Notes under the pieces: generated by a model
The model's database searches: none
The model's input: only the letters and a program-made list of their open reading frames with translations
Told to the model about the DNA's origin: nothing
Shown here: positions 1 to 64,000 of the stretch, piece after piece
Numbering within the stretch: the stretch's first letter is position 1
How the letters are laid out: each line of letters starts with the position of its first letter
NCBI RefSeq assembly: GCF_014192335.1
Contig: NZ_JACHXU010000005.1
Location: forward strand, 186,001 to 250,000
DNA: 64,000 nt
Direction: 5' to 3'
Source of the DNA: Aporhodopirellula rubra
GTDB taxonomy: Bacteria > Planctomycetota > Planctomycetia > Pirellulales > Pirellulaceae
Translations under genes and position numbers: made by a program

Positions 1-1
1 A

Positions 2-1021
2 CTGATGGATGTCTGCGGCGGGCAAACCCACAACCTCGTCCGGTATGGCATCGAACGAGAATTGGCTGACTGTGTTGAACTGATTCATGGTCCTGGGTGC
101 CCCGTCTGCGTCACCGCCACCGAACTAATTGACTTTGCCGTGGCACTTGCACTTCGCCCGAACACAATCGTCGCGAGTTTCGGTGACATGCTTCGCGTCC
201 CAGGCAGTAGCCAGTCGTTGATGCAGGCACGTGAACGCGGCGGGAGAATCCAAATTGTCTACTCACCTCTCGATGCGTTAGCTCTTGCTCGCCAACACCC
301 GAACGCTGAAATCGTTTTCCTGGCGGTGGGCTTTGAGACGACGGCCCCCGCGACTGCACTGGCGGTGATTCAAGCAACGAAGCTCAGCCTCAACAATTTT
401 TCGATCGTTCCCGCTCACGTGCGTGTGCTTCCGGCCATGGAAACCATCATGCGAATGCCAGACAACCGCGTCGAGGGTTTTCTGGCCGCCGGTCACGTTT
501 GCTGCATCACCGGTTTCGAAGCCTACCAACCTTTTGCGTCGCGGTTTCGCGTGCCTATCGTGATCACTGGTTTTGAACCGATTGATCTGCTGCGAGGAAT
601 TTTGAAAACAGTCGAACTTTTGGAAACAGGACAGGCCATCGTAAAAAACCAGTACAGTCGAACCGTTCAACGTCAAGGCAACCTAGCCGCACAATCGATC
701 ATCGACCAAGTATACGAAGTCGACGATCGAGATTGGCGCGGGTTCGGAACGATCTCGGGTGGAGGCTACCGACTGCGAGCGGAATACAGCCTCATGAACG
801 CACGACAAAAGTTCGCCGACGTCCTACCGCCAAAGGGTCGGGGCGATGTCGATTGCCGCGGCGCCGACGTGATGTCGGGGAAAATCAAACCCAAACAATG
901 CCCCGCCTTCGCAACCACGTGCACGCCGCAATCACCACTCGGCGCCCCCATGGTATCAAGTGAGGGTGCCTGTGCGGCGTACTATCGATTTGAACCATTG
1001 CCGATCAAGGTGCCATCATGA
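2..1021 (+). CDS. hypD: HypD, [NiFe]-hydrogenase maturation protein (5' end outside window)
   Basis: HypD is the scaffold on which, with HypC, the Fe(CN)2CO group of [NiFe] hydrogenases is built in the cytoplasm. The frame is already open at the left edge, and the first residues (DVCGGQTHN) match the conserved motif that normally lies about 35-40 residues into HypD, so the true start is upstream of the window. Visible signatures are CGGQTH, the GPGCPVCVT motif, and the C-terminal Fe-S region with cysteines in DCRGAD, KQCPAF, TTCTPQ and EGACAAYY. The stop overlaps the hypE start (ATGA), so the two are translationally coupled. Family assignment is secure; the missing N-terminus cannot be judged. 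Confidence 0.95.
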   Translation: MMDVCGGQTHNLVRYGIERELADCVELIHGPGCPVCVTATELIDFAVALALRPNTIVASFGDMLRVPGSSQSLMQARERGGRIQIVYSPLDALALARQHPNAEIVFLAVGFETTAPATALAVIQATKLSLNNFSIVPAHVRVLPAMETIMRMPDNRVEGFLAAGHVCCITGFEAYQPFASRFRVPIVITGFEPIDLLRGILKTVELLETGQAIVKNQYSRTVQRQGNLAAQSIIDQVYEVDDRDWRGFGTISGGGYRLRAEYSLMNARQKFADVLPPKGRGDVDCRGADVMSGKIKPKQCPAFATTCTPQSPLGAPMVSSEGACAAYYRFEPLPIKVPS

Positions 1022-2073
1022 ACGCTCCCATGTCACCACTCGCGTGTCCTCGTCCAACAACATCAGATCAAACCATCACTCTGGCCCACGGTGAAGGCGG
1101 CAAGATGATGCGGAATCTGATTCGTGACCGCATCGTCTCGAAGCTCGGAGAAACGAACGTTCAAAGGTTCAGCGATGCCGCCTGCGTGGGAACGATCAAA
1201 GGCAACGTCGCGATCTCGACGGACAGCTATGTCGTTTCCCCGCTGTTTTTCCCGGGAGGCGATATCGGAACTCTCGCGGTCCACGGCACCATCAATGACT
1301 TAGCCATGGCGGGTGCCTCACCTCTCTTCCTCACACTATCACTGATTTTGGAAGAGGGGCTCCCTTTTGAAGTCTTCGACCGAGTCATCGACAGCATCGC
1401 CGAGACCGCGAACACCTGCGGGGTCCCAATCGTTGCCGGCGACACCAAAGTGGTTACCAAGGGAGCCGCCGACGGGATGTTCCTCAACACGACGGGCGTT
1501 GGAGTCCATCACGACGATCAACGCATGTCCGCGAAGCAAATTCAGCCAGGTGACACGTTAGTTGTGTCGGGACCGATCGCGCGGCACGGGATTGCTGTCC
1601 TCGCCGCTCGCGAATCGCTCGAATTCATGCCACCACCAGCATCCGATTCTGCCGCACTCCACCGAGTGGCAGCAGACTTACAAAGCGCACTTGGCAACGA
1701 TCTGAGAACCATGCGTGACGCAACACGTGGCGGTGTTGCCGCGGTGCTTCATGAGTGGGCCGAAGAATCCACTCTCGCGATGTGGGTCGACGAAGCCCAA
1801 CTTCCGCTGCTCCCTGAAACACGCGGCGTCTGTGAACTACTCGGTTTGGACCCGATGTTCGTCGCCAACGAAGGCACCTTTGTCGCGGCAATTGCTTCCC
1901 ACCGGACAGAAGACGCCATTTCGGTGATGAAAACTCATTCCAGTTGCGGCGATCCCGCACCGATCGGATACGCTCGTCGACGTGAAATTTCTCCGGTTTT
2001 GGTCTCTCGAGGCATGGGTGGTGACCAACCACTCGATGAACCCATCGCCGCAATGCTGCCCCGAATCTGCTGA
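1018..2073 (+). CDS. hypE: HypE, hydrogenase maturation carbamoyl dehydratase
   Basis: HypE takes a carbamoyl group from HypF onto its C-terminal cysteine and dehydrates it with ATP to the thiocyanate that supplies the cyanide ligands of [NiFe] hydrogenase. The 351-residue length is normal. The N-terminal HGEGGKMM motif, the DATRGGVA motif of the AIR-synthase/PurM fold and the diagnostic last residues PRIC, ending in the modified cysteine, are all present. The ATG overlaps the hypD stop by four bases. No hydrogenase structural gene lies in the window, so the target enzyme must be encoded elsewhere. The following gene starts about 280 bases downstream and is of an unrelated type. Confidence 0.95.
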   Translation: MNAPMSPLACPRPTTSDQTITLAHGEGGKMMRNLIRDRIVSKLGETNVQRFSDAACVGTIKGNVAISTDSYVVSPLFFPGGDIGTLAVHGTINDLAMAGASPLFLTLSLILEEGLPFEVFDRVIDSIAETANTCGVPIVAGDTKVVTKGAADGMFLNTTGVGVHHDDQRMSAKQIQPGDTLVVSGPIARHGIAVLAARESLEFMPPPASDSAALHRVAADLQSALGNDLRTMRDATRGGVAAVLHEWAEESTLAMWVDEAQLPLLPETRGVCELLGLDPMFVANEGTFVAAIASHRTEDAISVMKTHSSCGDPAPIGYARRREISPVLVSRGMGGDQPLDEPIAAMLPRIC

Positions 2074-2222
2074 TCGAGTTTCAACAACGACGCACTCCGC
2101 TGCGTTAGACTTACGTCAGGATCCTAGCTTCGAAATTGCATGACGCGAAACTGAAAAACGCGTGCCGTTCTGGTTCGCTACGATGCTTGCAATTCGGGCC
2201 CACTCTGCCACCATAGGCAAAT

Positions 2223-2250
2223 CAGCGTCGAGCATTTATTTGCGACGCTG
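2223..2250. repeat. Inverted repeat (8-bp stem, 12-nt loop) upstream of the VCBS gene
   Basis: CAGCGTCG (2223-2230) pairs perfectly with CGACGCTG (2243-2250) around an A/T-rich loop. It lies 176 bases after hypE and its last base is the G of an in-frame GTG. It may be a weak terminator for hypDE or a leader structure. No T-tract follows, so terminator function is doubtful. Confidence 0.4.
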
Positions 2251-2351
2251 TGTCCGCACGAAACAAGAACCTTAGACGTTCAAGACGTGGGCCACCGGTG
2301 CCGCCAATCCCAACGGCACGCCGACGCAATCGCTATTTTTCCGAGGAACGG

Positions 2352-5300
2352 ATGCGCAAAAAGAAATTCAACCAGAGCGGTAAACCCTCCCGTGACGCTC
2401 ACACGCCCTCTGAACAAAACACGGATCAATCTGCAGTTCAACCTCAATCGCGGCGGATCATTTTTAGCGCCGTCGGCGTTGTCGCGTTAGCATTGATCAC
2501 GGCATTCGTGATGCTGCAAACCAAAGACAAGGAACCGCAAACAGCCGATTCGAACGATACCGAGACCTCAGCCAGTGACGGACAACTCGAACGAACACGG
2601 CTCGCATTAGCGGAAACCGAAAACCTCAATTTGGTCAGCGCGGACGCGAACTGGAGCACACTCCATCAGCAATCGCCCGAAGATGCCTCGATCGCATTGA
2701 ACCGGGCGCTCAATCGTGTTTTGAGAGTGGACACGCTTTCATCTCAGGCGACCAACGCGGCTCTCGACGGAGACGAGAAAAAGGCAGCACGATCAAAGCT
2801 TCCTGACGCCATTTCGGATGCCCGAATTGCGATTGATGCGTATGCAAAGGTCTCGAAGGATCCGATCACTTCACAGTGGCTCAGCTCGGAAGTCGACCTT
2901 CACGAAGCATCGCTACTGCCCGGTTCGATGACCAAATCGATTCGGCGAGAGGTTTACGAACGATTATCGAAGACGATTCAAAGCGATCTCGGAAAGGACT
3001 CTCGTTCGATGATCCTCGGTGGCGTGATGGCGAAAGTCGTCGACCAGATGGAAGATCCGATCGACGGGCTGCCCCAAAAAGTTCTGGCGGACGCAGGCAA
3101 AGCGTTTGCGGCGTTGTCTGACCACCATCCCGACAACCTGTTTTTTGCATTGAGGGCCGCACGACTCAACATCGAAGACCGCAACCAGCGAGCGGCCGTG
3201 TACATCAAACGCTCACGCGAACTCACCTCCGCGATCGAACCCCTGATCAGTGCCGACACCCAAACGATCGGCATGACTCCGGGAGAACTCGTCGAAGAGA
3301 TCGTTTCCGCGATCAAATCTGAAGACTGGCAAACGGCCGAGAATCGCAATCTGTTGTGGTTCAATGTTCTCAACAGCAGCGAGATCATGAAAACCGACCG
3401 TCGCCGCGCCATGCCTCACCCGTTGGACCGGCTAAATTTTGACTCTCTTCGTGAACTTTCCGCGAAAGCTGCCGAGCAATCTCCGATCGCGAAGGGTTCT
3501 TCGAAAATTCAATATGAAAGCGTCCCACTCGCCGATTCATCGATGAGTCGAATCGTTCAAGCGATCGACTTTGATCTTGATCTTGACTCTGACCTCGTGA
3601 GTTCGGACGACGGAGGAACAGTGGTACTCTGGCAAAATGACGAAAAAAGTTGGCAGAAAGCCGGACAGGTTGTACTAGACATCGTCCCGTCCGAAATCTT
3701 CGTTGCCGACCTGTTCATCGTCGACAGCAGCTCTCCGGGACGCTTGCGAGCCGATCGCGCAAACTCCGATGACAGCGAGCGGATATCGAGTTCACGTCAC
3801 GACACATTCCTGCATTTGATTGCCTGCGGCGACGAAGGCGTGCGTGTGATTCGCATCGATGGCCGAACGACCGCAACCGATCAAACCCGCCTACAAGTCG
3901 TCGAACAGGATCTTGGACTTGGGGACATTCAAGGAGTCACGGCATCCGTTGCGGGAGATTTAGAAGCCGACGGTGACCTCGATCTTGTCTTCGCGACGAA
4001 AGAAAGCGGCGTCCGCATTTTTATCAATCGCGGCAATCGCACGTTCTTTGAACACCCGGATTCCGGTGAACAATTCGGGACCGACGACCCAATTTCATCG
4101 CTCGCGATCGCCGACCTCGATCGTGACTTGGACCTCGACATCGTGACAACACACGCATCGTCCGGTCGCGTCGGGATTTTGGAAAACATGCTGCACCTAC
4201 AATTTCGTGGGCGATACTTCGATGACATCCCCAAGATTGACGGCGCAGGGTCACTCGCGATTGAAGACATCGACGGGAACGTCTCTTGGGACCTTGTCAT
4301 CGGCGGAACTTCGACCTCAGCAATCGTGTTTTCACACACAGCCGACGCCGGCGCCTGGGTCGTCGACCGAGTAGAAACGAGCGAACACGGTTCGGAAAAT
4401 GCAGTTGTTGTCGATATCGACAACGATTCATGGATGGAAACGATCGCGAATGGCGAGTTTTCACGAATGGGCCCATGGGGGTGGTCGTCATGGGAACCAA
4501 TTGACGCATTCAATCCGTCACGAGATCTTACACACGCGGACTTCAACAAAGACGGGAGCATCGACCTGGCATCGGCATCCGACGAAGACATCGTGGTGAT
4601 GAACAATCGCAGTACTCCGATCGGGCACTACATCAATTTACGGTTCAAGGGCATCGACGATAACGCGAGCGGACGAGTGAATCACTACGCGATCGGCAGC
4701 GTTCTGGAAGCCCGATTTGGCCCGCACTACCGCGCCAGAATCGTCACGTCGCCGTCAACGCATTTCGGCCTCGATGGGCTCGATCAAGCAGGGAGCGTGC
4801 GGGCGATCTTGCCGAACGGACTGACCCAAACGATCGCAAATCCTCCAATCGATTCACTCGTCGAAGAAGAACAGACGCTCAAGGGTTCGTGCCCCTATTT
4901 GTATGCTTGGGACGGAGAAGGATTCGCCTTTGTCACTGATTGTCTGTGGGCTGCGCCACTCGGACTGCAGGTCGCTCACGGCGTTGTTGCCAAAGACCGA
5001 CCGTGGGAATACCTCAAACTCGACGGAAGAAACATTCGTCCCAAAGACGGCAAGTACGAACTGCGGATCACCGAGGAACTGTGGGAGGTTGCCTACTTTG
5101 ACGAAGTGCAACTCAGCGCGGTCGATCACCCAACCGATGTCGATGTCTGGACCAACGAAAAAGTCGGCCCCGGCAACATTGCCACCCCAACCACGTTCGC
5201 CTTCGCACCGAGTGATCGACATCCCGTTCGACATGCAGTGGACACGTCCGGCAACGACGTGACAGCAAAGCTCACTAGAATCGATCAAGACTTCGTTCAA

Positions 5301-6230
5301 GGTTTCGATCGTCGTCTTCGACAAGGTTTGTGCGAACCGCATTGGATCGACCTCGATTTCGGTGACAAACTCATCGAAGAAACGATCGCTTCTCGTGAGG
5401 ATTCATCAACCTCGATCTACCTGATCCTTACTGGATGGATCATGCCGACGGACGCGTCTTTGAACATTCAAATCGATCAGAATCCCGAGTTGGCGCCGAT
5501 TGAATTTCCATCAGTCTGGGTTCCCGACAATTCGAGCGATTCCGGATGGAAGAAAGCGATTCCCTTCATGGGTTTCCCGGGTGGAAAAACCAAGACGATT
5601 GTGGTCGACGTCACCGACATTGTGAACGCGAAGGATCCCCGATTCCGCGTGCGCACTTCCGCGCAAATCTACTGGGACGGGGCCGAGGTGGTGACGCAAT
5701 CTCAAACCACTGACACGGTGACACAAGACTGTGAACTGCTATCAGCGAACATCGCGTTTCACGGCTTTTCACGCCGCATCAAAGAGGGACCTCGTCAACC
5801 GGAAGTCTACGACTACCACGACGCGTCGCCTGCGTCGCGTTGGCCTCCGTTACGAGGCAAGCTTTCTCGTGAGGGCGACTGCATGGAGTTAGTGAACAAA
5901 TGGGACGATCAGATGGCGGTGATCAGTGGCGGAGACGAGATCAGACTCGAGTTCGCAGTTCCACCAAACGATCCGCCGGTAGGCTGGACGCGTGATTTCA
6001 TCCTGCACAGCGTTGGATGGGACAAGGACGCCGATCTGAACACGCTCACCGGGCAACAGATCGGGCCGCTTCCATTTCGTGAAATGAAACAGTATCCTCC
6101 GGGAGTGAATCAACACCCCAAGTCCGTCGTGGTCAACCAACTCAACCAAGGTCATCTCGGGCGAGAACAAACGTTCCGGTCATTCTGGTACCGCGAACAG
6201 AAGGCACCCGCGATGCGATTCGCGAAATAG
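2352..6230 (+). CDS. Membrane-anchored VCBS/FG-GAP protein with ASPIC/UnbV-type domain
   Basis: The 1292-residue protein has one N-terminal membrane segment (about residues 36-55) after a basic start, then a helical region of about 450 residues. VCBS/FG-GAP-like repeats follow at about 520-756, with Asp-rich calcium-type loops such as DLEADGDLDL and DLDRDLDLDI. An ASPIC/UnbV-like segment lies at about 763-836 and a long beta-rich C-terminal region contains Trp/Asp-rich motifs. The bulk should lie outside the cytoplasmic membrane. I chose ATG 2352 because a GAGGA Shine-Dalgarno-like site sits just ahead of it. The frame opens earlier at GTG 2250, but that codon lies in a hairpin and would add 34 very basic residues. 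It heads a run of three envelope genes with the cytochrome and CRTAC1-like genes. The precise role is unknown; binding or adhesion is inferred from the fold. Confidence 0.75.
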   Translation: MRKKKFNQSGKPSRDAHTPSEQNTDQSAVQPQSRRIIFSAVGVVALALITAFVMLQTKDKEPQTADSNDTETSASDGQLERTRLALAETENLNLVSADANWSTLHQQSPEDASIALNRALNRVLRVDTLSSQATNAALDGDEKKAARSKLPDAISDARIAIDAYAKVSKDPITSQWLSSEVDLHEASLLPGSMTKSIRREVYERLSKTIQSDLGKDSRSMILGGVMAKVVDQMEDPIDGLPQKVLADAGKAFAALSDHHPDNLFFALRAARLNIEDRNQRAAVYIKRSRELTSAIEPLISADTQTIGMTPGELVEEIVSAIKSEDWQTAENRNLLWFNVLNSSEIMKTDRRRAMPHPLDRLNFDSLRELSAKAAEQSPIAKGSSKIQYESVPLADSSMSRIVQAIDFDLDLDSDLVSSDDGGTVVLWQNDEKSWQKAGQVVLDIVPSEIFVADLFIVDSSSPGRLRADRANSDDSERISSSRHDTFLHLIACGDEGVRVIRIDGRTTATDQTRLQVVEQDLGLGDIQGVTASVAGDLEADGDLDLVFATKESGVRIFINRGNRTFFEHPDSGEQFGTDDPISSLAIADLDRDLDLDIVTTHASSGRVGILENMLHLQFRGRYFDDIPKIDGAGSLAIEDIDGNVSWDLVIGGTSTSAIVFSHTADAGAWVVDRVETSEHGSENAVVVDIDNDSWMETIANGEFSRMGPWGWSSWEPIDAFNPSRDLTHADFNKDGSIDLASASDEDIVVMNNRSTPIGHYINLRFKGIDDNASGRVNHYAIGSVLEARFGPHYRARIVTSPSTHFGLDGLDQAGSVRAILPNGLTQTIANPPIDSLVEEEQTLKGSCPYLYAWDGEGFAFVTDCLWAAPLGLQVAHGVVAKDRPWEYLKLDGRNIRPKDGKYELRITEELWEVAYFDEVQLSAVDHPTDVDVWTNEKVGPGNIATPTTFAFAPSDRHPVRHAVDTSGNDVTAKLTRIDQDFVQGFDRRLRQGLCEPHWIDLDFGDKLIEETIASREDSSTSIYLILTGWIMPTDASLNIQIDQNPELAPIEFPSVWVPDNSSDSGWKKAIPFMGFPGGKTKTIVVDVTDIVNAKDPRFRVRTSAQIYWDGAEVVTQSQTTDTVTQDCELLSANIAFHGFSRRIKEGPRQPEVYDYHDASPASRWPPLRGKLSREGDCMELVNKWDDQMAVISGGDEIRLEFAVPPNDPPVGWTRDFILHSVGWDKDADLNTLTGQQIGPLPFREMKQYPPGVNQHPKSVVVNQLNQGHLGREQTFRSFWYREQKAPAMRFAK

Positions 6231-6411
6231 CATTTCCCGTCCGCAAATCAACATATTGGCATTCAGAAATCGACTAGAATATGGAGCATCCAATTCGAAT
6301 CCCCCAATGCATGCAAAGCATCAACATTTTCTGTCGCGCGGTCTCGCACACGCGCCATTGACCTACAACGGGAGTTGCCCCGCAACTCAATAATCGTTCC
6401 CGCCATTTCAA

Positions 6412-9255
6412 ATGAGTTCGGACGCCCCGCGTCACGCGACTGATACGCAACGGTTCATCGCCAATCATCAAAAGCAACCAAATTCAATGCCAACTGTTTC
6501 CTCGTCGAAGCCACCCGTTCGCCCGGTCACCCCCAGACTACGAGTCGTGTTGCACTTGGTGTTGATTCTATTCGGCGTTTTGCTAGCCAACGGACTCTAT
6601 CTCACTTCGATTACGTGGCTGCAACACTTCACGGGCCGAATTTACGAAGACCACTTCTACCAACTGATGTTTTTGGTGCACCTCGCGTTGGGGTTGTTGC
6701 TGATCGTCCCGACGATCGGTTTTGGCCTGCTACACATGGTCCGCAGTCGCAAGCGACGAAACCGTCGGGCGGTAAAAATTGGTTACGCGTTGTTCGCCGT
6801 CGCAATCGCGATCTTAGTCACAGGACTGCTTCTAATGCGGGTGGGATCGATCGCGATCGTGGACCCCACGAGCCGGAGTTTTGTTTATTGGGCTCACCTG
6901 ATTGCCCCATTGGCCGTCATCTGGCTCTATTGGCTGCATCGCCTAGTCGGTCCTCGAATCAAGTGGAATGTCGGCAAGCGTGTTGTGCTCGCGATCACGG
7001 TCATCGTCGCTGCGATGGTCGCGTTCCAAGCGTCCGACCCTCGCATCAGCGGCAACAAAGCACCTTTGCAAGGCGAGAAATATTTTGAACCGTCACTCGC
7101 TCGCACCGCGACAGGGAAATTCATCGCTGCTGAAACGCTGATGAATGACGACTACTGCCTTCGCTGCCATGAGGATCTGTCGAATTCGGCGTTCCATAGC
7201 GCCCACCGATTGAGCAGTTTCAACAACCCTGCCTATCGAGCATCCGTCCGAGAAACGCGTCGAGTGTCGCTCGAACGCATGGGATCCGTCCAGGCCTCGC
7301 GTTGGTGTGCCGGTTGCCACGACCCCGTGCCGTTTTTCTCGGGTGAGTTCGATGACCCAAATTACGACGATGTCGAAAATCCGACCGCACACGCGGGGCT
7401 GACCTGCGTCGCCTGCCATTCAATTCAGTCCGTCAACAGCAACGTCGGCAACGCGGACTACACCATTGCCGAACCTCAACATTACCCGTTTGCCTACAGC
7501 GAAAACCCACTGCTGCAAGAATTGAATTCGTTGATGGTGAAAGCCAAACCGAGGTTTCACAAACACGAAATGTTGAAACCGTTTCATAAGGAAGCAGAAT
7601 TCTGCAGCGTATGCCATAAAGTTTCGCTCCCCGGTGAAGTAACCAACTACAAGGAATTTCTCCGCGGGCAGAATCACTACGACAGCTACTTACTGTCGGG
7701 CGTTTCGGGACACGGGGCGAGAAGTTTTTACTACCCCCCCAAAGCTCAAACCAATTGCAACGAGTGCCACATGCCCGCTCTCGCCACCGATGAATTCGGG
7801 GCGAAATACATGGACGAACTCGGTCGCCTTGGTGTTCACAGTCACTTTTTCCCTAGTGCCAATACGGCGCTCGCGTATTGGATGGGTGACACGGAAGGCG
7901 TTCAGAGACATCGCGATTACCTACAGGGAACCCTGCGTGTGGACCTCTTTGGACTGCGTAAGGGAGGTTCAGTGAACGGCGAACTCATCGCGCCCTTAGG
8001 CGATCGCACCAAAGTGGATCCAGGTGAAACCTATCTCATCGAGACCGTACTTCGGACGCTAACGCTCGGTCACCACTTCACTCAAGGAACAACGGACTCG
8101 AACGAGATATGGATCGAGTTAACGGCGACGCAGGCGGGCAATGTGATCGGACGCAGCGGTCACCGAGACGATCGCGAGGCCGTCGAACCCGACTCTCATT
8201 TCGTTAATACGTTCATGCTGGACCGAGATGGAAATCGAATCAATCGTCGTAACGCCCAGGATATCTTCACTCCTCTGTACAGCCACCAAATCCCGCCCGG
8301 GGCAGGCCAGACCGTTCACTACCGTTTGACCACACCTACCGATTCGACCGAACCGATCGAGATCTCTGCTAGATTGCTTTATCGCAAGTTTGACACGGAA
8401 TATCTCGACTACATTCGCCGCGATCGCGACCCGAAACGTGACAAACTGGAGCTCGGTCGCCCTGGAGATCCGAACGACTTACCAATCATCGAGATCGCCA
8501 GCGACAAACTCGTTCTGGATTTCGGCGACGTGAACAACGAACCAAAAACCAAGACCGAACCTGACGCATTTCCGCTTTGGCAACGATGGAACGACTACGG
8601 AATCGGGATGCTCCTAAAAGGCAAAGCCGAACTGAGGCAGGCCGCCGACGCGTTTCGTCACGTCGAGGAACTCGGCCGCTTCGACGGCCCGCTTAACCTC
8701 GCACGCGTGCAATTCACCGAAGGCGATCTCGATGGAGCGACCGAATCGCTTCATCGCGCTGCCACGATGGAACCACTCCCACCGTCATGGACACACAGCT
8801 GGCTCAGTGGGATTGTGAACCGACAGCAAGGGAATCTCGACGCCGCCGCTGAATCACTCCGAAACGTTCTCGAAACCAAAATCGTGGAACGTGGCTTTGA
8901 TTTTTCGCTCGATTACGAAGTGCGAAACCAACTCGGCTTAACGCTCGTAGATCTATTTCAGCGTGCGGAGGTCCAAGGCGACAGCGACGCCTCTGAGCGT
9001 TTGCTCGCCGAAGCCGAAATGCACTTTGAGAAAGTCTTGGAAGTCGATTCCGAAAACGTCACTGCCCACGCCAACCTCGCTGAAATCTTTGCTTGGAGCG
9101 GCGACACTGAAAAAGCGGAACATCACCGAATGCTTCACGCGAAATACAAACCCGATGATAACGCCGCCGAAGTCGCCATTCCTGCCGCGCGAAGACGATA
9201 TCCCGCGGCAAATCACGCGGCCGAAGATCTCGTGATCTACGATTTGACCCCGTGA
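6412..9255 (+). CDS. Membrane multihaem cytochrome c with C-terminal TPR region
   Basis: This 947-residue protein has about five membrane segments (roughly residues 43-66, 84-106, 123-142, 158-178 and 188-206), several with histidines as in b-type cytochromes. A periplasmic region follows with five CXXCH haem-c motifs at 249, 299, 332, 398 and 449, of the kind found in cytochrome c554-like multihaem proteins. The C-terminal third (about residue 725 onward) is helical and TPR-like. It probably moves electrons across or along the cytoplasmic membrane; donor and acceptor cannot be read from sequence. It sits between two VCBS/UnbV proteins and downstream of hypDE. An internal ATG at 6487 could be the real start; both precede the first membrane segment. 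Confidence 0.8.
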   Translation: MSSDAPRHATDTQRFIANHQKQPNSMPTVSSSKPPVRPVTPRLRVVLHLVLILFGVLLANGLYLTSITWLQHFTGRIYEDHFYQLMFLVHLALGLLLIVPTIGFGLLHMVRSRKRRNRRAVKIGYALFAVAIAILVTGLLLMRVGSIAIVDPTSRSFVYWAHLIAPLAVIWLYWLHRLVGPRIKWNVGKRVVLAITVIVAAMVAFQASDPRISGNKAPLQGEKYFEPSLARTATGKFIAAETLMNDDYCLRCHEDLSNSAFHSAHRLSSFNNPAYRASVRETRRVSLERMGSVQASRWCAGCHDPVPFFSGEFDDPNYDDVENPTAHAGLTCVACHSIQSVNSNVGNADYTIAEPQHYPFAYSENPLLQELNSLMVKAKPRFHKHEMLKPFHKEAEFCSVCHKVSLPGEVTNYKEFLRGQNHYDSYLLSGVSGHGARSFYYPPKAQTNCNECHMPALATDEFGAKYMDELGRLGVHSHFFPSANTALAYWMGDTEGVQRHRDYLQGTLRVDLFGLRKGGSVNGELIAPLGDRTKVDPGETYLIETVLRTLTLGHHFTQGTTDSNEIWIELTATQAGNVIGRSGHRDDREAVEPDSHFVNTFMLDRDGNRINRRNAQDIFTPLYSHQIPPGAGQTVHYRLTTPTDSTEPIEISARLLYRKFDTEYLDYIRRDRDPKRDKLELGRPGDPNDLPIIEIASDKLVLDFGDVNNEPKTKTEPDAFPLWQRWNDYGIGMLLKGKAELRQAADAFRHVEELGRFDGPLNLARVQFTEGDLDGATESLHRAATMEPLPPSWTHSWLSGIVNRQQGNLDAAAESLRNVLETKIVERGFDFSLDYEVRNQLGLTLVDLFQRAEVQGDSDASERLLAEAEMHFEKVLEVDSENVTAHANLAEIFAWSGDTEKAEHHRMLHAKYKPDDNAAEVAIPAARRRYPAANHAAEDLVIYDLTP

Positions 9256-9311
9256 TCCTCAACGTCACCTTGATCCAGACGCGCAAACGCACCCCCGATT
9301 GATCGAAACGC

Positions 9312-11201
9312 ATGACTAAGATGCCATCCTCTACCGAGTACGTCGACGAACACCCCGACGTTGAAAATGATGCGGTGATCGGCTCCGCGCTACGCGGGTC
9401 ACTGACCCTCTTTGCCGTTTTGGGATTACCCGTAATTGCGATTGTTCTTTTTCTGAAATTGAACCAAGAAACGCAACAGTCCATTGAAACGGAAGTCACG
9501 TTACCAGAGGTCCGTGAAATCGGTGACGCAACGATGCCATCGCTCGTGATGACCGAAGTCAGTCAACAGAGCGGAATCGATTTTACACATCAATCGGGGC
9601 GTTACGGCGAACGATTGCTACCAGAGACGATGGGAAGCGGTGTTGCGGTACTCGATTACAACAACGATGGGAACCAAGACCTCCTGTTAGTCAACTCTTG
9701 CTATTGGCCGTGGGATGAACGCCACGCGACACCCTCGCCATGCCAACTGCTGGAAGGAGACGGTAATTTTCACTTCAACGACGTCTCTGAACAAACGGGG
9801 CTCGACGTCACTCTCTATGGAATGGGCGTCGCGGTAGGTGACTATGACAACGACGGTGACAGCGATGTCTTCCTCTCCGCCGTTGGCACGAACCGCATGT
9901 ACCGAAACGACAACGGCGTCTTCCGCGACGTGACCGTCGAGACGGGTGTCGGGGGCGCCGAGGACGCGTGGAGCACGAGTTGCGGATTCTTTGACTACAA
10001 CAACGACGGCCTTTTGGATCTCTTCGTCTGCAATTATGTGTCATGGAGCAAAGAGAACGATCTCAGTCAGGATTTCACTCTCGATGGCGAAACACGCGCG
10101 TATGGGCCTCCCCGCGCGTTCGCGGGTTCCTTTTCATATCTGTACAAGAACCGAGGAGACGGTTCGTTCGAGGACGTCTCCGCGTCGGCTGGCATCCAAA
10201 TGCGCAATGACGACACCAACGTTCCGCTCGGCAAAGCGATGGGGCTGGCACCGGTTGACGTCAATCGCGACGGCTGGATGGACATCCTGGTCGCAAACGA
10301 TACCGTCCGAAATTTCTTATTCGAAAACAACAAGGACGGAACGTTTTCCGAAATCGGACGGTTGTCGGGAATTGCATTCGACCGTAGCACCGGCAACGCA
10401 CGCGGCGCGATGGGAATCGACACAGCCGCCTTCCGTGACGACGGAACACTCGCAATCGGAATCGGCAACTTCGCCAACGAAGCGAGTGCTCTTTACATGG
10501 CCCGTCCCGAACGCAGCCAATTCATCGACGCGGCGATGTACACCGGATTTGGGCCTCCGACGCGAAAGGGGCTCACGTTCGGGCTGTTCTTTTTTGACGT
10601 CGATTTAGACGGCCGACTCGATGTGCTCGGTGCGAACGGACACCTCGAAGAGGAAATCGCAAAAACGCAAGCGACGCAGCGTTATGAACAGTCGCCGCAA
10701 CTGTTTTGGAACGCGGGCCGCGAAGCCAAAACGGAATTGGTCCTCGTGGAGGAATCCAACGTCGGCGAGGCGTTCTACCAACCCATCGTCGGCCGAGGTG
10801 CCGCCTTCGCCGACTTTGACAGTGATGGCGACGAAGATGTCGTCATTGCAACGAGCCATTCACGTCCGGCTGTCTTTCGTAACGACCAACAGACCCAACA
10901 TCACTTCCTTCGGGTCAAACTAGAGGGAACTCAATGCAACCGTGACGCGATCGGCGCAATCGCAGAATTGTCCCTCGAAAATCGCACCCTCACACGGACG
11001 GTCATGCCAACACGAAGTTACCTCAGTCAGTGCGAAAAAACACTAACGTTTGGGCTCGGTGCGTCGCCGGCCGTCGACTCAATCGTCGTCACCTGGCCTG
11101 GTGGCGTTTCCGAACGGTTCGATGTCAATGCCATCGATCAAACGATCACACTCATCCAAGGCACGGGAACGGACGCGACTGCCGACGACGTGGAGCCGTA
11201 G
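9312..11201 (+). CDS. CRTAC1-like FG-GAP/VCBS protein with ASPIC/UnbV domain
   Basis: The 629-residue protein has a membrane anchor near residues 28-48 and then several FG-GAP/VCBS repeats over about 110-516 with clear calcium-loop motifs (DYNNDGNQD, DYDNDGDSD, DYNNDGLLD, DVNRDGWMD, DFDSDGDED). A C-terminal ASPIC/UnbV domain follows (about 523-616, with VTWPGGVSE). This is the common bacterial CRTAC1-like architecture, expected to be an extracytoplasmic beta-propeller. It starts 56 bases after the cytochrome gene and is probably co-transcribed with it. The substrate or partner is unknown; a structural partner for the cytochrome is possible but is inference. Confidence 0.85.
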   Translation: MTKMPSSTEYVDEHPDVENDAVIGSALRGSLTLFAVLGLPVIAIVLFLKLNQETQQSIETEVTLPEVREIGDATMPSLVMTEVSQQSGIDFTHQSGRYGERLLPETMGSGVAVLDYNNDGNQDLLLVNSCYWPWDERHATPSPCQLLEGDGNFHFNDVSEQTGLDVTLYGMGVAVGDYDNDGDSDVFLSAVGTNRMYRNDNGVFRDVTVETGVGGAEDAWSTSCGFFDYNNDGLLDLFVCNYVSWSKENDLSQDFTLDGETRAYGPPRAFAGSFSYLYKNRGDGSFEDVSASAGIQMRNDDTNVPLGKAMGLAPVDVNRDGWMDILVANDTVRNFLFENNKDGTFSEIGRLSGIAFDRSTGNARGAMGIDTAAFRDDGTLAIGIGNFANEASALYMARPERSQFIDAAMYTGFGPPTRKGLTFGLFFFDVDLDGRLDVLGANGHLEEEIAKTQATQRYEQSPQLFWNAGREAKTELVLVEESNVGEAFYQPIVGRGAAFADFDSDGDEDVVIATSHSRPAVFRNDQQTQHHFLRVKLEGTQCNRDAIGAIAELSLENRTLTRTVMPTRSYLSQCEKTLTFGLGASPAVDSIVVTWPGGVSERFDVNAIDQTITLIQGTGTDATADDVEP

Positions 11202-11213
11202 TGCAAAATCGTC

Positions 11214-12179
11214 CTACAGGCGAGTCTTGTACTCTTTCGAATCGCGATCAAATTGAAACACCTGCTTCTGCTTGGGATCCGCGACGAACAAGGAATCTTC
11301 CGTAAGGGCGATTCCAACGGGTCCAACCAACGGTTCGCCTTCGTACCACTTTTCACTTTTCCCGTCGGCGGTGAATGTCCAAATGCATTTGCCGTATCCG
11401 TCCGTTACGTAACCGTGGTCTCCCGCCCAACAGATTCCGTTGGGGTATTGAAAAGGACGACCAGTAACAATTTCTTCGACTTCCTTCGTCTCGACGTTGA
11501 TACGAACGATCGCAACTGCATCAGGAGTCACCGCCCACAGATTGCCGTCGGCGTCGAAGGCTAACCCTCGCGCGTTCACCCGGGCGACCAACTCTGGTTT
11601 GCCCCCGTCGATCGGCAGGCGGAATGTTGCACGCTTTTCGGCATCGCCGACGTAGAGCATTTTGCCGGCGGCATCGATCGCGAGTGCCATCGGGATCCCG
11701 ATGTGACCATCGGTCAATCCGATCGGCTCAGAATTCACGCCATCGATTTTGTAGACTTCTCGTGTTGCCGAATCGCCCACCAAGACACCTCCACCTGGAT
11801 GCATCACGATGCACCGTGGCCGATTCATGGGCTTGCGAAGAAAACGACTGCCACGGCAAAACAGTTCGCGCGAACTGCCCGCCATCCACACTCCCGGCAA
11901 ATCGAGATCCACGCAGTAGATATCGTCGCCGTCGACCGCAACGGCCAACGGGTATGCGGGGTCCGTTTTCTCCTGTTCCTGCGGTGCCTCAGCCTCCGCT
12001 TTTTGAGCAGCACCGCTCTCTTCGGAAACGACCTTCTCCTGTGCGTTCAGGTTGGCCCCCGAAGAAATGAATGCTGTGATCCCAATCACGAAAAAGACTG
12101 CCATCGTGAAACGGTTCGCGATTGCCCGATCCAAGAACCCCAAGTCGCGGCACGTTGGAGTAGTAAAAAACTTCGTCAT
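11214..12179 (-). CDS. Secreted NHL/SMP-30-like beta-propeller protein
   Basis: The start at 12179 gives 321 residues with an N-terminal hydrophobic stretch (AVFFVIGITAFISSG, then AQ) that looks like a signal peptide. A Glu-rich linker follows, then propeller-type repeats such as GIPMALAIDAAGKMLYVGD, GLAFDADGNLWAV and PNGICWAGDHGYVTDGYG. These resemble SMP-30/gluconolactonase and NHL blades; catalytic metal ligands were not established. The frame extends to 12272, but the extra 31 residues are poor coding, and an inner ATG at 12104 sits closer to the signal-like segment. The gene converges on the CRTAC1-like gene with 12 bases between stops. Function is unknown beyond a periplasmic or surface propeller. 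Confidence 0.7.
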   Translation of the reverse strand: MTKFFTTPTCRDLGFLDRAIANRFTMAVFFVIGITAFISSGANLNAQEKVVSEESGAAQKAEAEAPQEQEKTDPAYPLAVAVDGDDIYCVDLDLPGVWMAGSSRELFCRGSRFLRKPMNRPRCIVMHPGGGVLVGDSATREVYKIDGVNSEPIGLTDGHIGIPMALAIDAAGKMLYVGDAEKRATFRLPIDGGKPELVARVNARGLAFDADGNLWAVTPDAVAIVRINVETKEVEEIVTGRPFQYPNGICWAGDHGYVTDGYGKCIWTFTADGKSEKWYEGEPLVGPVGIALTEDSLFVADPKQKQVFQFDRDSKEYKTRL

Positions 12180-12420
12180 TTCAGGAACTGCAGTAAAAAT
12201 ACAAAAGAAGATGCTTAGGAACGAGGTTGGTGCGACGTCACCGGCTCGAATCGATCCGGCCTTCGCGACCAACGGCTATAATAACCTCCCCGCGGTCGAC
12301 AGGGTGCTCCACAAGGCAACATCTGAAATTTACGCATCGATTGGTGCCACACATCAAGCCACGCAGCGCAAAGAACGCCTCCAAAACACGAAAGCTTTTG
12401 ACTCATCAAAGCACCATCAC

Positions 12421-13962
12421 CTAGACGGTCTTGTCGCTCGGCGCGGTATGTCGATAAAGATTCCGCTTGGCGGGGTCCATCAGCCCCACACGATTGTAAG
12501 GTTCGACGCGTTCGCGAATCCAAGCGATCGCAGTACAAATTTCGTCATCGGAGATCACACCATGATCGTGCCTGCGTCGCAGTTCTCGAACGCGAGCAGA
12601 CACCTGGCCGACACATTCGACGAGCTCGAGATTTCTAACGCTGAGGAAACCGTCACTCTCATCGCGCTCCGCCGTTGTCACGACAACGAAGTAGGTCATG
12701 GTTGCAGTGGCAAATAACGAAAAATCGAACATCGCCGAATAGCACATAGAAACGAGTTCGTCGATCCACAAAATTTCAGCATGTACCTGCGTCCCGTAAT
12801 CCAACAGACTTTCATGCGTGGGGAACTCAACGCGACCTTTGCACTGCGAGAACATCTCCGCAATCTGTTCAACCGCCGCCAGCGTATGGGCGATCCCCGT
12901 ACTGTGCAGCGGATCGACGAAACCGACCGCTGAAGGTAGAGCAAGCCACCCCTCGCCGGCCCCAGGCATTCGCAAGTGTTGAAGACGCTCCTTGGCAGCG
13001 AGACGGGAGGGCGTGACCAATTGCGCTTTCGCGAACTGAGTTTCTAACGAAGGATACTTTCGCAGGATCCGACGCCAATTCGATTCGGCATTTTCCTCGT
13101 TGATCGCAACTCCGTCCGCTTGCGTTTGATCGAAAACGACACCGCAGCTCGTCACCCCGTTGTCAAATTTGAGCTGCCATACCCAACCTTCCTCGATCAA
13201 ATGATGGACTGCCGCATAATGACACACGTAGGGATGCGCATGATGCTCACCTCCGCACCCAATATAAACGTCGTTCCAATCCTTTACGTCGCAAAAGTGG
13301 CCAAAAATCGCTCCCGTGTTGGTTTTCAATTCACCACTCATATCACGTTGATGGGCAACGTCGGCGAGCACTGCACCCGCACCGCTGGCATCAATAATGA
13401 ACGAACTGGTCAACTCCAATGGACCTCCAACATCATCATGACCAGCCCCTCCCTGACACGTGCCCCGCACTAACCAGCAATCATTCCCCTTCGTGATTTT
13501 TTCAATCGAAAAACCTTCAATCAGCTTTACGTCCGCGTTGGCTAACTGGCGAGCGATGTAATGATCAACCGTCGATCGCAACCAATGAGTATCCGAGATA
13601 GAGTCCGACGTACTCGCGGCCACCAACAGTTCTGAAGCATGGTTCCCGCAAGGCTCAAAAGCGGTTTCACGAGCGTGGTGGAAATAACTGAACCCGCGTT
13701 TCAAACCAACCGTCACCTCGGGCGCAAGGCTTTGTGCCGTTCCGTACGCACTCAGCGGAGCCAACCAATCCAATTCCAACCGAGCTGCAAGGCGTTTCAA
13801 AATCCGGTCGGCCAAAGGAGTCGACGATTCACCAATGGCGAATCGTGGGTGTGTCACCTTGTCGACCACGCAAACTCGATAGCCCAGTTTGCGGAGGGAA
13901 AGCGCCGTCAAACAACCACCGAAACCCGAGCCAATAATCAAAACGTCTGAATCAATCTTCAT
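12421..13962 (-). CDS. FAD-dependent oxidoreductase, flavin-halogenase-like
   Basis: The 513-residue flavoprotein has an N-terminal Rossmann motif (IIGSGFGG), the GESSTPLAD segment typical of flavin-dependent halogenases and relatives, and a LKRGFSYF segment near where those enzymes carry the catalytic lysine. The GWVWQLKF segment occupies the place of their WxWxIP motif, but the IP pair is absent. It may therefore be a halogenase or a related oxidase or reductase acting on a carrier-bound or peptide substrate. I place the start at the ATG at 13962, which shares its A with the stop of the radical SAM gene (TGATG); a TTG one codon earlier is less likely. It is the last gene of a three-gene unit. 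Confidence 0.75.
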   Translation of the reverse strand: MKIDSDVLIIGSGFGGCLTALSLRKLGYRVCVVDKVTHPRFAIGESSTPLADRILKRLAARLELDWLAPLSAYGTAQSLAPEVTVGLKRGFSYFHHARETAFEPCGNHASELLVAASTSDSISDTHWLRSTVDHYIARQLANADVKLIEGFSIEKITKGNDCWLVRGTCQGGAGHDDVGGPLELTSSFIIDASGAGAVLADVAHQRDMSGELKTNTGAIFGHFCDVKDWNDVYIGCGGEHHAHPYVCHYAAVHHLIEEGWVWQLKFDNGVTSCGVVFDQTQADGVAINEENAESNWRRILRKYPSLETQFAKAQLVTPSRLAAKERLQHLRMPGAGEGWLALPSAVGFVDPLHSTGIAHTLAAVEQIAEMFSQCKGRVEFPTHESLLDYGTQVHAEILWIDELVSMCYSAMFDFSLFATATMTYFVVVTTAERDESDGFLSVRNLELVECVGQVSARVRELRRRHDHGVISDDEICTAIAWIRERVEPYNRVGLMDPAKRNLYRHTAPSDKTV

Positions 13963-14936
13963 CAAACCGGCTCGACCTCACCGCAGTGACACTGCACTGG
14001 CGACGGCACCGTCTGTGTCAGATTCATCTGGCCAATTCGCTCAATTCGGGCCGCCATGCATTCATTGCAGGATGAAAACTTTTCTGCATCCCAGAGATCC
14101 GCAAAAACACGATATGTCTTTGGCCCTGCGAGTGACTGCTCAAGAACAGATTCCAGAGACCGCAATTGGGGAGGAGAATAATCGCCACGCTCAGCCAATA
14201 ACTCAATGGCTCCGTTTCCCGGCCGGGTCGGGATCACTGCAACGCACGAGACCCCGCATCCGACTGCGAATTCAACCGATTTCACTGCCCATTCGATACC
14301 TTCTCTCTCATTGAGATACGGAGGCTTTAGCAAAACGAAAGCGCGAACAGAAATATCGTTTACACAAAGAAACTCAGTCGCGTGTCGAAAACCGTCCAAC
14401 GTCATCTGCTTGTTGAGCAAAGGCAAAACTTCGGGGTGAACCGTTTCCAACCCCATCGCAATCTCCAACTTTCCATCGAGCCGATCTTTAAACTCAATGC
14501 ATTGCTGATTGCAGAGGCTCGGATGATTTTCGACGACGACCGTTTCGAAACGTCTGCAGAGCGTCGCAATTTCGATTCGATCTCGACGAGGAATCGCCTT
14601 AGCGTCAAAGAAATTACCACTGTTGTAGAGTTTCAGCCGTTTCGCATCGGGCATCCGCTCGAGCGCGTATCGCATCTGCTCGACGATATCACCATCCCGC
14701 ACCGGCACGTCGAGCGTATTCTTCCATAAGTCACACATCAGACAACGATAAGGGCACTCCCTGTTCGTCAGAAAGATGGTCGCGACATCAACCACGTTGC
14801 CGTATTCAGCCAACTCGGGCTCAACTAAAAACGCATAAGGCTTGGTCGGCGAGACGATATTTTTTTGCCCGCGAAGCCGAAGAATCTCTTCGGTCGTTAA
14901 TGTGGTTCGACCCATTTCGCGTGTGTTGAAAGCCAT
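13962..14936 (-). CDS. Radical SAM protein, resembling the RaSEA/Elp3-like group
   Basis: The 324-residue protein carries the radical SAM cluster motif CPYRCLMC (C61, C65, C68) that binds the [4Fe-4S] used to cleave S-adenosylmethionine. The segments KLYNSGNFFD, AMGLETVHPEV and LLKPPYLNEREGIEW resemble the TIGR01210 group (archaeosine-synthase radical SAM subunit and bacterial relatives). Two further cysteine clusters lie near the C-terminus (SCNECMA and CHCGE), possibly an auxiliary metal site. It lies 24 bases after the asparagine-synthetase-like gene and overlaps the flavoprotein gene by one base, so the three are probably one operon. The family is clear; the substrate is not, and tRNA modification or small-molecule biosynthesis are both open. 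Confidence 0.82.
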   Translation of the reverse strand: MAFNTREMGRTTLTTEEILRLRGQKNIVSPTKPYAFLVEPELAEYGNVVDVATIFLTNRECPYRCLMCDLWKNTLDVPVRDGDIVEQMRYALERMPDAKRLKLYNSGNFFDAKAIPRRDRIEIATLCRRFETVVVENHPSLCNQQCIEFKDRLDGKLEIAMGLETVHPEVLPLLNKQMTLDGFRHATEFLCVNDISVRAFVLLKPPYLNEREGIEWAVKSVEFAVGCGVSCVAVIPTRPGNGAIELLAERGDYSPPQLRSLESVLEQSLAGPKTYRVFADLWDAEKFSSCNECMAARIERIGQMNLTQTVPSPVQCHCGEVEPV

Positions 14937-14960
14937 CGATTGCCGAGCGTTTACAAACCG

Positions 14961-16304
14961 CTAGTTGCTGAAAACTTCCGCGAACGCCTGCCGATACGCC
15001 AACGGAGAATCAGGAAACACCGCTGCGAAATCGGACTCGGACGTTGCCCCGCGTTGGAAGCGATTTTTCTCGAACACGGGCATCATCATTCCGGTAATCG
15101 CATGAACACCGGCACGCGTCACATTGCCTTTGAGTGAATAAAGTTTTTCGTGATCCCAATCCGTCAACTCGATAAACGGAATTTTCTCCGCAACTTCAAT
15201 TACCTCGGATGTGGCGAATGGACTGAAACCTTCGAAGCCATACTTGGCTGCCGTGGCATAGGTGCGAACGTGGCCTCGGCTTTGTCCACCCGAATACGTC
15301 TGCGAATGTTTGATTTTATCCACGCCCCATCCTTCGTGATAGAAAAACGGGTTCCCTAAGACGCTTCGGATCGTCAGCTCGGGATTCTCTTCAATCGGGT
15401 AATCACGCAAATTTTCATCACCGCCATCACCATCGAGCAAGTACTTCCATTCCGGATATCGATGCCGAACTTCCTTCAATACCGCAATCGCCATTGTCGC
15501 CGCTTGAACATCGAGAGGCTTGTAGTCTTCGATCGTGCGGATCGCATCTTTGTAATCGAGACTCGATGCATCCACCTGAATCGGCTCCAACAAATAATCG
15601 ATGTCTAACGTTTTTAGAAACTCAGACGCCTGATCCAAATCACTTCCGTTCTCATTCACAGATAACGTAAACGCTTTAAGCCGCTGTGCGTTCTGACCTC
15701 GCTTCAGCAGCGAGTGATACGCGAGCGTCAATACCGCCCCGCTGTCGACACCGCCTGAAAATAGAACACCGATCGGTTCTTTCTCAGGAATCGAATCGAT
15801 CCACGAATCAATTTCGTTCGCCAGAGCGCCAATATACGCTTTACCGATCGCGTCGATATCCGCGGGTAACTCGTTGGCGTGCTGCGTCAAAAAACGCGTG
15901 TAGACAGGATTCGGATCAGGACACCCCACGAGCGACAGTTCGGTCACATAGTGGGCCGGAACCATTCGAGTGTACGACGGATGAAACTGATCGGCGATTC
16001 CTTCCTTCTCCAAATGATCGCGGATCTCATCCATTCGTTCGGCAATAATCAAGACAGGGCCGGCCGCCTGCTTGGCGAGGAAGTAACGCATCGGTCGGCC
16101 AATCGAACGAGCCAAACGCACGATCTTTCCGTTTTTGTGCACTAACGCGAACTGCCCATCGATCTCGCGCACCTTCTCAGGCTCACCTGTCCCGACCCGT
16201 TCGATCGCCTCATCAATTGCCATGTTGAACAGAACATTCGAATCGGGGTCCAACAAATTAACCAGGCGTTCAACGGTCGCGAACTTTTGATTTGACATCG
16301 ACAT
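14961..16304 (-). CDS. Asparagine-synthetase-like PP-loop enzyme without the glutaminase cysteine
   Basis: The 447-residue protein has a degenerate N-terminal GATase-II-like domain (REIDGQFALVHKNGK, then GRPMRYF) followed by the AsnB-type synthetase domain. The ATP-pyrophosphatase P-loop SGGVDS is at residues 183-188, with DGDGGDENL further on. True class B asparagine synthetases start Met-Cys with the catalytic cysteine at position 2; this one starts MSMSNQ, so glutamine hydrolysis is not expected. It may form an amide or lactam from another amine or from ammonia, as do beta-lactam and carbapenam synthetases of the same superfamily. It is the first gene of the minus-strand unit with the radical SAM and flavoprotein genes. 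The product is unknown. Confidence 0.8.
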   Translation of the reverse strand: MSMSNQKFATVERLVNLLDPDSNVLFNMAIDEAIERVGTGEPEKVREIDGQFALVHKNGKIVRLARSIGRPMRYFLAKQAAGPVLIIAERMDEIRDHLEKEGIADQFHPSYTRMVPAHYVTELSLVGCPDPNPVYTRFLTQHANELPADIDAIGKAYIGALANEIDSWIDSIPEKEPIGVLFSGGVDSGAVLTLAYHSLLKRGQNAQRLKAFTLSVNENGSDLDQASEFLKTLDIDYLLEPIQVDASSLDYKDAIRTIEDYKPLDVQAATMAIAVLKEVRHRYPEWKYLLDGDGGDENLRDYPIEENPELTIRSVLGNPFFYHEGWGVDKIKHSQTYSGGQSRGHVRTYATAAKYGFEGFSPFATSEVIEVAEKIPFIELTDWDHEKLYSLKGNVTRAGVHAITGMMMPVFEKNRFQRGATSESDFAAVFPDSPLAYRQAFAEVFSN

Positions 16305-16576
16305 TCTCTAGGTGACGGACTTCTAAAACTCACAACGAAATAGGGGGCGATGCAATCGCGTGCGTACTCCCCGTCGAGCGAAAACTCATTCTCTCATGAT
16401 GCCGCCCAACTCGCAACGTACGGACGCATGCTGATTCATGCGATTCCGCCGCAGCCCCCGCCTTCACGAGATCCGTCTCGACCGTGCTCGATGATGACCA
16501 TGCTATGATAATGTGACTTGTTTCGTCGCTTTCCCTTCGTCACACCCACCTTCCTCCATTGCTGCACTGCATTACG

Positions 16577-17944
16577 ATGATTCGCTACCTTTTGCCGTTC
16601 TTGGTGATTGCACCTGCGTTTGTCTACGCGGAGCCTCCCTTTCGCATCGAAATTGTTGACGCAGAGAACGGTTGGCCAGTCCCCCTCGTTCAACTCGAAA
16701 CGAACCATCACGTTCGGTTTGTCTCAGACAATGCAGGCGTCATCGCATTCGATCTCCCTGAGTTGATGAACACAGAAACGTGGTTCTCAATCAGTGGCCA
16801 TGGTTACGGTGTCAAGCCCGATGGATTCGGCTACATGGGGGTCCGATTAACGCCTCAACCTGGAAAAAGCCACGTCATCGAAGTCAAACGCCAATTGCCC
16901 GCACAACGCCTGGGCCGCGTGACGGGCACCGGGCTCTTTGCCGAATCTCAAAAATGTGGCGAGCATCTCGACTGGACCGATCAAAACATACTCGGCTGCG
17001 ACAGCGTTCAGAACGCAACATGGGGCGACCGAAAATTCTGGCTTTGGGGAGACACGACGCTCGCCGGATACCCGCTGGGCCGATACCACACGACCGGAGC
17101 GACCACGTCACCTCGCCCCTTCTTGAAACTCGTGCCACCGATCGAGCTTCGTTACAACTACTTCACCGATCCCCAGAACATCCCACGCAACATCGCCCAA
17201 ATGCCTGGCCAGGGCCCCACTTGGCTTTTCGGACTGGTCAACCTTACCGATCGACACGGACGCGAGCGTCTCGGTGCGACTTATTCAAAGATCGAGGGAA
17301 TGTTAACGGAGTACGAGAAAGGGCTCTGTTCTTGGAATCAAGAGCTCCAACAATTTGAACATTTCAAGACGATTTGGACGAAAGACGCCGAGCATCCGCT
17401 GGCCCCGCTGATGCCTCATGGACACGCGATCCACTACACCGATCCAGACCATCAGAATTGGATCCTATTTGGTGCCCCTTTTCCGAGACTGCGGTGCCGA
17501 GCGACGTTTGAAGATTGGGCATCACCGGGGAAATGGGAAACCATCGACGCGAACAATGCCGTTGAAGTGCACGGTTCCAAGCAAACCATTACCCCGCATC
17601 GAGGCACCATTGCGTGGAACGAATACCGTAATAAATGGATTACCATCTTCACGCAGAAAGGCGGCAGACCATCTGAACTCGGTGAAATTTGGTATGCCGA
17701 GGCAGAGTCTCCGTTTGGCCCCTGGCGAAACGCGATCCCGATCGTCACACACGACAATTACACTTTCTACAATCCGCAAATTCACAGCGACATGGTCACC
17801 AAGGGGTCACCAGTACTACTTTTCGAAGGTACGTTTACCGCAACGTTCGCGAAAAACGCGACAAAGACACCTCGCTACGACTACAACCAAATCCTTTACC
17901 GACTGGACCTCGACAAACCGCCGTTTTCAAAAACGGATCTTTGA
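16577..17944 (+). CDS. Secreted DUF4185-like protein, glycosidase-type beta-propeller
   Basis: The ATG at 16577 is followed by a clear signal peptide (IRYLLPFLVIAPAFVYA). The frame opens six codons earlier at a TTG, which I reject. The mature protein has an N-terminal beta region of about 90 residues (a carboxypeptidase-regulatory-like fold is possible) and then a DUF4185-like domain with the motifs FWLWGDTTLAGYP, YHTTGATTS, TYSKIEG and GTIAWNEYRNKWI. Such domains resemble the five-bladed propeller of glycoside hydrolase clans, but enzymatic activity is unproven. It is monocistronic, divergent from the biosynthetic unit, and converges on the BSP peptidase gene. Length is 455 residues. Confidence 0.65.
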   Translation: MIRYLLPFLVIAPAFVYAEPPFRIEIVDAENGWPVPLVQLETNHHVRFVSDNAGVIAFDLPELMNTETWFSISGHGYGVKPDGFGYMGVRLTPQPGKSHVIEVKRQLPAQRLGRVTGTGLFAESQKCGEHLDWTDQNILGCDSVQNATWGDRKFWLWGDTTLAGYPLGRYHTTGATTSPRPFLKLVPPIELRYNYFTDPQNIPRNIAQMPGQGPTWLFGLVNLTDRHGRERLGATYSKIEGMLTEYEKGLCSWNQELQQFEHFKTIWTKDAEHPLAPLMPHGHAIHYTDPDHQNWILFGAPFPRLRCRATFEDWASPGKWETIDANNAVEVHGSKQTITPHRGTIAWNEYRNKWITIFTQKGGRPSELGEIWYAEAESPFGPWRNAIPIVTHDNYTFYNPQIHSDMVTKGSPVLLFEGTFTATFAKNATKTPRYDYNQILYRLDLDKPPFSKTDL

Positions 17945-18012
17945 ATCTCAGTGACGAATTGACGCTGGTCTTCGGGTGCACACCGTACTGGACGTTACTT
18001 TTGACATCACGT

Positions 18013-19341
18013 CTATCCCGCGTTCTGGCAATCGTCCCATAGTTCTTCTGCTGTTTTCCCGAACCACTCCTTCCATAGCCCAGAATGAAAACGCCCAAAC
18101 CGTAGTGCGTTATTGAGTCGCGAGATAGCGTCGCGATCGTGATTAACAATCACATGGTTGAGGAATGTCGCAGACGCAAAGTAACCGTCATCGTAATTCA
18201 CGATTCGTAAATCCAAGTGACGTCGGCGATCCTCGGGTTCGTATTGGAACCAACGAATATGGTCCGCGATGCCTTCCACCAACCAAGACGGCCTTTCCCC
18301 CAAGGGGGCCCCCCGGTTTCCTCTAGGTGATCGGTACTGCTGGACAACATGAACCAACTCGTGAACGACTGCCCCAACGCCCTCTCCGTGCTTATTTTTC
18401 ACGAACCAGTCTCGAGCACAGAAAACATCTTTCCCGGCCGTATACGCGACGCCACGCATATTCTGTCGAAACGTAACGGAAAACTCAGTGGGTGGTTCGA
18501 AATAATCGCTCGGAAGAGCAGCGACGATTTTGGGATACCATTGCTCGCAAATCGGCATCAAATCGTTGCGAACCCACGTGCGAAGCTCGGGGACCTCGGT
18601 TGTATCAAATGAGATGCTGTACTTGTTTTCAATGACGAGAACATCAACCGCTTCCTCATTTTGCTTCCGCTGAAGTGGCGGGTAGGACTTCCCATCGAGA
18701 AAATCGATTTCCGAGAAAAACGTCTGAGCGAAAGCACGATTGGTCCCCGTCGGTTCAACATGCATCAAAACAAACCGCACGGTGCCGAGTTGAGCAGAGT
18801 CGGAGCCTTGAATGCCAACGGCGATCTGAGTTGCCTGCTCATTACCTGTCTTTCGACTATCAACATCTGCGACGTGCCGCCATCCGGCTTCCATCAATCC
18901 GGCATGATTCTGAAGAGTCTGCGTTGCAATCTTCTCACTATTCGTGGTGTAAATCCGATAGACTTGCGGAGCACGGGAACTCGGATGCCAGGAATACGTA
19001 TTGATCTGCTGAAGATCAATGGGCCTTCCAAAATCAAACAGCAATCGACCAGGATTCCGACCGGAAAAGAAAAAGTTCGACTTCGGTGCATCCTGACTTG
19101 CAGGGACAACCCCGTCATTGAGAGCGGCAATGCCAGCCGAATTTGCATCAATCGTTCCAGCAACAACCTTTACTTTGGCAAGGTTACCCGCGTCCAATGC
19201 TGATGGCGTGGCGACTGATTCAAAACGAAAATTTTCGTTAGCGTTCTCTTCGGAATTCTGGTCGACCCGCACCTGAGTGTCTGCAATCCCGCACACACAA
19301 ACCAACGCAAAGACGGGCAGAAGCATCAAACGTAACAACAT
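18013..19341 (-). CDS. Secreted BSP-type metallopeptidase with N-terminal discoidin-like domain
   Basis: The ATG at 19341 is preceded by AAGGAG at the right spacing, one of the few good ribosome sites in the window, so the longer TTG start at 19356 is rejected. The 442-residue product begins with a signal peptide (MLLRLMLLPVFALVCVCG). An F5/8-type-C-like beta-sandwich follows (LLFDFGRPIDLQQINTYSWH). The C-terminal domain is of the basic secretory protein family, with the zinc motif HELVH and the later WLVEGIADHIRW segment that usually supplies the third ligand. It is expected to act outside the cell on protein. It follows the GH127-type gene by 78 bases on the same strand, so shared expression is likely. 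Confidence 0.82.
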   Translation of the reverse strand: MLLRLMLLPVFALVCVCGIADTQVRVDQNSEENANENFRFESVATPSALDAGNLAKVKVVAGTIDANSAGIAALNDGVVPASQDAPKSNFFFSGRNPGRLLFDFGRPIDLQQINTYSWHPSSRAPQVYRIYTTNSEKIATQTLQNHAGLMEAGWRHVADVDSRKTGNEQATQIAVGIQGSDSAQLGTVRFVLMHVEPTGTNRAFAQTFFSEIDFLDGKSYPPLQRKQNEEAVDVLVIENKYSISFDTTEVPELRTWVRNDLMPICEQWYPKIVAALPSDYFEPPTEFSVTFRQNMRGVAYTAGKDVFCARDWFVKNKHGEGVGAVVHELVHVVQQYRSPRGNRGAPLGERPSWLVEGIADHIRWFQYEPEDRRRHLDLRIVNYDDGYFASATFLNHVIVNHDRDAISRLNNALRFGRFHSGLWKEWFGKTAEELWDDCQNAG

Positions 19342-19419
19342 CGAGTTCTCCTTCAAGCGGAATGCCGATCGATCATCTATAAACCTCGCAGAGTGGAAGA
19401 GCCACTGTCGAAAACGGGA

Positions 19420-22400
19420 TCAACGTATGCTGGTTCCGGACTGGTCGATCAAGAGCGAGTTTGAAACATCATTTCCAAAGTCGTCGTGGCGATCGAGCAC
19501 CCAAACGACCTGCTTAGTATCCGGAATAACTTCAACGAGAATCGGCTGCCCTGCTCCCGCATGGCAGTTCCCAAGAACGACGTTGCCGTTTTCCAACAAT
19601 TCCAAGGTGGTGACCCAGCCAAGACGAATGCCGGGTAGATCATCCTGGTGAAGTTGCCACACGATTTCTTTTTCCGGAGTGACCTCGATCACGCTATGGC
19701 CATTGCCAGTAGAGATCCAAGTGTTTCCATTGGGATGACGCATGGCGCAGAACAAACGGTTCCCAAACGCATCAGGACCGTGGCCGCCCTTGGGCTCCTT
19801 ACCGAACATGGGAACGGCAAAGTCCCAAACAACGTCTCCCGATCCAGAATCATATTCTCGAACCATCCCATCGGCTTCATGAGCAACTAAGTAGTTGCCG
19901 TTCTCCAGTTGCCGCACTAACCGCGTGTCGCTGTGCGAATCCGAATGATCCAGAGTAAGCTTCGTTTCGCGGAGGAGCTTACCCTGCCGGTCCACTTCAA
20001 TGATCCGACCAGCGCCCGATTCCGCAATCATCACGTTGCCGTTGTTAAGTAATTGAGCGGAATGAATTTCGAAATGCCTGTCGTCGGGGCGATTTTGCGT
20101 TGAGGCGTCATAACGCCACACGACCTGCCGCGTCGAAGGATTAATCTCGACCACGCGTGTTGGCCCATCAAGCGTGAGAACATTCCCGTTCTCGAGCAGT
20201 TGCAGATCGTGAATTCCGCTCCATGGCATTTCCCATGCGACTTCTCCGGTTCGCTCAACGATCGCCAAACGACCGTTCCCTCCAAGGAGAACCCGATGTG
20301 ACGCAGGTGGCTTTTCCGATATCGCCGCAGTGGTTTCCGATTGCGGTACAGCTCCCACTTTCCATTCGAGTATTCCGCCCGATACGCCGGAACGAAGCTG
20401 AACTTCCACTCGCAACGCATCGGTTGAAACGGATGCGAACGAAAGTGTGTCCCATCCATCTTTTCGTGCCGCCTTTGGTTCGCCGATGAGCACAGGCTTC
20501 CAAATTTGTCCGTCTCGGTAAAGTAATCTCCAAGATTGTGGAACGCGACATTCCCCCACTCCTGTATCGTCGAACCAGTAGAGAGAAACACTCGAAACAT
20601 CACGCGGTTCTGGAAAGTCATATTGCACCCACTCACGTGTTCCCTTGTGATCCCACCACGTAAATCGCGGAATGCTGTGATCGCCAGAGGAAACCGGGAC
20701 TAACCCGTCATCAATCGCGGCATGCGAATCCATATGAAAACGATGCGATGACGTAATGACGAAATCTGACTCGCGTGGCTTCGGCAACGCCTTCCACTCA
20801 TTCGCCTGCTCGTCCGCTCCGATCACAGGAAACGCCGAGATCCGAAGTCGAGCCGCCCCCATTGGGACCAAGGAAACGGACTCACTGGGTTGGTCGCTGC
20901 GAACCGGACTGTCTTGCAATACCGCACACAATCCATGGTTGTCGAGTGTCCATTCCGGAATGACCTTTGCCGTCGTTGACATCGTGATCGGAGCGGACTC
21001 CTGAGTGAATGGGAAGTCATCAGCGGGCCACGGATGTCGATGCACTTCGAAACCAGATGCAGGATCATCTTGATCAAGAATCAATCCGTAGTTCCACTTG
21101 GTACTTGGGTGAATCTCATACGACGGCCACTGCTTTTGATCAACGCCTGGCTGCCAGCTAGAATCGCCGATCGCGGTCTCTTTGCTGTCTTTGCGATCGT
21201 ACCGCTCACCGATTTTGAGTGAAAAGGTGAGCGGCCCAAAATTCACACTGACACTATTGTGGTTTTTCGCCCAGGTTTGCAGCGACGTTTGCATCGGCAG
21301 GTCGAGCGTGACGGTGTCTCCATCGTGCCACTCTCGTTCAATACGAACGTATTTCCCGTGTGCGTTTGCCAATTGCTCCAAGTCACCAGCGACGTCGAGC
21401 GACGCCACTTCACACCACTTGGGAACACGCATGTAGAGCGGGAACGTCACCGGTTCATCGGTTTGAATGGTCAACGCAATCTTCTCATCAAACGGATAGC
21501 GAGTTGTTTCGCGTATCTGCACCTGCTTTCCATCACCAACTTTTGCATTAACTTCAGACGCACTGTACATGGCGGCGCACAGACCGTTGTCCGGGGTCGC
21601 CATCCAAAGATGCTTGGCGAAATAAGGCCAACCATGCGAATGGTTGTGTTGACAGCAGCGAGAACTAAATGGATTCATCACCAAGAACGGCCCGCTGTTG
21701 TCAATTCCCGGCGCGTGATTGGCCGCGTCACTGAGAACCATGTTGGGGGCAGTGAGGTAACGCAACGACTTGAAATCGGGCATGACCGCCGCGGGATAGC
21801 TATTGAACGCCACGTTTTCACAATGATCAGCCCAGAAGGGATCACCGGTAATTTGGAGCATGATCTCGTCTGACAACATCTGTTCCACGAAACCACATGT
21901 CTCGGTCGCTTGACGCGGGTCGTCAAAGCCGACTCGGCAGTTCTCGTCACCACCAAACATGCCACCAGGCACTTGGCCAAAACGCTTCCGGACCTCATGA
22001 AAATTCGCATAAGCCGCCTGCAGATGCCCACTATCGCGTGATTGCAAATAATACGTTGCGGGCTCGCGAAAACATTCCGCAATATTGACGTTGTGCCAAT
22101 TCGGTAGGTCATTCGGCAAAGTCCAATTCGCCGTGCAACGATGCAGCTTCTCCGCAACCTCTAACAACTCCTCATCTCCGGTTCGGTTGTAGAGCCAATA
22201 GATGGATTGCAGATTGTCCCCACCTCTCATTTTCTGCCAGTAACCGGTCAACATCTCGTCGTCGGGAACAGTTGCTTGATACCGGAAGTATCGCGTCATC
22301 AATTCCAAAACACGGTTGTCCGCCTCACCTCGACTTTCACCGTACTCGTAATAGGACTGCAAACAGTAAAGCATCACCATGTTGGCCCAATAGTCGCGAG

Positions 22401-22932
22401 TTCCATCTCCAAGCCGTTGGTCGGGTCCAAAATCACCGTCCGCACGCTGGCTCGCTAAAACACCCTCGATCCAAAATTCACTTTCGGCGATCATGTCAGG
22501 GTCGTCCATCAAGTAGGCCAGCTCGATGTACCCTTTGAGCCAATAGGGCAGCTCCTCCCAGCCGTATTTCCCCTTTCCATCGCGGCTTAACCAAGCATTG
22601 CCTTCTTTGGTCAGCCAGGCACTGATCTCGCCTAAGTGACCGGTCAATCCGTCACGCTGCCGACGGAGCATTTCGGCGAGCCATCCCTGTGGGGTCACGG
22701 CGCCGGGCGGCAACGCGATCAAGCGACTGGGTACCAACGGCAATCGGTTGGAAACGTAGTTCCCATTGCGGGCTGAGTCGTCTTGCGATTCCAACGCCGG
22801 TGCGACGACGATCGACACGCGATTTCTCGGTTCTGATCGCGCACCGGTTTCGCCGCACATTCCAACACTCTGGTTGGACATCCAAAACAAAATAACAGTG
22901 AGCAATACGATACAAACGCGGACGAATAGCAT
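19420..22932 (-). CDS. Large secreted GH127-type protein fused to discoidin-like and propeller domains
   Basis: The ATG at 22932 gives 1170 residues with a hydrophobic signal (LFVRVCIVLLTVILFW). The first about 700 residues match glycoside hydrolase family 127 (DUF1680, beta-L-arabinofuranosidase type). Zinc-cysteine catalytic residues are recognisable as E330 in GGDENC, E344 and C346 in ATETCGF, and C426-C427 in SRCCQ, with spacing close to the characterised enzyme. A discoidin-like segment follows (VQYDFPEPRDVSSVSLYWF). A C-terminal six-bladed-type propeller repeats motifs such as LLENGNVLTLDG, LLNNGNVMIAESG and QLENGNYLVAHE. It probably trims arabinose-type or related sugars from polysaccharide at the cell surface. 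The frame stays open 77 codons upstream to 23163, but that part looks non-coding. Confidence 0.85.
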   Translation of the reverse strand: MLFVRVCIVLLTVILFWMSNQSVGMCGETGARSEPRNRVSIVVAPALESQDDSARNGNYVSNRLPLVPSRLIALPPGAVTPQGWLAEMLRRQRDGLTGHLGEISAWLTKEGNAWLSRDGKGKYGWEELPYWLKGYIELAYLMDDPDMIAESEFWIEGVLASQRADGDFGPDQRLGDGTRDYWANMVMLYCLQSYYEYGESRGEADNRVLELMTRYFRYQATVPDDEMLTGYWQKMRGGDNLQSIYWLYNRTGDEELLEVAEKLHRCTANWTLPNDLPNWHNVNIAECFREPATYYLQSRDSGHLQAAYANFHEVRKRFGQVPGGMFGGDENCRVGFDDPRQATETCGFVEQMLSDEIMLQITGDPFWADHCENVAFNSYPAAVMPDFKSLRYLTAPNMVLSDAANHAPGIDNSGPFLVMNPFSSRCCQHNHSHGWPYFAKHLWMATPDNGLCAAMYSASEVNAKVGDGKQVQIRETTRYPFDEKIALTIQTDEPVTFPLYMRVPKWCEVASLDVAGDLEQLANAHGKYVRIEREWHDGDTVTLDLPMQTSLQTWAKNHNSVSVNFGPLTFSLKIGERYDRKDSKETAIGDSSWQPGVDQKQWPSYEIHPSTKWNYGLILDQDDPASGFEVHRHPWPADDFPFTQESAPITMSTTAKVIPEWTLDNHGLCAVLQDSPVRSDQPSESVSLVPMGAARLRISAFPVIGADEQANEWKALPKPRESDFVITSSHRFHMDSHAAIDDGLVPVSSGDHSIPRFTWWDHKGTREWVQYDFPEPRDVSSVSLYWFDDTGVGECRVPQSWRLLYRDGQIWKPVLIGEPKAARKDGWDTLSFASVSTDALRVEVQLRSGVSGGILEWKVGAVPQSETTAAISEKPPASHRVLLGGNGRLAIVERTGEVAWEMPWSGIHDLQLLENGNVLTLDGPTRVVEINPSTRQVVWRYDASTQNRPDDRHFEIHSAQLLNNGNVMIAESGAGRIIEVDRQGKLLRETKLTLDHSDSHSDTRLVRQLENGNYLVAHEADGMVREYDSGSGDVVWDFAVPMFGKEPKGGHGPDAFGNRLFCAMRHPNGNTWISTGNGHSVIEVTPEKEIVWQLHQDDLPGIRLGWVTTLELLENGNVVLGNCHAGAGQPILVEVIPDTKQVVWVLDRHDDFGNDVSNSLLIDQSGTSIR

Positions 22933-23207
22933 TAGAGAAACAGTTGAGTTGAAACGGGTTGGGGGAGTACCGATCGTTAGGAAGTCTGCATTGTCGCACT
23001 TCATCGAGCCATGCGATCTTCCGCAAAAACCATGCATTTTTGCGCACCTAGAACAATCTGCCTCAACCTCTCTATCGTGCCTACGGTATTGCGATGTGTC
23101 GCACGATATATCAGTTTGTATGACACAGCACGGGAGATTCGTCGCACCGTTCTGCTGACTCAAACTCCTCTTTCAAATCAGACTTCGTTCATATTCGGAG
23201 ACGTATC

Positions 23208-24860
23208 GTGCGGTTATGGACGACGTTCATATCTCGGTTCCGATGGCACGCGTGTGTCATCAGTTTTCTATTCGTCTCGGCACCACTCGTAGGCTGCCAC
23301 CGTGTGTCAGAGCCTGAACCGCCGAGCGAATCAACCTTGCGAGAAGCAGCGCAGGCAGAGGCCGATGCGAAAGCTGACTTTGCCGAGACGGTTGAAAACT
23401 TTTGCGGCGCATGCCATGGCGTTCCGCGGCCGAGCAGCTTTGCGAAAAGCAATTGGCCTGAAGAAGTGGACCAGGGCTTTCGACTGTTCTTTAAGTCGGG
23501 CAGAAACGACTTGCGGATCCCGCGTCCCAAAGATGCAGTGCTGCGTTATTTCCAAGACTCCGCACCGGACGAACTCACGATCCCTCCGCCTAACAATACA
23601 GACGCGAAGGCTCCGATAGAATTCGCCCGGCAAGAATTCCCACTCGTCATCGAAGACAGACCGATGACCATCTCCAACCTACGATGGCTGCCCGAAACAA
23701 TCGTAACGCCGACTACCTCGTCCGACACAACTCGTCCGAGCGACTTGCCAGATGTGTTGCGTGACGTAGCAGGTTTATACGCATGTGAGATGCGGCGAGG
23801 CTACCTTGCGCGGCTGCCTTTGGACGTGTCGACGGCATCACAGACTGACGGCGAATTGCCTTACGAAGTACTCGAGAAATTTCACAACATCGCGTTCGTG
23901 GAACCCGTTGACCTAGATGGCAACGGCGGGATCGAGTTCCTAGTCGCCGACCTTGGTTCCTTTCAACCCTCAGACCATCACAAGGGTAAGGTCTATCATC
24001 TAAAAAGAGACGACCAAGGCAATTGGATGAAAGAAATTCTGCTACGCAACGTGGGCCGCGTTGCAATGCTGGAGACTGGAGATTTCGACTCGGACTCACG
24101 CATCGATATTTTGGTGTCGGAGTTCGGATGGCGTGAGACGGGAAGCCTAACCATTCTAAGAAATAAAACGAGCGAAGATGGAATCGCTAAATTCGAAGCC
24201 GAGATTTTGGACGAGCGATCGGGTGCGATTCAAATTCAAAAATGCGATCTCAACGTTGACGGAAAGCTCGACTTTGTCACCGTCTTCAGCCAGGAGCATG
24301 AGCAAGTGGTGGCGTTCTTAAACACCGGGAACGGGACGTTTGAACGAAAACTCGTTTGGGAACCCGGCTATCCTTCATACGGGTCCAGCGGAATCGAACT
24401 CGTTGACCTCGATGGTGACAACGACATGGACGTTTTGTATTCGAACGGCGATTCATTCGACGACCATCTGCTCAAACCCTACCATTCGATTCAGTGGTTG
24501 GAGAATCGAGGTCAGTTCCCGTTTGTCCATCACGAAATCACCAAAATGCCAGGCGTCAGCCGAGCCCTCCCCGGCGATTTCGATGGCGACGGAGATTTAG
24601 ACATCATCGCCGTCTCGTTGTTGCCGAGTAAGATCGAAAACCCAGCCGACTTTGAACTCGATAGCGTAATCTTTCTCGAACAATCAGGTGGGCAGTTCAT
24701 TCGCTACCCGATCGAGACGGGTGCGACGTCGCGAGCGGCTCTCGAAGTCGGGGATTTCGATCAAGACGGTGATCTGGACTTCGCGGTCGGCGAATTCATG
24801 CACAACGAAGATCGCTCGTCCGTCGTCCTTTGGTGGAACCAACTTAAACAACCGCAATAA
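23208..24860 (+). CDS. Lipoprotein with one haem-c motif and FG-GAP/VCBS repeats
   Basis: The GTG at 23208 has GGAG seven bases upstream. The 550-residue product starts with a lipoprotein signal (VSAPLVGC) and has a single CGACH haem-c motif near residue 65, followed by a beta-propeller-like region with calcium-loop repeats (DLDGNGGIEF, DFDSDSRIDI, DLDGDNDMDV, DFDGDGDLDI, DFDQDGDLDF). It should be anchored at a membrane and bind one c-type haem. This resembles planctomycete cytochrome/VCBS fusions with no assigned substrate. It is divergent from the GH127-type gene, with a 275-base shared upstream region. Confidence 0.78.
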   Translation: MRLWTTFISRFRWHACVISFLFVSAPLVGCHRVSEPEPPSESTLREAAQAEADAKADFAETVENFCGACHGVPRPSSFAKSNWPEEVDQGFRLFFKSGRNDLRIPRPKDAVLRYFQDSAPDELTIPPPNNTDAKAPIEFARQEFPLVIEDRPMTISNLRWLPETIVTPTTSSDTTRPSDLPDVLRDVAGLYACEMRRGYLARLPLDVSTASQTDGELPYEVLEKFHNIAFVEPVDLDGNGGIEFLVADLGSFQPSDHHKGKVYHLKRDDQGNWMKEILLRNVGRVAMLETGDFDSDSRIDILVSEFGWRETGSLTILRNKTSEDGIAKFEAEILDERSGAIQIQKCDLNVDGKLDFVTVFSQEHEQVVAFLNTGNGTFERKLVWEPGYPSYGSSGIELVDLDGDNDMDVLYSNGDSFDDHLLKPYHSIQWLENRGQFPFVHHEITKMPGVSRALPGDFDGDGDLDIIAVSLLPSKIENPADFELDSVIFLEQSGGQFIRYPIETGATSRAALEVGDFDQDGDLDFAVGEFMHNEDRSSVVLWWNQLKQPQ

Positions 24861-24923
24861 AGCGCGTCGCATCTATGTCAGAGCCCAGTGCGATCACAAC
24901 GCCCCGTGCATCCGTGTAGTCCC

Positions 24924-24966
24924 TCAAAATGCAGGCTAGAGATTTCTGCCTTTGAGTAATTTTTTT
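24924..24966 (+). terminator. Possible intrinsic terminator after the lipoprotein gene
   Basis: TCAAA and GCAG pair with CTGC and TTTGA around an A/T-rich loop, and a run of seven T residues lies a few bases downstream. The stem has an interior mismatch, so it is weak. It lies 64 bases after the stop. Confidence 0.4.
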
Positions 24967-24995
24967 AGGAGCCGCTGCGTTCGCCAAGACACGGC

Positions 24996-25015
24996 CCACC
25001 GTCTCACGACGGTGG
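24996..25015. repeat. REP-like palindromic hairpin
   Basis: CCACCGT (24996-25002) pairs perfectly with ACGGTGG (25009-25015) around CTCACG. It has no T-tract and lies between a gene end and a gene remnant, the usual setting of repetitive extragenic palindromes. Copy number elsewhere in the genome is unknown, and no second copy was noticed in this window. Confidence 0.4.
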
Positions 25016-25189
25016 CTACGACAAGATGAAAATGCTCTGGATCAGAACGATTGCCTGCACATGAATTTGAGTGAAGCACACACTTGCAGCGACAAACAAT
25101 CCTCAACGGCAAATCGGTTTTCGTCGGCAAACCGCCGTGTGGCAACGTCTGCGTGACCACTAACTGACACCAAACGCTTTCGGATTAAC

Positions 25190-25990
25190 CTACAAAACAC
25201 CATCGCCAGATGCGTCGTCTTTTCCCCTATCCACCAACTCGTCGATGACCTGCTGAGCCTGAGCGGCGAAGGGATGCGTTTTCGATTCTGGCGTGATCGA
25301 CTTTAGGTCAGCCACTGCGGCGGAAATCGCTTCACGCTCTCCATCTTCGTCACCTTGCCGCCGATTAACGTCAGCGAGACTTCGGTACAGCAACGCTCGC
25401 CAGCATCGATGGGGCATGCTGTCTGGCGATGAATCGACCAAAGACGACTGGATGGCAATCGCATTTTTCAATCGGTCCCGTTCGAGTGCGAGGTCGTCAT
25501 CGAGACGTTCAAGACTCAATAGTTCGTGCAGAATGTGCACATCGGAGACTGCGAACAATTGAGTTTTTGGATTGATAGACCGAAGAGGCTGCAACTCGGA
25601 AAGCGCTTCATTCAATCGCTCGTCCACCTCATGAATCAATTGTCGTGAACCAAACTGACGTCGTAAACTGACGCTGGCGAGAACCTCAACCAAAGCAAAC
25701 CGAACGCGAGAATCGTTTGGGGTTTGAGTCAGGCGTTCACGCAAAATCTCGGTGGCTGACAATTATTCTAACTGTCGAATGACTAGCCGCGTCGCCCGAC
25801 ACGAATCCGCAAGATGAATCCGCGCTCGCAGCACGGCAACCTCACTGGCGTCGCGTGGCGAAGGTTCCAATTCGCTCAGCATGGTCTTGGATGCAGACAA
25901 ACGCTCTCGAGCGATGCGAGACTCAACCGGCAATTTCGTTTGGTCACGGTGACGCTGAGGAGGCAGGTCACCGAGCGAAACTAACACGAA
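25190..25990 (-). pseudogene. Decayed gene with in-frame TAA, helical repeat-like product
   Basis: From 25762 to 25190 the frame encodes about 190 residues of soluble, Leu/Arg/Asp-rich helical sequence (ILRERLTQTPNDSRVRFALVEVLASVS and beyond) reminiscent of TPR-type C-termini of planctomycete kinases. Directly upstream in the same frame is a TAA (25765-25763), preceded by sequence of the same character (ARERLSASKTMLSELEPS). The reading thus appears to run through a stop codon. Further upstream the frame runs into opposite-strand coding character and the tRNA gene, so it is not one gene. I read this as the 3' remnant of a larger gene with a nonsense mutation. A short separate gene starting at TTG 25762 is possible but has no upstream signals. 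Confidence 0.5.
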
Positions 25991-26389
25991 CGCCAGCTGT
26001 ACCTTAAACGGATCGACGAGAGCGGCGAAGCGTCCAGTACGTGGGACGAGATCGACTACACCGGCAGTGCATCGGCCACCGGCCAGGCTTCTCAAACTTG
26101 GGGACACAAATCCAACGAGTCGACCGGCCACAGCAAGGGTGAGTATACGCTGGATAAGGTTTACGACACCGATCACGACTACAGCTACGTAAGCGGCCAG
26201 TACGGTGGAGAGGGCAACGGCAGTTCCCATTCGCAGATCCATCAAACCGAGGCCTGGGAATCGACGACCTCGCACGCCGACTGGATCACGCACGCTCACC
26301 AGGGAGGCGTTGGTGAATGGCAACGATGGCGATGCACCCAAACCAGAAAAGCACAATGCGAAGACAACGACCTTGCGAAAGCCAGCTAA
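25985..26389 (+). pseudogene. Orphan 3' coding fragment of a Gly/Ser/Thr/His-rich, RHS-like secreted protein
   Basis: On the plus strand the frame between TAA at 25982 and TAA at 26387 encodes about 130 residues that look like real protein, for example YTGSASATGQASQTWGH, GEYTLDKVYDTDHDYSY and ESTTSHADWITHAHQGG. There is no credible start codon. The composition resembles linker or repeat regions of RHS/YD-type or other giant planctomycete surface proteins. It abuts the opposite-strand remnant at about 25985. I take it as the tail of a lost gene; the family is not identified. Confidence 0.4.
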
Positions 26390-26442
26390 CGGCAGCGAGT
26401 CAGTGCCAAAACTACGATCTTGGCACAAAGCGGTGTACCAAT

Positions 26443-26484
26443 AAAAAAGCACCGTCTGAAAAAGTGGTTTCAGACGGTGCTTTT
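26443..26484 (-). terminator. Strong intrinsic terminator of the tRNA-Ser gene
   Basis: A perfect 17-bp inverted repeat (26445-26461 with 26468-26484, containing GCACCGTCTG) has a six-base loop. On the minus strand it is followed by six T residues, eight bases after the end of the tRNA. The A/T flanks would let it work in both directions. Confidence 0.85.
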
Positions 26485-26491
26485 GAAAGAG

Positions 26492-26574
26492 CGGAGGACA
26501 CGGGACTCGAACCCGCAACTCCTTACGGAGCAATTGATTTCGAATCAACCTGCTTGCCAATTCGCTTATCCTCC
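26492..26574 (-). tRNA. tRNA-Ser (anticodon CGA)
   Basis: On the minus strand a class II tRNA folds cleanly. The acceptor GGAGGAT pairs with GTCCTCC, the anticodon stem GTTGA/TCAAT encloses the loop TTCGAAA (anticodon CGA, reading UCG), and the long variable arm has CTCC/GGAG with a GTAA loop. The T arm is GCGGG-TTCGAGT-CCCGT and the discriminator base is G, as expected for serine. The 3' CCA is not encoded. A strong terminator follows immediately. Confidence 0.95.
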
Positions 26575-26581
26575 TTGGTCG

Positions 26582-26599
26582 CCAACCGGTTCCGGTTGG
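26582..26599. repeat. Perfect palindrome just upstream of tRNA-Ser
   Basis: CCAACCGG and CCGGTTGG form an 8-bp inverted repeat with a two-base centre, seven bases before the tRNA 5' end. It could be an operator-like site, a processing hairpin in the tRNA leader, or chance. Confidence 0.4.
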
Positions 26600-26608
26600 G
26601 AGCATCGT

Positions 26609-26636
26609 ATTTTGACGCCGTCTTCGTAATCGTCAA
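26609..26636 (-). promoter_or_regulatory. Possible promoter of tRNA-Ser
   Basis: On the minus strand TTGACG (five of six bases of the -35 consensus) is followed after 16 bases by CAAAAT (four of six of the -10 consensus), which would start transcription about 28 bases before the tRNA. The -10 match is weak. Confidence 0.3.
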
Positions 26637-26666
26637 GATGGGGCGACCGTCTTCTGCAAAACATCA

Positions 26667-27920
26667 CTATTCCGAGAAGACACTGCTTCGGACTTCCTCT
26701 TCGAGCGATTTCTGCCCCGCTTTGACTTCCTTGAATGTCGCCGCGTCGAGGCTGTAGGTCACCGTGTCGGTCGTCGCGTCGACGTGAGCGTTCCGAGTGT
26801 CCCCAGTCAGCAGCGCTGTTTCGCCAAAAAAATCGCCTTCGGTGAGTCGTGCGACTTCCGTGAATTCCTGACTCTCGATACTGGCCGGATCCGTCGGCAA
26901 CGGTGGTCGGCGGACCACGACTTCTCCTTCGCGGATCAAGTAAAAACGGTCCCCGACGTCTCCATAGGTAACGATTCGATCGCCTGGAGCGTGCTCTTCT
27001 CGCTTCATTTTGCGAGCGATCGTGGTCAACGTACCTACCGACACGAGTGAAAACAGATCGCAGCGATGCAGCATTTTACCGAGCAGTGCGGCTTCATCGA
27101 GGTTCGTATCCTGAGCGATATTTCCGAAGTCCATTTTGACGATTCGGTCGGCGACATCGAGGATTCGGTTGTCGTGCGTGACGATGACGATCGCCGTGCC
27201 CCGTTCTCGAGCTTCCTTTTGGAACAACTCAACGACTTGGCGTACCGAATCTTTGTCCAGTGCCGCGGTCGGTTCGTCTGCCAACAGGATTTCGGGTTGG
27301 TGGACGAGGCCTCGGGCAACCGCCACCCTTTGTTTCTGCCCCCCCGATAGACTTTTGGGCTTGTAGTGGATTCGTTCGCCCAGACCGACCGCGACTAGCA
27401 TTTCTTCGCAGCGGCGATTCTGTTCGCTGCGCGGCATTCCGTCGGCCTGCAGCTCCAACGCCATTCGTACGTTTTGCAGAGCGGTCAGCGACCCGAAAAG
27501 GTTGTGAGCCTGAAAAATAAAGCCGAGACGCTTGCGAATGGAGTTAATTTTCGCCGAACTGGCGTCCTTCATCGGCTCGCCGAGAATGTGGATCTGGCCT
27601 TCCTGGATCCGCCGTATCGTGCCAATGAGCGTTAAAAGCGTGGTTTTTCCCGAGCCGCTCTGCCCGGTCATGATCACGATCTCGCCAGGCTGGACCTGCA
27701 GATTGTTGTCGTAGAGCACCTGTTTCCGGGCGTCGCCGCTGCCGAAAAAGTGGTTGATGCCACAAACGTCAATGAGCGCGGACCCGTCAAAACTGCGATC
27801 TGCCTCGACACTTTTTGATTTAAAGCGTTGAAAAAGCTTGCCAGTCGCCGAATCGCGGGCCGATCGAACAGTATCAGCGGCTCTCGTTTTGCCGTTTTCG
27901 CGGTTCACGCTGTCTTTCAT
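26667..27920 (-). CDS. ABC transporter ATPase (DevA/MacB-like) fused to a cyclic-nucleotide-binding domain
   Basis: Of 417 residues, roughly 45-270 form a complete ABC nucleotide-binding domain: Walker A GQSGSGKT, Q-loop FIFQAHN, signature LSGGQKQR, Walker B ILLADEPTAALD and switch histidine VTHDN. It is closest in character to DevA/LolD/MacB-type ATPases. The C-terminal part (about 290-400) has the cNMP-binding-domain pattern: GDRFYLIREGEVVV, then GDFFGETALLTGDTRNA, which matches the phosphate-binding cassette, so cyclic nucleotides may gate transport. The gene is divergent from the membrane-fusion and permease genes across 170 bases, and the three probably form one exporter. Confidence 0.88.
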   Translation of the reverse strand: MKDSVNRENGKTRAADTVRSARDSATGKLFQRFKSKSVEADRSFDGSALIDVCGINHFFGSGDARKQVLYDNNLQVQPGEIVIMTGQSGSGKTTLLTLIGTIRRIQEGQIHILGEPMKDASSAKINSIRKRLGFIFQAHNLFGSLTALQNVRMALELQADGMPRSEQNRRCEEMLVAVGLGERIHYKPKSLSGGQKQRVAVARGLVHQPEILLADEPTAALDKDSVRQVVELFQKEARERGTAIVIVTHDNRILDVADRIVKMDFGNIAQDTNLDEAALLGKMLHRCDLFSLVSVGTLTTIARKMKREEHAPGDRIVTYGDVGDRFYLIREGEVVVRRPPLPTDPASIESQEFTEVARLTEGDFFGETALLTGDTRNAHVDATTDTVTYSLDAATFKEVKAGQKSLEEEVRSSVFSE

Positions 27921-28090
27921 GTAACGGGAGATAGTAAAAAGCGTTGCGACTACGTTAACTTACCTTAGGTCGTGCGGGTACAGACTTTTCGTCATTTTCT
28001 GCCGCGTGTCCCCATTCTGAATTACTCTATCTGGTCAGGTATGGGCTTTTTCTGATTCCACTCGTTTTTCTTTCGGTTCACTGAGTATCC

Positions 28091-29353
28091 ATGCGGTTTC
28101 CCATCATCCACAGGTCCCTGCTGATCGGCCCGCTACTCGCCGTGTCCTGCGGTTTGACGCACGTTGGTTGCGATGTCCGGTTGCCCAACTCCCTTTCCGG
28201 CAAATCGTCGGCCGACGGGTCCTCCGGCGCCGGTAACGATGCCCCGGCAGTGCTCACCCAAGTAGTCGCCCAGGGCCAACTCGAGCCTCTCGGCGGAGTG
28301 CTTTCGGTCATCGCGCCGCCCGGCGACCGAGTCGTCGAGATCCCCGTTCGCGAAGGTGACGTTGTTTCGGCAGGCGACCTGCTCGTGCAGTTGGAAAGCC
28401 TCAAAGTCAAGACGATCGAACTGGACGTCGCCGAAACTAAACTCGAGGAAGGAAAATCTCGGCTCGCGGCGGAGAAAGCGGCCGCTCAAGCTCGTCTGAA
28501 GGTTGCCCAGACGAAGCTCAGACAAGCGAAAAACCAACTGGAACAATCTCGCACCAAACTCGACATCGCCGAAAGCCCTGGCGGCAGTTTGGACCTGCTG
28601 CGAAGAGCCGCCGAATTGGGTGAACGCAAACTCAGCCGCCTGCGAAACGCGTCGGACAACCCATCGACCCAACGTCTGGTGTCTGAAAACAAACTCGAAG
28701 AAGAGTCGCTGAAAATCAGCGAAACGCGAGCCCAATACGAAGCCGCCCGCATCGACGCTCGTAACGCAATCGAAACAGCAGACTTGGCCGTCCAAGCTGC
28801 GACGCAGGAGATTGTTGCCGCGGAAAAATCCATCCTCGCGGCCGAAGCGTCAGCATCGTTGTCGTCGCTCGAAAAACAAATCGAACTGTTGCGATTGAAT
28901 ATCGAGACGGCCAAGCTGGTCAGTCCGATCTCGGGGCGTATTCTCAAAATCGATACGATGCCCGGTCAAGCCACCACGACGATGCCGTTGATGCACATGG
29001 CCGACACCGGCCAAATGGTCTGCATCGCGGAAGTCAACGTGGCCGACTTAGGACGTATTGAGGTTGGCCAATCCGCCGAAATCAGCAGCCCTGGACTGGC
29101 CAATCAACTGCACGGCACGGTACGACAGATTCATCATTTGATCGCCTCGCCGAGTATGCCGAGTCCGTTCCCGATGGAGCCCGTGGATCGACACACCGCC
29201 GAGGTGACCATCCAAATCTCACCGGAAGACAACGCGATCGCGGCAGAGCGAATCCGCATGCAAGTCGAAGTGACGATCTTTACCGACGCGTCCGATTCGG
29301 CCAAACGGACGTCCACTTCGGCTCCGGCAACTGATGACGCGACGTCGACATGA
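28091..29353 (+). CDS. HlyD/DevB-like membrane-fusion protein of ABC exporter
   Basis: The 420-residue periplasmic adaptor has an N-terminal signal or anchor (FPIIHRSLLIGPLLAVSCG), possibly a lipoprotein signal, though the site before Cys is not a good lipobox. A biotinyl-lipoyl-like half follows (VVEIPVREGDVVSAGDLLVQLES). A long coiled-coil hairpin spans about residues 110-270, then the second lipoyl half (AKLVSPISGRILKI) and a beta-barrel. DevB-type proteins link an inner-membrane ABC permease to an outer-membrane channel. Its stop overlaps the permease start (ATGA). No TolC-like gene is in the window. Confidence 0.88.
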   Translation: MRFPIIHRSLLIGPLLAVSCGLTHVGCDVRLPNSLSGKSSADGSSGAGNDAPAVLTQVVAQGQLEPLGGVLSVIAPPGDRVVEIPVREGDVVSAGDLLVQLESLKVKTIELDVAETKLEEGKSRLAAEKAAAQARLKVAQTKLRQAKNQLEQSRTKLDIAESPGGSLDLLRRAAELGERKLSRLRNASDNPSTQRLVSENKLEEESLKISETRAQYEAARIDARNAIETADLAVQAATQEIVAAEKSILAAEASASLSSLEKQIELLRLNIETAKLVSPISGRILKIDTMPGQATTTMPLMHMADTGQMVCIAEVNVADLGRIEVGQSAEISSPGLANQLHGTVRQIHHLIASPSMPSPFPMEPVDRHTAEVTIQISPEDNAIAAERIRMQVEVTIFTDASDSAKRTSTSAPATDDATST

Positions 29354-30618
29354 GTGCGGGTGCGTCTCCGAAACTTTCGCGTGAATCAAGTCTCCAGTCC
29401 TCGGCGACTTCCGAGAGCAAAACGTTCCGCGGAAGACCCGCTCGGAGGACTTCGCTGGCGTGGAAGAATCTAACCGACGCTCCAATTCGCACCGCGGTCT
29501 CACTCGGCGGGATCGGGTTCTCGATTCTGTTAATGTTCATGCAACTCGGTTTTCTCGGCAGCGTGGGTGATACCGCGACCGTTGTGCTGAGCCGGATGAA
29601 TTGCGACATCCTTGTGCAGTCTCAAGACTATCTCAACGTCTACGATCCGACGACGCTCCCGGGTGATCTACCTCAGTGGCTCGAGGGCATCCCCGAAGTT
29701 CGCGCTGCGGTTCCGCTGGATATCGGTGTGACGGTTTGGCAAAGCCCGGTCGATGATTCCTTTCGAGCGATCGCGTTGATGGGAATTGATCTCGATGATC
29801 CCGCGTTCGAACTCCCTGAGCTGACACCAACCGTTCGCGCTCAATTGCGGCCCCCCGGGGCTGTTTTAATCGATGACGCGAGCAATAAGAGTTTCGGTCC
29901 GCGTAACGGCGAAAAATTCACTTCCGCAGATATCGGCACGACCACCGACGTGGCCGGCAGTCCCGCGACGATCAAAGGGACCTTCGAGATGGGGACGGGC
30001 TTGGCGGCCAATGGTGCCTTGTTGGGTTCTCGAAAAACGTTCGACGAACTCACGCCAGGACCACGAGGCAATCGCGTTTCGCTGATCCTGGTGTCGCTGA
30101 CCAACCCTGAGAAACTCGACGAAGGATTGCATGCGATTGAGCAACGGTTGAAATCGCTCGGCGGCCCGGCATCGCAAGCGGTTCCGATGACACTCGACGA
30201 AGCAATGAGTCGCGAACGTGGCCGATGGTACTTTGAAACTCCGATCGGGATGATTTTCGGAATCGGAGTCGTGCTCGGCGTGGTCGTTGGTGGCGTGATC
30301 AGTTACATGGTGTTGGCGTCCGATGTGATGGCTCACCTGAGTGAATACGCGACGCTAAAAGCGATCGGATACAGCAACGCGTACCTCGTCAAAACACTGC
30401 TGACTCAATCAACGCTGTTAGCGTTACTCGCATTTCCTCCGTCTTTACTTCTCGCCTGCGTTCTGTACTACGCAACGTCGCACTACTCGAGCATTCCGAT
30501 CCGAATGACGTCAACGTGGATCGTGTTGGTGCTCGTACTGACACTCTTCATGTGTAACGCCGCGGGCGTGTTCGCGTTGCGGAAGCTTCTCAAAGCCGAA
30601 CCGGCGAGTCTCTTTTAA
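29350..30618 (+). CDS. DevC-like FtsX-family permease of ABC exporter
   Basis: The 422-residue protein has the FtsX/MacB topology. A first membrane segment near residue 50 (IGFSILLMFMQLGFLG) is followed by a periplasmic domain of about 200 residues, and three membrane segments occupy the last 130 residues (IFGIGVVLGVVVGGVISYMV, LLALLAFPPSLLLACVLYY, WIVLVLVLTLFMCNAAGVFAL). The segment AHLSEYATLKAIGYSN is the coupling region typical of the family. It is translationally coupled to the membrane-fusion gene and would pair with the divergent ATPase. The exported substrate is unknown; DevBCA relatives export glycolipids. Confidence 0.88.
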   Translation: MSAGASPKLSRESSLQSSATSESKTFRGRPARRTSLAWKNLTDAPIRTAVSLGGIGFSILLMFMQLGFLGSVGDTATVVLSRMNCDILVQSQDYLNVYDPTTLPGDLPQWLEGIPEVRAAVPLDIGVTVWQSPVDDSFRAIALMGIDLDDPAFELPELTPTVRAQLRPPGAVLIDDASNKSFGPRNGEKFTSADIGTTTDVAGSPATIKGTFEMGTGLAANGALLGSRKTFDELTPGPRGNRVSLILVSLTNPEKLDEGLHAIEQRLKSLGGPASQAVPMTLDEAMSRERGRWYFETPIGMIFGIGVVLGVVVGGVISYMVLASDVMAHLSEYATLKAIGYSNAYLVKTLLTQSTLLALLAFPPSLLLACVLYYATSHYSSIPIRMTSTWIVLVLVLTLFMCNAAGVFALRKLLKAEPASLF

Positions 30619-30690
30619 CAAGCCGGCGGAGGCCGCCGATGTCGATTCGAAGACAGCACCGCTAAACACCTCCCCATGCATCCAACGAAA

Positions 30691-30723
30691 AAACCGCCGG
30701 ACCAAATTCTGATCCGGCGGTTT
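30691..30723. terminator. Bidirectional intrinsic terminator between permease and DUF1501 genes
   Basis: AAACCGCCGGA pairs with TCCGGCGGTTT (11 bp) around an 11-base loop, between two convergent genes. A six-base A run overlaps the left arm, so the minus-strand transcript gets a T-tract; the plus-strand T run is short. Confidence 0.7.
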
Positions 30724-30758
30724 GAGTTCACCGCGACATTGCAAAGCAATCGTGTTGG

Positions 30759-32078
30759 TTACGAGAACAAAGCGTCGACGACCTTACCGTTACGGACCAA
30801 CGTAATCGGCCGTCCGGTATCCGAGTTAAACTCTTTTGTCGGGTCGATTCCGAGGTTGTGGTAGAAACTCGCGGCGACGTCATCCGGTGTGATTGCGTCG
30901 TGTCGCGGCGCCGCGGCGGTATCGTCGCTCTCGCCGATCACTTGCCCACCGCGAACATCGCCGCCTGCCATCAGCATGAACATGCATCGCGGGTAGTGAT
31001 CGCGACCGCCCTCTTGGCTACGAGTATTGATTTTTGGTGTCCGGCCGAATTCACCGGTGACCATGACTGCCGTCGAATCCAACAGACCACGTTGTTCCAA
31101 ACCGGTGAGCAACCCGCTGAGACCGTAATCGAGCTTCGGAAGAAGGTCCGTCTTCAACTTGGTGAAGTTGTCTTGGTGAGTATCCCAACCGCCCAATTGC
31201 AGCGAGACAAAGTTCACGCCCGACTCGACTAAACGAAGACTCAGCAAACAACTCTGACCGAACGCGTCTTCACCGAACTGAGAACGAAAGCTCTCGGGCT
31301 CTTTACTGATATCAAACGCTTTGCGGGCCCGCGGTGACGTGATCATCGCGTAAGCTTGGTCACCGAACCGCGACAAGCCCTGCAACAACTGATCGTCTTC
31401 TTCGAGTTCGGCGAAACGTCGGTCGAGTCGTTTGAGCAAATCCTGACGCCGCGAAACTTCATCGACCGTCAGATCGCCCGGCAGTGAGATCCCACGAACC
31501 GAAAACGGTTTCCCAAATTGAGGAGCGGCCTTGGTTTCCAGCGCCGCATTCTGCAGTCCGAGAAACCCCGGACCGTGTCCCGCTCTGGGAATCGCAACGT
31601 GCGGTGGGATATTGATGTCGGAGGAGCGTTCCGCTGAGACAACGGATCCGAAACTCGGGAACGATAAGGCTGGAATCGGGCGACTCCCCGAATTCACGTA
31701 TTCACGGCCGAGTTGGTGAGCGGCCAATGTGTGCGACACACCGCGAAGGATCGCGAACTTGTCCGCCACATTCGCGAGCCGAGGCAAATGCTCCGAGATA
31801 CGGACGCCGGGTACGTTCGTCTCGATGGGCCGAAACGCACCACGCACCGCATCAGGAGCGTCCGGTTTCAAGTCGAACGTGTCCATGTGCGACGGACCAC
31901 CGACGAGTTCGATAAAGATCGCCCGCCGAGCGTGATTGGGCCTGACCTCGCCCGCCGCGGCCATTTGTAACCAGTTAGGCAATGTGAGTCCGCCGATCCC
32001 GACCGCGCCGGTTCCGAGCGTGCCCATTCGAAGAATGTCGCGGCGTCGAACGCCATCACAGGTTTTGTGCAATCGCAT
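30759..32078 (-). CDS. DUF1501 family secreted protein (planctomycete type)
   Basis: The ATG at 32078 gives 439 residues beginning with a twin-arginine-like signal (RRRDILRMGTLGTGAVGIGGL). DUF1501 signatures are clear: ELVGGPSHMDTFDLKP, GGWDTHQDN, VMVTGEFGRTPKIN and GGRDHYPRC. The fold is of the alkaline-phosphatase/sulfatase type, but the family has no assigned activity. A TTG-initiated form seven codons longer (32099) is possible. It lies 36 bases downstream of the DUF1549/DUF1553 gene, the standard planctomycete pair. Confidence 0.9.
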   Translation of the reverse strand: MRLHKTCDGVRRRDILRMGTLGTGAVGIGGLTLPNWLQMAAAGEVRPNHARRAIFIELVGGPSHMDTFDLKPDAPDAVRGAFRPIETNVPGVRISEHLPRLANVADKFAILRGVSHTLAAHQLGREYVNSGSRPIPALSFPSFGSVVSAERSSDINIPPHVAIPRAGHGPGFLGLQNAALETKAAPQFGKPFSVRGISLPGDLTVDEVSRRQDLLKRLDRRFAELEEDDQLLQGLSRFGDQAYAMITSPRARKAFDISKEPESFRSQFGEDAFGQSCLLSLRLVESGVNFVSLQLGGWDTHQDNFTKLKTDLLPKLDYGLSGLLTGLEQRGLLDSTAVMVTGEFGRTPKINTRSQEGGRDHYPRCMFMLMAGGDVRGGQVIGESDDTAAAPRHDAITPDDVAASFYHNLGIDPTKEFNSDTGRPITLVRNGKVVDALFS

Positions 32079-32114
32079 ATTTGATCTGAGGGGTTGCAAG
32101 GTAAGGACGGGGAA

Positions 32115-34937
32115 TTAGTGCGTGATGATGAACTCTTTGGTGTTCACCAACGCCCACATGACCGATGAAAGACCATCGGCGACGGAATCGGAATCGTTGA
32201 TGTACTGCATCGCAATCTCGAGTTCTTCACGATCAGGTGTTCGCGAGAGCGCCCGGAGATAAGCGTCCTCGACAATTGACTCGAGAGAGTCCGAGGCTTC
32301 TTTCGCGTTCGCATTGCCAGTCGAAACGAGTTGCCACGCATCGGGATCGGCAAGAATCGCGGACAGTGAGGGCGTTTCATAACCAAACTGTTTAAAACGT
32401 TTTCGCATGGCCTTATACGATTCCTCGAACTTCTCACGTTGCCCGGCACGGCGGTTCGGATTGAGTGCGAGGTAACGTTTGACACGAGCGATCATTTGAA
32501 CTCGGTTTTGTTCTGCCTTACGAGCGATTTGGTCCTTTTGCGGATTGGATGCCTGCCCGGGGCCGGCTTCACCGAGACTCGCACATGCTTGGGCAACCCA
32601 CCCATTTTTGGAGGCGAGCTGTTGATACATTTCCATGTCATTACGGAGATAAATGGATTGCAACAAACTCGGCGAATCGCTCCGGTCACAATCACAATTG
32701 CTCTCCCGCGCGGACTGTCCAAACACCTGCAACGCGAAATCACGTTGATTGCGGTTTTGAGGCACGTCGGCGGCAATCGCCATGTCTGACATCGTCGATC
32801 GCATTTTCTGCGTCTGAACGGTCGACTGCGTTGCCAATAACACCGCGTCGCGAATCACCTCGGCGGGCAAACGCCGTGGTACATGCCGACTGAAGTTCAG
32901 TCGATCATGCGAATTGCTGGCGTTGGTGATTGTGCTCCGCTGATAAGCATCGCTCGTCACGATCTCTCGGTGCAGCCAATGCAGATCAAATCCATGCTCG
33001 CGAAAACCATCCGACAGATATTTCAGCAGAGGCTGGTTGCTCGCCGGGTTAGCAAGATTCATGTCATCGGTTGGATTGATGATCCCGACACCGAAATAGT
33101 TCGACCAAACTCGGTTCACGATCGCAGGTGCAAAAAACGAATTCGCAGGATCACGCATCCACTGCATCAATTCCGCTCGTGGGTCGTCATCCAACTCGAT
33201 CGGTTCGGCTTGACCGAGCACGTATCCCTTAGGCACCTCGATTGCGACCGCACTGCCTTTGCGTTTCTTATTTTGCTTCGCCGCCTTTTGACGTGCCGCA
33301 GCAGAGCGATTGACATAGATCAATTCCGGAAACGGAACGATTGCCCCTTCGTTGGCTCGTCGATAGATCAGCTTGCGTAATTCCCCGTTGTTCAGTTTCT
33401 TCCCACCGGTGATGTTGTCGAGCAACTCCTTGCGAATCGGATTGGCCTCTTTCGAAACCGTATTTCCTCTCGCGTTGATGCTCGCAAAGATCTTGGAAAA
33501 CTGATCGAAGTCATCCTTGGACCACTGATCGAACGGGTGTTTGTGACACTGAGCACATTCGATCCGAATCCCCAAAAATGCGTAGGCAAAGCCGATGGCC
33601 CGTTCTTCAGGTTTTTGAAAATTGCGACGTGCCCAGAACAGCGGCATGCCGTCGCGAGCGGCGAACAGATTTTCGTTTCCAGGTTTGCACGCCTCGGTCA
33701 TCGACTCGCAATATTCGCGATAGTCTTCCCCTTCCTGACGGCTCTGCGCGGTAACGATCCCTTCCACGATCTCATCATAAGGAACGTTGTCGTCGAGACG
33801 CACTCGGAGCCATTCGTACCACAGTCGCGACGCAGCACCTCGCATCGGCAAGACGTTGTTGAGTTCCTGTTCATTGTTGCCCGTCCAATCCGCAAATCGA
33901 GTCGCCCACCATGCGGCATACCCCGGCGCATCGAGCAAGTCATCGATCAACTCCTTTCGTTTATTTGGGTTTTCGTTCGCCAGAAAGATCCGGACCTCCT
34001 CGGCCGCGGGCAACGTTCCCGTAATGTCCAAACTGGCACGGCGAATAAACTCTGTGTCCGTGCAAATCGGCGAAGGGATAATTCCGAGTTTCGCATGTTT
34101 GGCAGCGATGAGTCGATCGACCGGATGACTCGATCCGGGCGGGGCGTCGATGTCGGCATCAACCTGCACACGGCGGGTTACGGCAATTGGCACCACGGCT
34201 CGGTCGTATGAGACGACCACGTGAGTGTCTCCCGACAACCCGCTGGCCACGAGACCGGATTCGTCGATCGCAGCTACCGCGTCATCGTTGCTCGCAAATC
34301 GACAGAGCGCCGTGACGTCCTCTTTCGAACCGTCGGCCCAATGTGCAATCGCCGTCAGTTGCTGCTGCTGATCGTCCGTGTTGAACTGAATTTCGGCAGG
34401 TTGAATCTCCAGTCGTTCCAAAGTCTGAATCGCTCTCTCGGTCGCCGCTCCCGATGCGATCCACCGGTGCAGCGTGTTGTACTGCCAACTGCCCTCGTCG
34501 AGTCTCTTTCCGCCCTCGTGCATGTCAGCGTCGATCGGCTTGGCCAAAATCAAACTCTCGGCAACATCATCAACGTCGACTCGGCCAGAGTTCTCATCCA
34601 ACAAGGCCTCGTGGTCCGCCTTGAAGTCATAGCCAAACAGCGACAACTGGAATCCACCACGGCCTTGAAACGATCCGTGGCAAGACCGTCCGTTGCAACC
34701 GAGTCGTCCCAATAAAGGCATCACGTGCCGCTGAAAGTCAGGCACTTCAGCCGTTTCCGCATCAGCAAACCGCTGGGGCAGAGGTTTGAGAACCTTGGGA
34801 AAGCTGTCTAGTTTCACACCGGACGGCCGAGCTTTCGCGGGTGCCGGTTCCGAATTCGCGTCACCCGAAAAAGCGAGTGTCAGAACGAAAAAGGCGAGGA
34901 CAATCAATCGGGGAGCAAACGACTGCGCAGGTCTCAT
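32115..34937 (-). CDS. PSCyt/DUF1549-DUF1553 secreted cytochrome-like protein
   Basis: The 940-residue protein has a signal peptide (APRLIVLAFFVLTLAFSGDA) and a PSCyt-type N-terminal motif, RLGCNGRSCHGS, with CX4CH rather than CXXCH spacing. A Big-like beta domain follows at about residues 160-240, then DUF1549 with CAQCHKHPFDQW, a true CXXCH motif, and DUF1553 at the C-terminus (FSRHVPRRLPAEVIRDAVL and ALSRTPDREELEIA). The pair with DUF1501 is abundant in planctomycetes and thought to act outside the cytoplasm, possibly in polymer breakdown; function is unproven. It heads the two-gene minus-strand operon. Confidence 0.92.
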   Translation of the reverse strand: MRPAQSFAPRLIVLAFFVLTLAFSGDANSEPAPAKARPSGVKLDSFPKVLKPLPQRFADAETAEVPDFQRHVMPLLGRLGCNGRSCHGSFQGRGGFQLSLFGYDFKADHEALLDENSGRVDVDDVAESLILAKPIDADMHEGGKRLDEGSWQYNTLHRWIASGAATERAIQTLERLEIQPAEIQFNTDDQQQQLTAIAHWADGSKEDVTALCRFASNDDAVAAIDESGLVASGLSGDTHVVVSYDRAVVPIAVTRRVQVDADIDAPPGSSHPVDRLIAAKHAKLGIIPSPICTDTEFIRRASLDITGTLPAAEEVRIFLANENPNKRKELIDDLLDAPGYAAWWATRFADWTGNNEQELNNVLPMRGAASRLWYEWLRVRLDDNVPYDEIVEGIVTAQSRQEGEDYREYCESMTEACKPGNENLFAARDGMPLFWARRNFQKPEERAIGFAYAFLGIRIECAQCHKHPFDQWSKDDFDQFSKIFASINARGNTVSKEANPIRKELLDNITGGKKLNNGELRKLIYRRANEGAIVPFPELIYVNRSAAARQKAAKQNKKRKGSAVAIEVPKGYVLGQAEPIELDDDPRAELMQWMRDPANSFFAPAIVNRVWSNYFGVGIINPTDDMNLANPASNQPLLKYLSDGFREHGFDLHWLHREIVTSDAYQRSTITNASNSHDRLNFSRHVPRRLPAEVIRDAVLLATQSTVQTQKMRSTMSDMAIAADVPQNRNQRDFALQVFGQSARESNCDCDRSDSPSLLQSIYLRNDMEMYQQLASKNGWVAQACASLGEAGPGQASNPQKDQIARKAEQNRVQMIARVKRYLALNPNRRAGQREKFEESYKAMRKRFKQFGYETPSLSAILADPDAWQLVSTGNANAKEASDSLESIVEDAYLRALSRTPDREELEIAMQYINDSDSVADGLSSVMWALVNTKEFIITH

Positions 34938-35359
34938 CGCAACACTACCTATTTTTCTTATGAAAGATTGAGCCAGCTCGTTTCACTCGATGCGAGGCAT
35001 CATGAAGACCGGCTCGGACAACGGGGGGCGAGGAAGGACAAAAACAGCTTCCGGGGGATTAAACACCCTCACGGGCCGTTTATACCCGAGTAAACCACAA
35101 TCTCATAGAAAAGTTTTGTATTTTGTATGAACCATCAGTCGGATCGGCCCTCGAAGTAGCGATCTCCGCCTGCAAAATGCCGTCAACGAACAATGGGAAC
35201 GCGTTACACATCTAGCCGTTGCAGCGAAAAAACGGCTGCGACGAACGATTTTGAAGCGGCATCACAATCACAAACCGCTCAACTTGAGCAGGTAAGGTCT
35301 TTGAGTGCTCTGCTTTGCAACTCGACGCGTCTCCGAACGGCGGTTTGGCAACGTCCGCT
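34938..35359. other. Intergenic stretch, 422 bases, no gene recognised
   Basis: It must contain the promoter of the PSCyt-DUF1501 operon near 34940-35000 and the end of the SDR transcript. An inverted repeat AGCCGTT/AACGGCT (35214-35220 with 35231-35237, ten-base loop) is present but no T-tract follows. Plus-strand frames here read into the antisense of the SDR gene and are not credible. Confidence 0.4.
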
Positions 35360-36235
35360 TCAGTCGGCGTTTTCGATTGTCCGCGCGAGGATGGCGTTGA
35401 CCAAGGGCGGCGTGAGGCGGTCTGAGTATACGAGAGCCTTGCCACCCAAACTGAGTATCACCTCGGATCGACATGCCACGATTGCAGCGTACGCGGCGCG
35501 GGCAACACGGTCGGCCGGCCAACTGCCGAAGCTCTTGGATTTTTGCCCCGCCTCCGTTCCAACAAGTGAATCGAAAAACTCGCTCTTCGTGGTGCTCGGG
35601 CTAACCAACACGACGGCGATACCATCGGACGTCAGTTCCGCGCGAATCGAATCGCTCCATCCATGCAAGGCGAATTTGCTCGCACAATACTCGCTCTTCT
35701 CAGGAACCGCACGGTGCCCCAGAACACTACCGATGTTGCAAATCACGGGCGTACATTGCCGTGTCGGGAAATCGTTCGCTGCATTTCGCAACATCTCCAT
35801 CGCTCCGCGGGTCCACTCCACCGGGGCGTGGAAATTGACCTCCATGATCTGACGCATTCTTTCCGGATCGGCATCCATGAACCGGCCTATCCCACCCACT
35901 CCCGCGTTATTGACGAGTAAGTCGAGCTTTCCCTCACCAAGCACGCGTACCTGCTCGAGTGCCTGATCCCGGACCGACATGTCGGTGACGTCGCCAACGA
36001 TCGGAATGACTTCTGCCTTCGGTGACAAACGTTTTGCCTCGGCGACTAGTTCCTCGAGTCGTTCCCGCCGACGCGCCACCGCAATCACTCGGCACCCTTT
36101 GCCCGCGAGCAGCAGCGTGAGTTCTCGGCCGATCCCACTGCTGGCACCGGTCACGACCGCGAGACTCCCTTCGGGTCGCCATCTTCGGCGTCGGTTGGTC
36201 CACGGCGCCGGTTTCGATTTCGAGGGCGCAGCCAT
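35360..36235 (-). CDS. Short-chain dehydrogenase/reductase
   Basis: The 291-residue classical SDR has the NAD(P) motif TGASSGIG, NNAG, a serine in the NIGSV strand and the catalytic YCASK motif, giving the Ser-Tyr-Lys set. An Arg-rich N-terminal tail of about 24 residues precedes the Rossmann fold. It resembles the DltE/YqjQ-type SDRs of unknown substrate. It starts five bases after the hflX stop and is almost surely co-transcribed with it. Confidence 0.88.
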   Translation of the reverse strand: MAAPSKSKPAPWTNRRRRWRPEGSLAVVTGASSGIGRELTLLLAGKGCRVIAVARRRERLEELVAEAKRLSPKAEVIPIVGDVTDMSVRDQALEQVRVLGEGKLDLLVNNAGVGGIGRFMDADPERMRQIMEVNFHAPVEWTRGAMEMLRNAANDFPTRQCTPVICNIGSVLGHRAVPEKSEYCASKFALHGWSDSIRAELTSDGIAVVLVSPSTTKSEFFDSLVGTEAGQKSKSFGSWPADRVARAAYAAIVACRSEVILSLGGKALVYSDRLTPPLVNAILARTIENAD

Positions 36236-36240
36236 TGGTT

Positions 36241-37647
36241 CTACGCCACTTCACTCGAAGGAGTATCAGCGTCGTGGGCATCCGCCTGAGCACTCTGCGT
36301 ATCTGACACCGCCTCAACCTCCGGTTTAGCGAGTTCGTCGGCGAGCTTCAAATGGGTCGGCGTGATACGCATTGCCGAACGATTGACTTCGCCCATCGCG
36401 GCGGCGGGCATTCGAACACGGACAGTAACGTGCGAATCGTGAAATTTGCGAGACTCGACCTTCCCCTTCGCGGACAGGTACGCGAGGAGTTTGCCATCAT
36501 GGTGCGACACGTCGACCTCCACATCGAGAAATTCACGCGACAAGGCCTCGCCGACCGCTTCGCAAAGCGGGATCAATCCTTTCCCGGTCTTCGCACTCAC
36601 GGGGATCGCATGGGGATATCGATCGAGAACCCGGTTGAGAATCCGCGGGCTTTGGATCGAGTCGATCTTGTTGAGAATCAGCAACGTGTCTTTCTCTTGG
36701 ATGCCGAGTTCCTCGAGCACCTGAAAGACCGCGGTGATTTGCTCGAAAACGTTGGGGCTACTCGCGTCGGCGACGTGCATCAACAAATCAGCTTGACGCG
36801 TCTCTTCGAGTGTTGACTTAAAACTCGCAACGAGAGAGTGAGGCAGGTCGCGAATGAATCCGACCGTGTCACTCAATAGCACGTGTCCCCAATTAGGAAG
36901 GTGCCATCGTCGCGTTCTCGTTTCGAGCGTTGCGAACAATTTGTCTTGCGCAAGAACGCCCGCCTCAGTTAACGCGTTCATCAACGTGCTCTTGCCGGCG
37001 TTGGTATATCCGACCAAGGAGATCGTTGGCAATTCGTCGCGTCCGGCAACCTGCCGCTCACGACGCGATTCCACTTTCTCGAGTTCCATCTTTAAATCGT
37101 GGATTCGTTTCTGCGCCAACCGCCGGTCGACCTCGAGTTGCTTCTCACCAGGACCACGCATGCCCACGCCCATCGATTGCCGCGACAGGTGAGTCCACAT
37201 TCGCTTCAGCCGCGGCAACGAATACTCGAGCTGAGCGAGTTCAACGGCGAGCCGCGATTCATGTGTCCGCGCCCCGGCGGCAAAGATATCGAGAATCAAC
37301 TCGGTCCGGTCAATCACTTTCGCGTTGGTTGCTTTTTCGAGGTTGCGAACCTGCGCCGGTGAGAGATCGTTGTCGAAGAAGATCACGTGCGCTTCATGGC
37401 GTTCCACCATCAATCGCAACTCTTCCACTTTGCCTTTACCGAGATACGTCGAGTGATCTGGGGTTCCTCGGCGCTGCGTCAATTCATCGACGACTTCGGT
37501 GCCAGCGGTGGTCGCAAGACCGTGAAGTTCCTCCAGCGGGTCGTCCTCGACGACCGAACCGGGCAGGATAAGACGCGCTAGGATGCTGCGTTCGGGACCG
37601 TCATCGACTAGAGAGATCAAGTCCGAAGATTTGTGTTGATGAGACAC
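36241..37647 (-). CDS. hflX: HflX, ribosome-associated GTPase
   Basis: HflX binds the large ribosomal subunit and helps split stalled or hibernating ribosomes. The 468-residue protein has the HflX N-terminal domain (TYLGKGKVEEL, DNDLSPAQVRNLE), the RGPGEKQLEVDRR linker, and the G domain with GYTNAGKST (G1), DTVGF (G3) and NKID (G4). It continues to an unusual acidic C-terminal tail. The start is GTG at 37647. The SDR gene follows by five bases. Confidence 0.95.
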   Translation of the reverse strand: MSHQHKSSDLISLVDDGPERSILARLILPGSVVEDDPLEELHGLATTAGTEVVDELTQRRGTPDHSTYLGKGKVEELRLMVERHEAHVIFFDNDLSPAQVRNLEKATNAKVIDRTELILDIFAAGARTHESRLAVELAQLEYSLPRLKRMWTHLSRQSMGVGMRGPGEKQLEVDRRLAQKRIHDLKMELEKVESRRERQVAGRDELPTISLVGYTNAGKSTLMNALTEAGVLAQDKLFATLETRTRRWHLPNWGHVLLSDTVGFIRDLPHSLVASFKSTLEETRQADLLMHVADASSPNVFEQITAVFQVLEELGIQEKDTLLILNKIDSIQSPRILNRVLDRYPHAIPVSAKTGKGLIPLCEAVGEALSREFLDVEVDVSHHDGKLLAYLSAKGKVESRKFHDSHVTVRVRMPAAAMGEVNRSAMRITPTHLKLADELAKPEVEAVSDTQSAQADAHDADTPSSEVA

Positions 37648-37756
37648 GAGGTGGATTGGGACTCCGAAAGAGAGGTTTGAGCGACGCCGGGTGCGTCCAC
37701 GAGGCTGCAGGTTACCATTTTAATCCCACAAGGGACATTCTGCCGCCGGGAAAGGT

Positions 37757-39037
37757 TCAACGTTCGAAAGTAGATTTATTACGTAATATGTGGTGGTAGT
37801 GTTGGGCAAATCGGTGCGATTCGTCCCGAACATACTGCAATAATCGCAGCGCAAACGCACTTTTGCTCAGTCGCAGCGGCTCCGAATTCCCCGGACGAAA
37901 AATCTCCTCATCGCGTTTGGCCAGCGAGATCACCGTCGGTGGCGTGATTTCCTGATCGCGAAAAGCCGCCATGGCGGCACTGAGTTGCCCCTTCCCGCCG
38001 TCGATCAAAAGAATGTCGGGAAAGGGATCCCCGGCATCGCTGAGCCGGCGGAACCGACGTGAGACTACCTCGTAGATGCTGCGAAAGTCATCGATGCCTT
38101 TGACGTCCTGGATCTTGTACCGGCGGTAGCCCGGTTTGAACGGGAGCCCATCAATGAACTGCACCAACGAAGCAACGGTTTCGTTCCCTCCCAGATGCGC
38201 GATGTCGACGCCTTCGATGATCCGCGGAGTCTCGCTGAGATTCAAAACCTTTTTCAAACCCGTCAGTCCCTTCTTCGGGTCGATGTAGAAAACCTCTGGT
38301 TGTGCGTGAGTGTCAAGTTCGCCGCGTTCGCTGAGTCGTTCGAGCATCTTGATTTCGTCACGTAGTACCGCGGCGCGTTCGAAATCCAACTCTTTGCTCG
38401 CGGCGGTCATTTCCGCGTTTAACTCTCTCAGCAGTTTCGTCTTCCCGCCATCGAGAAACGTCTGCAGCCTCTTGATGTCGCGACGATAGTCTTCTTTGCT
38501 GATACGGAAATTACACGGCGCCGTGCATTGATCGATACTGGCCAACAAACAGGGACGAAACCATTTCCACTTTTCATCCGATTCGCTGATGTCGAGTGTG
38601 CAAGTGCGGAACTTAAAGATCCGCTGCATCACCTGAATCGCACCTCGGAGTGCCCCGGCGCTCGTGAAGGGCCCGTACAGTTTGACTCCCGAGGTCTTGG
38701 GTTCGCGTGTGATTTCCACACGAGGGAATTCCTCTCGCGTCGTAATCATCAGGTACGGAAACGTCTTATCGTCTTTGAGGTCTTTGTTGTTGCGAGGCTG
38801 GATGTCTTTGATCAACCGTGATTCCATCAACAACGCATCGACTTCACTCTCGCACTGAACAAAATCAATATCAGCAATGTCGCTGATCCAGTCCGCCGTG
38901 CGGGCGTCTTCGGAAGCCGCTTTGAGAAAATAGCTGCTCGCGCGACTTCTTAGATTTTTCGCCTTTCCCACATAGATCACCACCCCCGCGGCATCCTTCA
39001 TGAGGTACACGCCTGGTTCCTGAGGGAACGTCTTCAC
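37757..39037 (-). CDS. uvrC: UvrC, excinuclease subunit, C-terminal HhH region absent
   Basis: UvrC makes both incisions in nucleotide excision repair. The GIY-YIG domain (PGVYLMKD, VIYVGKAKNLRSR), the cysteine-bearing middle region (CLLASIDQCTAPC), the UVR motif (ELDFERAAVLRDEI) and the RNase H-like domain (IEGVDIAHLGG, LLIDGGKGQL, DESHRFAQHYH) are present. The protein then stops after about 426 residues, so the tandem helix-hairpin-helix DNA-binding domain of usual UvrC (about 600 residues) is missing. I give the GTG at 39037 as the start, but the same frame stays open to 39250 with protein-like sequence (GATFEFKGNAHAAAKV) and no ATG, GTG or TTG, so the true N-terminus may be longer. Confidence 0.9.
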   Translation of the reverse strand: MKTFPQEPGVYLMKDAAGVVIYVGKAKNLRSRASSYFLKAASEDARTADWISDIADIDFVQCESEVDALLMESRLIKDIQPRNNKDLKDDKTFPYLMITTREEFPRVEITREPKTSGVKLYGPFTSAGALRGAIQVMQRIFKFRTCTLDISESDEKWKWFRPCLLASIDQCTAPCNFRISKEDYRRDIKRLQTFLDGGKTKLLRELNAEMTAASKELDFERAAVLRDEIKMLERLSERGELDTHAQPEVFYIDPKKGLTGLKKVLNLSETPRIIEGVDIAHLGGNETVASLVQFIDGLPFKPGYRRYKIQDVKGIDDFRSIYEVVSRRFRRLSDAGDPFPDILLIDGGKGQLSAAMAAFRDQEITPPTVISLAKRDEEIFRPGNSEPLRLSKSAFALRLLQYVRDESHRFAQHYHHILRNKSTFER

Positions 39038-39500
39038 CTTGGCTGCCGCGTGGGCATTGCCCTTGAACTCGAACGTCGCACCCCCAGCTACTCCTTCGGA
39101 GAGTTCCGAAGGGGATTCGGGAGTTGGTTCAACAGTATTTTTGGGGTCGGGTCGGTTGATCTGAGGTCCGTCCTTGGGGATTGGGATGTTCGGGGCAGCG
39201 TGATCACGCCGGTAATCCGGTTCCCAACGATGTGACCGGTCGTCCTCGTTCTACCGAGCAGTGGGGAGCCGACACAGATAGGTTACCGAATCGTCTAGCC
39301 TCGGAAATGGGCCACCCCAATTGGTCTGACCGGAATGATCGGCACAAAACACGTTCGCCAATCCACTCAAAGGATTGGAAGACCATGCATTTTACGCAAA
39401 CGCACAATTGTGACCAAGAGTTTGCCAGATATTCTCAACTGGATTCAGGGATTGTTGGCGGACAATCCACTCAGGCGATCGACAGCCCACCCGGGTTTCG
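39038..39500. other. Divergent upstream region between uvrC and the GGDEF-HD gene
   Basis: The stretch is 463 bases long. Minus-strand bases 39250-39038 continue the uvrC frame without a canonical start and may encode its N-terminus. The remaining 250 bases should hold both promoters; no clear -35/-10 pair, terminator or riboswitch was seen. Confidence 0.4.
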
Positions 39501-42266
39501 ATGGCCGAAAGTACCGAATCAGTGCGGGAAGTCGCCTCAACTAACCGTCTTCGATCGTTCTTTCGTACAAAACTTTTGTTCAAAGCAGTCCTCGCATCGC
39601 TCCGACTTGCGTTCGCACTTGTGTGCGTCGGAATCGGACTGATACTCGGTGCTCAGTGGTTCGGATTCATCCCCGATTCACGCATCGAGCAGGAAATTGC
39701 GCGCCGAAAGACCTGTCAAAATATCGCCATCAGCACGCTCGATGACATCCGAAATCAGCGTTGGCCGATTCTCGATTCGATGCTTCGCACGATCGTCAAC
39801 AAAGACGACCAATTGCTCTCAATTGGCATTCGGACGGACGTGGGCGTTCTGCGCATTGCGACCGACAATCACACGCGGTGCTGGCATTCTCCGGAGGCAG
39901 CCAGAAAACTCAACGCCCCCGACGGTTCCAAACCGATCGTGGTTGACGACGTTCCGGAATGGGTTCGAAGTGGACAATCGGCATCGAAAAAGACGAACGC
40001 ACCTTCCAGCCGTTCGGGTCTGAGTTTCACCGAAGACGGTCGTGCAAAGATCCGCTCGCTCGCAAAGAAATTTACCGGTGCCGGGCAGACCGACGAGGCT
40101 GCCACTGCCAGCGCACCGTCGGATCCGGCAACACAGACCAACGACAACCTGTGTTTAGAAATCCCGATCATGTTGAAGAATCAACACTGGGGCAACTTGG
40201 AATTTTGCTTCCGGAACCCACCGACCGGACTGTTCGGTGGCGTGCTCGACGCGGGAATCACCAAATTCATTATCTTCTTCGTCGCGTGTGGGATGGGCTC
40301 CTACACACTGCTGATGATGCGAATCATGGGTGTGTTCTCGCGCACCCAAGTCGTTCCGGATCGTGTTCGTCAAGCTCTCGACACGCTTGCGGAAGGCCTG
40401 CTAGTCCTCGACGGATCCGAGAAAATCGTCCTCGCTAACGAAAACTTCCTGACCATCAATGGTTTCGAGATGGAAGAACTGATCGACCGATTGGCGTCGG
40501 ACCTGCCGTGGTTCTTCCCTGGAAACGCGACCGGAGACTCTTCGCCCAAACGGGTCTTCCCATGGAGCCGCGCGATTCAAGAACGTCAAAGCGTCACCGC
40601 GGAAATCCTCCGTATGACCGGACGTGATGGCGTGCACCGTGTGTTCAGCGTCAACGCGGGGCCGATCGGCGAAGACAACAAGCAAAAGGGTGCACTGGTC
40701 ACTTTCCAAGACGTCACCCACGTTGAAAAACACCGGGTCGAACTTGAAAACATGTTGACGATGCTCCGCAAGAGCAAAGACGAAATCCAAAAGAAGAACC
40801 AAGAACTGGAAATCCTGGCCACCCGCGATGCGTTGACGGGTTGTTTGAACCGTCGCGCGTTCTTTGAGCGGATGGAACCGATGCTCGAACAGTTCCGCCG
40901 CGAAGGCCGTCCGCTGTCGTGCTTCATGGTCGACGTCGATCACTTCAAGAGCGTGAACGACACTTACGGTCACCACACTGGTGACGAAGTGCTTCGTTCG
41001 GTTTCGGCGGTCCTACGTCAAATGTTCGAAGAACAACACATCGTTTGTCGTTACGGCGGCGAAGAGTTCTGCGTCATGCTGCCTGGATTTGATCTTGATC
41101 AGGCGTTCGATGAGGCGGAACGAACACGCCTGGCGATTATGAATGTTCGCCTAGCCGACCCGGAAGCACTCCGTTTGACCGCGTCAATCGGAGTTAGCGA
41201 AACCCGATTCGGCGCCGCCGAAACCCAAGACCTGATCAACCAGGCCGATGAGTGTTTGTATGTCGCCAAACGTGGCGGACGAAACCAAAGTGTGGTGTAT
41301 GACCCCGAGCGTGTATCGGTGCTCGGTGAAGAAGAACCTCAAACCACCGACATCGCCGATCCTGATCTGGCGAAGCTACCGTTCCACGCGGTCACCGCGT
41401 TGGTATCGGCTCTGGCCTACCGAGACCCGGCAACGGCCGAACACAGTCGACGGGTTGCCGACCTTTGCGTGAAAGCATCGGACGGATTGCTCTGCCAGAG
41501 AGAAACCTACGTGCTCGAGATCGCCGCATTGCTGCACGACATCGGCAAAATCGGCGTTCCAGACACCGTACTGCATAAGCCAGGACCGCTCGACGAGAGC
41601 GAGTGGAAGATCATGCGTCGACACAACACCGTCGGCCTCGATATCATCGCCGGAACATTCCACTGCGACGAACTCGAAAACGTCATCCGCAGTCACCACA
41701 GCATGTCACGCGACCGTGGGTCGAACCGACCGATCGATTTCAAGAGCATGTCGATTTCGGCGCGACTGCTCAAAATCGCGGACACGTACGACTCGATCAC
41801 ATCCGACCGAACCTATCGTAAGGGGCGCAGCAGCGAAGAAGCCGTTCTCGAACTGCGTCGTTGTGCAGGAACTCAGTTCGACACCGAATTGGTCGAACAC
41901 TTCCTCAAACGGACCGTGCTCGGAAACGACGACATGGCGCTCGGGTACCCAACCTCCCGAGGAATCGCACTCGCGGTACCGAAGCACCTCGCACTGAAAA
42001 TCGGACAACAGATCGAACAACTTGCCGACGCGATCGACGCCCAAGACATTGAAGGTCTACAAAAACTCGCCGCTGAATTAGCCGAAATTGCGGAAGAGAA
42101 CTACCTGATGCCCATCGTTGATTCCGCGGCACGAATCGGAATCGTCGCGCAAGAGTCCGAAGAGGACATGCAGTGGATCAATCTCTTCAAAGAAACTCAG
42201 ATTCTGATGGACCTCTGCCGGGCCACCCAGAACGCTCACCTCGCCGAATCGAGTCACTCGCACTAA
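39501..42266 (+). CDS. Membrane PAS-GGDEF-HD signalling protein (diguanylate cyclase plus HD-GYP-like phosphodiesterase)
   Basis: The 921-residue protein has an N-terminal membrane segment (about residues 31-50), an extracytoplasmic sensor region to about 255, and a second membrane segment (ITKFIIFFVACGMGSYTLLMM). A PAS-like domain follows at about 287-410, then a coiled coil and a GGDEF domain whose active site RYGGEEF is intact at about residue 518, with DVDHFKSVNDTYGH. The C-terminal HD domain has HSRRVADLC and HDIGKIG (H679, D680), but the GYP motif is replaced (HHSMSRDRGSNRP). c-di-GMP synthesis is well supported. Breakdown by the HD domain is likely but uncertain. It stands alone, convergent with the aminotransferase gene. 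Confidence 0.9.
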   Translation: MAESTESVREVASTNRLRSFFRTKLLFKAVLASLRLAFALVCVGIGLILGAQWFGFIPDSRIEQEIARRKTCQNIAISTLDDIRNQRWPILDSMLRTIVNKDDQLLSIGIRTDVGVLRIATDNHTRCWHSPEAARKLNAPDGSKPIVVDDVPEWVRSGQSASKKTNAPSSRSGLSFTEDGRAKIRSLAKKFTGAGQTDEAATASAPSDPATQTNDNLCLEIPIMLKNQHWGNLEFCFRNPPTGLFGGVLDAGITKFIIFFVACGMGSYTLLMMRIMGVFSRTQVVPDRVRQALDTLAEGLLVLDGSEKIVLANENFLTINGFEMEELIDRLASDLPWFFPGNATGDSSPKRVFPWSRAIQERQSVTAEILRMTGRDGVHRVFSVNAGPIGEDNKQKGALVTFQDVTHVEKHRVELENMLTMLRKSKDEIQKKNQELEILATRDALTGCLNRRAFFERMEPMLEQFRREGRPLSCFMVDVDHFKSVNDTYGHHTGDEVLRSVSAVLRQMFEEQHIVCRYGGEEFCVMLPGFDLDQAFDEAERTRLAIMNVRLADPEALRLTASIGVSETRFGAAETQDLINQADECLYVAKRGGRNQSVVYDPERVSVLGEEEPQTTDIADPDLAKLPFHAVTALVSALAYRDPATAEHSRRVADLCVKASDGLLCQRETYVLEIAALLHDIGKIGVPDTVLHKPGPLDESEWKIMRRHNTVGLDIIAGTFHCDELENVIRSHHSMSRDRGSNRPIDFKSMSISARLLKIADTYDSITSDRTYRKGRSSEEAVLELRRCAGTQFDTELVEHFLKRTVLGNDDMALGYPTSRGIALAVPKHLALKIGQQIEQLADAIDAQDIEGLQKLAAELAEIAEENYLMPIVDSAARIGIVAQESEEDMQWINLFKETQILMDLCRATQNAHLAESSHSH

Positions 42267-42322
42267 GCGGTCAATGCTGTTGTCTCGGCATTACCGAATA
42301 GGGATGACGCGCAGGGCCTGAC

Positions 42323-44461
42323 CTAAAAGCGTCCGATTTTAGAGTTCACCGTATTGACGACAATCGGTTTTAGCAGCCCAACAAAACCGCTCCGAAGTGC
42401 TCGAACAAACGTGTCGATGACCGCATCAATCTCGTCAATCGTGATGCAGAGGGGAGGAACAAAACGGATCAAGAATGGCTTGTCGGGATTGAACGCAACC
42501 AAGACGGGTTGTCGCGCATCGTTGACGCAGCGTGATGCAATCAAACCGCCGAACGAGCCCCGGAGCAATCGCGGCAGTTTTGATTCCTCAAACTCGATCC
42601 CAATCATCAGCCCTTCACCGCGAACTTCTTTGACAAACTTTAGATCACCCGACTTCGCTCTCAAACGCTTCAAAAAATGCTCTCCAGCGACTTTGGCATG
42701 ATCAGCGAGCCCGAGCGTTTCCCCCGCTTCGATCGCGTGGAGCGCCATGTGGGCGCCGAACTGACAACGATACATGTTTGCATATCGTTCCACCGCAGCG
42801 GCGTTGGTTTCGCTCGCTCGCTGGTAGACTTGGTCGGTCACCAAAGTTGCCGAAACCGGAAACACGTTATCGCTCATCGCCTTGCCCATCAAGACGATGT
42901 CCGTTTCCGCGATCTTGCCTTGATGATTTAGAAAACGTCCGGTTCGGTACATTCCCGTTTGAATTTCGTCGATGGCGATGAAGAATCCATGCTCCTTCTT
43001 TTGCGTGACTAAGAAATCCAAGAATTCTTGCGGGCACGCTTTGACGCCGCCCTCTCCTTGAACGGTTTCCAAAATAACCACTGCAACGTCGTCCGTTGCG
43101 AGCAGATCGAGCAACTCCTTTTTGCCTTGGTCACCAAACGGGTCCACATAATGGATGTGTGGATACAGCGGCCCGAACGGGATTTTGAAACGATCGCGTG
43201 ACGTTGCGATTAACGAAATCAGGGTCTTACCACCGAATCCGCCCTTCAACGCAACGATCTTTTTCTTGGGAGCCGACGCGAGCAACGCCATCGTTAACGC
43301 AGCTTCCGTCGACGTCGCACCACTGACGGCGGGAATGACATGTGCAAACCCGGTCTTCTCTTGGACACGCGTTTGCAGATCCGCCCAGTAGTCATGGTTC
43401 TCATCGTGATCGTTCATCACCGCGTCGACGACGTCCGCCGGATTGTGTCCGTGCAGGTTGACGCCGTACGTCCCGGATGCGTCGATCACACTCTCGTCGC
43501 CTCGTCTCGTCGCCGTCGTGATCCGTGCCCCGTACGCCGAACGGATGTTTTTGTTGAGGCCACTGATGTTTAACATCGTCGCCATTTTGGGGCTGCAGTG
43601 CGTTTCATACAACTTTGTGGCCGCCGGATGCGATTCAACCGCCTGTTGCATTGAGTCCGCGACCGAACGCGGCAGATCCGCAAACCCTGGAGTCGACTGC
43701 AAGTAAGTCAACATCGTCGAGAGACTCGCACTGTTGCCGCCCCACGTGTTGCTGTGCAGGTTGTAGTCTTTGACGTTATCCCACACCTTAAAGATCGGCT
43801 TCGACATCAAGAAGCAACCGGCCGGGATCTTGTGATCGGCTAGGTTCTCGCCAAATGCGATCACATTCGGCAAACACTTCAAACGCGACGCGACAGGTCC
43901 GCCGGCCGACAAATCGGTGGTCGACTCATCAAGAATCGTAAAGATTTCATTCTCTGCCGCGTGGCGGATGACGTCGTTGAGCGAATCGCTGGATATCTGG
44001 TCCGCGTACCGGATCAGAAGACTCGATGGCGATTGCTCTCTTGCGTAAGCACAGAAACGATCGAAATCGTCGAAGTAAACCAACCCGGGCACGAGAGCTT
44101 CGTCCACACCGAAAGAGAACGGGTCGAACATCTGCTGCAGCCAATGGGTCGGATCGTAGACCGCCGTCACGAGAGGCTGGTTCGGCCGGCGAACAAAATG
44201 GTTGTGGCGAACCACTTTCAACGCCCCGGAAATGGACTCCGATGTCGAACTGCAAAAGAACGCATGAAAGGCCTGAGGATCAGGACGATTGCCGTTCACC
44301 AACGCGTGCAACAGGCACGCCGCACGAGCCTCGAACGATGAAATCTGCATGCGAACGTAAAACGGCACCCGCTCGCGAACATGAGTTTTCAAACGCTCCA
44401 CATCACCCGCGCCAAAGCCATTGGATAAAAAATTGTATTGCGAGGCAGTATCCATCGTCAT
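42323..44461 (-). CDS. Tandem class-III aminotransferase, first half degenerate
   Basis: The 712-residue protein has two copies of the PLP fold-type I class-III aminotransferase domain. The C-terminal copy (about 300-712) is complete: VSGATSTEAALTMAL, ETVQGEGG, DEIQTGMYRTG and the PLP lysine K527 in LMGKAMSD. The N-terminal copy (about 40-290) keeps the outline, for example FFCSSTSESISGALKVVR, ILDEST and FGENLADHKIPAG. The residue aligned with the PLP lysine appears to be Asn, so this half is probably inactive and may regulate or bind substrate. The likely reaction is amino transfer to an aldehyde or ketone; the acceptor is unknown. It follows the ATP-grasp gene by 41 bases and is probably one operon with it. 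Confidence 0.85.
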   Translation of the reverse strand: MTMDTASQYNFLSNGFGAGDVERLKTHVRERVPFYVRMQISSFEARAACLLHALVNGNRPDPQAFHAFFCSSTSESISGALKVVRHNHFVRRPNQPLVTAVYDPTHWLQQMFDPFSFGVDEALVPGLVYFDDFDRFCAYAREQSPSSLLIRYADQISSDSLNDVIRHAAENEIFTILDESTTDLSAGGPVASRLKCLPNVIAFGENLADHKIPAGCFLMSKPIFKVWDNVKDYNLHSNTWGGNSASLSTMLTYLQSTPGFADLPRSVADSMQQAVESHPAATKLYETHCSPKMATMLNISGLNKNIRSAYGARITTATRRGDESVIDASGTYGVNLHGHNPADVVDAVMNDHDENHDYWADLQTRVQEKTGFAHVIPAVSGATSTEAALTMALLASAPKKKIVALKGGFGGKTLISLIATSRDRFKIPFGPLYPHIHYVDPFGDQGKKELLDLLATDDVAVVILETVQGEGGVKACPQEFLDFLVTQKKEHGFFIAIDEIQTGMYRTGRFLNHQGKIAETDIVLMGKAMSDNVFPVSATLVTDQVYQRASETNAAAVERYANMYRCQFGAHMALHAIEAGETLGLADHAKVAGEHFLKRLRAKSGDLKFVKEVRGEGLMIGIEFEESKLPRLLRGSFGGLIASRCVNDARQPVLVAFNPDKPFLIRFVPPLCITIDEIDAVIDTFVRALRSGFVGLLKPIVVNTVNSKIGRF

Positions 44462-44502
44462 GTTTGACCGAAAGGGCGAGAGCGAAAAGGAGACGGGGAA
44501 CG

Positions 44503-45774
44503 TTATGACAAAATCGAGTGTATTTCCTCGATCGTCTCTTGAGGCATGTCGTCAATTATTTTCGCAGCAGAATGCGGCAATGAATAGTTGTCGACCGTGC
44601 CTTTGGCAAGATCTCGAGCCGAACGCGGGTTAGCGAGCAATAACAAAATGACAGCCGTCGCGGGGACCAGACTCAAAAGGTCCTCACTCGGCCGTGTCAT
44701 CTCACTTTCGCAGCCATCACGGCGAGTCCAATGATGCAGCAACTTTTTGACTAATTGTGTCCGCGATGCACCGTTGTAGGCGTCGGCAATCATCACGATA
44801 AAACCGTTATGGCTCAGCACACCTGGCTGAACGTCAGGCATGCGGTTAACGTGCTCGCCCACCGATATTCGCACTGTCGCTTCACACAGATTCACGCCGC
44901 CCACCAAGGCATTGAATGATTCGCCGATCCGAGGATTGCATTCGATGTAAAACGGCTGCTGCGTTTCAGCCTCGTAGAAGTATTCCAACGAAAGCGGCCC
45001 GTGCCAGTTCAACGCACTCCCGAACCGCTGGACGTGCTCTAACACAGGTGCGTGAATCGCAGTTCGACGCAGTGCCGGACCTCCTCCGATCCCCGTTGCG
45101 AGAACATCCGCACAAGCGGCCCCGACTAGCCTTCCGTCCTGAAAAACCGCACTGACTTCGGCTTGCCTGCCCGGGGCGGGTTGTTGGATCACGATCGGCA
45201 ATCCTTCCTTCCACACTCCGGCGTGCTCGAAACGCTCGACGGTGTCGCGGAGTTCCGTCAGGTCCCCGACCCGCTCGACGCCCAAACTCGCGGTGCTGTG
45301 AGCGACCTTCACAAAACAAGGGAAGTTCTCGTGAGCGAATAGTTCCGATTTGGTTTCGACGATTCGTGACACCGGTGTCGGCAGTGTGAGTTCGTTCATC
45401 AAAGTGGCAAACTCTGCCTTGCTCTGAACTCGCTGGATCGCATTGAAATCCGGAACCGCTAGCCCGACGTGCTTTTGCAGTTGATCACGAAAACGCGAAA
45501 ACGCATAAACCTGTTCATGGGTCGGGAATAAAACATCGTACCCGTCCTGGCGAACGCGATCCGCGACGAAGCGAATGTAGCCGATCGGGTCTTTGGCGAT
45601 TTGAGGACAAGCGATCCGTCGCGACACTCGCGTCGAAAAACGGCATTGGCACCACATGGACGGATCGAGGATATCAACCGAGTAGTTACGCGGCAGGCCG
45701 TAGAGCGTTTGCCTAGCAGAATTGCTCGAACCTTCCGAAAGGAGAATGCGAGGATTTTCGACGGTTCGATTCAT
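44503..45774 (-). CDS. ATP-grasp ligase family protein
   Basis: The 423-residue protein has the ATP-grasp layout. An N-terminal pre-ATP-grasp region contains DVLFPTHEQVYAFS. The ATP lid and lysine segment is FPCFVKVAHSTASLGV, and the C-terminal metal-binding segment is YFIECNPRIGES-like (here PFYIECNPRIGESFN). It resembles carbamoyl-phosphate-synthetase-like and amino-acid ligases, which join a carboxylate to an amine through an acyl phosphate. Substrate specificity cannot be read. It is the first gene of a two-gene unit with the tandem aminotransferase and is divergent from the VTT membrane gene. Confidence 0.83.
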   Translation of the reverse strand: MNRTVENPRILLSEGSSNSARQTLYGLPRNYSVDILDPSMWCQCRFSTRVSRRIACPQIAKDPIGYIRFVADRVRQDGYDVLFPTHEQVYAFSRFRDQLQKHVGLAVPDFNAIQRVQSKAEFATLMNELTLPTPVSRIVETKSELFAHENFPCFVKVAHSTASLGVERVGDLTELRDTVERFEHAGVWKEGLPIVIQQPAPGRQAEVSAVFQDGRLVGAACADVLATGIGGGPALRRTAIHAPVLEHVQRFGSALNWHGPLSLEYFYEAETQQPFYIECNPRIGESFNALVGGVNLCEATVRISVGEHVNRMPDVQPGVLSHNGFIVMIADAYNGASRTQLVKKLLHHWTRRDGCESEMTRPSEDLLSLVPATAVILLLLANPRSARDLAKGTVDNYSLPHSAAKIIDDMPQETIEEIHSILS

Positions 45775-45851
45775 CTCGATGGTGGGTTCCGTATACGAAC
45801 GGTAGAATGGCGATGGTTTGGTTCAGAATCCCTTCTTGCTCGTGCGAACAC

Positions 45852-46418
45852 ATGTCCTCTCCGCGTCGGTTTTCGACACGCTTGATTCGATCACCGGTCT
45901 TCTACACGATTCTCGTTATTCTCGTTGCCGGCTGGTTTACCATGCAGTGGTTAGCGGAGAACGACATTGAACAAATTCGACAAACGTATGGTTTGAATGC
46001 GGTCGCCATTTTGCTTCCCACGCATGTGTTGATGGCGTTGACTCCGTTTCCTTCCGATCTCTTTTCGATCGCAAACGGAGCACTCTATGGCGTCACCATC
46101 GGTACCGGATTGAGTTGGATCGGCTGGTATATCGCCGCGTTGATTCAGTTCGGACTCGGACGGCGGGCACGAAAGGACTTTGACTTGGAACAAGAGGTAA
46201 ACCGCATTCCGAGTTGGCTCCGTGGCGTGCCCGTCGAGCATCCATTGTATTTGATTGGTATTCGTCAGGTCCCGTGGCTAGGAATGCATATCGGCTCGTT
46301 CGTGCCGGGTGCGGCCGGCGTGAACTGGCGGAGGTTTCTGTGGTGTTCCGCCATCGGCACGTTCCCCGGTTCGTTGTTAATGACCGCGATCGGGGCGGGC
46401 ATTGTCCATTGGTCTTAA
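45852..46418 (+). CDS. VTT/DedA (TVP38-type) membrane protein
   Basis: This small integral membrane protein (188 residues from ATG 45852) has about four hydrophobic segments (VFYTILVILVAGWFTMQWL, AVAILLPTHVLMALTPFP, GTGLSWIGWYIAALIQFGLG, FLWCSAIGTFPGSLLMTAIGAGI). The VTT-domain pattern is visible in the re-entrant FPSDLFSIANGALYG segment and in RQVPWLGMHIGSFVPGAAG. DedA/VTT proteins are lipid scramblase-like; several recycle the undecaprenyl carrier. An ATG at 45807 gives a 203-residue form whose extra Cys-rich 15 residues look non-native. It lies between the ATP-grasp and GH3 genes. Confidence 0.82.
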   Translation: MSSPRRFSTRLIRSPVFYTILVILVAGWFTMQWLAENDIEQIRQTYGLNAVAILLPTHVLMALTPFPSDLFSIANGALYGVTIGTGLSWIGWYIAALIQFGLGRRARKDFDLEQEVNRIPSWLRGVPVEHPLYLIGIRQVPWLGMHIGSFVPGAAGVNWRRFLWCSAIGTFPGSLLMTAIGAGIVHWS

Positions 46419-46470
46419 GGGTCCATTGGTCGTAAAGCCCCTTGGTCATAAGGCGTCCATTGGCCACCAG
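46405..46470. repeat. Imperfect tandem repeats of about 17 bases at the VTT gene end
   Basis: Four diverged units of the form (G)TCCATTGGTCnTAAGG start at about 46405, 46421, 46438 and 46454. The first includes the last codons and stop of the VTT gene, so the stop region appears to have been copied three times into the gap before the convergent GH3 gene. Confidence 0.6.
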
Positions 46471-46481
46471 TCACTTGTTCA

Positions 46482-48167
46482 TCAATCGGACGCTGCGGTG
46501 TCCGATAATGCCCGAAACTTTTCCGCCAATTCTTGCTTCGCCGCGAGAAACGGATGTTTGTACGCGTAGGTATCGTTTCCTTCACCTGACGTTTGTATTT
46601 GACGATGCTCAGCCCAGGTTCCCTCTGGCACACGGACCACCGTCACGCCAGCCATACGGTGGCCCTGCAAACGATCATCGTACTCGCAATTCACCTCACT
46701 GAGACGCTGATCGACGCGAGCGGCAATCTCGCGAACTTTCTCCGCGTCGAACCGTTCCTCGATGAGCAGTCGATAATAGGCAGGATCCCCCGGCACGGGC
46801 ACCAAGCTGTAATGGTCGATGAGGACCCCACAATCTTGAAATGCTTGCCCGACCGCTTGTGTAACCTGCAACTCACTGAGCTTCTCGCCCGTCATGCTGG
46901 AATAGTGAGCGCCTTTGTTTAGGAAGGTCAACCGCGGGCATTGTCCGAGGAAACCGTCGCAGCGGACGACGTCGTGAATGTCATAGCGATACAGACCACT
47001 GAGCGTTGACATCAGCAAAAAGTATTCTTGCCCCTCTTCCAGCTCGTGAGCTTCCAACACCGTGGGATTGGGTGTTCCGTGTTCTTCGGTAGGAATGAAC
47101 TCAAAAAAATGACTCTCGTAGTCGAGCAATCCCGCACACGATTCGTCCTGCATCGGCGAGGTCATGTGCCCTTCACTGGCAGACAACCCATGATCTCGCA
47201 GCGGCGCGCCGCCAAAGTACTGTCGAACGCTCGGTAGGTACGCAGCCACCGATCCACCCATCCAAACAGACACGACCGAAAGGCCCGGCCAAAAGTCTTT
47301 GGGGTACAGGTGACCGGTTCGTTCGACCACCGCGTCGAGTTCCTTGGCTCGTTTTCGATTCGGCCCTTTGCCGCGTTGCTTCAGCACGGCTCGCACGTCC
47401 GCCGGCACGTCCACGTGATCAGAAAGAGTCCCATCGTGAACGTCTCGAATCAGCCGCTCTTTTTGCTCGTCGGCCATCCGGGCGAGATGCATTAACGTCA
47501 ACGGGTTCGCGGTCACAATCATGCCAACGCGAGGTGACTCAATGGCCACGCGCAAGGAGGCATACTGTTTGTTCTCGGTGCCTTTGACCTTGAGGAGTGC
47601 GTTGGGCAGGATAAAAAGCGAATTCGTGATCCGAGGCCGAGTCTCCGCCGCCAATCCACTGATGCTGCCGCACGGGATACCGCCGGCGGTCCGAAACTGA
47701 TCCCAATCGCTCGCCAGTGTCAACGTATGTTTGGAGAGCAGGTCGTTGTGATCCCGGTAGGTCGCCAATCCCCAGTAATTCCAACTCCGTCGATACTCTT
47801 CGAAGAAATGGTTGGTGATCGGCACGTATTTCGACTCGCTCGTCGTTCCCGACGTCATCGAGAACATCAGCACTTTGGTGTCAGGGCCGAACAACGCGCC
47901 CGGATTGCCGTTCTTGACCTGCTCGATGTACGGGCGGTAGGTCTCGTAATTTGCGATCGGCACGCGGGCGCGAAAATCCTCTACGCTGCGGATCTTTTCA
48001 AACCCGTGTTCCCGTCCGAATTGGCTGTCTTGATTGAGCCGAATTTTCTCCATCAACCGCCCCCGCTGAACGGCCTGACAATCAGCCGTGCCATGGAGAT
48101 ATCGCTTCAGCCGCCGAAGCCGCCATTGGAGATACCCGAGGCGAACGTAATGGGAGATGGAATGCAT
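46482..48167 (-). CDS. GH3-family acyl-acid amido synthetase-like protein, copy 1
   Basis: The 561-residue protein matches the GH3 family, known from plants where it adenylates acyl acids such as indole-acetate or jasmonate and conjugates them to amino acids. The ATP-binding motif TSGTTSESKYVP, the helical stretch NGNPGALFGPDTKVL, GLSASEGHMTSPMQDES and YRYDIHDVVRCDGF are all present, and the length is typical. Bacterial members have few assigned substrates. It shares its whole layout with the second copy at 53942-55606. It is divergent from the MMPL exporter gene across about 200 bases. Confidence 0.87.
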   Translation of the reverse strand: MHSISHYVRLGYLQWRLRRLKRYLHGTADCQAVQRGRLMEKIRLNQDSQFGREHGFEKIRSVEDFRARVPIANYETYRPYIEQVKNGNPGALFGPDTKVLMFSMTSGTTSESKYVPITNHFFEEYRRSWNYWGLATYRDHNDLLSKHTLTLASDWDQFRTAGGIPCGSISGLAAETRPRITNSLFILPNALLKVKGTENKQYASLRVAIESPRVGMIVTANPLTLMHLARMADEQKERLIRDVHDGTLSDHVDVPADVRAVLKQRGKGPNRKRAKELDAVVERTGHLYPKDFWPGLSVVSVWMGGSVAAYLPSVRQYFGGAPLRDHGLSASEGHMTSPMQDESCAGLLDYESHFFEFIPTEEHGTPNPTVLEAHELEEGQEYFLLMSTLSGLYRYDIHDVVRCDGFLGQCPRLTFLNKGAHYSSMTGEKLSELQVTQAVGQAFQDCGVLIDHYSLVPVPGDPAYYRLLIEERFDAEKVREIAARVDQRLSEVNCEYDDRLQGHRMAGVTVVRVPEGTWAEHRQIQTSGEGNDTYAYKHPFLAAKQELAEKFRALSDTAASD

Positions 48168-48364
48168 GAATTCAGTCGTGAGAGGAAATCCAGAACGGGT
48201 CGTATCGTAATCCCCTTGGGCTGTCGTACAAGGACGCTATGACGTAACATTCCGACTCCCTCAGGAGCGTGAAATGGGGCCCAAAATCCGGCGATTGCGG
48301 GACCATTGCTGACATCGCGTCGGCCCCCACGCGGCGACGTCACGATTCGACGAAAATAGCGGAA

Positions 48365-50728
48365 ATGACTGAGAAACAGCCCGACCTAGGCGACCCGAGT
48401 TTGTTCAGCTCGACATACGTGCGTTTGGCCGCTCTAGCGGTACTGGGACTCCTGGTATCGGCGCCCTTCGTCGTCCACGGTTCAGACAGCGGTTTGTTGT
48501 CGATGTTCAACGCTCCGCTGATGTGGGTCGATCGGGATGCCAGCGCCCGTCGCGAATTCAACGAGTTCATCGACCTCTTCGGTGCTCATGACATGATCGT
48601 CGTCACCTGGCAGGGTTGCGAAGTCGACGACGAACGTCTGAGGGAAGCCGCCAACGCGATCGAGAAAGTCCAATCCGATCGCGCCGCATCCAATCAAGAA
48701 CGCCTGTTCAACAATGTGTTCTCGGGCAAGACGCTGCTCGACTCTTTAACATCGATGCCGATCGATCTGTCTCGACAGGTCGCGTTGGACCGTCTCAACG
48801 GAGTCCTCGTGGGACAGGACGATAAGACCAGCGGCCTCGTCGTCGAACTAACCGAATATGGAGCCGTTCAGCGACGTGAAACGATCCCGTTGATCAAACA
48901 AACGATCACGAACGCGATCGGCATTCCCGAGGACGAATTGATCATCACCGGGCCGGCGATTGACGGCATGGCGATCGACGACGAAAGCAGCCGCTCGATC
49001 CAGCAATACAGTATCCCGTCGATCTTGATCTCGCTCGTCCTGTGCGTGGTCTGCCTGCGATCCATTTGGCTGACGATCCCAATTCTGGCCGTTGGCGCGT
49101 GGGCGCAAGGCTTCATGCTCGCGTCGGTGTACTACGGCGGCGAAACGATGAACGCGATCCTGATCGTTCTCCCCGCACTCGTGTTTGTCCTTGCTGTCAG
49201 TGTCGGCATCCACCTCGCCAACTACTTCCTTGAGGAGATCGACGCGGGGGAAGGCAGCAACGCGCCTCGGCGTGCGATTCGCAAGGCAACCGGCCCCTGT
49301 GTCCTAGCGGCACTGACCACTGCCATCGGGCTCGCTTCACTTTGCATCAGCGACGTCGAACCGATACGCCAATTCGGTTTCTTGGGAGCGATCGGTGTCC
49401 TCGTTTGCGTCGGATTGCTGTTCTTGATGCTGCCCGGCTTCATGGTGATTTGGTTGAAGGTGTCGCACGGACGTTACATACCGCGAACACGTCACCACTC
49501 ATCTGGTAACGCTGATGGAGCTTCCGCGTCCGATTGGCTTTCCTTTGCCAGCGTCTCGGGATGGATCGCTCGATACAGTCTTGTGATACGAACACTGTGC
49601 ATTACCGCGATGATCGTGTGCGGGTTCGGCTTGGTCCGCTTACGAACCACGATCGATGTCGTCTCGTTGCTTTCCGAAGACAACCGTGCGGTCAAAGACT
49701 TTCATTGGGTCGAAGAGAACATTTGCCCGTTGGTCCCCATCGAGGTAGTCATCTACTTTGATCGCGACAGCAACGTTGACCCGATCGACCGGCTGAGAAT
49801 CGTCGCCGCGATTCAGAATCAAATCTCACAAATCGAAGTCTTAGAAGGAACGATGTCCGCCGTGACGTTTGTCCCGAGCTTCCCGCGGCTAACAGGACTC
49901 GGCTCCACGATCCGCAAAACCGTATTCCTGCGACAGATCGACCAGAGTCGTGACGATCTGATCGAATCACATTTTCTTGCCGAGAGTGAACGAGGCGACG
50001 CTTGGCGGATCAGCGCGAGAGTGAAGGGGCAGGCGCATTTCGACTACGGGCAGTTTCTCGACCGGTTACAAACCGAAGTTGATTTTGTTCTCTCCAAAGC
50101 GGAGGAAGCGGGCTACCACGGCATCTCGTCTTCCAGTACCGGCGTCTTGGTACTGGTTTACCGCATCCAAAAAATGTTGCTCGCGGATCTGTTTTACAGT
50201 TTTCTAACCGCACTCGCTCTCGTCGCCGTCGTAATGATGGTCGCCCTTCGCAGCATCCCGGCGGGACTGCTCGCGATGCTGCCAAATGTCTTCCCGACAC
50301 TGGTTCTCTTCGGCACGATGGGATGGTTTGAACACGCCATCGACATCGGTACCGTCATGACCGCCAGCGTCGCTCTCGGTATCGCCGTCGATGGAACCTT
50401 CCATTTCCTGAAATGGTTCATTCAATCACTCAATGATGGTGAATCGAAAGAGTCAGCGATTAAAATTGCCTACGAACGGTGCGGCGGTGCCTTGATTCAG
50501 ACAACGATTATTTGTGCATGCGGGCTCATGATCTATTCCTTCAGCGGCTTCTTACCGGTACGCCATTTTTCATGGATTTTGCTGATGATGCTGGTCGCGG
50601 CACTTTTTGGCGACCTCGTCTTATTGCCGGCTTTGTTAGCGGGCAAACTGGGCGACCTGCTTGGAAACGTCAATCCGTCGTCACCTGACACAACACTCCC
50701 GCCCGCCAGTACCGAGTTGCCCAAGTGA
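48365..50728 (+). CDS. MMPL/RND-family membrane exporter
   Basis: The ATG at 48365 gives 787 residues; the longer frame from 48269 adds an unlikely Arg-rich leader. The topology is of the RND/MMPL type. One N-terminal membrane helix is followed by a periplasmic loop, a five-helix bundle (SILISLVLCVVCL through LFLMLPGFMVIWL), then a second helix, loop and bundle near the C-terminus (LFYSFLTALALVAVVMMVAL through LLMMLVAALFGDLVLLPALLAG). Relatives include the MmpL lipid exporters and hopanoid transporter HpnN. It heads a plus-strand operon and overlaps the next gene (GTGA). Export of the PKS-derived product is inferred from location. Confidence 0.87.
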   Translation: MTEKQPDLGDPSLFSSTYVRLAALAVLGLLVSAPFVVHGSDSGLLSMFNAPLMWVDRDASARREFNEFIDLFGAHDMIVVTWQGCEVDDERLREAANAIEKVQSDRAASNQERLFNNVFSGKTLLDSLTSMPIDLSRQVALDRLNGVLVGQDDKTSGLVVELTEYGAVQRRETIPLIKQTITNAIGIPEDELIITGPAIDGMAIDDESSRSIQQYSIPSILISLVLCVVCLRSIWLTIPILAVGAWAQGFMLASVYYGGETMNAILIVLPALVFVLAVSVGIHLANYFLEEIDAGEGSNAPRRAIRKATGPCVLAALTTAIGLASLCISDVEPIRQFGFLGAIGVLVCVGLLFLMLPGFMVIWLKVSHGRYIPRTRHHSSGNADGASASDWLSFASVSGWIARYSLVIRTLCITAMIVCGFGLVRLRTTIDVVSLLSEDNRAVKDFHWVEENICPLVPIEVVIYFDRDSNVDPIDRLRIVAAIQNQISQIEVLEGTMSAVTFVPSFPRLTGLGSTIRKTVFLRQIDQSRDDLIESHFLAESERGDAWRISARVKGQAHFDYGQFLDRLQTEVDFVLSKAEEAGYHGISSSSTGVLVLVYRIQKMLLADLFYSFLTALALVAVVMMVALRSIPAGLLAMLPNVFPTLVLFGTMGWFEHAIDIGTVMTASVALGIAVDGTFHFLKWFIQSLNDGESKESAIKIAYERCGGALIQTTIICACGLMIYSFSGFLPVRHFSWILLMMLVAALFGDLVLLPALLAGKLGDLLGNVNPSSPDTTLPPASTELPK

Positions 50729-51852
50729 CCGCCACATCGACAGCGTCCACACTATCGACCGTGCCATCGGCGAACGCGAAGTCGGCAGCGAACGATACCG
50801 CAGTGAAAAAAATCAGCGTCATCGGGGCAGGTGCGATCGGAGCGATGTTCGGCGGGTTAATTAAACGTAACAACCCCGATATCGACGTCGTCATGATCGC
50901 ACGCGGCGACCATTTAGAAACGATGCAGGAACGGGGCTACGTTGAACTGCGAGGCGACTGGGGCAACGTTAACGCACAAGTGACGGCATCGTCCGAACCG
51001 TCCGCGATTGAAGGCTCCGATCTCGTTCTCTTCACCGTCAAGACTCAAGACACCGCGACAACCGCCCAAAGGTTCGCCGAATCGATCGGCGACGCAACGG
51101 TGGTTTCGCTTCAAAACGGGATCAACCAACACATCCTATCGCAGACGATTCGCAAAGATCGGTTGCTGGTGGGGATGACGGCTACCAACATGGCAATCGT
51201 TGCTCCCGGTGTGATCGAGTGTGCAAGGCGTGGCGTGAGTGTGATCGGTCCAGCATCGAAGGACGTCACCCCCGAGGTGGTTGAAAACGCTCGCCGACTG
51301 CTCGACTCATCGGGATTGCCCGTCGAAGCCTCCGAGCAAATCCTCGGCGTGCAGTACAACAAACTGTTATTCAACACGATGGGATATGCGTCCGTGTTGT
51401 CCGCGACCGACTTTTTAAGCGGTGGGATCTTCAATCGCAATTGGCGCAACAGCGTTGCATTACCGATCCTGCAGGAGGGCTTTCGCGTGTTGTCCGCCGC
51501 CGGGATTCCGTTGCAAAAAGCCAGCGGCGGATCCGACGTTCTGCGGTTTCATCGATTGATGCGAATCCTCAACGTGCCCGGGCTCGATTCGCTGGTTCGG
51601 TTGGTCGCACAAGGACCGCTGCATCCACCACGTTTGGTGTTCTCGGTCTATCAAGATCTCATGCGAGATCGACCGACAGAAATTGATTACGTCAACGGAG
51701 AGATCGCCCGACTCGCGAGCGAAAGCGGAGTCCCCGCACCGTACAACTCGGAAGTGGTCCGCATGGTGCACAAGATGGAAAAATCCAAAGAGAAGCATTT
51801 CATGAGCCGCGAAGAAATCGCTCAGCACTTCCGATCACTCGGAGCGAAATAG
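50725..51852 (+). CDS. Ketopantoate reductase-like (ApbA/PanE family) dehydrogenase
   Basis: After a low-complexity Ser/Thr/Ala start of about 28 residues, the 375-residue protein has the NADPH motif ISVIGAGAIGAMFGG. It then has the family's TVKTQDT and SLQNGINQ segments and the C-terminal helical domain with NKLLFNTMGY and the late PTEIDYVNGEI motif. True PanE makes pantoate for coenzyme A; this copy may instead reduce another 2-oxo acid. Its location between an exporter and an enolase-superfamily enzyme argues for pathway-specific use. The GTG start overlaps the MMPL stop. Confidence 0.85.
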   Translation: MTATSTASTLSTVPSANAKSAANDTAVKKISVIGAGAIGAMFGGLIKRNNPDIDVVMIARGDHLETMQERGYVELRGDWGNVNAQVTASSEPSAIEGSDLVLFTVKTQDTATTAQRFAESIGDATVVSLQNGINQHILSQTIRKDRLLVGMTATNMAIVAPGVIECARRGVSVIGPASKDVTPEVVENARRLLDSSGLPVEASEQILGVQYNKLLFNTMGYASVLSATDFLSGGIFNRNWRNSVALPILQEGFRVLSAAGIPLQKASGGSDVLRFHRLMRILNVPGLDSLVRLVAQGPLHPPRLVFSVYQDLMRDRPTEIDYVNGEIARLASESGVPAPYNSEVVRMVHKMEKSKEKHFMSREEIAQHFRSLGAK

Positions 51853-51854
51853 CG

Positions 51855-53036
51855 ATGCGTGTAGCAGAATTGACGGGCATGATCGTCCGACTTCAATTGA
51901 AGAAGGAATTCAAACACGCATCGTTTTCTCGATCTTACAGCGACAACTTCATTGTCCGGTGCCAACTCACCGACGGAACCGTCGGATGGGGCGAAGGAAT
52001 CCCACGGACGTACGTCACGGGTGAATCTCCCGAAGGCGCCATGGAGCAACTCGCCTCCACGGATCTGTCACAACAACTCGGCGCGGACTGCGGCGATTGG
52101 CACGACGTGATGCAGATGTGCGGCGACTATTGCCCCAATGTCGGCACGGACAATCCTCGTGATTGCCTCGCGAACGCTCATCGATGCGCGGTCGAATTGA
52201 GCATCCTTGACGCGTTCGGCAATCTCTTCCAATCTCCTCTGAGCGAAGTGACAAAAACACTTGCCGTCGCGTCACCCATCTACAAATCATCCGATCGAGT
52301 TCAGTACTCCAGCGCGATCAGCACTGGTAGCCCGCGGAAAGAAACACTGAGTTCATTGGCAATGCGGATCTACGGCTTCGGGCATTGCAAAGTGAAAGTC
52401 GCGATGCACCCCGATCTCGACGCGGCGCGACTCAAACGCATGCGACGATTTGTAGGCAAACGCATGGACCTGCGAGTCGATGCGAACGAAGCGTGGAGCC
52501 CCAATGAGGCGGCCAAACGCATCGAAGAACTCGAGCCCTACGCAATCACCTGCGCCGAACAACCAGTCCACCACGATCACGTACGGTCATTGGCAACCGT
52601 ACGCAGGAACGTGCGAACGCCAATCATGCTCGATGAGTCACTCACGAGCGAACACGATGCCGCGTGCGCGATTGAAGACGAAACCTGCGACCTATTCAAT
52701 ATCCGTCTTTCCAAGTGCGGCGGATTCCTCAATAGCTTGAACCTCGCAATCATGGCCCATCAAGCCGGACTCGGATATCAACTCGGCTGCCATCCCGGTG
52801 AGTCGGGAATTTTATCCGCCGCTGGACGACACTTTGCCTCATCCGTCAATGCGATCCGCTATCGAGAAGGTTCCGCCGATCGACATCTTCTCAAAGATTC
52901 AATCATTAACGAATCAATCACCTTTGGCCGTGGCGGATGGGCTCCCGCGTTGCACCAGCCCGGCCTGGGAATCACCGTCAACGAACCTGAACTCTCACGA
53001 TTTGTGTTGCAGTCTCGAACCTTCCCAATCTCGTGA
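51855..53036 (+). CDS. Enolase-superfamily enzyme, MLE/dipeptide-epimerase type
   Basis: The 393-residue enzyme has an N-terminal capping domain and a barrel with the catalytic pattern KVK (in CKVKVAM), metal-binding Asp in RVDANEAW, Glu in AEQPVHHD, Asp in MLDESL and the second catalytic lysine in RLSKCGG. This is the muconate-lactonising-enzyme subgroup, which includes o-succinylbenzoate synthases, N-acylamino-acid racemases and dipeptide epimerases. An acyl-amino-acid substrate would fit the nearby GH3 genes but is inference. The start is two bases after the preceding stop, so it is co-translated. Confidence 0.88.
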   Translation: MRVAELTGMIVRLQLKKEFKHASFSRSYSDNFIVRCQLTDGTVGWGEGIPRTYVTGESPEGAMEQLASTDLSQQLGADCGDWHDVMQMCGDYCPNVGTDNPRDCLANAHRCAVELSILDAFGNLFQSPLSEVTKTLAVASPIYKSSDRVQYSSAISTGSPRKETLSSLAMRIYGFGHCKVKVAMHPDLDAARLKRMRRFVGKRMDLRVDANEAWSPNEAAKRIEELEPYAITCAEQPVHHDHVRSLATVRRNVRTPIMLDESLTSEHDAACAIEDETCDLFNIRLSKCGGFLNSLNLAIMAHQAGLGYQLGCHPGESGILSAAGRHFASSVNAIRYREGSADRHLLKDSIINESITFGRGGWAPALHQPGLGITVNEPELSRFVLQSRTFPIS

Positions 53037-53046
53037 GACGCCTGTC

Positions 53047-53892
53047 ATGATTCATCCCAAACTCGAGTACTACACCGGTCACGATTCACGCCGTCTCGCC
53101 GCACGGGTCTGGAATACCGAGGCCCCGATTGCGGATGTCGTTTGTCTTCACGGAATCGTCAGCCACGGAGGTTGGTATGAATCCAGCAGCGCGAGCCTCG
53201 CCGAAAACGGGATGGACGTGCACTTTCTCGAACGTCGAGGTTCGGGATTGAATGTCGATTCCCCCGGAGATGTCGACGATTGGCAAACCTGGGTTTCGGA
53301 TTTCGTTGTCTATCTACGAAAACTCCCAAACAACCGTCCAAAGATTTTGCTGGGGATCAGCTGGGGAGGAATCCTCGCGACATATATTGCCAAGCAGCAT
53401 CCGGAATTGGTAAACGGTTTGGCCTTGATTTGCCCTGGGCTTTACTCGAGCAAGGCGGCCAATCGTTTCCAACGCATCGCCCTCCGCGTTGCCCGTTCGG
53501 TTGGCGTTCTCAACAAACGGGTTCAGGTCCCGTTGCAGGATCCAGCACTCTTCACTCATTCGCCAGTTTGGCAGGAATACATCAAGACCGACCCGCTAGC
53601 ACTGCGTGAAATCACGATCCGATTCGCAATCAACAACCTCAAACTGCTCAGCGAAGCGACAACCGCCCCCGAGAAGATTCAGACGCCCGTGCTGCTGATG
53701 CTGGCGTCGACCGATCCGATCACCGACAACAATGCGACTCGCCGATTCGTGCAACGCTTTGGCACCTCCGACAAAACCGTCATCGAGTACGAAGGGGCCT
53801 CCCATACGCTGGAATTCGAAGACGATCCGTCTTCCTACTTTCACGACCTTGCGAAATGGTGCCAAAAGGTGGCGTCGGCTTCAACGACTTAA
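53047..53892 (+). CDS. Alpha/beta hydrolase (lysophospholipase/monoglyceride-lipase-like)
   Basis: The ATG at 53047 gives 281 residues. The frame opens 83 codons earlier inside the enolase gene and that part is rejected. The nucleophile elbow is GISWGG, the oxyanion region LHGIVSHGGW, the acid LASTDPITDN and the catalytic histidine GASHTLEFE, typical of Hydrolase_4/lysophospholipase-like enzymes. No signal peptide is seen. It is last in the four-gene operon, ten bases after the enolase-like gene, and converges on GH3 copy 2. It may hydrolyse or release an ester or thioester of the pathway product. Confidence 0.87.
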   Translation: MIHPKLEYYTGHDSRRLAARVWNTEAPIADVVCLHGIVSHGGWYESSSASLAENGMDVHFLERRGSGLNVDSPGDVDDWQTWVSDFVVYLRKLPNNRPKILLGISWGGILATYIAKQHPELVNGLALICPGLYSSKAANRFQRIALRVARSVGVLNKRVQVPLQDPALFTHSPVWQEYIKTDPLALREITIRFAINNLKLLSEATTAPEKIQTPVLLMLASTDPITDNNATRRFVQRFGTSDKTVIEYEGASHTLEFEDDPSSYFHDLAKWCQKVASASTT

Positions 53893-53941
53893 CGGTCGCC
53901 CGTCGAATCGAAACGGTAACTCACGCCATCAGTCGCAAGAA

Positions 53942-55606
53942 TCATCTACCGCGGGCGAGCGATCCAAGATTCAGTTGGTCGAGAATCGCGTCCGACGAAC
54001 CGAGGAACGTGTGTTTGTACTGTTCCTGAGTGCCACCGCGATCGGCAATCTTTTCATTACGCAATCGCGTCCAGGTACCAGACGGAACCGTCTTGGGAAG
54101 AATGGGTAACAACCGTTTCGTTTTCAAACGGTTTTCGTATTCGCAATTGAGATTTGCTAATCGGGCATCGATGGCCTCGGCCAACCGCTCGACGCCGTGA
54201 TCGGCCTGCGATTCGATCAATAACATGTATCGAGGCACACGCTCCATGACAGGCACCAGCATTACCGTCTCAACGGTGCGTCCGGAATCCACGAACGCCT
54301 CACGGACGGCGGTCGCGACTTGGTACTCGGTCAGTTTTTCGCCCGTCATGTTACTGCAGTGCACGCCTTTATGCAGGAACGTCAATAGTGGCGTCTGCCC
54401 TTCAAACCCGACGCACTGAACCACATCATGAATGTTGTACCGGAACAAACCGCCTGAGTTGGTCAACAAGATGTAGTACGACTGCCCCTCTTCGAGTTCA
54501 TGCGACTCTAGGATGGTCGGATCGTCGGTACCGAACTCGGCAACCGGAATAAATTCGTAGTAATTGGAGGTGTAGTCCAACAACCCCGCATTGGATTCAT
54601 CCTGCATCGGAATCGTCATTCGACCTTCGCTCGCAGAAAGCCCGTGATCGCGAAACGCAGATTCACCATAGAGTTTTCGAACATCCGGAATGAACGCGCC
54701 GACGGAACCGCCCATCCACACGCCTACGACGGACAATTCAGGCCAGAAATCACGAGGCAGTAAGTGCCCGGTGCGATTCACGATCTCTTCCAGTTCATCA
54801 CAGCGGCGTTTACTGACACGGCCAACACGTTGACCGAATGACGCATCACCTGACTTTTTCTCGCCATCGGGCATGCTAATCGTTCCGTCACGCATGTCCC
54901 TGAGCAACGTTTCCTTATGCTGGTCGGCGAGGTTTGCCAAACTGATCAACGTTAACGGGTTCGCGGTAATGATCATGCCCACGCGTCGCGATGGAAGTGC
55001 CAATCGCAACGTCATGTACTGCCGACTCGTCCAATCGCTGATTTTTCCCACCTGAGGTGGAACGATGAAAGGACGACGTACGATCGGCGGACGGGTCTCA
55101 GCGGCTAGTCCGCTGATGCTACCGCACCAAACCCCCGATTCCGTTTGGCTCTCCTGCCAATCACCGGCGAGATGCACGTAGTCTTTGCGTGCCAAGTCCA
55201 TATGATCCATATGGGCTTTGAGCCCCCAGATTTTCCATCCCCGTTTGTAGCTTTTTACAAAATCGTCAGTGACAGGAATCAGCTTGGGTTTCTCGGTCGT
55301 CCCTGACGTCAATGCGAACATCAACAAACGAGTCTGAGGTCCGAACATCGCTCGCGGATTACCGTTGCGAACCTCATCCATGTACGGCCGAAGATACTCG
55401 AAATCCGTAATCGGAAGTTGCCGACGGAAATCTTCCGCGGTTCGAATCGACTTCAATCCATGCTCACGTCCGAACCGGCTTTCGGCGCATAGCTGGATCT
55501 TTTTCCTCATGACCTGCTGCTGGATCTCACGCGATCGCACATTGTTCGCCAACATCCGCTTGACGATCATGGACTGCAATCGGATATACGCCCAACGAGC
55601 ATTCAT
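53942..55606 (-). CDS. GH3-family acyl-acid amido synthetase-like protein, copy 2
   Basis: The 554-residue protein is a clear paralogue of the GH3 protein at 46482-48167: FALTSGTTEKPKLIPVT, NGNPRAMFGPQTRLL, GLSASEGRMTIPMQDES and FRYNIHDVVQCVGF align throughout, with the same length. It starts 61 bases after the PKS stop on the same strand, so it is probably in the PKS operon, placing an ATP-dependent acyl-amine ligase directly downstream of polyketide assembly. It could conjugate the released acyl chain to an amino acid or amine; this is inference. It converges on the hydrolase gene. Confidence 0.88.
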   Translation of the reverse strand: MNARWAYIRLQSMIVKRMLANNVRSREIQQQVMRKKIQLCAESRFGREHGLKSIRTAEDFRRQLPITDFEYLRPYMDEVRNGNPRAMFGPQTRLLMFALTSGTTEKPKLIPVTDDFVKSYKRGWKIWGLKAHMDHMDLARKDYVHLAGDWQESQTESGVWCGSISGLAAETRPPIVRRPFIVPPQVGKISDWTSRQYMTLRLALPSRRVGMIITANPLTLISLANLADQHKETLLRDMRDGTISMPDGEKKSGDASFGQRVGRVSKRRCDELEEIVNRTGHLLPRDFWPELSVVGVWMGGSVGAFIPDVRKLYGESAFRDHGLSASEGRMTIPMQDESNAGLLDYTSNYYEFIPVAEFGTDDPTILESHELEEGQSYYILLTNSGGLFRYNIHDVVQCVGFEGQTPLLTFLHKGVHCSNMTGEKLTEYQVATAVREAFVDSGRTVETVMLVPVMERVPRYMLLIESQADHGVERLAEAIDARLANLNCEYENRLKTKRLLPILPKTVPSGTWTRLRNEKIADRGGTQEQYKHTFLGSSDAILDQLNLGSLARGR

Positions 55607-55667
55607 AAACTAGTCTCAGGAGATATTTTCAGAGTCCGAGGCGTGTCGGTGCGAACGATCTCGCGAA

Positions 55668-58600
55668 TCACAGGGAGGGCAGGCTAGGCTGAGCAAGCAG
55701 GTCGCTGATTTTTTCGGCCATCGCAGAAACATTCGGCGGGGTCATCATCGTGAAGTGATGCCCTGAGACTTGGTGCAGCCGGAGTTGCACCAATTTGCCC
55801 CAACCGAGATCCTCATCAAAGGAATGCCCGGTCGCGTGTGAAAGCAAGCCGGTGACCTCTGGCCTCAACATCTCCACCGACAAGTCACTCGGCGGTGGTT
55901 CATAACCCTGCAGAATCTTAACGTGTTGCTTGCAAACGTTGATCAAACGCTCGAGATACATCGCCGTCGTTTTCGCGGGCAAGATACCATGATCAATCGA
56001 CAACCGCAGCACGTAATCGAGCGCGTCTTTTTCGCTCAATTGATGGAGTGATTCGTACGTAATTTCCATCGAGGTACCAGCGAAATAGTTGGCAAACTCC
56101 ACCAAATCGACCAGAAACATTGCGTTGTCGCCGAGATCCACGCTCTCAAAGACAACAGGCAACGGTGAATCAATCATGATCAGCGACTGCACCGTTTCAT
56201 CATTTTCCTGCAGTCGCCTTGCGATTTCATAGGCAAACACACCGCCGGTCGACCAACCGACGAGGCTATAAGGCCCACTGGGTTGAGTCTTGCGAATGAT
56301 CTCGGTGTAGTCGGTAACCAAGGCGTCCATGGTTTCATGGGCGGTCGATCCTGCCTGCAACCCCTGAGCTCGCAAACCATAGACCGGACGATCCTTGATC
56401 GCGCGAGCGAGTGAGTCGTAACAACGAAGGTCGCCGCCAACGGGATGCAAACAGAACAACGGTGCATGATCACCCTGTGAACCGCCCAATGCGACGATCC
56501 CCGGCTTCGATCGCGACTCGGTGCGAGGACGCGCAGGTGTGTCTGTCTTTTCAGCAATCGGTGTTGCTTTACTCTCCGCCGTCTCCTCACTCAACCGACC
56601 CGCTGCACCCTCGAACGCCTCCCCCGCGACTCGCGCGAGCGACACGACACTGGGGTCATCAAACAAAGCTGACATCGGCAACTCGATTCCCAACCGGGAC
56701 TCGAGCTTCGATCGCAACTCCATCCCCATCAACGAATCGAGTCCGAGCGACGCCAACGGTTGATCCGCCTCGATCGCATCCTCGTCGGTGCCCATCACGT
56801 CGGCCAGTTCGGACGCGACAAACGACTGCAATTGCTGCAAGCGTTCCTCTGCCGATGCCGCCATCAAACGGGCGACCAATTTTTCATCGCGAGCACCGCC
56901 CGAGTTCGATTTCTCGGTCGACGCCGTTGCCGAGCGAAACTCACTCATCAAACTCGATCCGCCGCCCACCATCTTACCGAGCATCACGTTCCAATTGACG
57001 TCCATCACCGCGAACGGCGTCACGCGATTCTGGATAGCGAGATCGAGCAAATGCATTGCCGTACTCGGCTGCAATGGACTCATGCCGCGTTCTGCCAATT
57101 GACGCCGCACTTCAGGTGTCGCCGCCATCCCTTCCGCATCCCAAGGGCCCCACGCGATCGATGTTGCCGGTAACCCAAGCCCGCGACGGTAATTCGCCAA
57201 TGCATCTAGGAATGCATTCCCGGCCGCATAGTTTGCTTGTCCCGGTGAACCAATCGTTCCCGCAACGGACGAGAACATGACGAAGAAATCGAGTTGGTCA
57301 TCGAAAACATCGTGCAGATTCCACGCGCCATGAGTCTTCGGCGACATCGCTTGATCGAGTTGATCCAGTTCCATGGTCTGCATCAAACCGTCGCGAAGCA
57401 CTCCCGCAGCATGAAACACGCCGCGAATAGCAGGATACGACGACGGCAGTTGGCGAACAGCGGCAACGAGACTTTCTCGATCACTCACGTCACCCTGCAG
57501 AACAGCAACCGAAGCACCGCACTCCTGCATCGATGCCAGTTCTTCCTTCACGTCATCGCTACTGCGACGAGTGAGAATGGCCAAGTGCGTGGCCCCCTGG
57601 GTAACGGCGTACTGCGCGACTTGGCGGCCGATCGCTCCCAATCCGCCGGTGATGAGGACGGTGCCATTTCCGAACGACAGCGTGTCAACCGAATCATGCG
57701 ATGCAACGCTCGTCGCCGGTGCAGCCTCGTGCGTCTTTTTCGATTGGCGATCGGGATAAGCCACGACAACCTTACCGATGTTTTTCCGTTGCGACATGTA
57801 TCGAAACGCATCCACAATGGCTTCGGGTCCGAACGTCGTCAACGGCAGTGGGCGGTACACGCCCTGATCAAACAGCGGTCCGATCTCGGCATACAACCGC
57901 CGGATGTCATCGGGTCGCTGACGCAGCATGCGGTCAAGATCGATCGCGTGGTACGACAGGTTGTCTTGGAAAGGCCATAGGCCGATGCGGCGGTTCTGAT
58001 AGATATCGGTCTTCCCGATTTCCAAGAATCGTCCGTATGCCGCGAGAATCGAGAGACTCTTCGTAATCGCTTCGCCAGGCAAACTGTTGAGCACTACATC
58101 GACGCCATATCCCGACGTGATCTCGAGAATCTCGTCGGCGAAATCGAGTGACCGCGAATCCATGACATGCTGCACGCCGAGCGAACGCAAGAATTCTCGC
58201 TTCAAATCGCTGCCAGCGGTTGCAAATATTTCAGCACCAACGGCCTGTGCAATCTGAATCGCTGCCTGACCGACTCCCCCCGCACCGGCATGAATGAGAA
58301 CCCGCTCGTTTTTGCTTAACCTAGCCAACGAACACAACGCGTGATGTGCGGTCAGAAAAGTAATCGGGATGGTCGCTGCGTCTTCGTCAGAAAGGTTCTC
58401 GGGAGTCGCAACGATCGCATAATCCGCCGTCGTCGTGTGCGATCCAAAACTGTACGGTGCGACCCCCATCACTCGTTGACCGGGGCGGAACGCATCAACG
58501 GCCTCGCCGACACGCGAAACCACCCCTGCACATTCAATCCCCAAAGGCACGATTTCGTCTTTGACGCCTGGGTACAGACCGAGGGCTTTGAGCACGTCGC

Positions 58601-61600
58601 TGAAATTCAATCCGGCGCTGCGTACTTCGATCTCAACTTCGTTCGGCTCGAGCTTCTTCGATCCAACCGGAACGTAATGCAGTTCGTCAAAACTGGGCGA
58701 GTCACCCAATCGCAGACTGAAACGTTCCGAGGCAGGCAAACTTTGACGCGACGCGCCTTCGGTTCGCAGAAGATCCGCCGCTTTTTCCAACCGTGCCACA
58801 TATCGTTCACCCGCCCGGAAGGCGACGTGGTCTTCGCTCGAAGCATCTTCGCCAACGAGTCGCGTCAGTTCGGCTTGCACTCCATCCACGCAAGACTCGA
58901 TCGACTGCGACGGATCGAGGTCCAGGAATGTCATCGACAGATGAGGCATCTCGACCATGGCAGTGCGACCAAGCCCCCATAACGCAGCCTGCGACGGCGA
59001 TACATCGTCGGTATCAGCGATCGCATTCGCACCACGCGTGACAAAGGTCGTGTGTGCAATCGGCAACGAAGAATTCTTCGCGAGCGTGCTGAGCAACAAC
59101 AACGCGTGCGAACATTCACGATGAGCGAACTCGGCCGGGTTGTTTCCGTTCTCCGATTCGTTTCCGATTGCCCAAAGATCAATGATGGATGTCGGTCGGT
59201 CAGATTCACCACTTAGGCTACCGAGCAACTTCTCGTAGTTGTCTCGTTTGTCCGGGTCGAGGTGACACGTCGAAAGGCCGGGTGTTTCGTCGGATGGTTC
59301 GAAACGGAATGCCTCTCCCTGATGCACGACGCAAACCTCGTCACCCGACTCAATAACGCGTGCGATAAAGTCTTTCGCTATTCCGGTCCTGTCGGCAAAG
59401 ACGACCCAGCGGTGGGATTGTTTCTCACTCTGATCACTCGAAACCAACGCCTGACGGTGCCATCGTGTTTGATAGAGCAATTCGTCTGGTTTGGTCTGGC
59501 CTGACGAGCGTTGCTTCGAGACACGCTGGACGCGAGCGCCGGTGATTTCAGCAATGACCGATCCGTCGTCAGCAAACAAAATGATATCGGCGTCGAAGGT
59601 GTCCGTTGCCGTCGAGGAACTCGCGTTACGGGTGTAAACCCATAGCGGACCGCTAGGAACATCACGAAAAACACGAACCCGTTCCGCGTGTGTTGGCAGA
59701 ACCAAATCAGTGACCGAATCATCACTGGGATCAATCACAACGCCTGCGATCGATTGCAGACAACCGTCCATGACGGCCGGATGAAGCACATAGTCTTGCA
59801 GTTCATTCTGCAACGGTTGCGGCAACTGTATTTCGCACAGGCACTCGCCATCGCCCGCCCGTAGGTCTGAGACGACTTGGAACATCGGCCCATACTGCAA
59901 TCCGCATGCGGCCATTCGCTGATAGAATGATTCACCACCGATTTGATGGCTCATGCGTTTCTGGATCTCGGATCGATTCAACGCGTCCGGAACGGCGTCA
60001 CTATCCAAAATTCCGTTGAGCGTTCCCGATGCGTGCAGTGTCCACGTTTCGTTCGTAGTCTCGTCATCTGAATCGGGACGACTGTAAATCTCAATCGATC
60101 GTTCACCTCGCAAATCAGGCCCAACGCTCAGTTGAACCACACGGCGACTTTCACCGGCGAGAACCAATGGTTGTTCGATTGCTAGGTTGCAGAGCGAGTG
60201 ATTCCCGGAACCAAACAACTCATTTGCGATCGTCAGAGACTGTTCCATGTAGGCCGCCGCGGGCACCACCGGAGTTTGATCGAGCCGATGGTCATTCAAG
60301 AACGCGGGATGATGGGCATCGAGCGATTGCTGAAAAACGACCTTCTCACCCGCCATCGGCAACCGAACACCGACAAGAGCATGCGTGGCACGATTGGACG
60401 CATGTGGCAATGGACTGATATGTATGTCGCGTCGTCGCGTCATGTCGTACCAGTGCCGTTGCAAGTCGAACGGATAGGTCGGCAACACCACACGTTTCCG
60501 ACGATACGGTTGATCGAAAGCCATCCAATCGACAGTCACGCCGCGGACGAACAATTCAGAAAGGCTTTCGTTGATCACGTCCCAATCGCTTCGCCCGTTT
60601 CGCAGCGATGGCAACCACGCGATCGGCTCGCTACTCCAGAGTCGGCTTGCGAGCCCACACAACGTCGTGCCGGGGCCAACTTCGATCGCTGCCTCGAGCG
60701 GAAAGGATTCGAGCGTGCGTGATGCGTCGACAAAGCAAACGGTATGTCGCAGATGATTTCGCCAGTACGCCGGCGAGCAAACTCGATCGTCGAGTTTCTT
60801 TCCGTCGTGACTGGAAATCAAAGTGATCTTCGGCGAATGAAATGTCATCTCGCCCGCCAACCGCTCGAACTCATCGAGAATCGGATCCAACAAGGGCGAA
60901 TGCATCGCGTGGGAGACTTCGAGCGCACGTGTTTTCACGCCCGCGGATTCAAACTGATTCAACAGATCCGCCACCACATCACTGCGTCCGGCGATCACGA
61001 CGCTCTCAGTACCGTTATGGGCGGCCAGCGACACATCGCTCTCGTACGGCAGGATCAGATCAGTAACTCGATCTCGATCAGCAAACACGACCGCCATCGA
61101 TCCATCACGCGGCAGACTTTGCACCAACCGCCCACGGTGAGCGATCAGTGTCAATCCGTCACGCAGCGAGAACACACCGGCCTCGCACGCGGCGACATAG
61201 TCACCAATACTGTGACCGAGCATGACGGTCGGTTCGATTCCGAACGAACGCCACAACCGCGACATCGCATACTCGATCGCAAAGAGCGCCGGTTGCGTGT
61301 ACTGAGTTTGGTGAATCAGCGGTTCGTCAGAATTGTCTTCAAATAAAACATGCAGCAACCGATGAGGCAGCAGGTCGGCGAGTATCTCATCACACGCATC
61401 CAACGCGTCACGAAAAACGGGATGGGTCTGATACAGTTCGCGCCCCATTCCCGGGGTTTGTGCACCCTGTCCAGGAAACAGGAACGCGATCTTACGACGC
61501 CGATCGCCCTTGACCGCACCATGCTTGACTCGCTTGGGTGTCTCGCCGCTGGCGAACGATTCGAGCATCTCTTTGAGTTTACCCGCATCGCCCGTTGAGA

Positions 61601-63203
61601 TCGCGAGACGATGTTTGAATGCGGCACGGCCTACCGCAGCGGTGTAACAGGCATCGGCGAGCGGATAGCTTTGAGGATCCGCAATCGATTCGCCCAAACG
61701 TCCTGCGAGTTCCTGCAACTGCTTAGGCGACTTCGCGGATAACGTCATCAGATGCTTCGGACGATCCGGCCGAACATCTGCGGACGTCGCTGGCATCTTT
61801 GACGATTCGTTAGCACTCGCGGCTTGGGCCCCCTCGAGGATGAGGTGCGAGTTCGTGCCTCCAAAACCGAAGCTGCTAATGCCGGCGATCGCCTTGCCTT
61901 TCACCCCGTCCCAGGGCATCATTTTTTGGCAAACTTGCAGCCGACTGTTCTCAATCTCCGCGTGCGGATTGATCTTTTGAAAATGAGTTTGGCCCGGAAT
62001 GGTTTGATGATTGAGCATCAGGACTGTTTTGATCAGCGACGCCATCCCGGCGGCTGTTTCCGTGTGCCCAATGTTCGCTTTGACGGACCCCAAAAAGACT
62101 GGCTGTGCCTCTTCGCCTTTACGGTTACGAAACACTTCAGCCAACGCACCGAGTTCGATCGGATCCCCTAGCGGCGTGGCCGTTCCGTGTGCTTCGACGT
62201 ACGAAACATCATCGGGGCTACATCGTGCGTCTCGCAACGCACGCCGGATCACTTCAACCTGAGCCGTTCCTCGCGGGGCAGTGATTCCTGAGGTCAATCC
62301 GTCTTGGTTGACCGCGCTTCCTCGGATTGTCGCGAGAACCATGTCGCCGTTGCTGACCGCATCGGACAAACGTTTCAGCACGACCGCACCGCAACCTTCA
62401 CCGCGCACGTACCCGTTCGCCTGATCGTCAAACGGACGGCACTTTCCATCCGGAGACAACATGTGCGCTTGCGAAAATGCGAGCGTAGTTTCCGGAGTCA
62501 AAATCGCATTGACGCCACCAACAATCGCCGCGTCACACTCGTTGCTGCGCAGGCTTCGGATCGCCAAGTGTGCCGCAACCAGCGATGACGAACACGCGGT
62601 ATCGATCGCCAAACTCGGGCCTCGCAAATCCAGCGTATACGAGAGCCGGTTCGCCGCGATGCTTAACGCATTGCCTGTTCCGGAATAAGCAGTGATTTGC
62701 TCAAAGTAATTATCGAGCTGCACAGGAATGCGAGAGTAATCCGTCCCACCGACGCCGACAAAGACGCCCGTCGACGATTCGCGAAGACTCGTCGGTGCAA
62801 TCCCGCCGTACTCGAGAGCCTCCCAAACGACCTGCAGCAACAATCGATGCTGAGCATCCATCTTCTCTGCTTCACGCGGCGAGATACCGAAGAACGCAGC
62901 GTCGAAACGATCAATGTCGTCGAGGAATCCCCCCCAACGCGTTGTCATCTTCCCCGGTGTCTTGCCAGTGGGGTCATAGAACGACTCGAGATCCCATCGC
63001 GACGTGGGGATTTCCCCGGTCATGTCGAGGCCGTCTTGGATCAACTTCCAATACTCGGCAATGTTCGACGCACCCGCGAACCGACACCCCAACCCGACCA
63101 CGGCGATCGGTTCGGCAATGCGATCGGTCTCGCCCATCGCTTTTTTAAGGAGTGCTAATTTCTCGGGAGATAACTTTGCCATTCGCTCCGAGGTCGAACT
63201 CAT
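55668..63203 (-). CDS. Highly reducing single-module type I PKS, KS-AT-DH-ER-KR-ACP-TE
   Basis: The 2511-residue synthase has, in order, KS (C204 in DTACSSS, plus [14 protein letters not shown] and KANIGHT), AT (S665 in GHSIGDY, with HAMHSP like malonyl-specific ATs), and DH (H972 in [12 protein letters not shown]1146 in DGCLQ). ER follows with NADPH motif HAGAGGVGQ at 1638, then KR (GGLGAIG at about 1853, Y1992 in NYAAGN), ACP (S2157 in GLDSL) and a type I thioesterase (S2318 in GWSTGG, H in GHHFTM). All domains look active. The one oddity is Gln in place of the Gly of the DH HxxxGxxxxP motif. It would extend a starter with malonyl units and reduce each fully. The start overlaps the FAAL-ACP stop (ATGA), so the loading enzyme is coupled. 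Confidence 0.96.
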
Positions 63204-64000
63204 TGACGGGGCTCCGTCTGATCTTGTGCAGCGAGCATCGCGGCGGCAGCACTGTCCGGCATTTGTTCGAGTTCGGCTAGCAACTGATCGAACTGATGTT
63301 CGCTAAGATCGTCCATTCCGTCTTCTGAAGTATCTACATTCAGCTCTGACTCGTTCTCCGAATCATCGACATTGCGACGAACGATCATGTGCGACAAATG
63401 GCGAGCCAGCGTCGATGGACTCGGATACGTCCACGCGATCGTTGGCGACAATTTGAGATTCAGACCACTTTCGAGTTGGGCAATCAATTCCATCGACGCG
63501 AGCGAGTCGAGACCGTAGTCCGCAAAAGGTCGGTGCGGATCAAAGTCGCTGTCATGATCATCCGCTTCTTGACGCAACCAACGCGTCAACAACGTTTCGA
63601 TCTCTTCAGCCATCGTTTCCGCGTCATCGATCTCTGCGACCTCAAACCACTGTGTCAGATCACTGATCGTCGGCTGACCGTTACTCTCACTTTGCGGTTT
63701 CGCGTCGCCTGCGGACGCCGCAAATGACCATCGACAAACACTCTGAAGCTCGCCGAGCCGGTATTGCTCACGGATGTCCGCGTAGCGAACTTTCCCGCTC
63801 GTCGTTCGCGGCAAGGATCCCATCCGCAGCAAAATCACTTCGTGAACGAATACATCATGTTCAGCCGTCACATTGCGGCGGATCTCAGGAATAATCGCTT
63901 CGCGTTCAGAAGCCGACGCGGCACGATCCACCTCCTGCACAAGGACGAGTTGATTCTCGCCATCGTTTTCGACCAGGAAGGCACCACCGCCGCCAGGAAT
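63200..64000 (-). CDS. Fatty-acyl-AMP ligase (FAAL) with C-terminal ACP, 5' end outside window
   Basis: The frame is open to the right edge on the minus strand. The visible C-terminal part has the end of an adenylate-forming enzyme (FLVENDGENQLVLVQEVDR, MGSLPRTTSGKVRYADIR, the A10-type motif of FAALs). A linker leads to a carrier-protein domain with the phosphopantetheine serine in DYGLDSLASMEL, and an acidic tail ends the protein. FAALs activate fatty acids with ATP and pass them to an ACP as PKS starters. The gene directly precedes the PKS with a four-base overlap. The N-terminal two-thirds lie outside the window, so FAAL rather than CoA ligase is judged from the visible part only. Confidence 0.82.
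   Translation of the reverse strand: MPGGGGAFLVENDGENQLVLVQEVDRAASASEREAIIPEIRRNVTAEHDVFVHEVILLRMGSLPRTTSGKVRYADIREQYRLGELQSVCRWSFAASAGDAKPQSESNGQPTISDLTQWFEVAEIDDAETMAEEIETLLTRWLRQEADDHDSDFDPHRPFADYGLDSLASMELIAQLESGLNLKLSPTIAWTYPSPSTLARHLSHMIVRRNVDDSENESELNVDTSEDGMDDLSEHQFDQLLAELEQMPDSAAAAMLAAQDQTEPRQ

Follow-up and report, generated by a model that had tools for sequence, protein, structure and literature searches.

Three genes on the reverse strand of the analysed DNA, a stretch of 64,000 nucleotides from Aporhodopirellula rubra (contig NZ_JACHXU010000005.1, positions 186,001 to 250,000; hereafter the window), encode an AsnB-like ATP-dependent ligase, a radical SAM enzyme resembling RaSEA and a flavin-dependent halogenase-like protein. 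The three are nearly always kept or absent together, adjacent or not, which points to a functional unit. We tentatively propose, at rather less than even confidence, that they form a self-sufficient accessory pathway acting on a common metabolite in three steps: formation of an amide, cleavage or rearrangement of a bond by radical chemistry, and halogenation or oxygenation of an aromatic ring.

Organization and distribution of the three-gene set

The first gene of the set encodes the ligase (14961..16304; 447 aa, ATG start), the second the radical SAM enzyme (13962..14936; 324 aa, ATG start) and the third the flavoprotein (12421..13962; 513 aa with an ATG start at 13962), for which an alternative TTG start at 13965 gives 514 aa (ORF 13965-12421). 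The ligase and radical SAM genes are separated by 24 bases, and the radical SAM and flavoprotein genes by -1 base with the ATG start or -4 with the TTG start; the originally predicted gaps of 24 and -1 base are reproduced from the ORF coordinates when the third gene is read from its ATG. Upstream of the set lies an intergenic region (16305..16558), bounded by a divergent ORF that begins at 16559. This is a likely promoter region, and an Rfam scan of it returned nothing at the gathering score and nothing at E<=5.

Among 60 genomes (its own and relatives), strong matches to all three genes were found in 28, to none in 29 and to part of the set in only 3, with limits for a strong match chosen by us; at E<=0.001, the flavoprotein query matches 58 of the 60 genomes through distant flavoproteins. 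Within one planctomycete family, four of seven genomes carry all three genes and three carry none, and two genera are split between all and none. The ligase gene stands alone, within the stretch examined, in 36 of 80 loci, as would be expected if three unrelated genes were adjacent by chance in one genus. Against such chance adjacency, a search of the genomes behind 32 loci with an isolated ligase gene located the radical SAM gene elsewhere in 29 and that of the flavoprotein in 31. Moreover, the gene order is identical in Roseithermus (Rhodothermota) and is repeated in Rhodohalobacter (Balneolota), where a single divergent ORF separates the first gene from the second. Chance adjacency is therefore hardly credible, and the presence of the set in Rhodothermota and Balneolota is probably due to transfer. 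The set appeared incomplete, lacking one or two members, in G040, G026 and G021 of the genome survey and in G238, G256, G258 and G268 of the lone-ligase genomes; most of these seven genomes are drafts or MAGs. The compact pathway of the original prediction thus gained support, and its genes co-occur in related genomes even where they are unlinked.

The distances of the three proteins are correlated (Mantel r 0.60-0.63, n=42). Median identity is 63% for the ligase versus 37% for the flavoprotein; so wide a difference in conservation, in favour of the ligase, is unusual in a pathway of secondary metabolism. Strict co-inheritance across several phyla, with members kept though dispersed, suggests that the pathway is important to its host bacteria and would often be missed by genome mining based on gene clusters.

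No neighbour family within 1 kb occurs in more than 6 of the 80 loci, and no transporter or regulator recurring across lineages was found near them. The neighbours that do recur (an rlmC-like gene, ribBA, phosphoglucomutase, an AMP-ligase/aminotransferase, an HTH protein and an NHL-repeat protein) do so only within small groups of loci. A role in defence was considered and dropped, as PADLOC gave no defence-system match.

The AsnB-like ligase lacks Cys2 and keeps the ATP loop

The ligase matches Pfam Asn_synthase (PF00733, E=4e-14), and its 44 bits against NCBIfam TIGR01536 (cut-off 267) lie below the AsnB threshold. In the family alignment, it has the PP-loop SGGVDS, DGDGGDEN and KxRFQ; the PP-loop SGGxDS is present in 103 of 105 rows, the remaining two being gapped, and D293 is kept in all 105. 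The shortened glutaminase-like domain begins MSMSNQKF, without Cys2, so the loss of this residue with retention of the ATP loop holds as originally described. An in-frame TAG at window positions 16308-16310, two codons 5' of the ATG, excludes a Met-Cys extension, and the upstream start that had been named as the counter-case is absent. No Cys recurs in the first 12 alignment columns of the family, and Cys occurs within the first three residues in 3 of 105 ligase ORFs, whose starts were set mechanically. Neither plasmid relatives nor confirmed viral relatives of the ligase were found.

The original prediction had further likened the ligase to the beta-lactam-forming enzymes. If so, an AsnB-like enzyme would form a beta-lactam or other small lactam in the style of clavulanate or carbapenem biosynthesis, followed by radical and halogenase tailoring, and a Cys-less AsnB fold like that of beta-lactam synthetase (Z 23.5) would fit this explanation. 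However, AsnB is tied with it in the fold comparison (Z 23.2), within a range of Z 19-23.5 for AsnB relatives as a whole, and this tie leaves a special beta-lactam link unsupported. In addition, at the position of Glu348 in E. coli AsnB, Asp stands in 105 of 105 ligase rows, the reference for this position being AsnB and not a beta-lactam synthetase. We take Glu348 to be the conserved catalytic Glu of AsnB/beta-lactam synthetase-type enzymes, its column corresponding to the catalytic Glu of beta-lactam synthetase. The recurrent neighbours also include no known partner of the clavulanate or carbapenem pathways, and lactam formation of this kind is very unlikely.

The radical SAM enzyme resembles RaSEA

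Residues 46-318 of the radical SAM protein match the RaSEA model NCBIfam TIGR01210 (E=3e-31, 109 bits, cut-off 212), with E. coli YhcC as the control for this family match, and four further family members score 54-110 bits. The general Pfam radical SAM model gives only E=0.004, below its cut-off. The cluster motif CX3CX2C lies at residues 61-68, its three Cys being present in 69, 69 and 70 of 71 rows with gaps in the remainder, and most family members carry a C-terminal Cys motif. Queuine lyase (Z 16.8), Elp3 (16.4) and biotin synthase (16.3) are tied as its closest folds; no sequence relatives were found in the PDB, and the plasmid relatives found are two, from Streptomyces.

RaSEA and queuine lyase both cleave C-N bonds. 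The RaSEA match, together with queuine lyase at the head of a tied fold ranking, is consistent with nucleobase or tRNA modification, in which the ligase would add an amino acid (as ArcS adds lysine) to 7-deazaguanine or to the carboxylate of a nucleobase. The RaSEA-like enzyme would then cleave a bond of this adduct and the flavoenzyme would oxidise the base. In tRNA, RaSEA converts a lysine adduct that ArcS has formed (PMC11298593). Several findings argue against this explanation: the protein scores far below the RaSEA cut-off; the nearest matches of the flavoprotein are halogenases that act on small phenolic molecules (see below); and no Rfam riboswitch was detected in 20 ligase loci or in window positions 12000-16800. 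QueC was found in all 37 genomes surveyed, whether or not they carry the three-gene set (G024 with a weaker best match), and so neither supports nor contradicts a deazaguanine link. Overall, we regard modification of a nucleobase or tRNA as fairly unlikely. The only structured RNA seen near the 20 scanned ligase loci was a tRNA-Ser upstream in one locus (L008); the other 19 lack it.

The flavoprotein is closest to phenol-type halogenases

The third protein matches Trp_halogenase (E=3e-14), and its alignment profile matches PltM (E=3e-78) and the tetracycline 7-halogenase CtcP (E=2e-73) over ~410 residues. The substrates of PltM and CtcP are phenolic small molecules. Lys89, present in 59 of 59 rows, aligns with the GxK of PltM, whose Lys is the catalytic one. 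The WxW of the family is retained (W in 58 and 57 of 59 rows) and continues mostly as WxWxLRF. At the last two positions of WxWxIP, most rows have LR (L 54/59, R 40/59), with Ile in 4/59 and Pro in 5/59; the full motif is thus absent, making halogenation by this protein uncertain. On plasmids, distant halogenases were found in 14 records.

The flavoprotein also has NCBIfam matches to the maturases QhpG (72 bits, cut-off 240), GoxB and LodB, and the ligase shows weak ones to macrolactam cyclases (18 bits) and lasso-peptide cyclases (11 bits). These would suit maturation of a protein or peptide whose gene lies elsewhere, with the radical SAM enzyme and flavoenzyme modifying side chains, comparable to QhpD/QhpG, and the ligase forming an isopeptide bond. 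The match to PltM is nevertheless far better than that to a peptidyl Trp dihydroxylase structure (E 1e-36 vs 2e-5), and no neighbouring protein recurs. A survey of 8045 short ORFs within 2.5 kb of 121 loci gave 55 families present in at least 4 loci, of which 48 mostly overlie frames of at least 200 aa; the other seven, each with 4 or 5 members, derive from two sets of loci, and none spans lineages, a result that concerns nearby precursors only. A nearby peptide precursor, as the original prediction had proposed to seek, is thus unsupported, and maturation of a target encoded at a distance appears unlikely.

Proposed pathway

The chemistry of the three-step pathway that we favour is deduced from the enzyme families. 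In the first step, the AsnB-like enzyme would adenylate a carboxylate with ATP and join it to the amine of a second substrate, yielding an amide or lactam; this amine, and not glutamine-derived ammonia, is the expected acceptor because the ligase has lost its glutaminase. In the second, the RaSEA-like enzyme would direct a 5'-deoxyadenosyl radical at the polar intermediate, most likely cutting or rearranging a C-N or C-C bond. In the third, the PltM/CtcP-like flavoenzyme would halogenate an electron-rich aromatic ring or, given the altered WxWx motif, oxygenate it. Since no other gene is consistently nearby, the pathway probably draws on ordinary metabolites, for instance amino acids, with tyrosine as a plausible aromatic substrate, and its product is probably a small aromatic amide.

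A more specific version, which we consider rather doubtful, is that the radical SAM enzyme replaces the lost glutaminase. The ligase would couple the acyl-adenylate to an amino-acid amine (e.g. that of lysine), and a radical C-N cut would leave a primary amide that is then halogenated, the amino acid serving as a traceless ammonia donor outside tRNA archaeosine synthesis. If true, this would be a new way of making amides.

Comparison with known systems

Among the matches listed from open-access papers, no title or abstract describes a set of AsnB-like, radical SAM and halogenase-like proteins, in agreement with the original view that no pathway with this exact set is described. The combination of an AsnB-like ligase, a RaSEA-like radical SAM enzyme and a phenol-type halogenase is small enough for reconstitution. 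AsnB, beta-lactam synthetase, carbapenam synthetase and TsnB9 share the PP-loop SGGxDS and overall fold with the ligase, and beta-lactam and carbapenam synthetases likewise lack a working glutaminase. Different from these enzymes, the ligase has a shorter N-terminal domain, Asp in place of Glu348, its own motifs DGDGGDEN and GGQSRG, and the same two enzymes as nearly constant companions. The flavoprotein shares GESSTP, the GxK lysine and DPLHSTG with PltM and CtcP, but has WxWxL(R)F instead of WxWxIP and is regularly partnered by AsnB-like and RaSEA-like proteins.

QhpD and QhpG mature a subunit of quinohemoprotein amine dehydrogenase and likewise pair a radical SAM enzyme with a flavoenzyme on one substrate; unlike them, the three-gene set includes an extra AsnB-like ligase, its flavoprotein is nearer to PltM, and no target protein gene recurs nearby. 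With RaSEA and ArcS, which act together on lysine-adducted preQ0 in tRNA, it shares the radical SAM family match, CX3CX2C and perhaps also a partner for attaching an amino acid. It differs in scoring at about half the RaSEA cut-off, in its bacterial hosts and in having an AsnB-like partner instead of ArcS, with no evidence of an archaeosine-type product. The Rhodopirellula enzyme of PMC12871659 is a vanadium haloperoxidase. The ammosamide pathway (PMC12715798) employs the flavin-dependent halogenase Amm3 and, according to a proposal, the asparagine-synthetase-like Amm20 on a single small aromatic molecule, as the three-gene set may do; it is, however, peptide-derived and has more genes, and its Amm10 resembles radical SAM enzymes in parts only, without their Cys motif.

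The three genes form a unit across related genomes

On the minus strand of the window lie the genes of an AsnB-like ligase (14961-16304), a RaSEA-like radical SAM enzyme (rSAM; 13962-14936) and a halogenase-like flavoprotein (12421-13962). The coordinates of these ORFs in the original prediction proved correct, as did their spacing, a 24-base gap followed by a one-base overlap with the flavoprotein ATG start at 13962. The synthetase-like protein indeed lacks Cys2, as had been claimed, and no upstream start can restore Met-Cys, with an in-frame TAG (window 16308-16310) two codons 5' of the ATG. Pfam/NCBIfam scans assigned the ligase to Asn_synthase (E=4e-14) and the flavoprotein to Trp_halogenase (E=3e-14), while the rSAM matched Pfam radical SAM only at E=0.004 and the NCBIfam RaSEA model TIGR01210 at E=3e-31, both below the cut-offs of these models. 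Among the matches listed, the closest named ligase relative (85%) is from Aporhodopirellula aestuarii, and on this ground we assign the host to the Pirellulaceae, a planctomycete family.

Strong matches, with limits set by us at E<1e-90 for the ligase and E<1e-37 for the flavoprotein, were found for the ligase in 29 and for the rSAM and the flavoprotein in 30 each of 60 genomes, comprising the window's own (8.5 Mb, 75 contigs) and its relatives. The complete set is present in 28 of the 60, absent from 29 and partial in 3, in agreement with the prediction that the genes are kept together in related genomes. At E<=0.001 the tallies were 32, 30 and 58; the additional matches are weak and fall on other synthetases and flavoproteins. 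All three partial genomes are drafts: G040 lacks the flavoprotein, G026 lacks the ligase and has the other two on a contig of 5.4 kb, and only the flavoprotein is present in G021. The three genes are adjacent in 14 of the 28 complete genomes, only rSAM and flavoprotein in 8 (including G020, with the ligase at a contig edge), and only ligase and rSAM in 5 (0.9 kb apart in G028); in one (G022) they lie on three different contigs. In two single-contig genomes, G107 and G128, distances of about 240 and 310 kb, respectively, separate the flavoprotein gene from those of the ligase and rSAM. A phylum-wide sample of 179 genomes contains just 5 with the ligase, one of them the window's own; the other four belong to one family and also carry rSAM and flavoprotein, both of which are missing from all three ligase-less genomes of that family. 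Genera g49 and g51 each contain one genome with the complete set and another with none. These data show that the three genes are a unit.

The ligase and the flavoprotein

The ligase family (23 aligned rows) keeps the motifs SGGxDSG, DGDGGDEN, GGQSRGHxR and KxRFQ, and its N-terminal part is glutaminase-like and shortened. A PDB search with its profile gave weak matches (best E=1e-4), all of them to asparagine synthetases. At the position of Glu348 in E. coli AsnB, a catalytic Glu shared with beta-lactam synthetase, all 105 ligase rows have Asp. The structure model (pLDDT 80, below 50 at residues 295-342) resembles AsnB (Z 23.2, 3.5 A, 356 aligned) as closely as it does beta-lactam synthetase (Z 23.5, 3.6 A, 354 aligned). 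We infer that the ligase probably forms an acyl-AMP from a carboxylate and takes an amine other than glutamine-derived ammonia. The ligase frames of the drafts L019 and L021, otherwise well conserved, each contain one in-frame stop (TAA and TAG, respectively), from sequencing error or decay.

Two halogenases, PltM (E=3e-78, 267 bits) and CtcP (E=2e-73, 251 bits), led the structures matched by the flavoprotein profile by a wide margin, the third scoring 136 bits. Lys89, aligned with the GxK of PltM, is present in 59/59 rows, and most rows retain GESSTP and DPLHSTG and have WxWxLRF in place of WxWxIP. Halogenation of a phenolic ring is the likeliest predicted activity, and monooxygenation is possible. 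Judging from the protein families, we tentatively favour a short pathway that may convert ordinary metabolites into a halogenated or oxidised aromatic amide.

The radical SAM enzyme

All five rSAM family members scanned matched RaSEA in NCBIfam (54-110 bits; L078 and L082 cover the model only in part). At E<=0.001 four of the five had no other match; the window's rSAM had one extra weak match (E=0.02), whereas the control, E. coli YhcC, matched 27 families, RaSEA among them at 39 bits. By this comparison, the affinity to RaSEA is specific, yet below the 212-bit cut-off. The structures nearest to the confident model (pLDDT 94.5) are queuine lyase (Z 16.8, 3.5 A, 219 aligned), Elp3 (Z 16.4) and biotin synthase (Z 16.3), in a tie, and Elp3 ranked first in Foldseek. 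A C-terminal Cys motif, three of its positions kept in 58-61 of 71 rows, is absent from a same-genus subgroup (L078, L085, L094, L096). The charged residues E39, E41, K102, E136, H138, E158, E164, K176, R198, R238 and D280 are invariant, which suggests a polar substrate.

In archaeosine synthesis, preQ0 in tRNA receives a lysine from ArcS, and RaSEA, in complex with ArcS, turns the adduct into archaeosine (PMC11298593). Modification of a nucleobase or tRNA by the set is unlikely and ranks below the short pathway. QueC is encoded in 37/37 genomes, with the set present or absent. In 20 ligase loci and window 12000-16800, Rfam at gathering score returned nothing except one tRNA, in L008.

A bacterial radical SAM near RaSEA (173 bits, cut-off 212) was seen on Streptomyces sp. 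F8 plasmid pFRL5 (L193:11893-13008), where it may belong to a natural-product cluster: genes in the same run are annotated as P450, carbamoyltransferase, GT9 glycosyltransferase, serine hydroxymethyltransferase and heptose-type sugar enzymes.

Spread and gene surroundings

A ligase tblastn scan of one genome per species gave at least 507 stretches, possibly including ordinary asparagine synthetases, and the best 80 (at least 58% identity) were kept. These are mostly from Planctomycetota (one labelled Phycisphaerae), with others from Roseithermus (Rhodothermota), Rhodohalobacter and other Balneolaceae, and a few possibly misbinned MAGs labelled Bacteroidetes or Pyrinomonadaceae. The order ligase-rSAM-flavoprotein within 400 bases was found in 25 of the 80, ligase-rSAM only in 13, the three genes rearranged in 5, ligase-flavoprotein in 1 and the ligase alone in the stretch examined in 36. 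In Rhodohalobacter L175, one divergent ORF separates ligase from rSAM. Searching the remaining genome for 32 of the 36 lone ligases recovered the rSAM in 29 and the flavoprotein in 31, counting a G241 rSAM match over 92/320 positions and several partial flavoprotein matches. Neither was found in the L108 genome, and no rSAM in those of L144, L148 and the ligase-flavoprotein locus L132.

In the ligase tree (51 rows, quick method, midpoint root, several weak backbone forks), Rhodothermota and Balneolota rows nest among planctomycete rows. Distances among the three proteins are correlated (Mantel r 0.60-0.63, n=42, reached in 0/999 permutations), which shared descent alone could produce. Together with the distribution, these results suggest an accessory trait whose three genes are lost together and have probably moved together.

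No further gene recurs across lineages: the 80 loci contain 121 neighbour families, each of which comes within 1 kb of the set in at most 6 loci. A few recur in small groups, including an rlmC-like gene, an AMP-ligase/carrier/aminotransferase protein, phosphoglucomutase and ribBA. The second, of about 1140 aa with a class I/II aminotransferase domain, adjoins the ligase gene in divergent orientation in six planctomycete loci (L161:6241-9744, L146, L151, L159, L164 and L174). In L111, L116, L121, L125 and L130 the ligase is flanked by an RNA m5U-methyltransferase-like gene and ribBA, apart from rSAM and flavoprotein. The next gene after the flavoprotein on its strand (window 11214-12272) encodes an SMP-30/NHL-repeat protein, whose relatives occupy this position in two further genomes (L060, L061). 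Elsewhere in the window, 6412-11201 (plus strand) encodes a protein that weakly matches multihaem cytochromes and TPR repeats and then an ASPIC/UnbV FG-GAP protein, and 19420-23163 is a 1247-aa frame combining a GH127-type glycosidase with F5/F8-like and PQQ/arylsulfotransferase-like repeat parts.

Short-ORF families present in at least 4 of 121 loci numbered 55. Of these, 48 mostly overlap longer frames, and the remaining 7 are families of 4 or 5 members drawn from two locus sets. Protein maturation by the set seems more doubtful still than tRNA modification and also ranks below the short pathway. A defence-system search of the set gave no match.

Comparison with known pathways

No title or abstract start found in the open-access literature describes the three-gene set. 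Halogenated planctomycete compounds are known, namely a chlorinated R. baltica fatty acid, alichondrichlorin and 3,5-dibromo-p-anisic acid, and section 9 of PMC12078418 links none of them to the set. For the favoured short pathway to an aromatic amide, two of the three proposed steps have a precedent in the ammosamide pathway (PMC12715798), in which a halogenase acts alongside an AsnB-like enzyme proposed to amidate a small aromatic acid.
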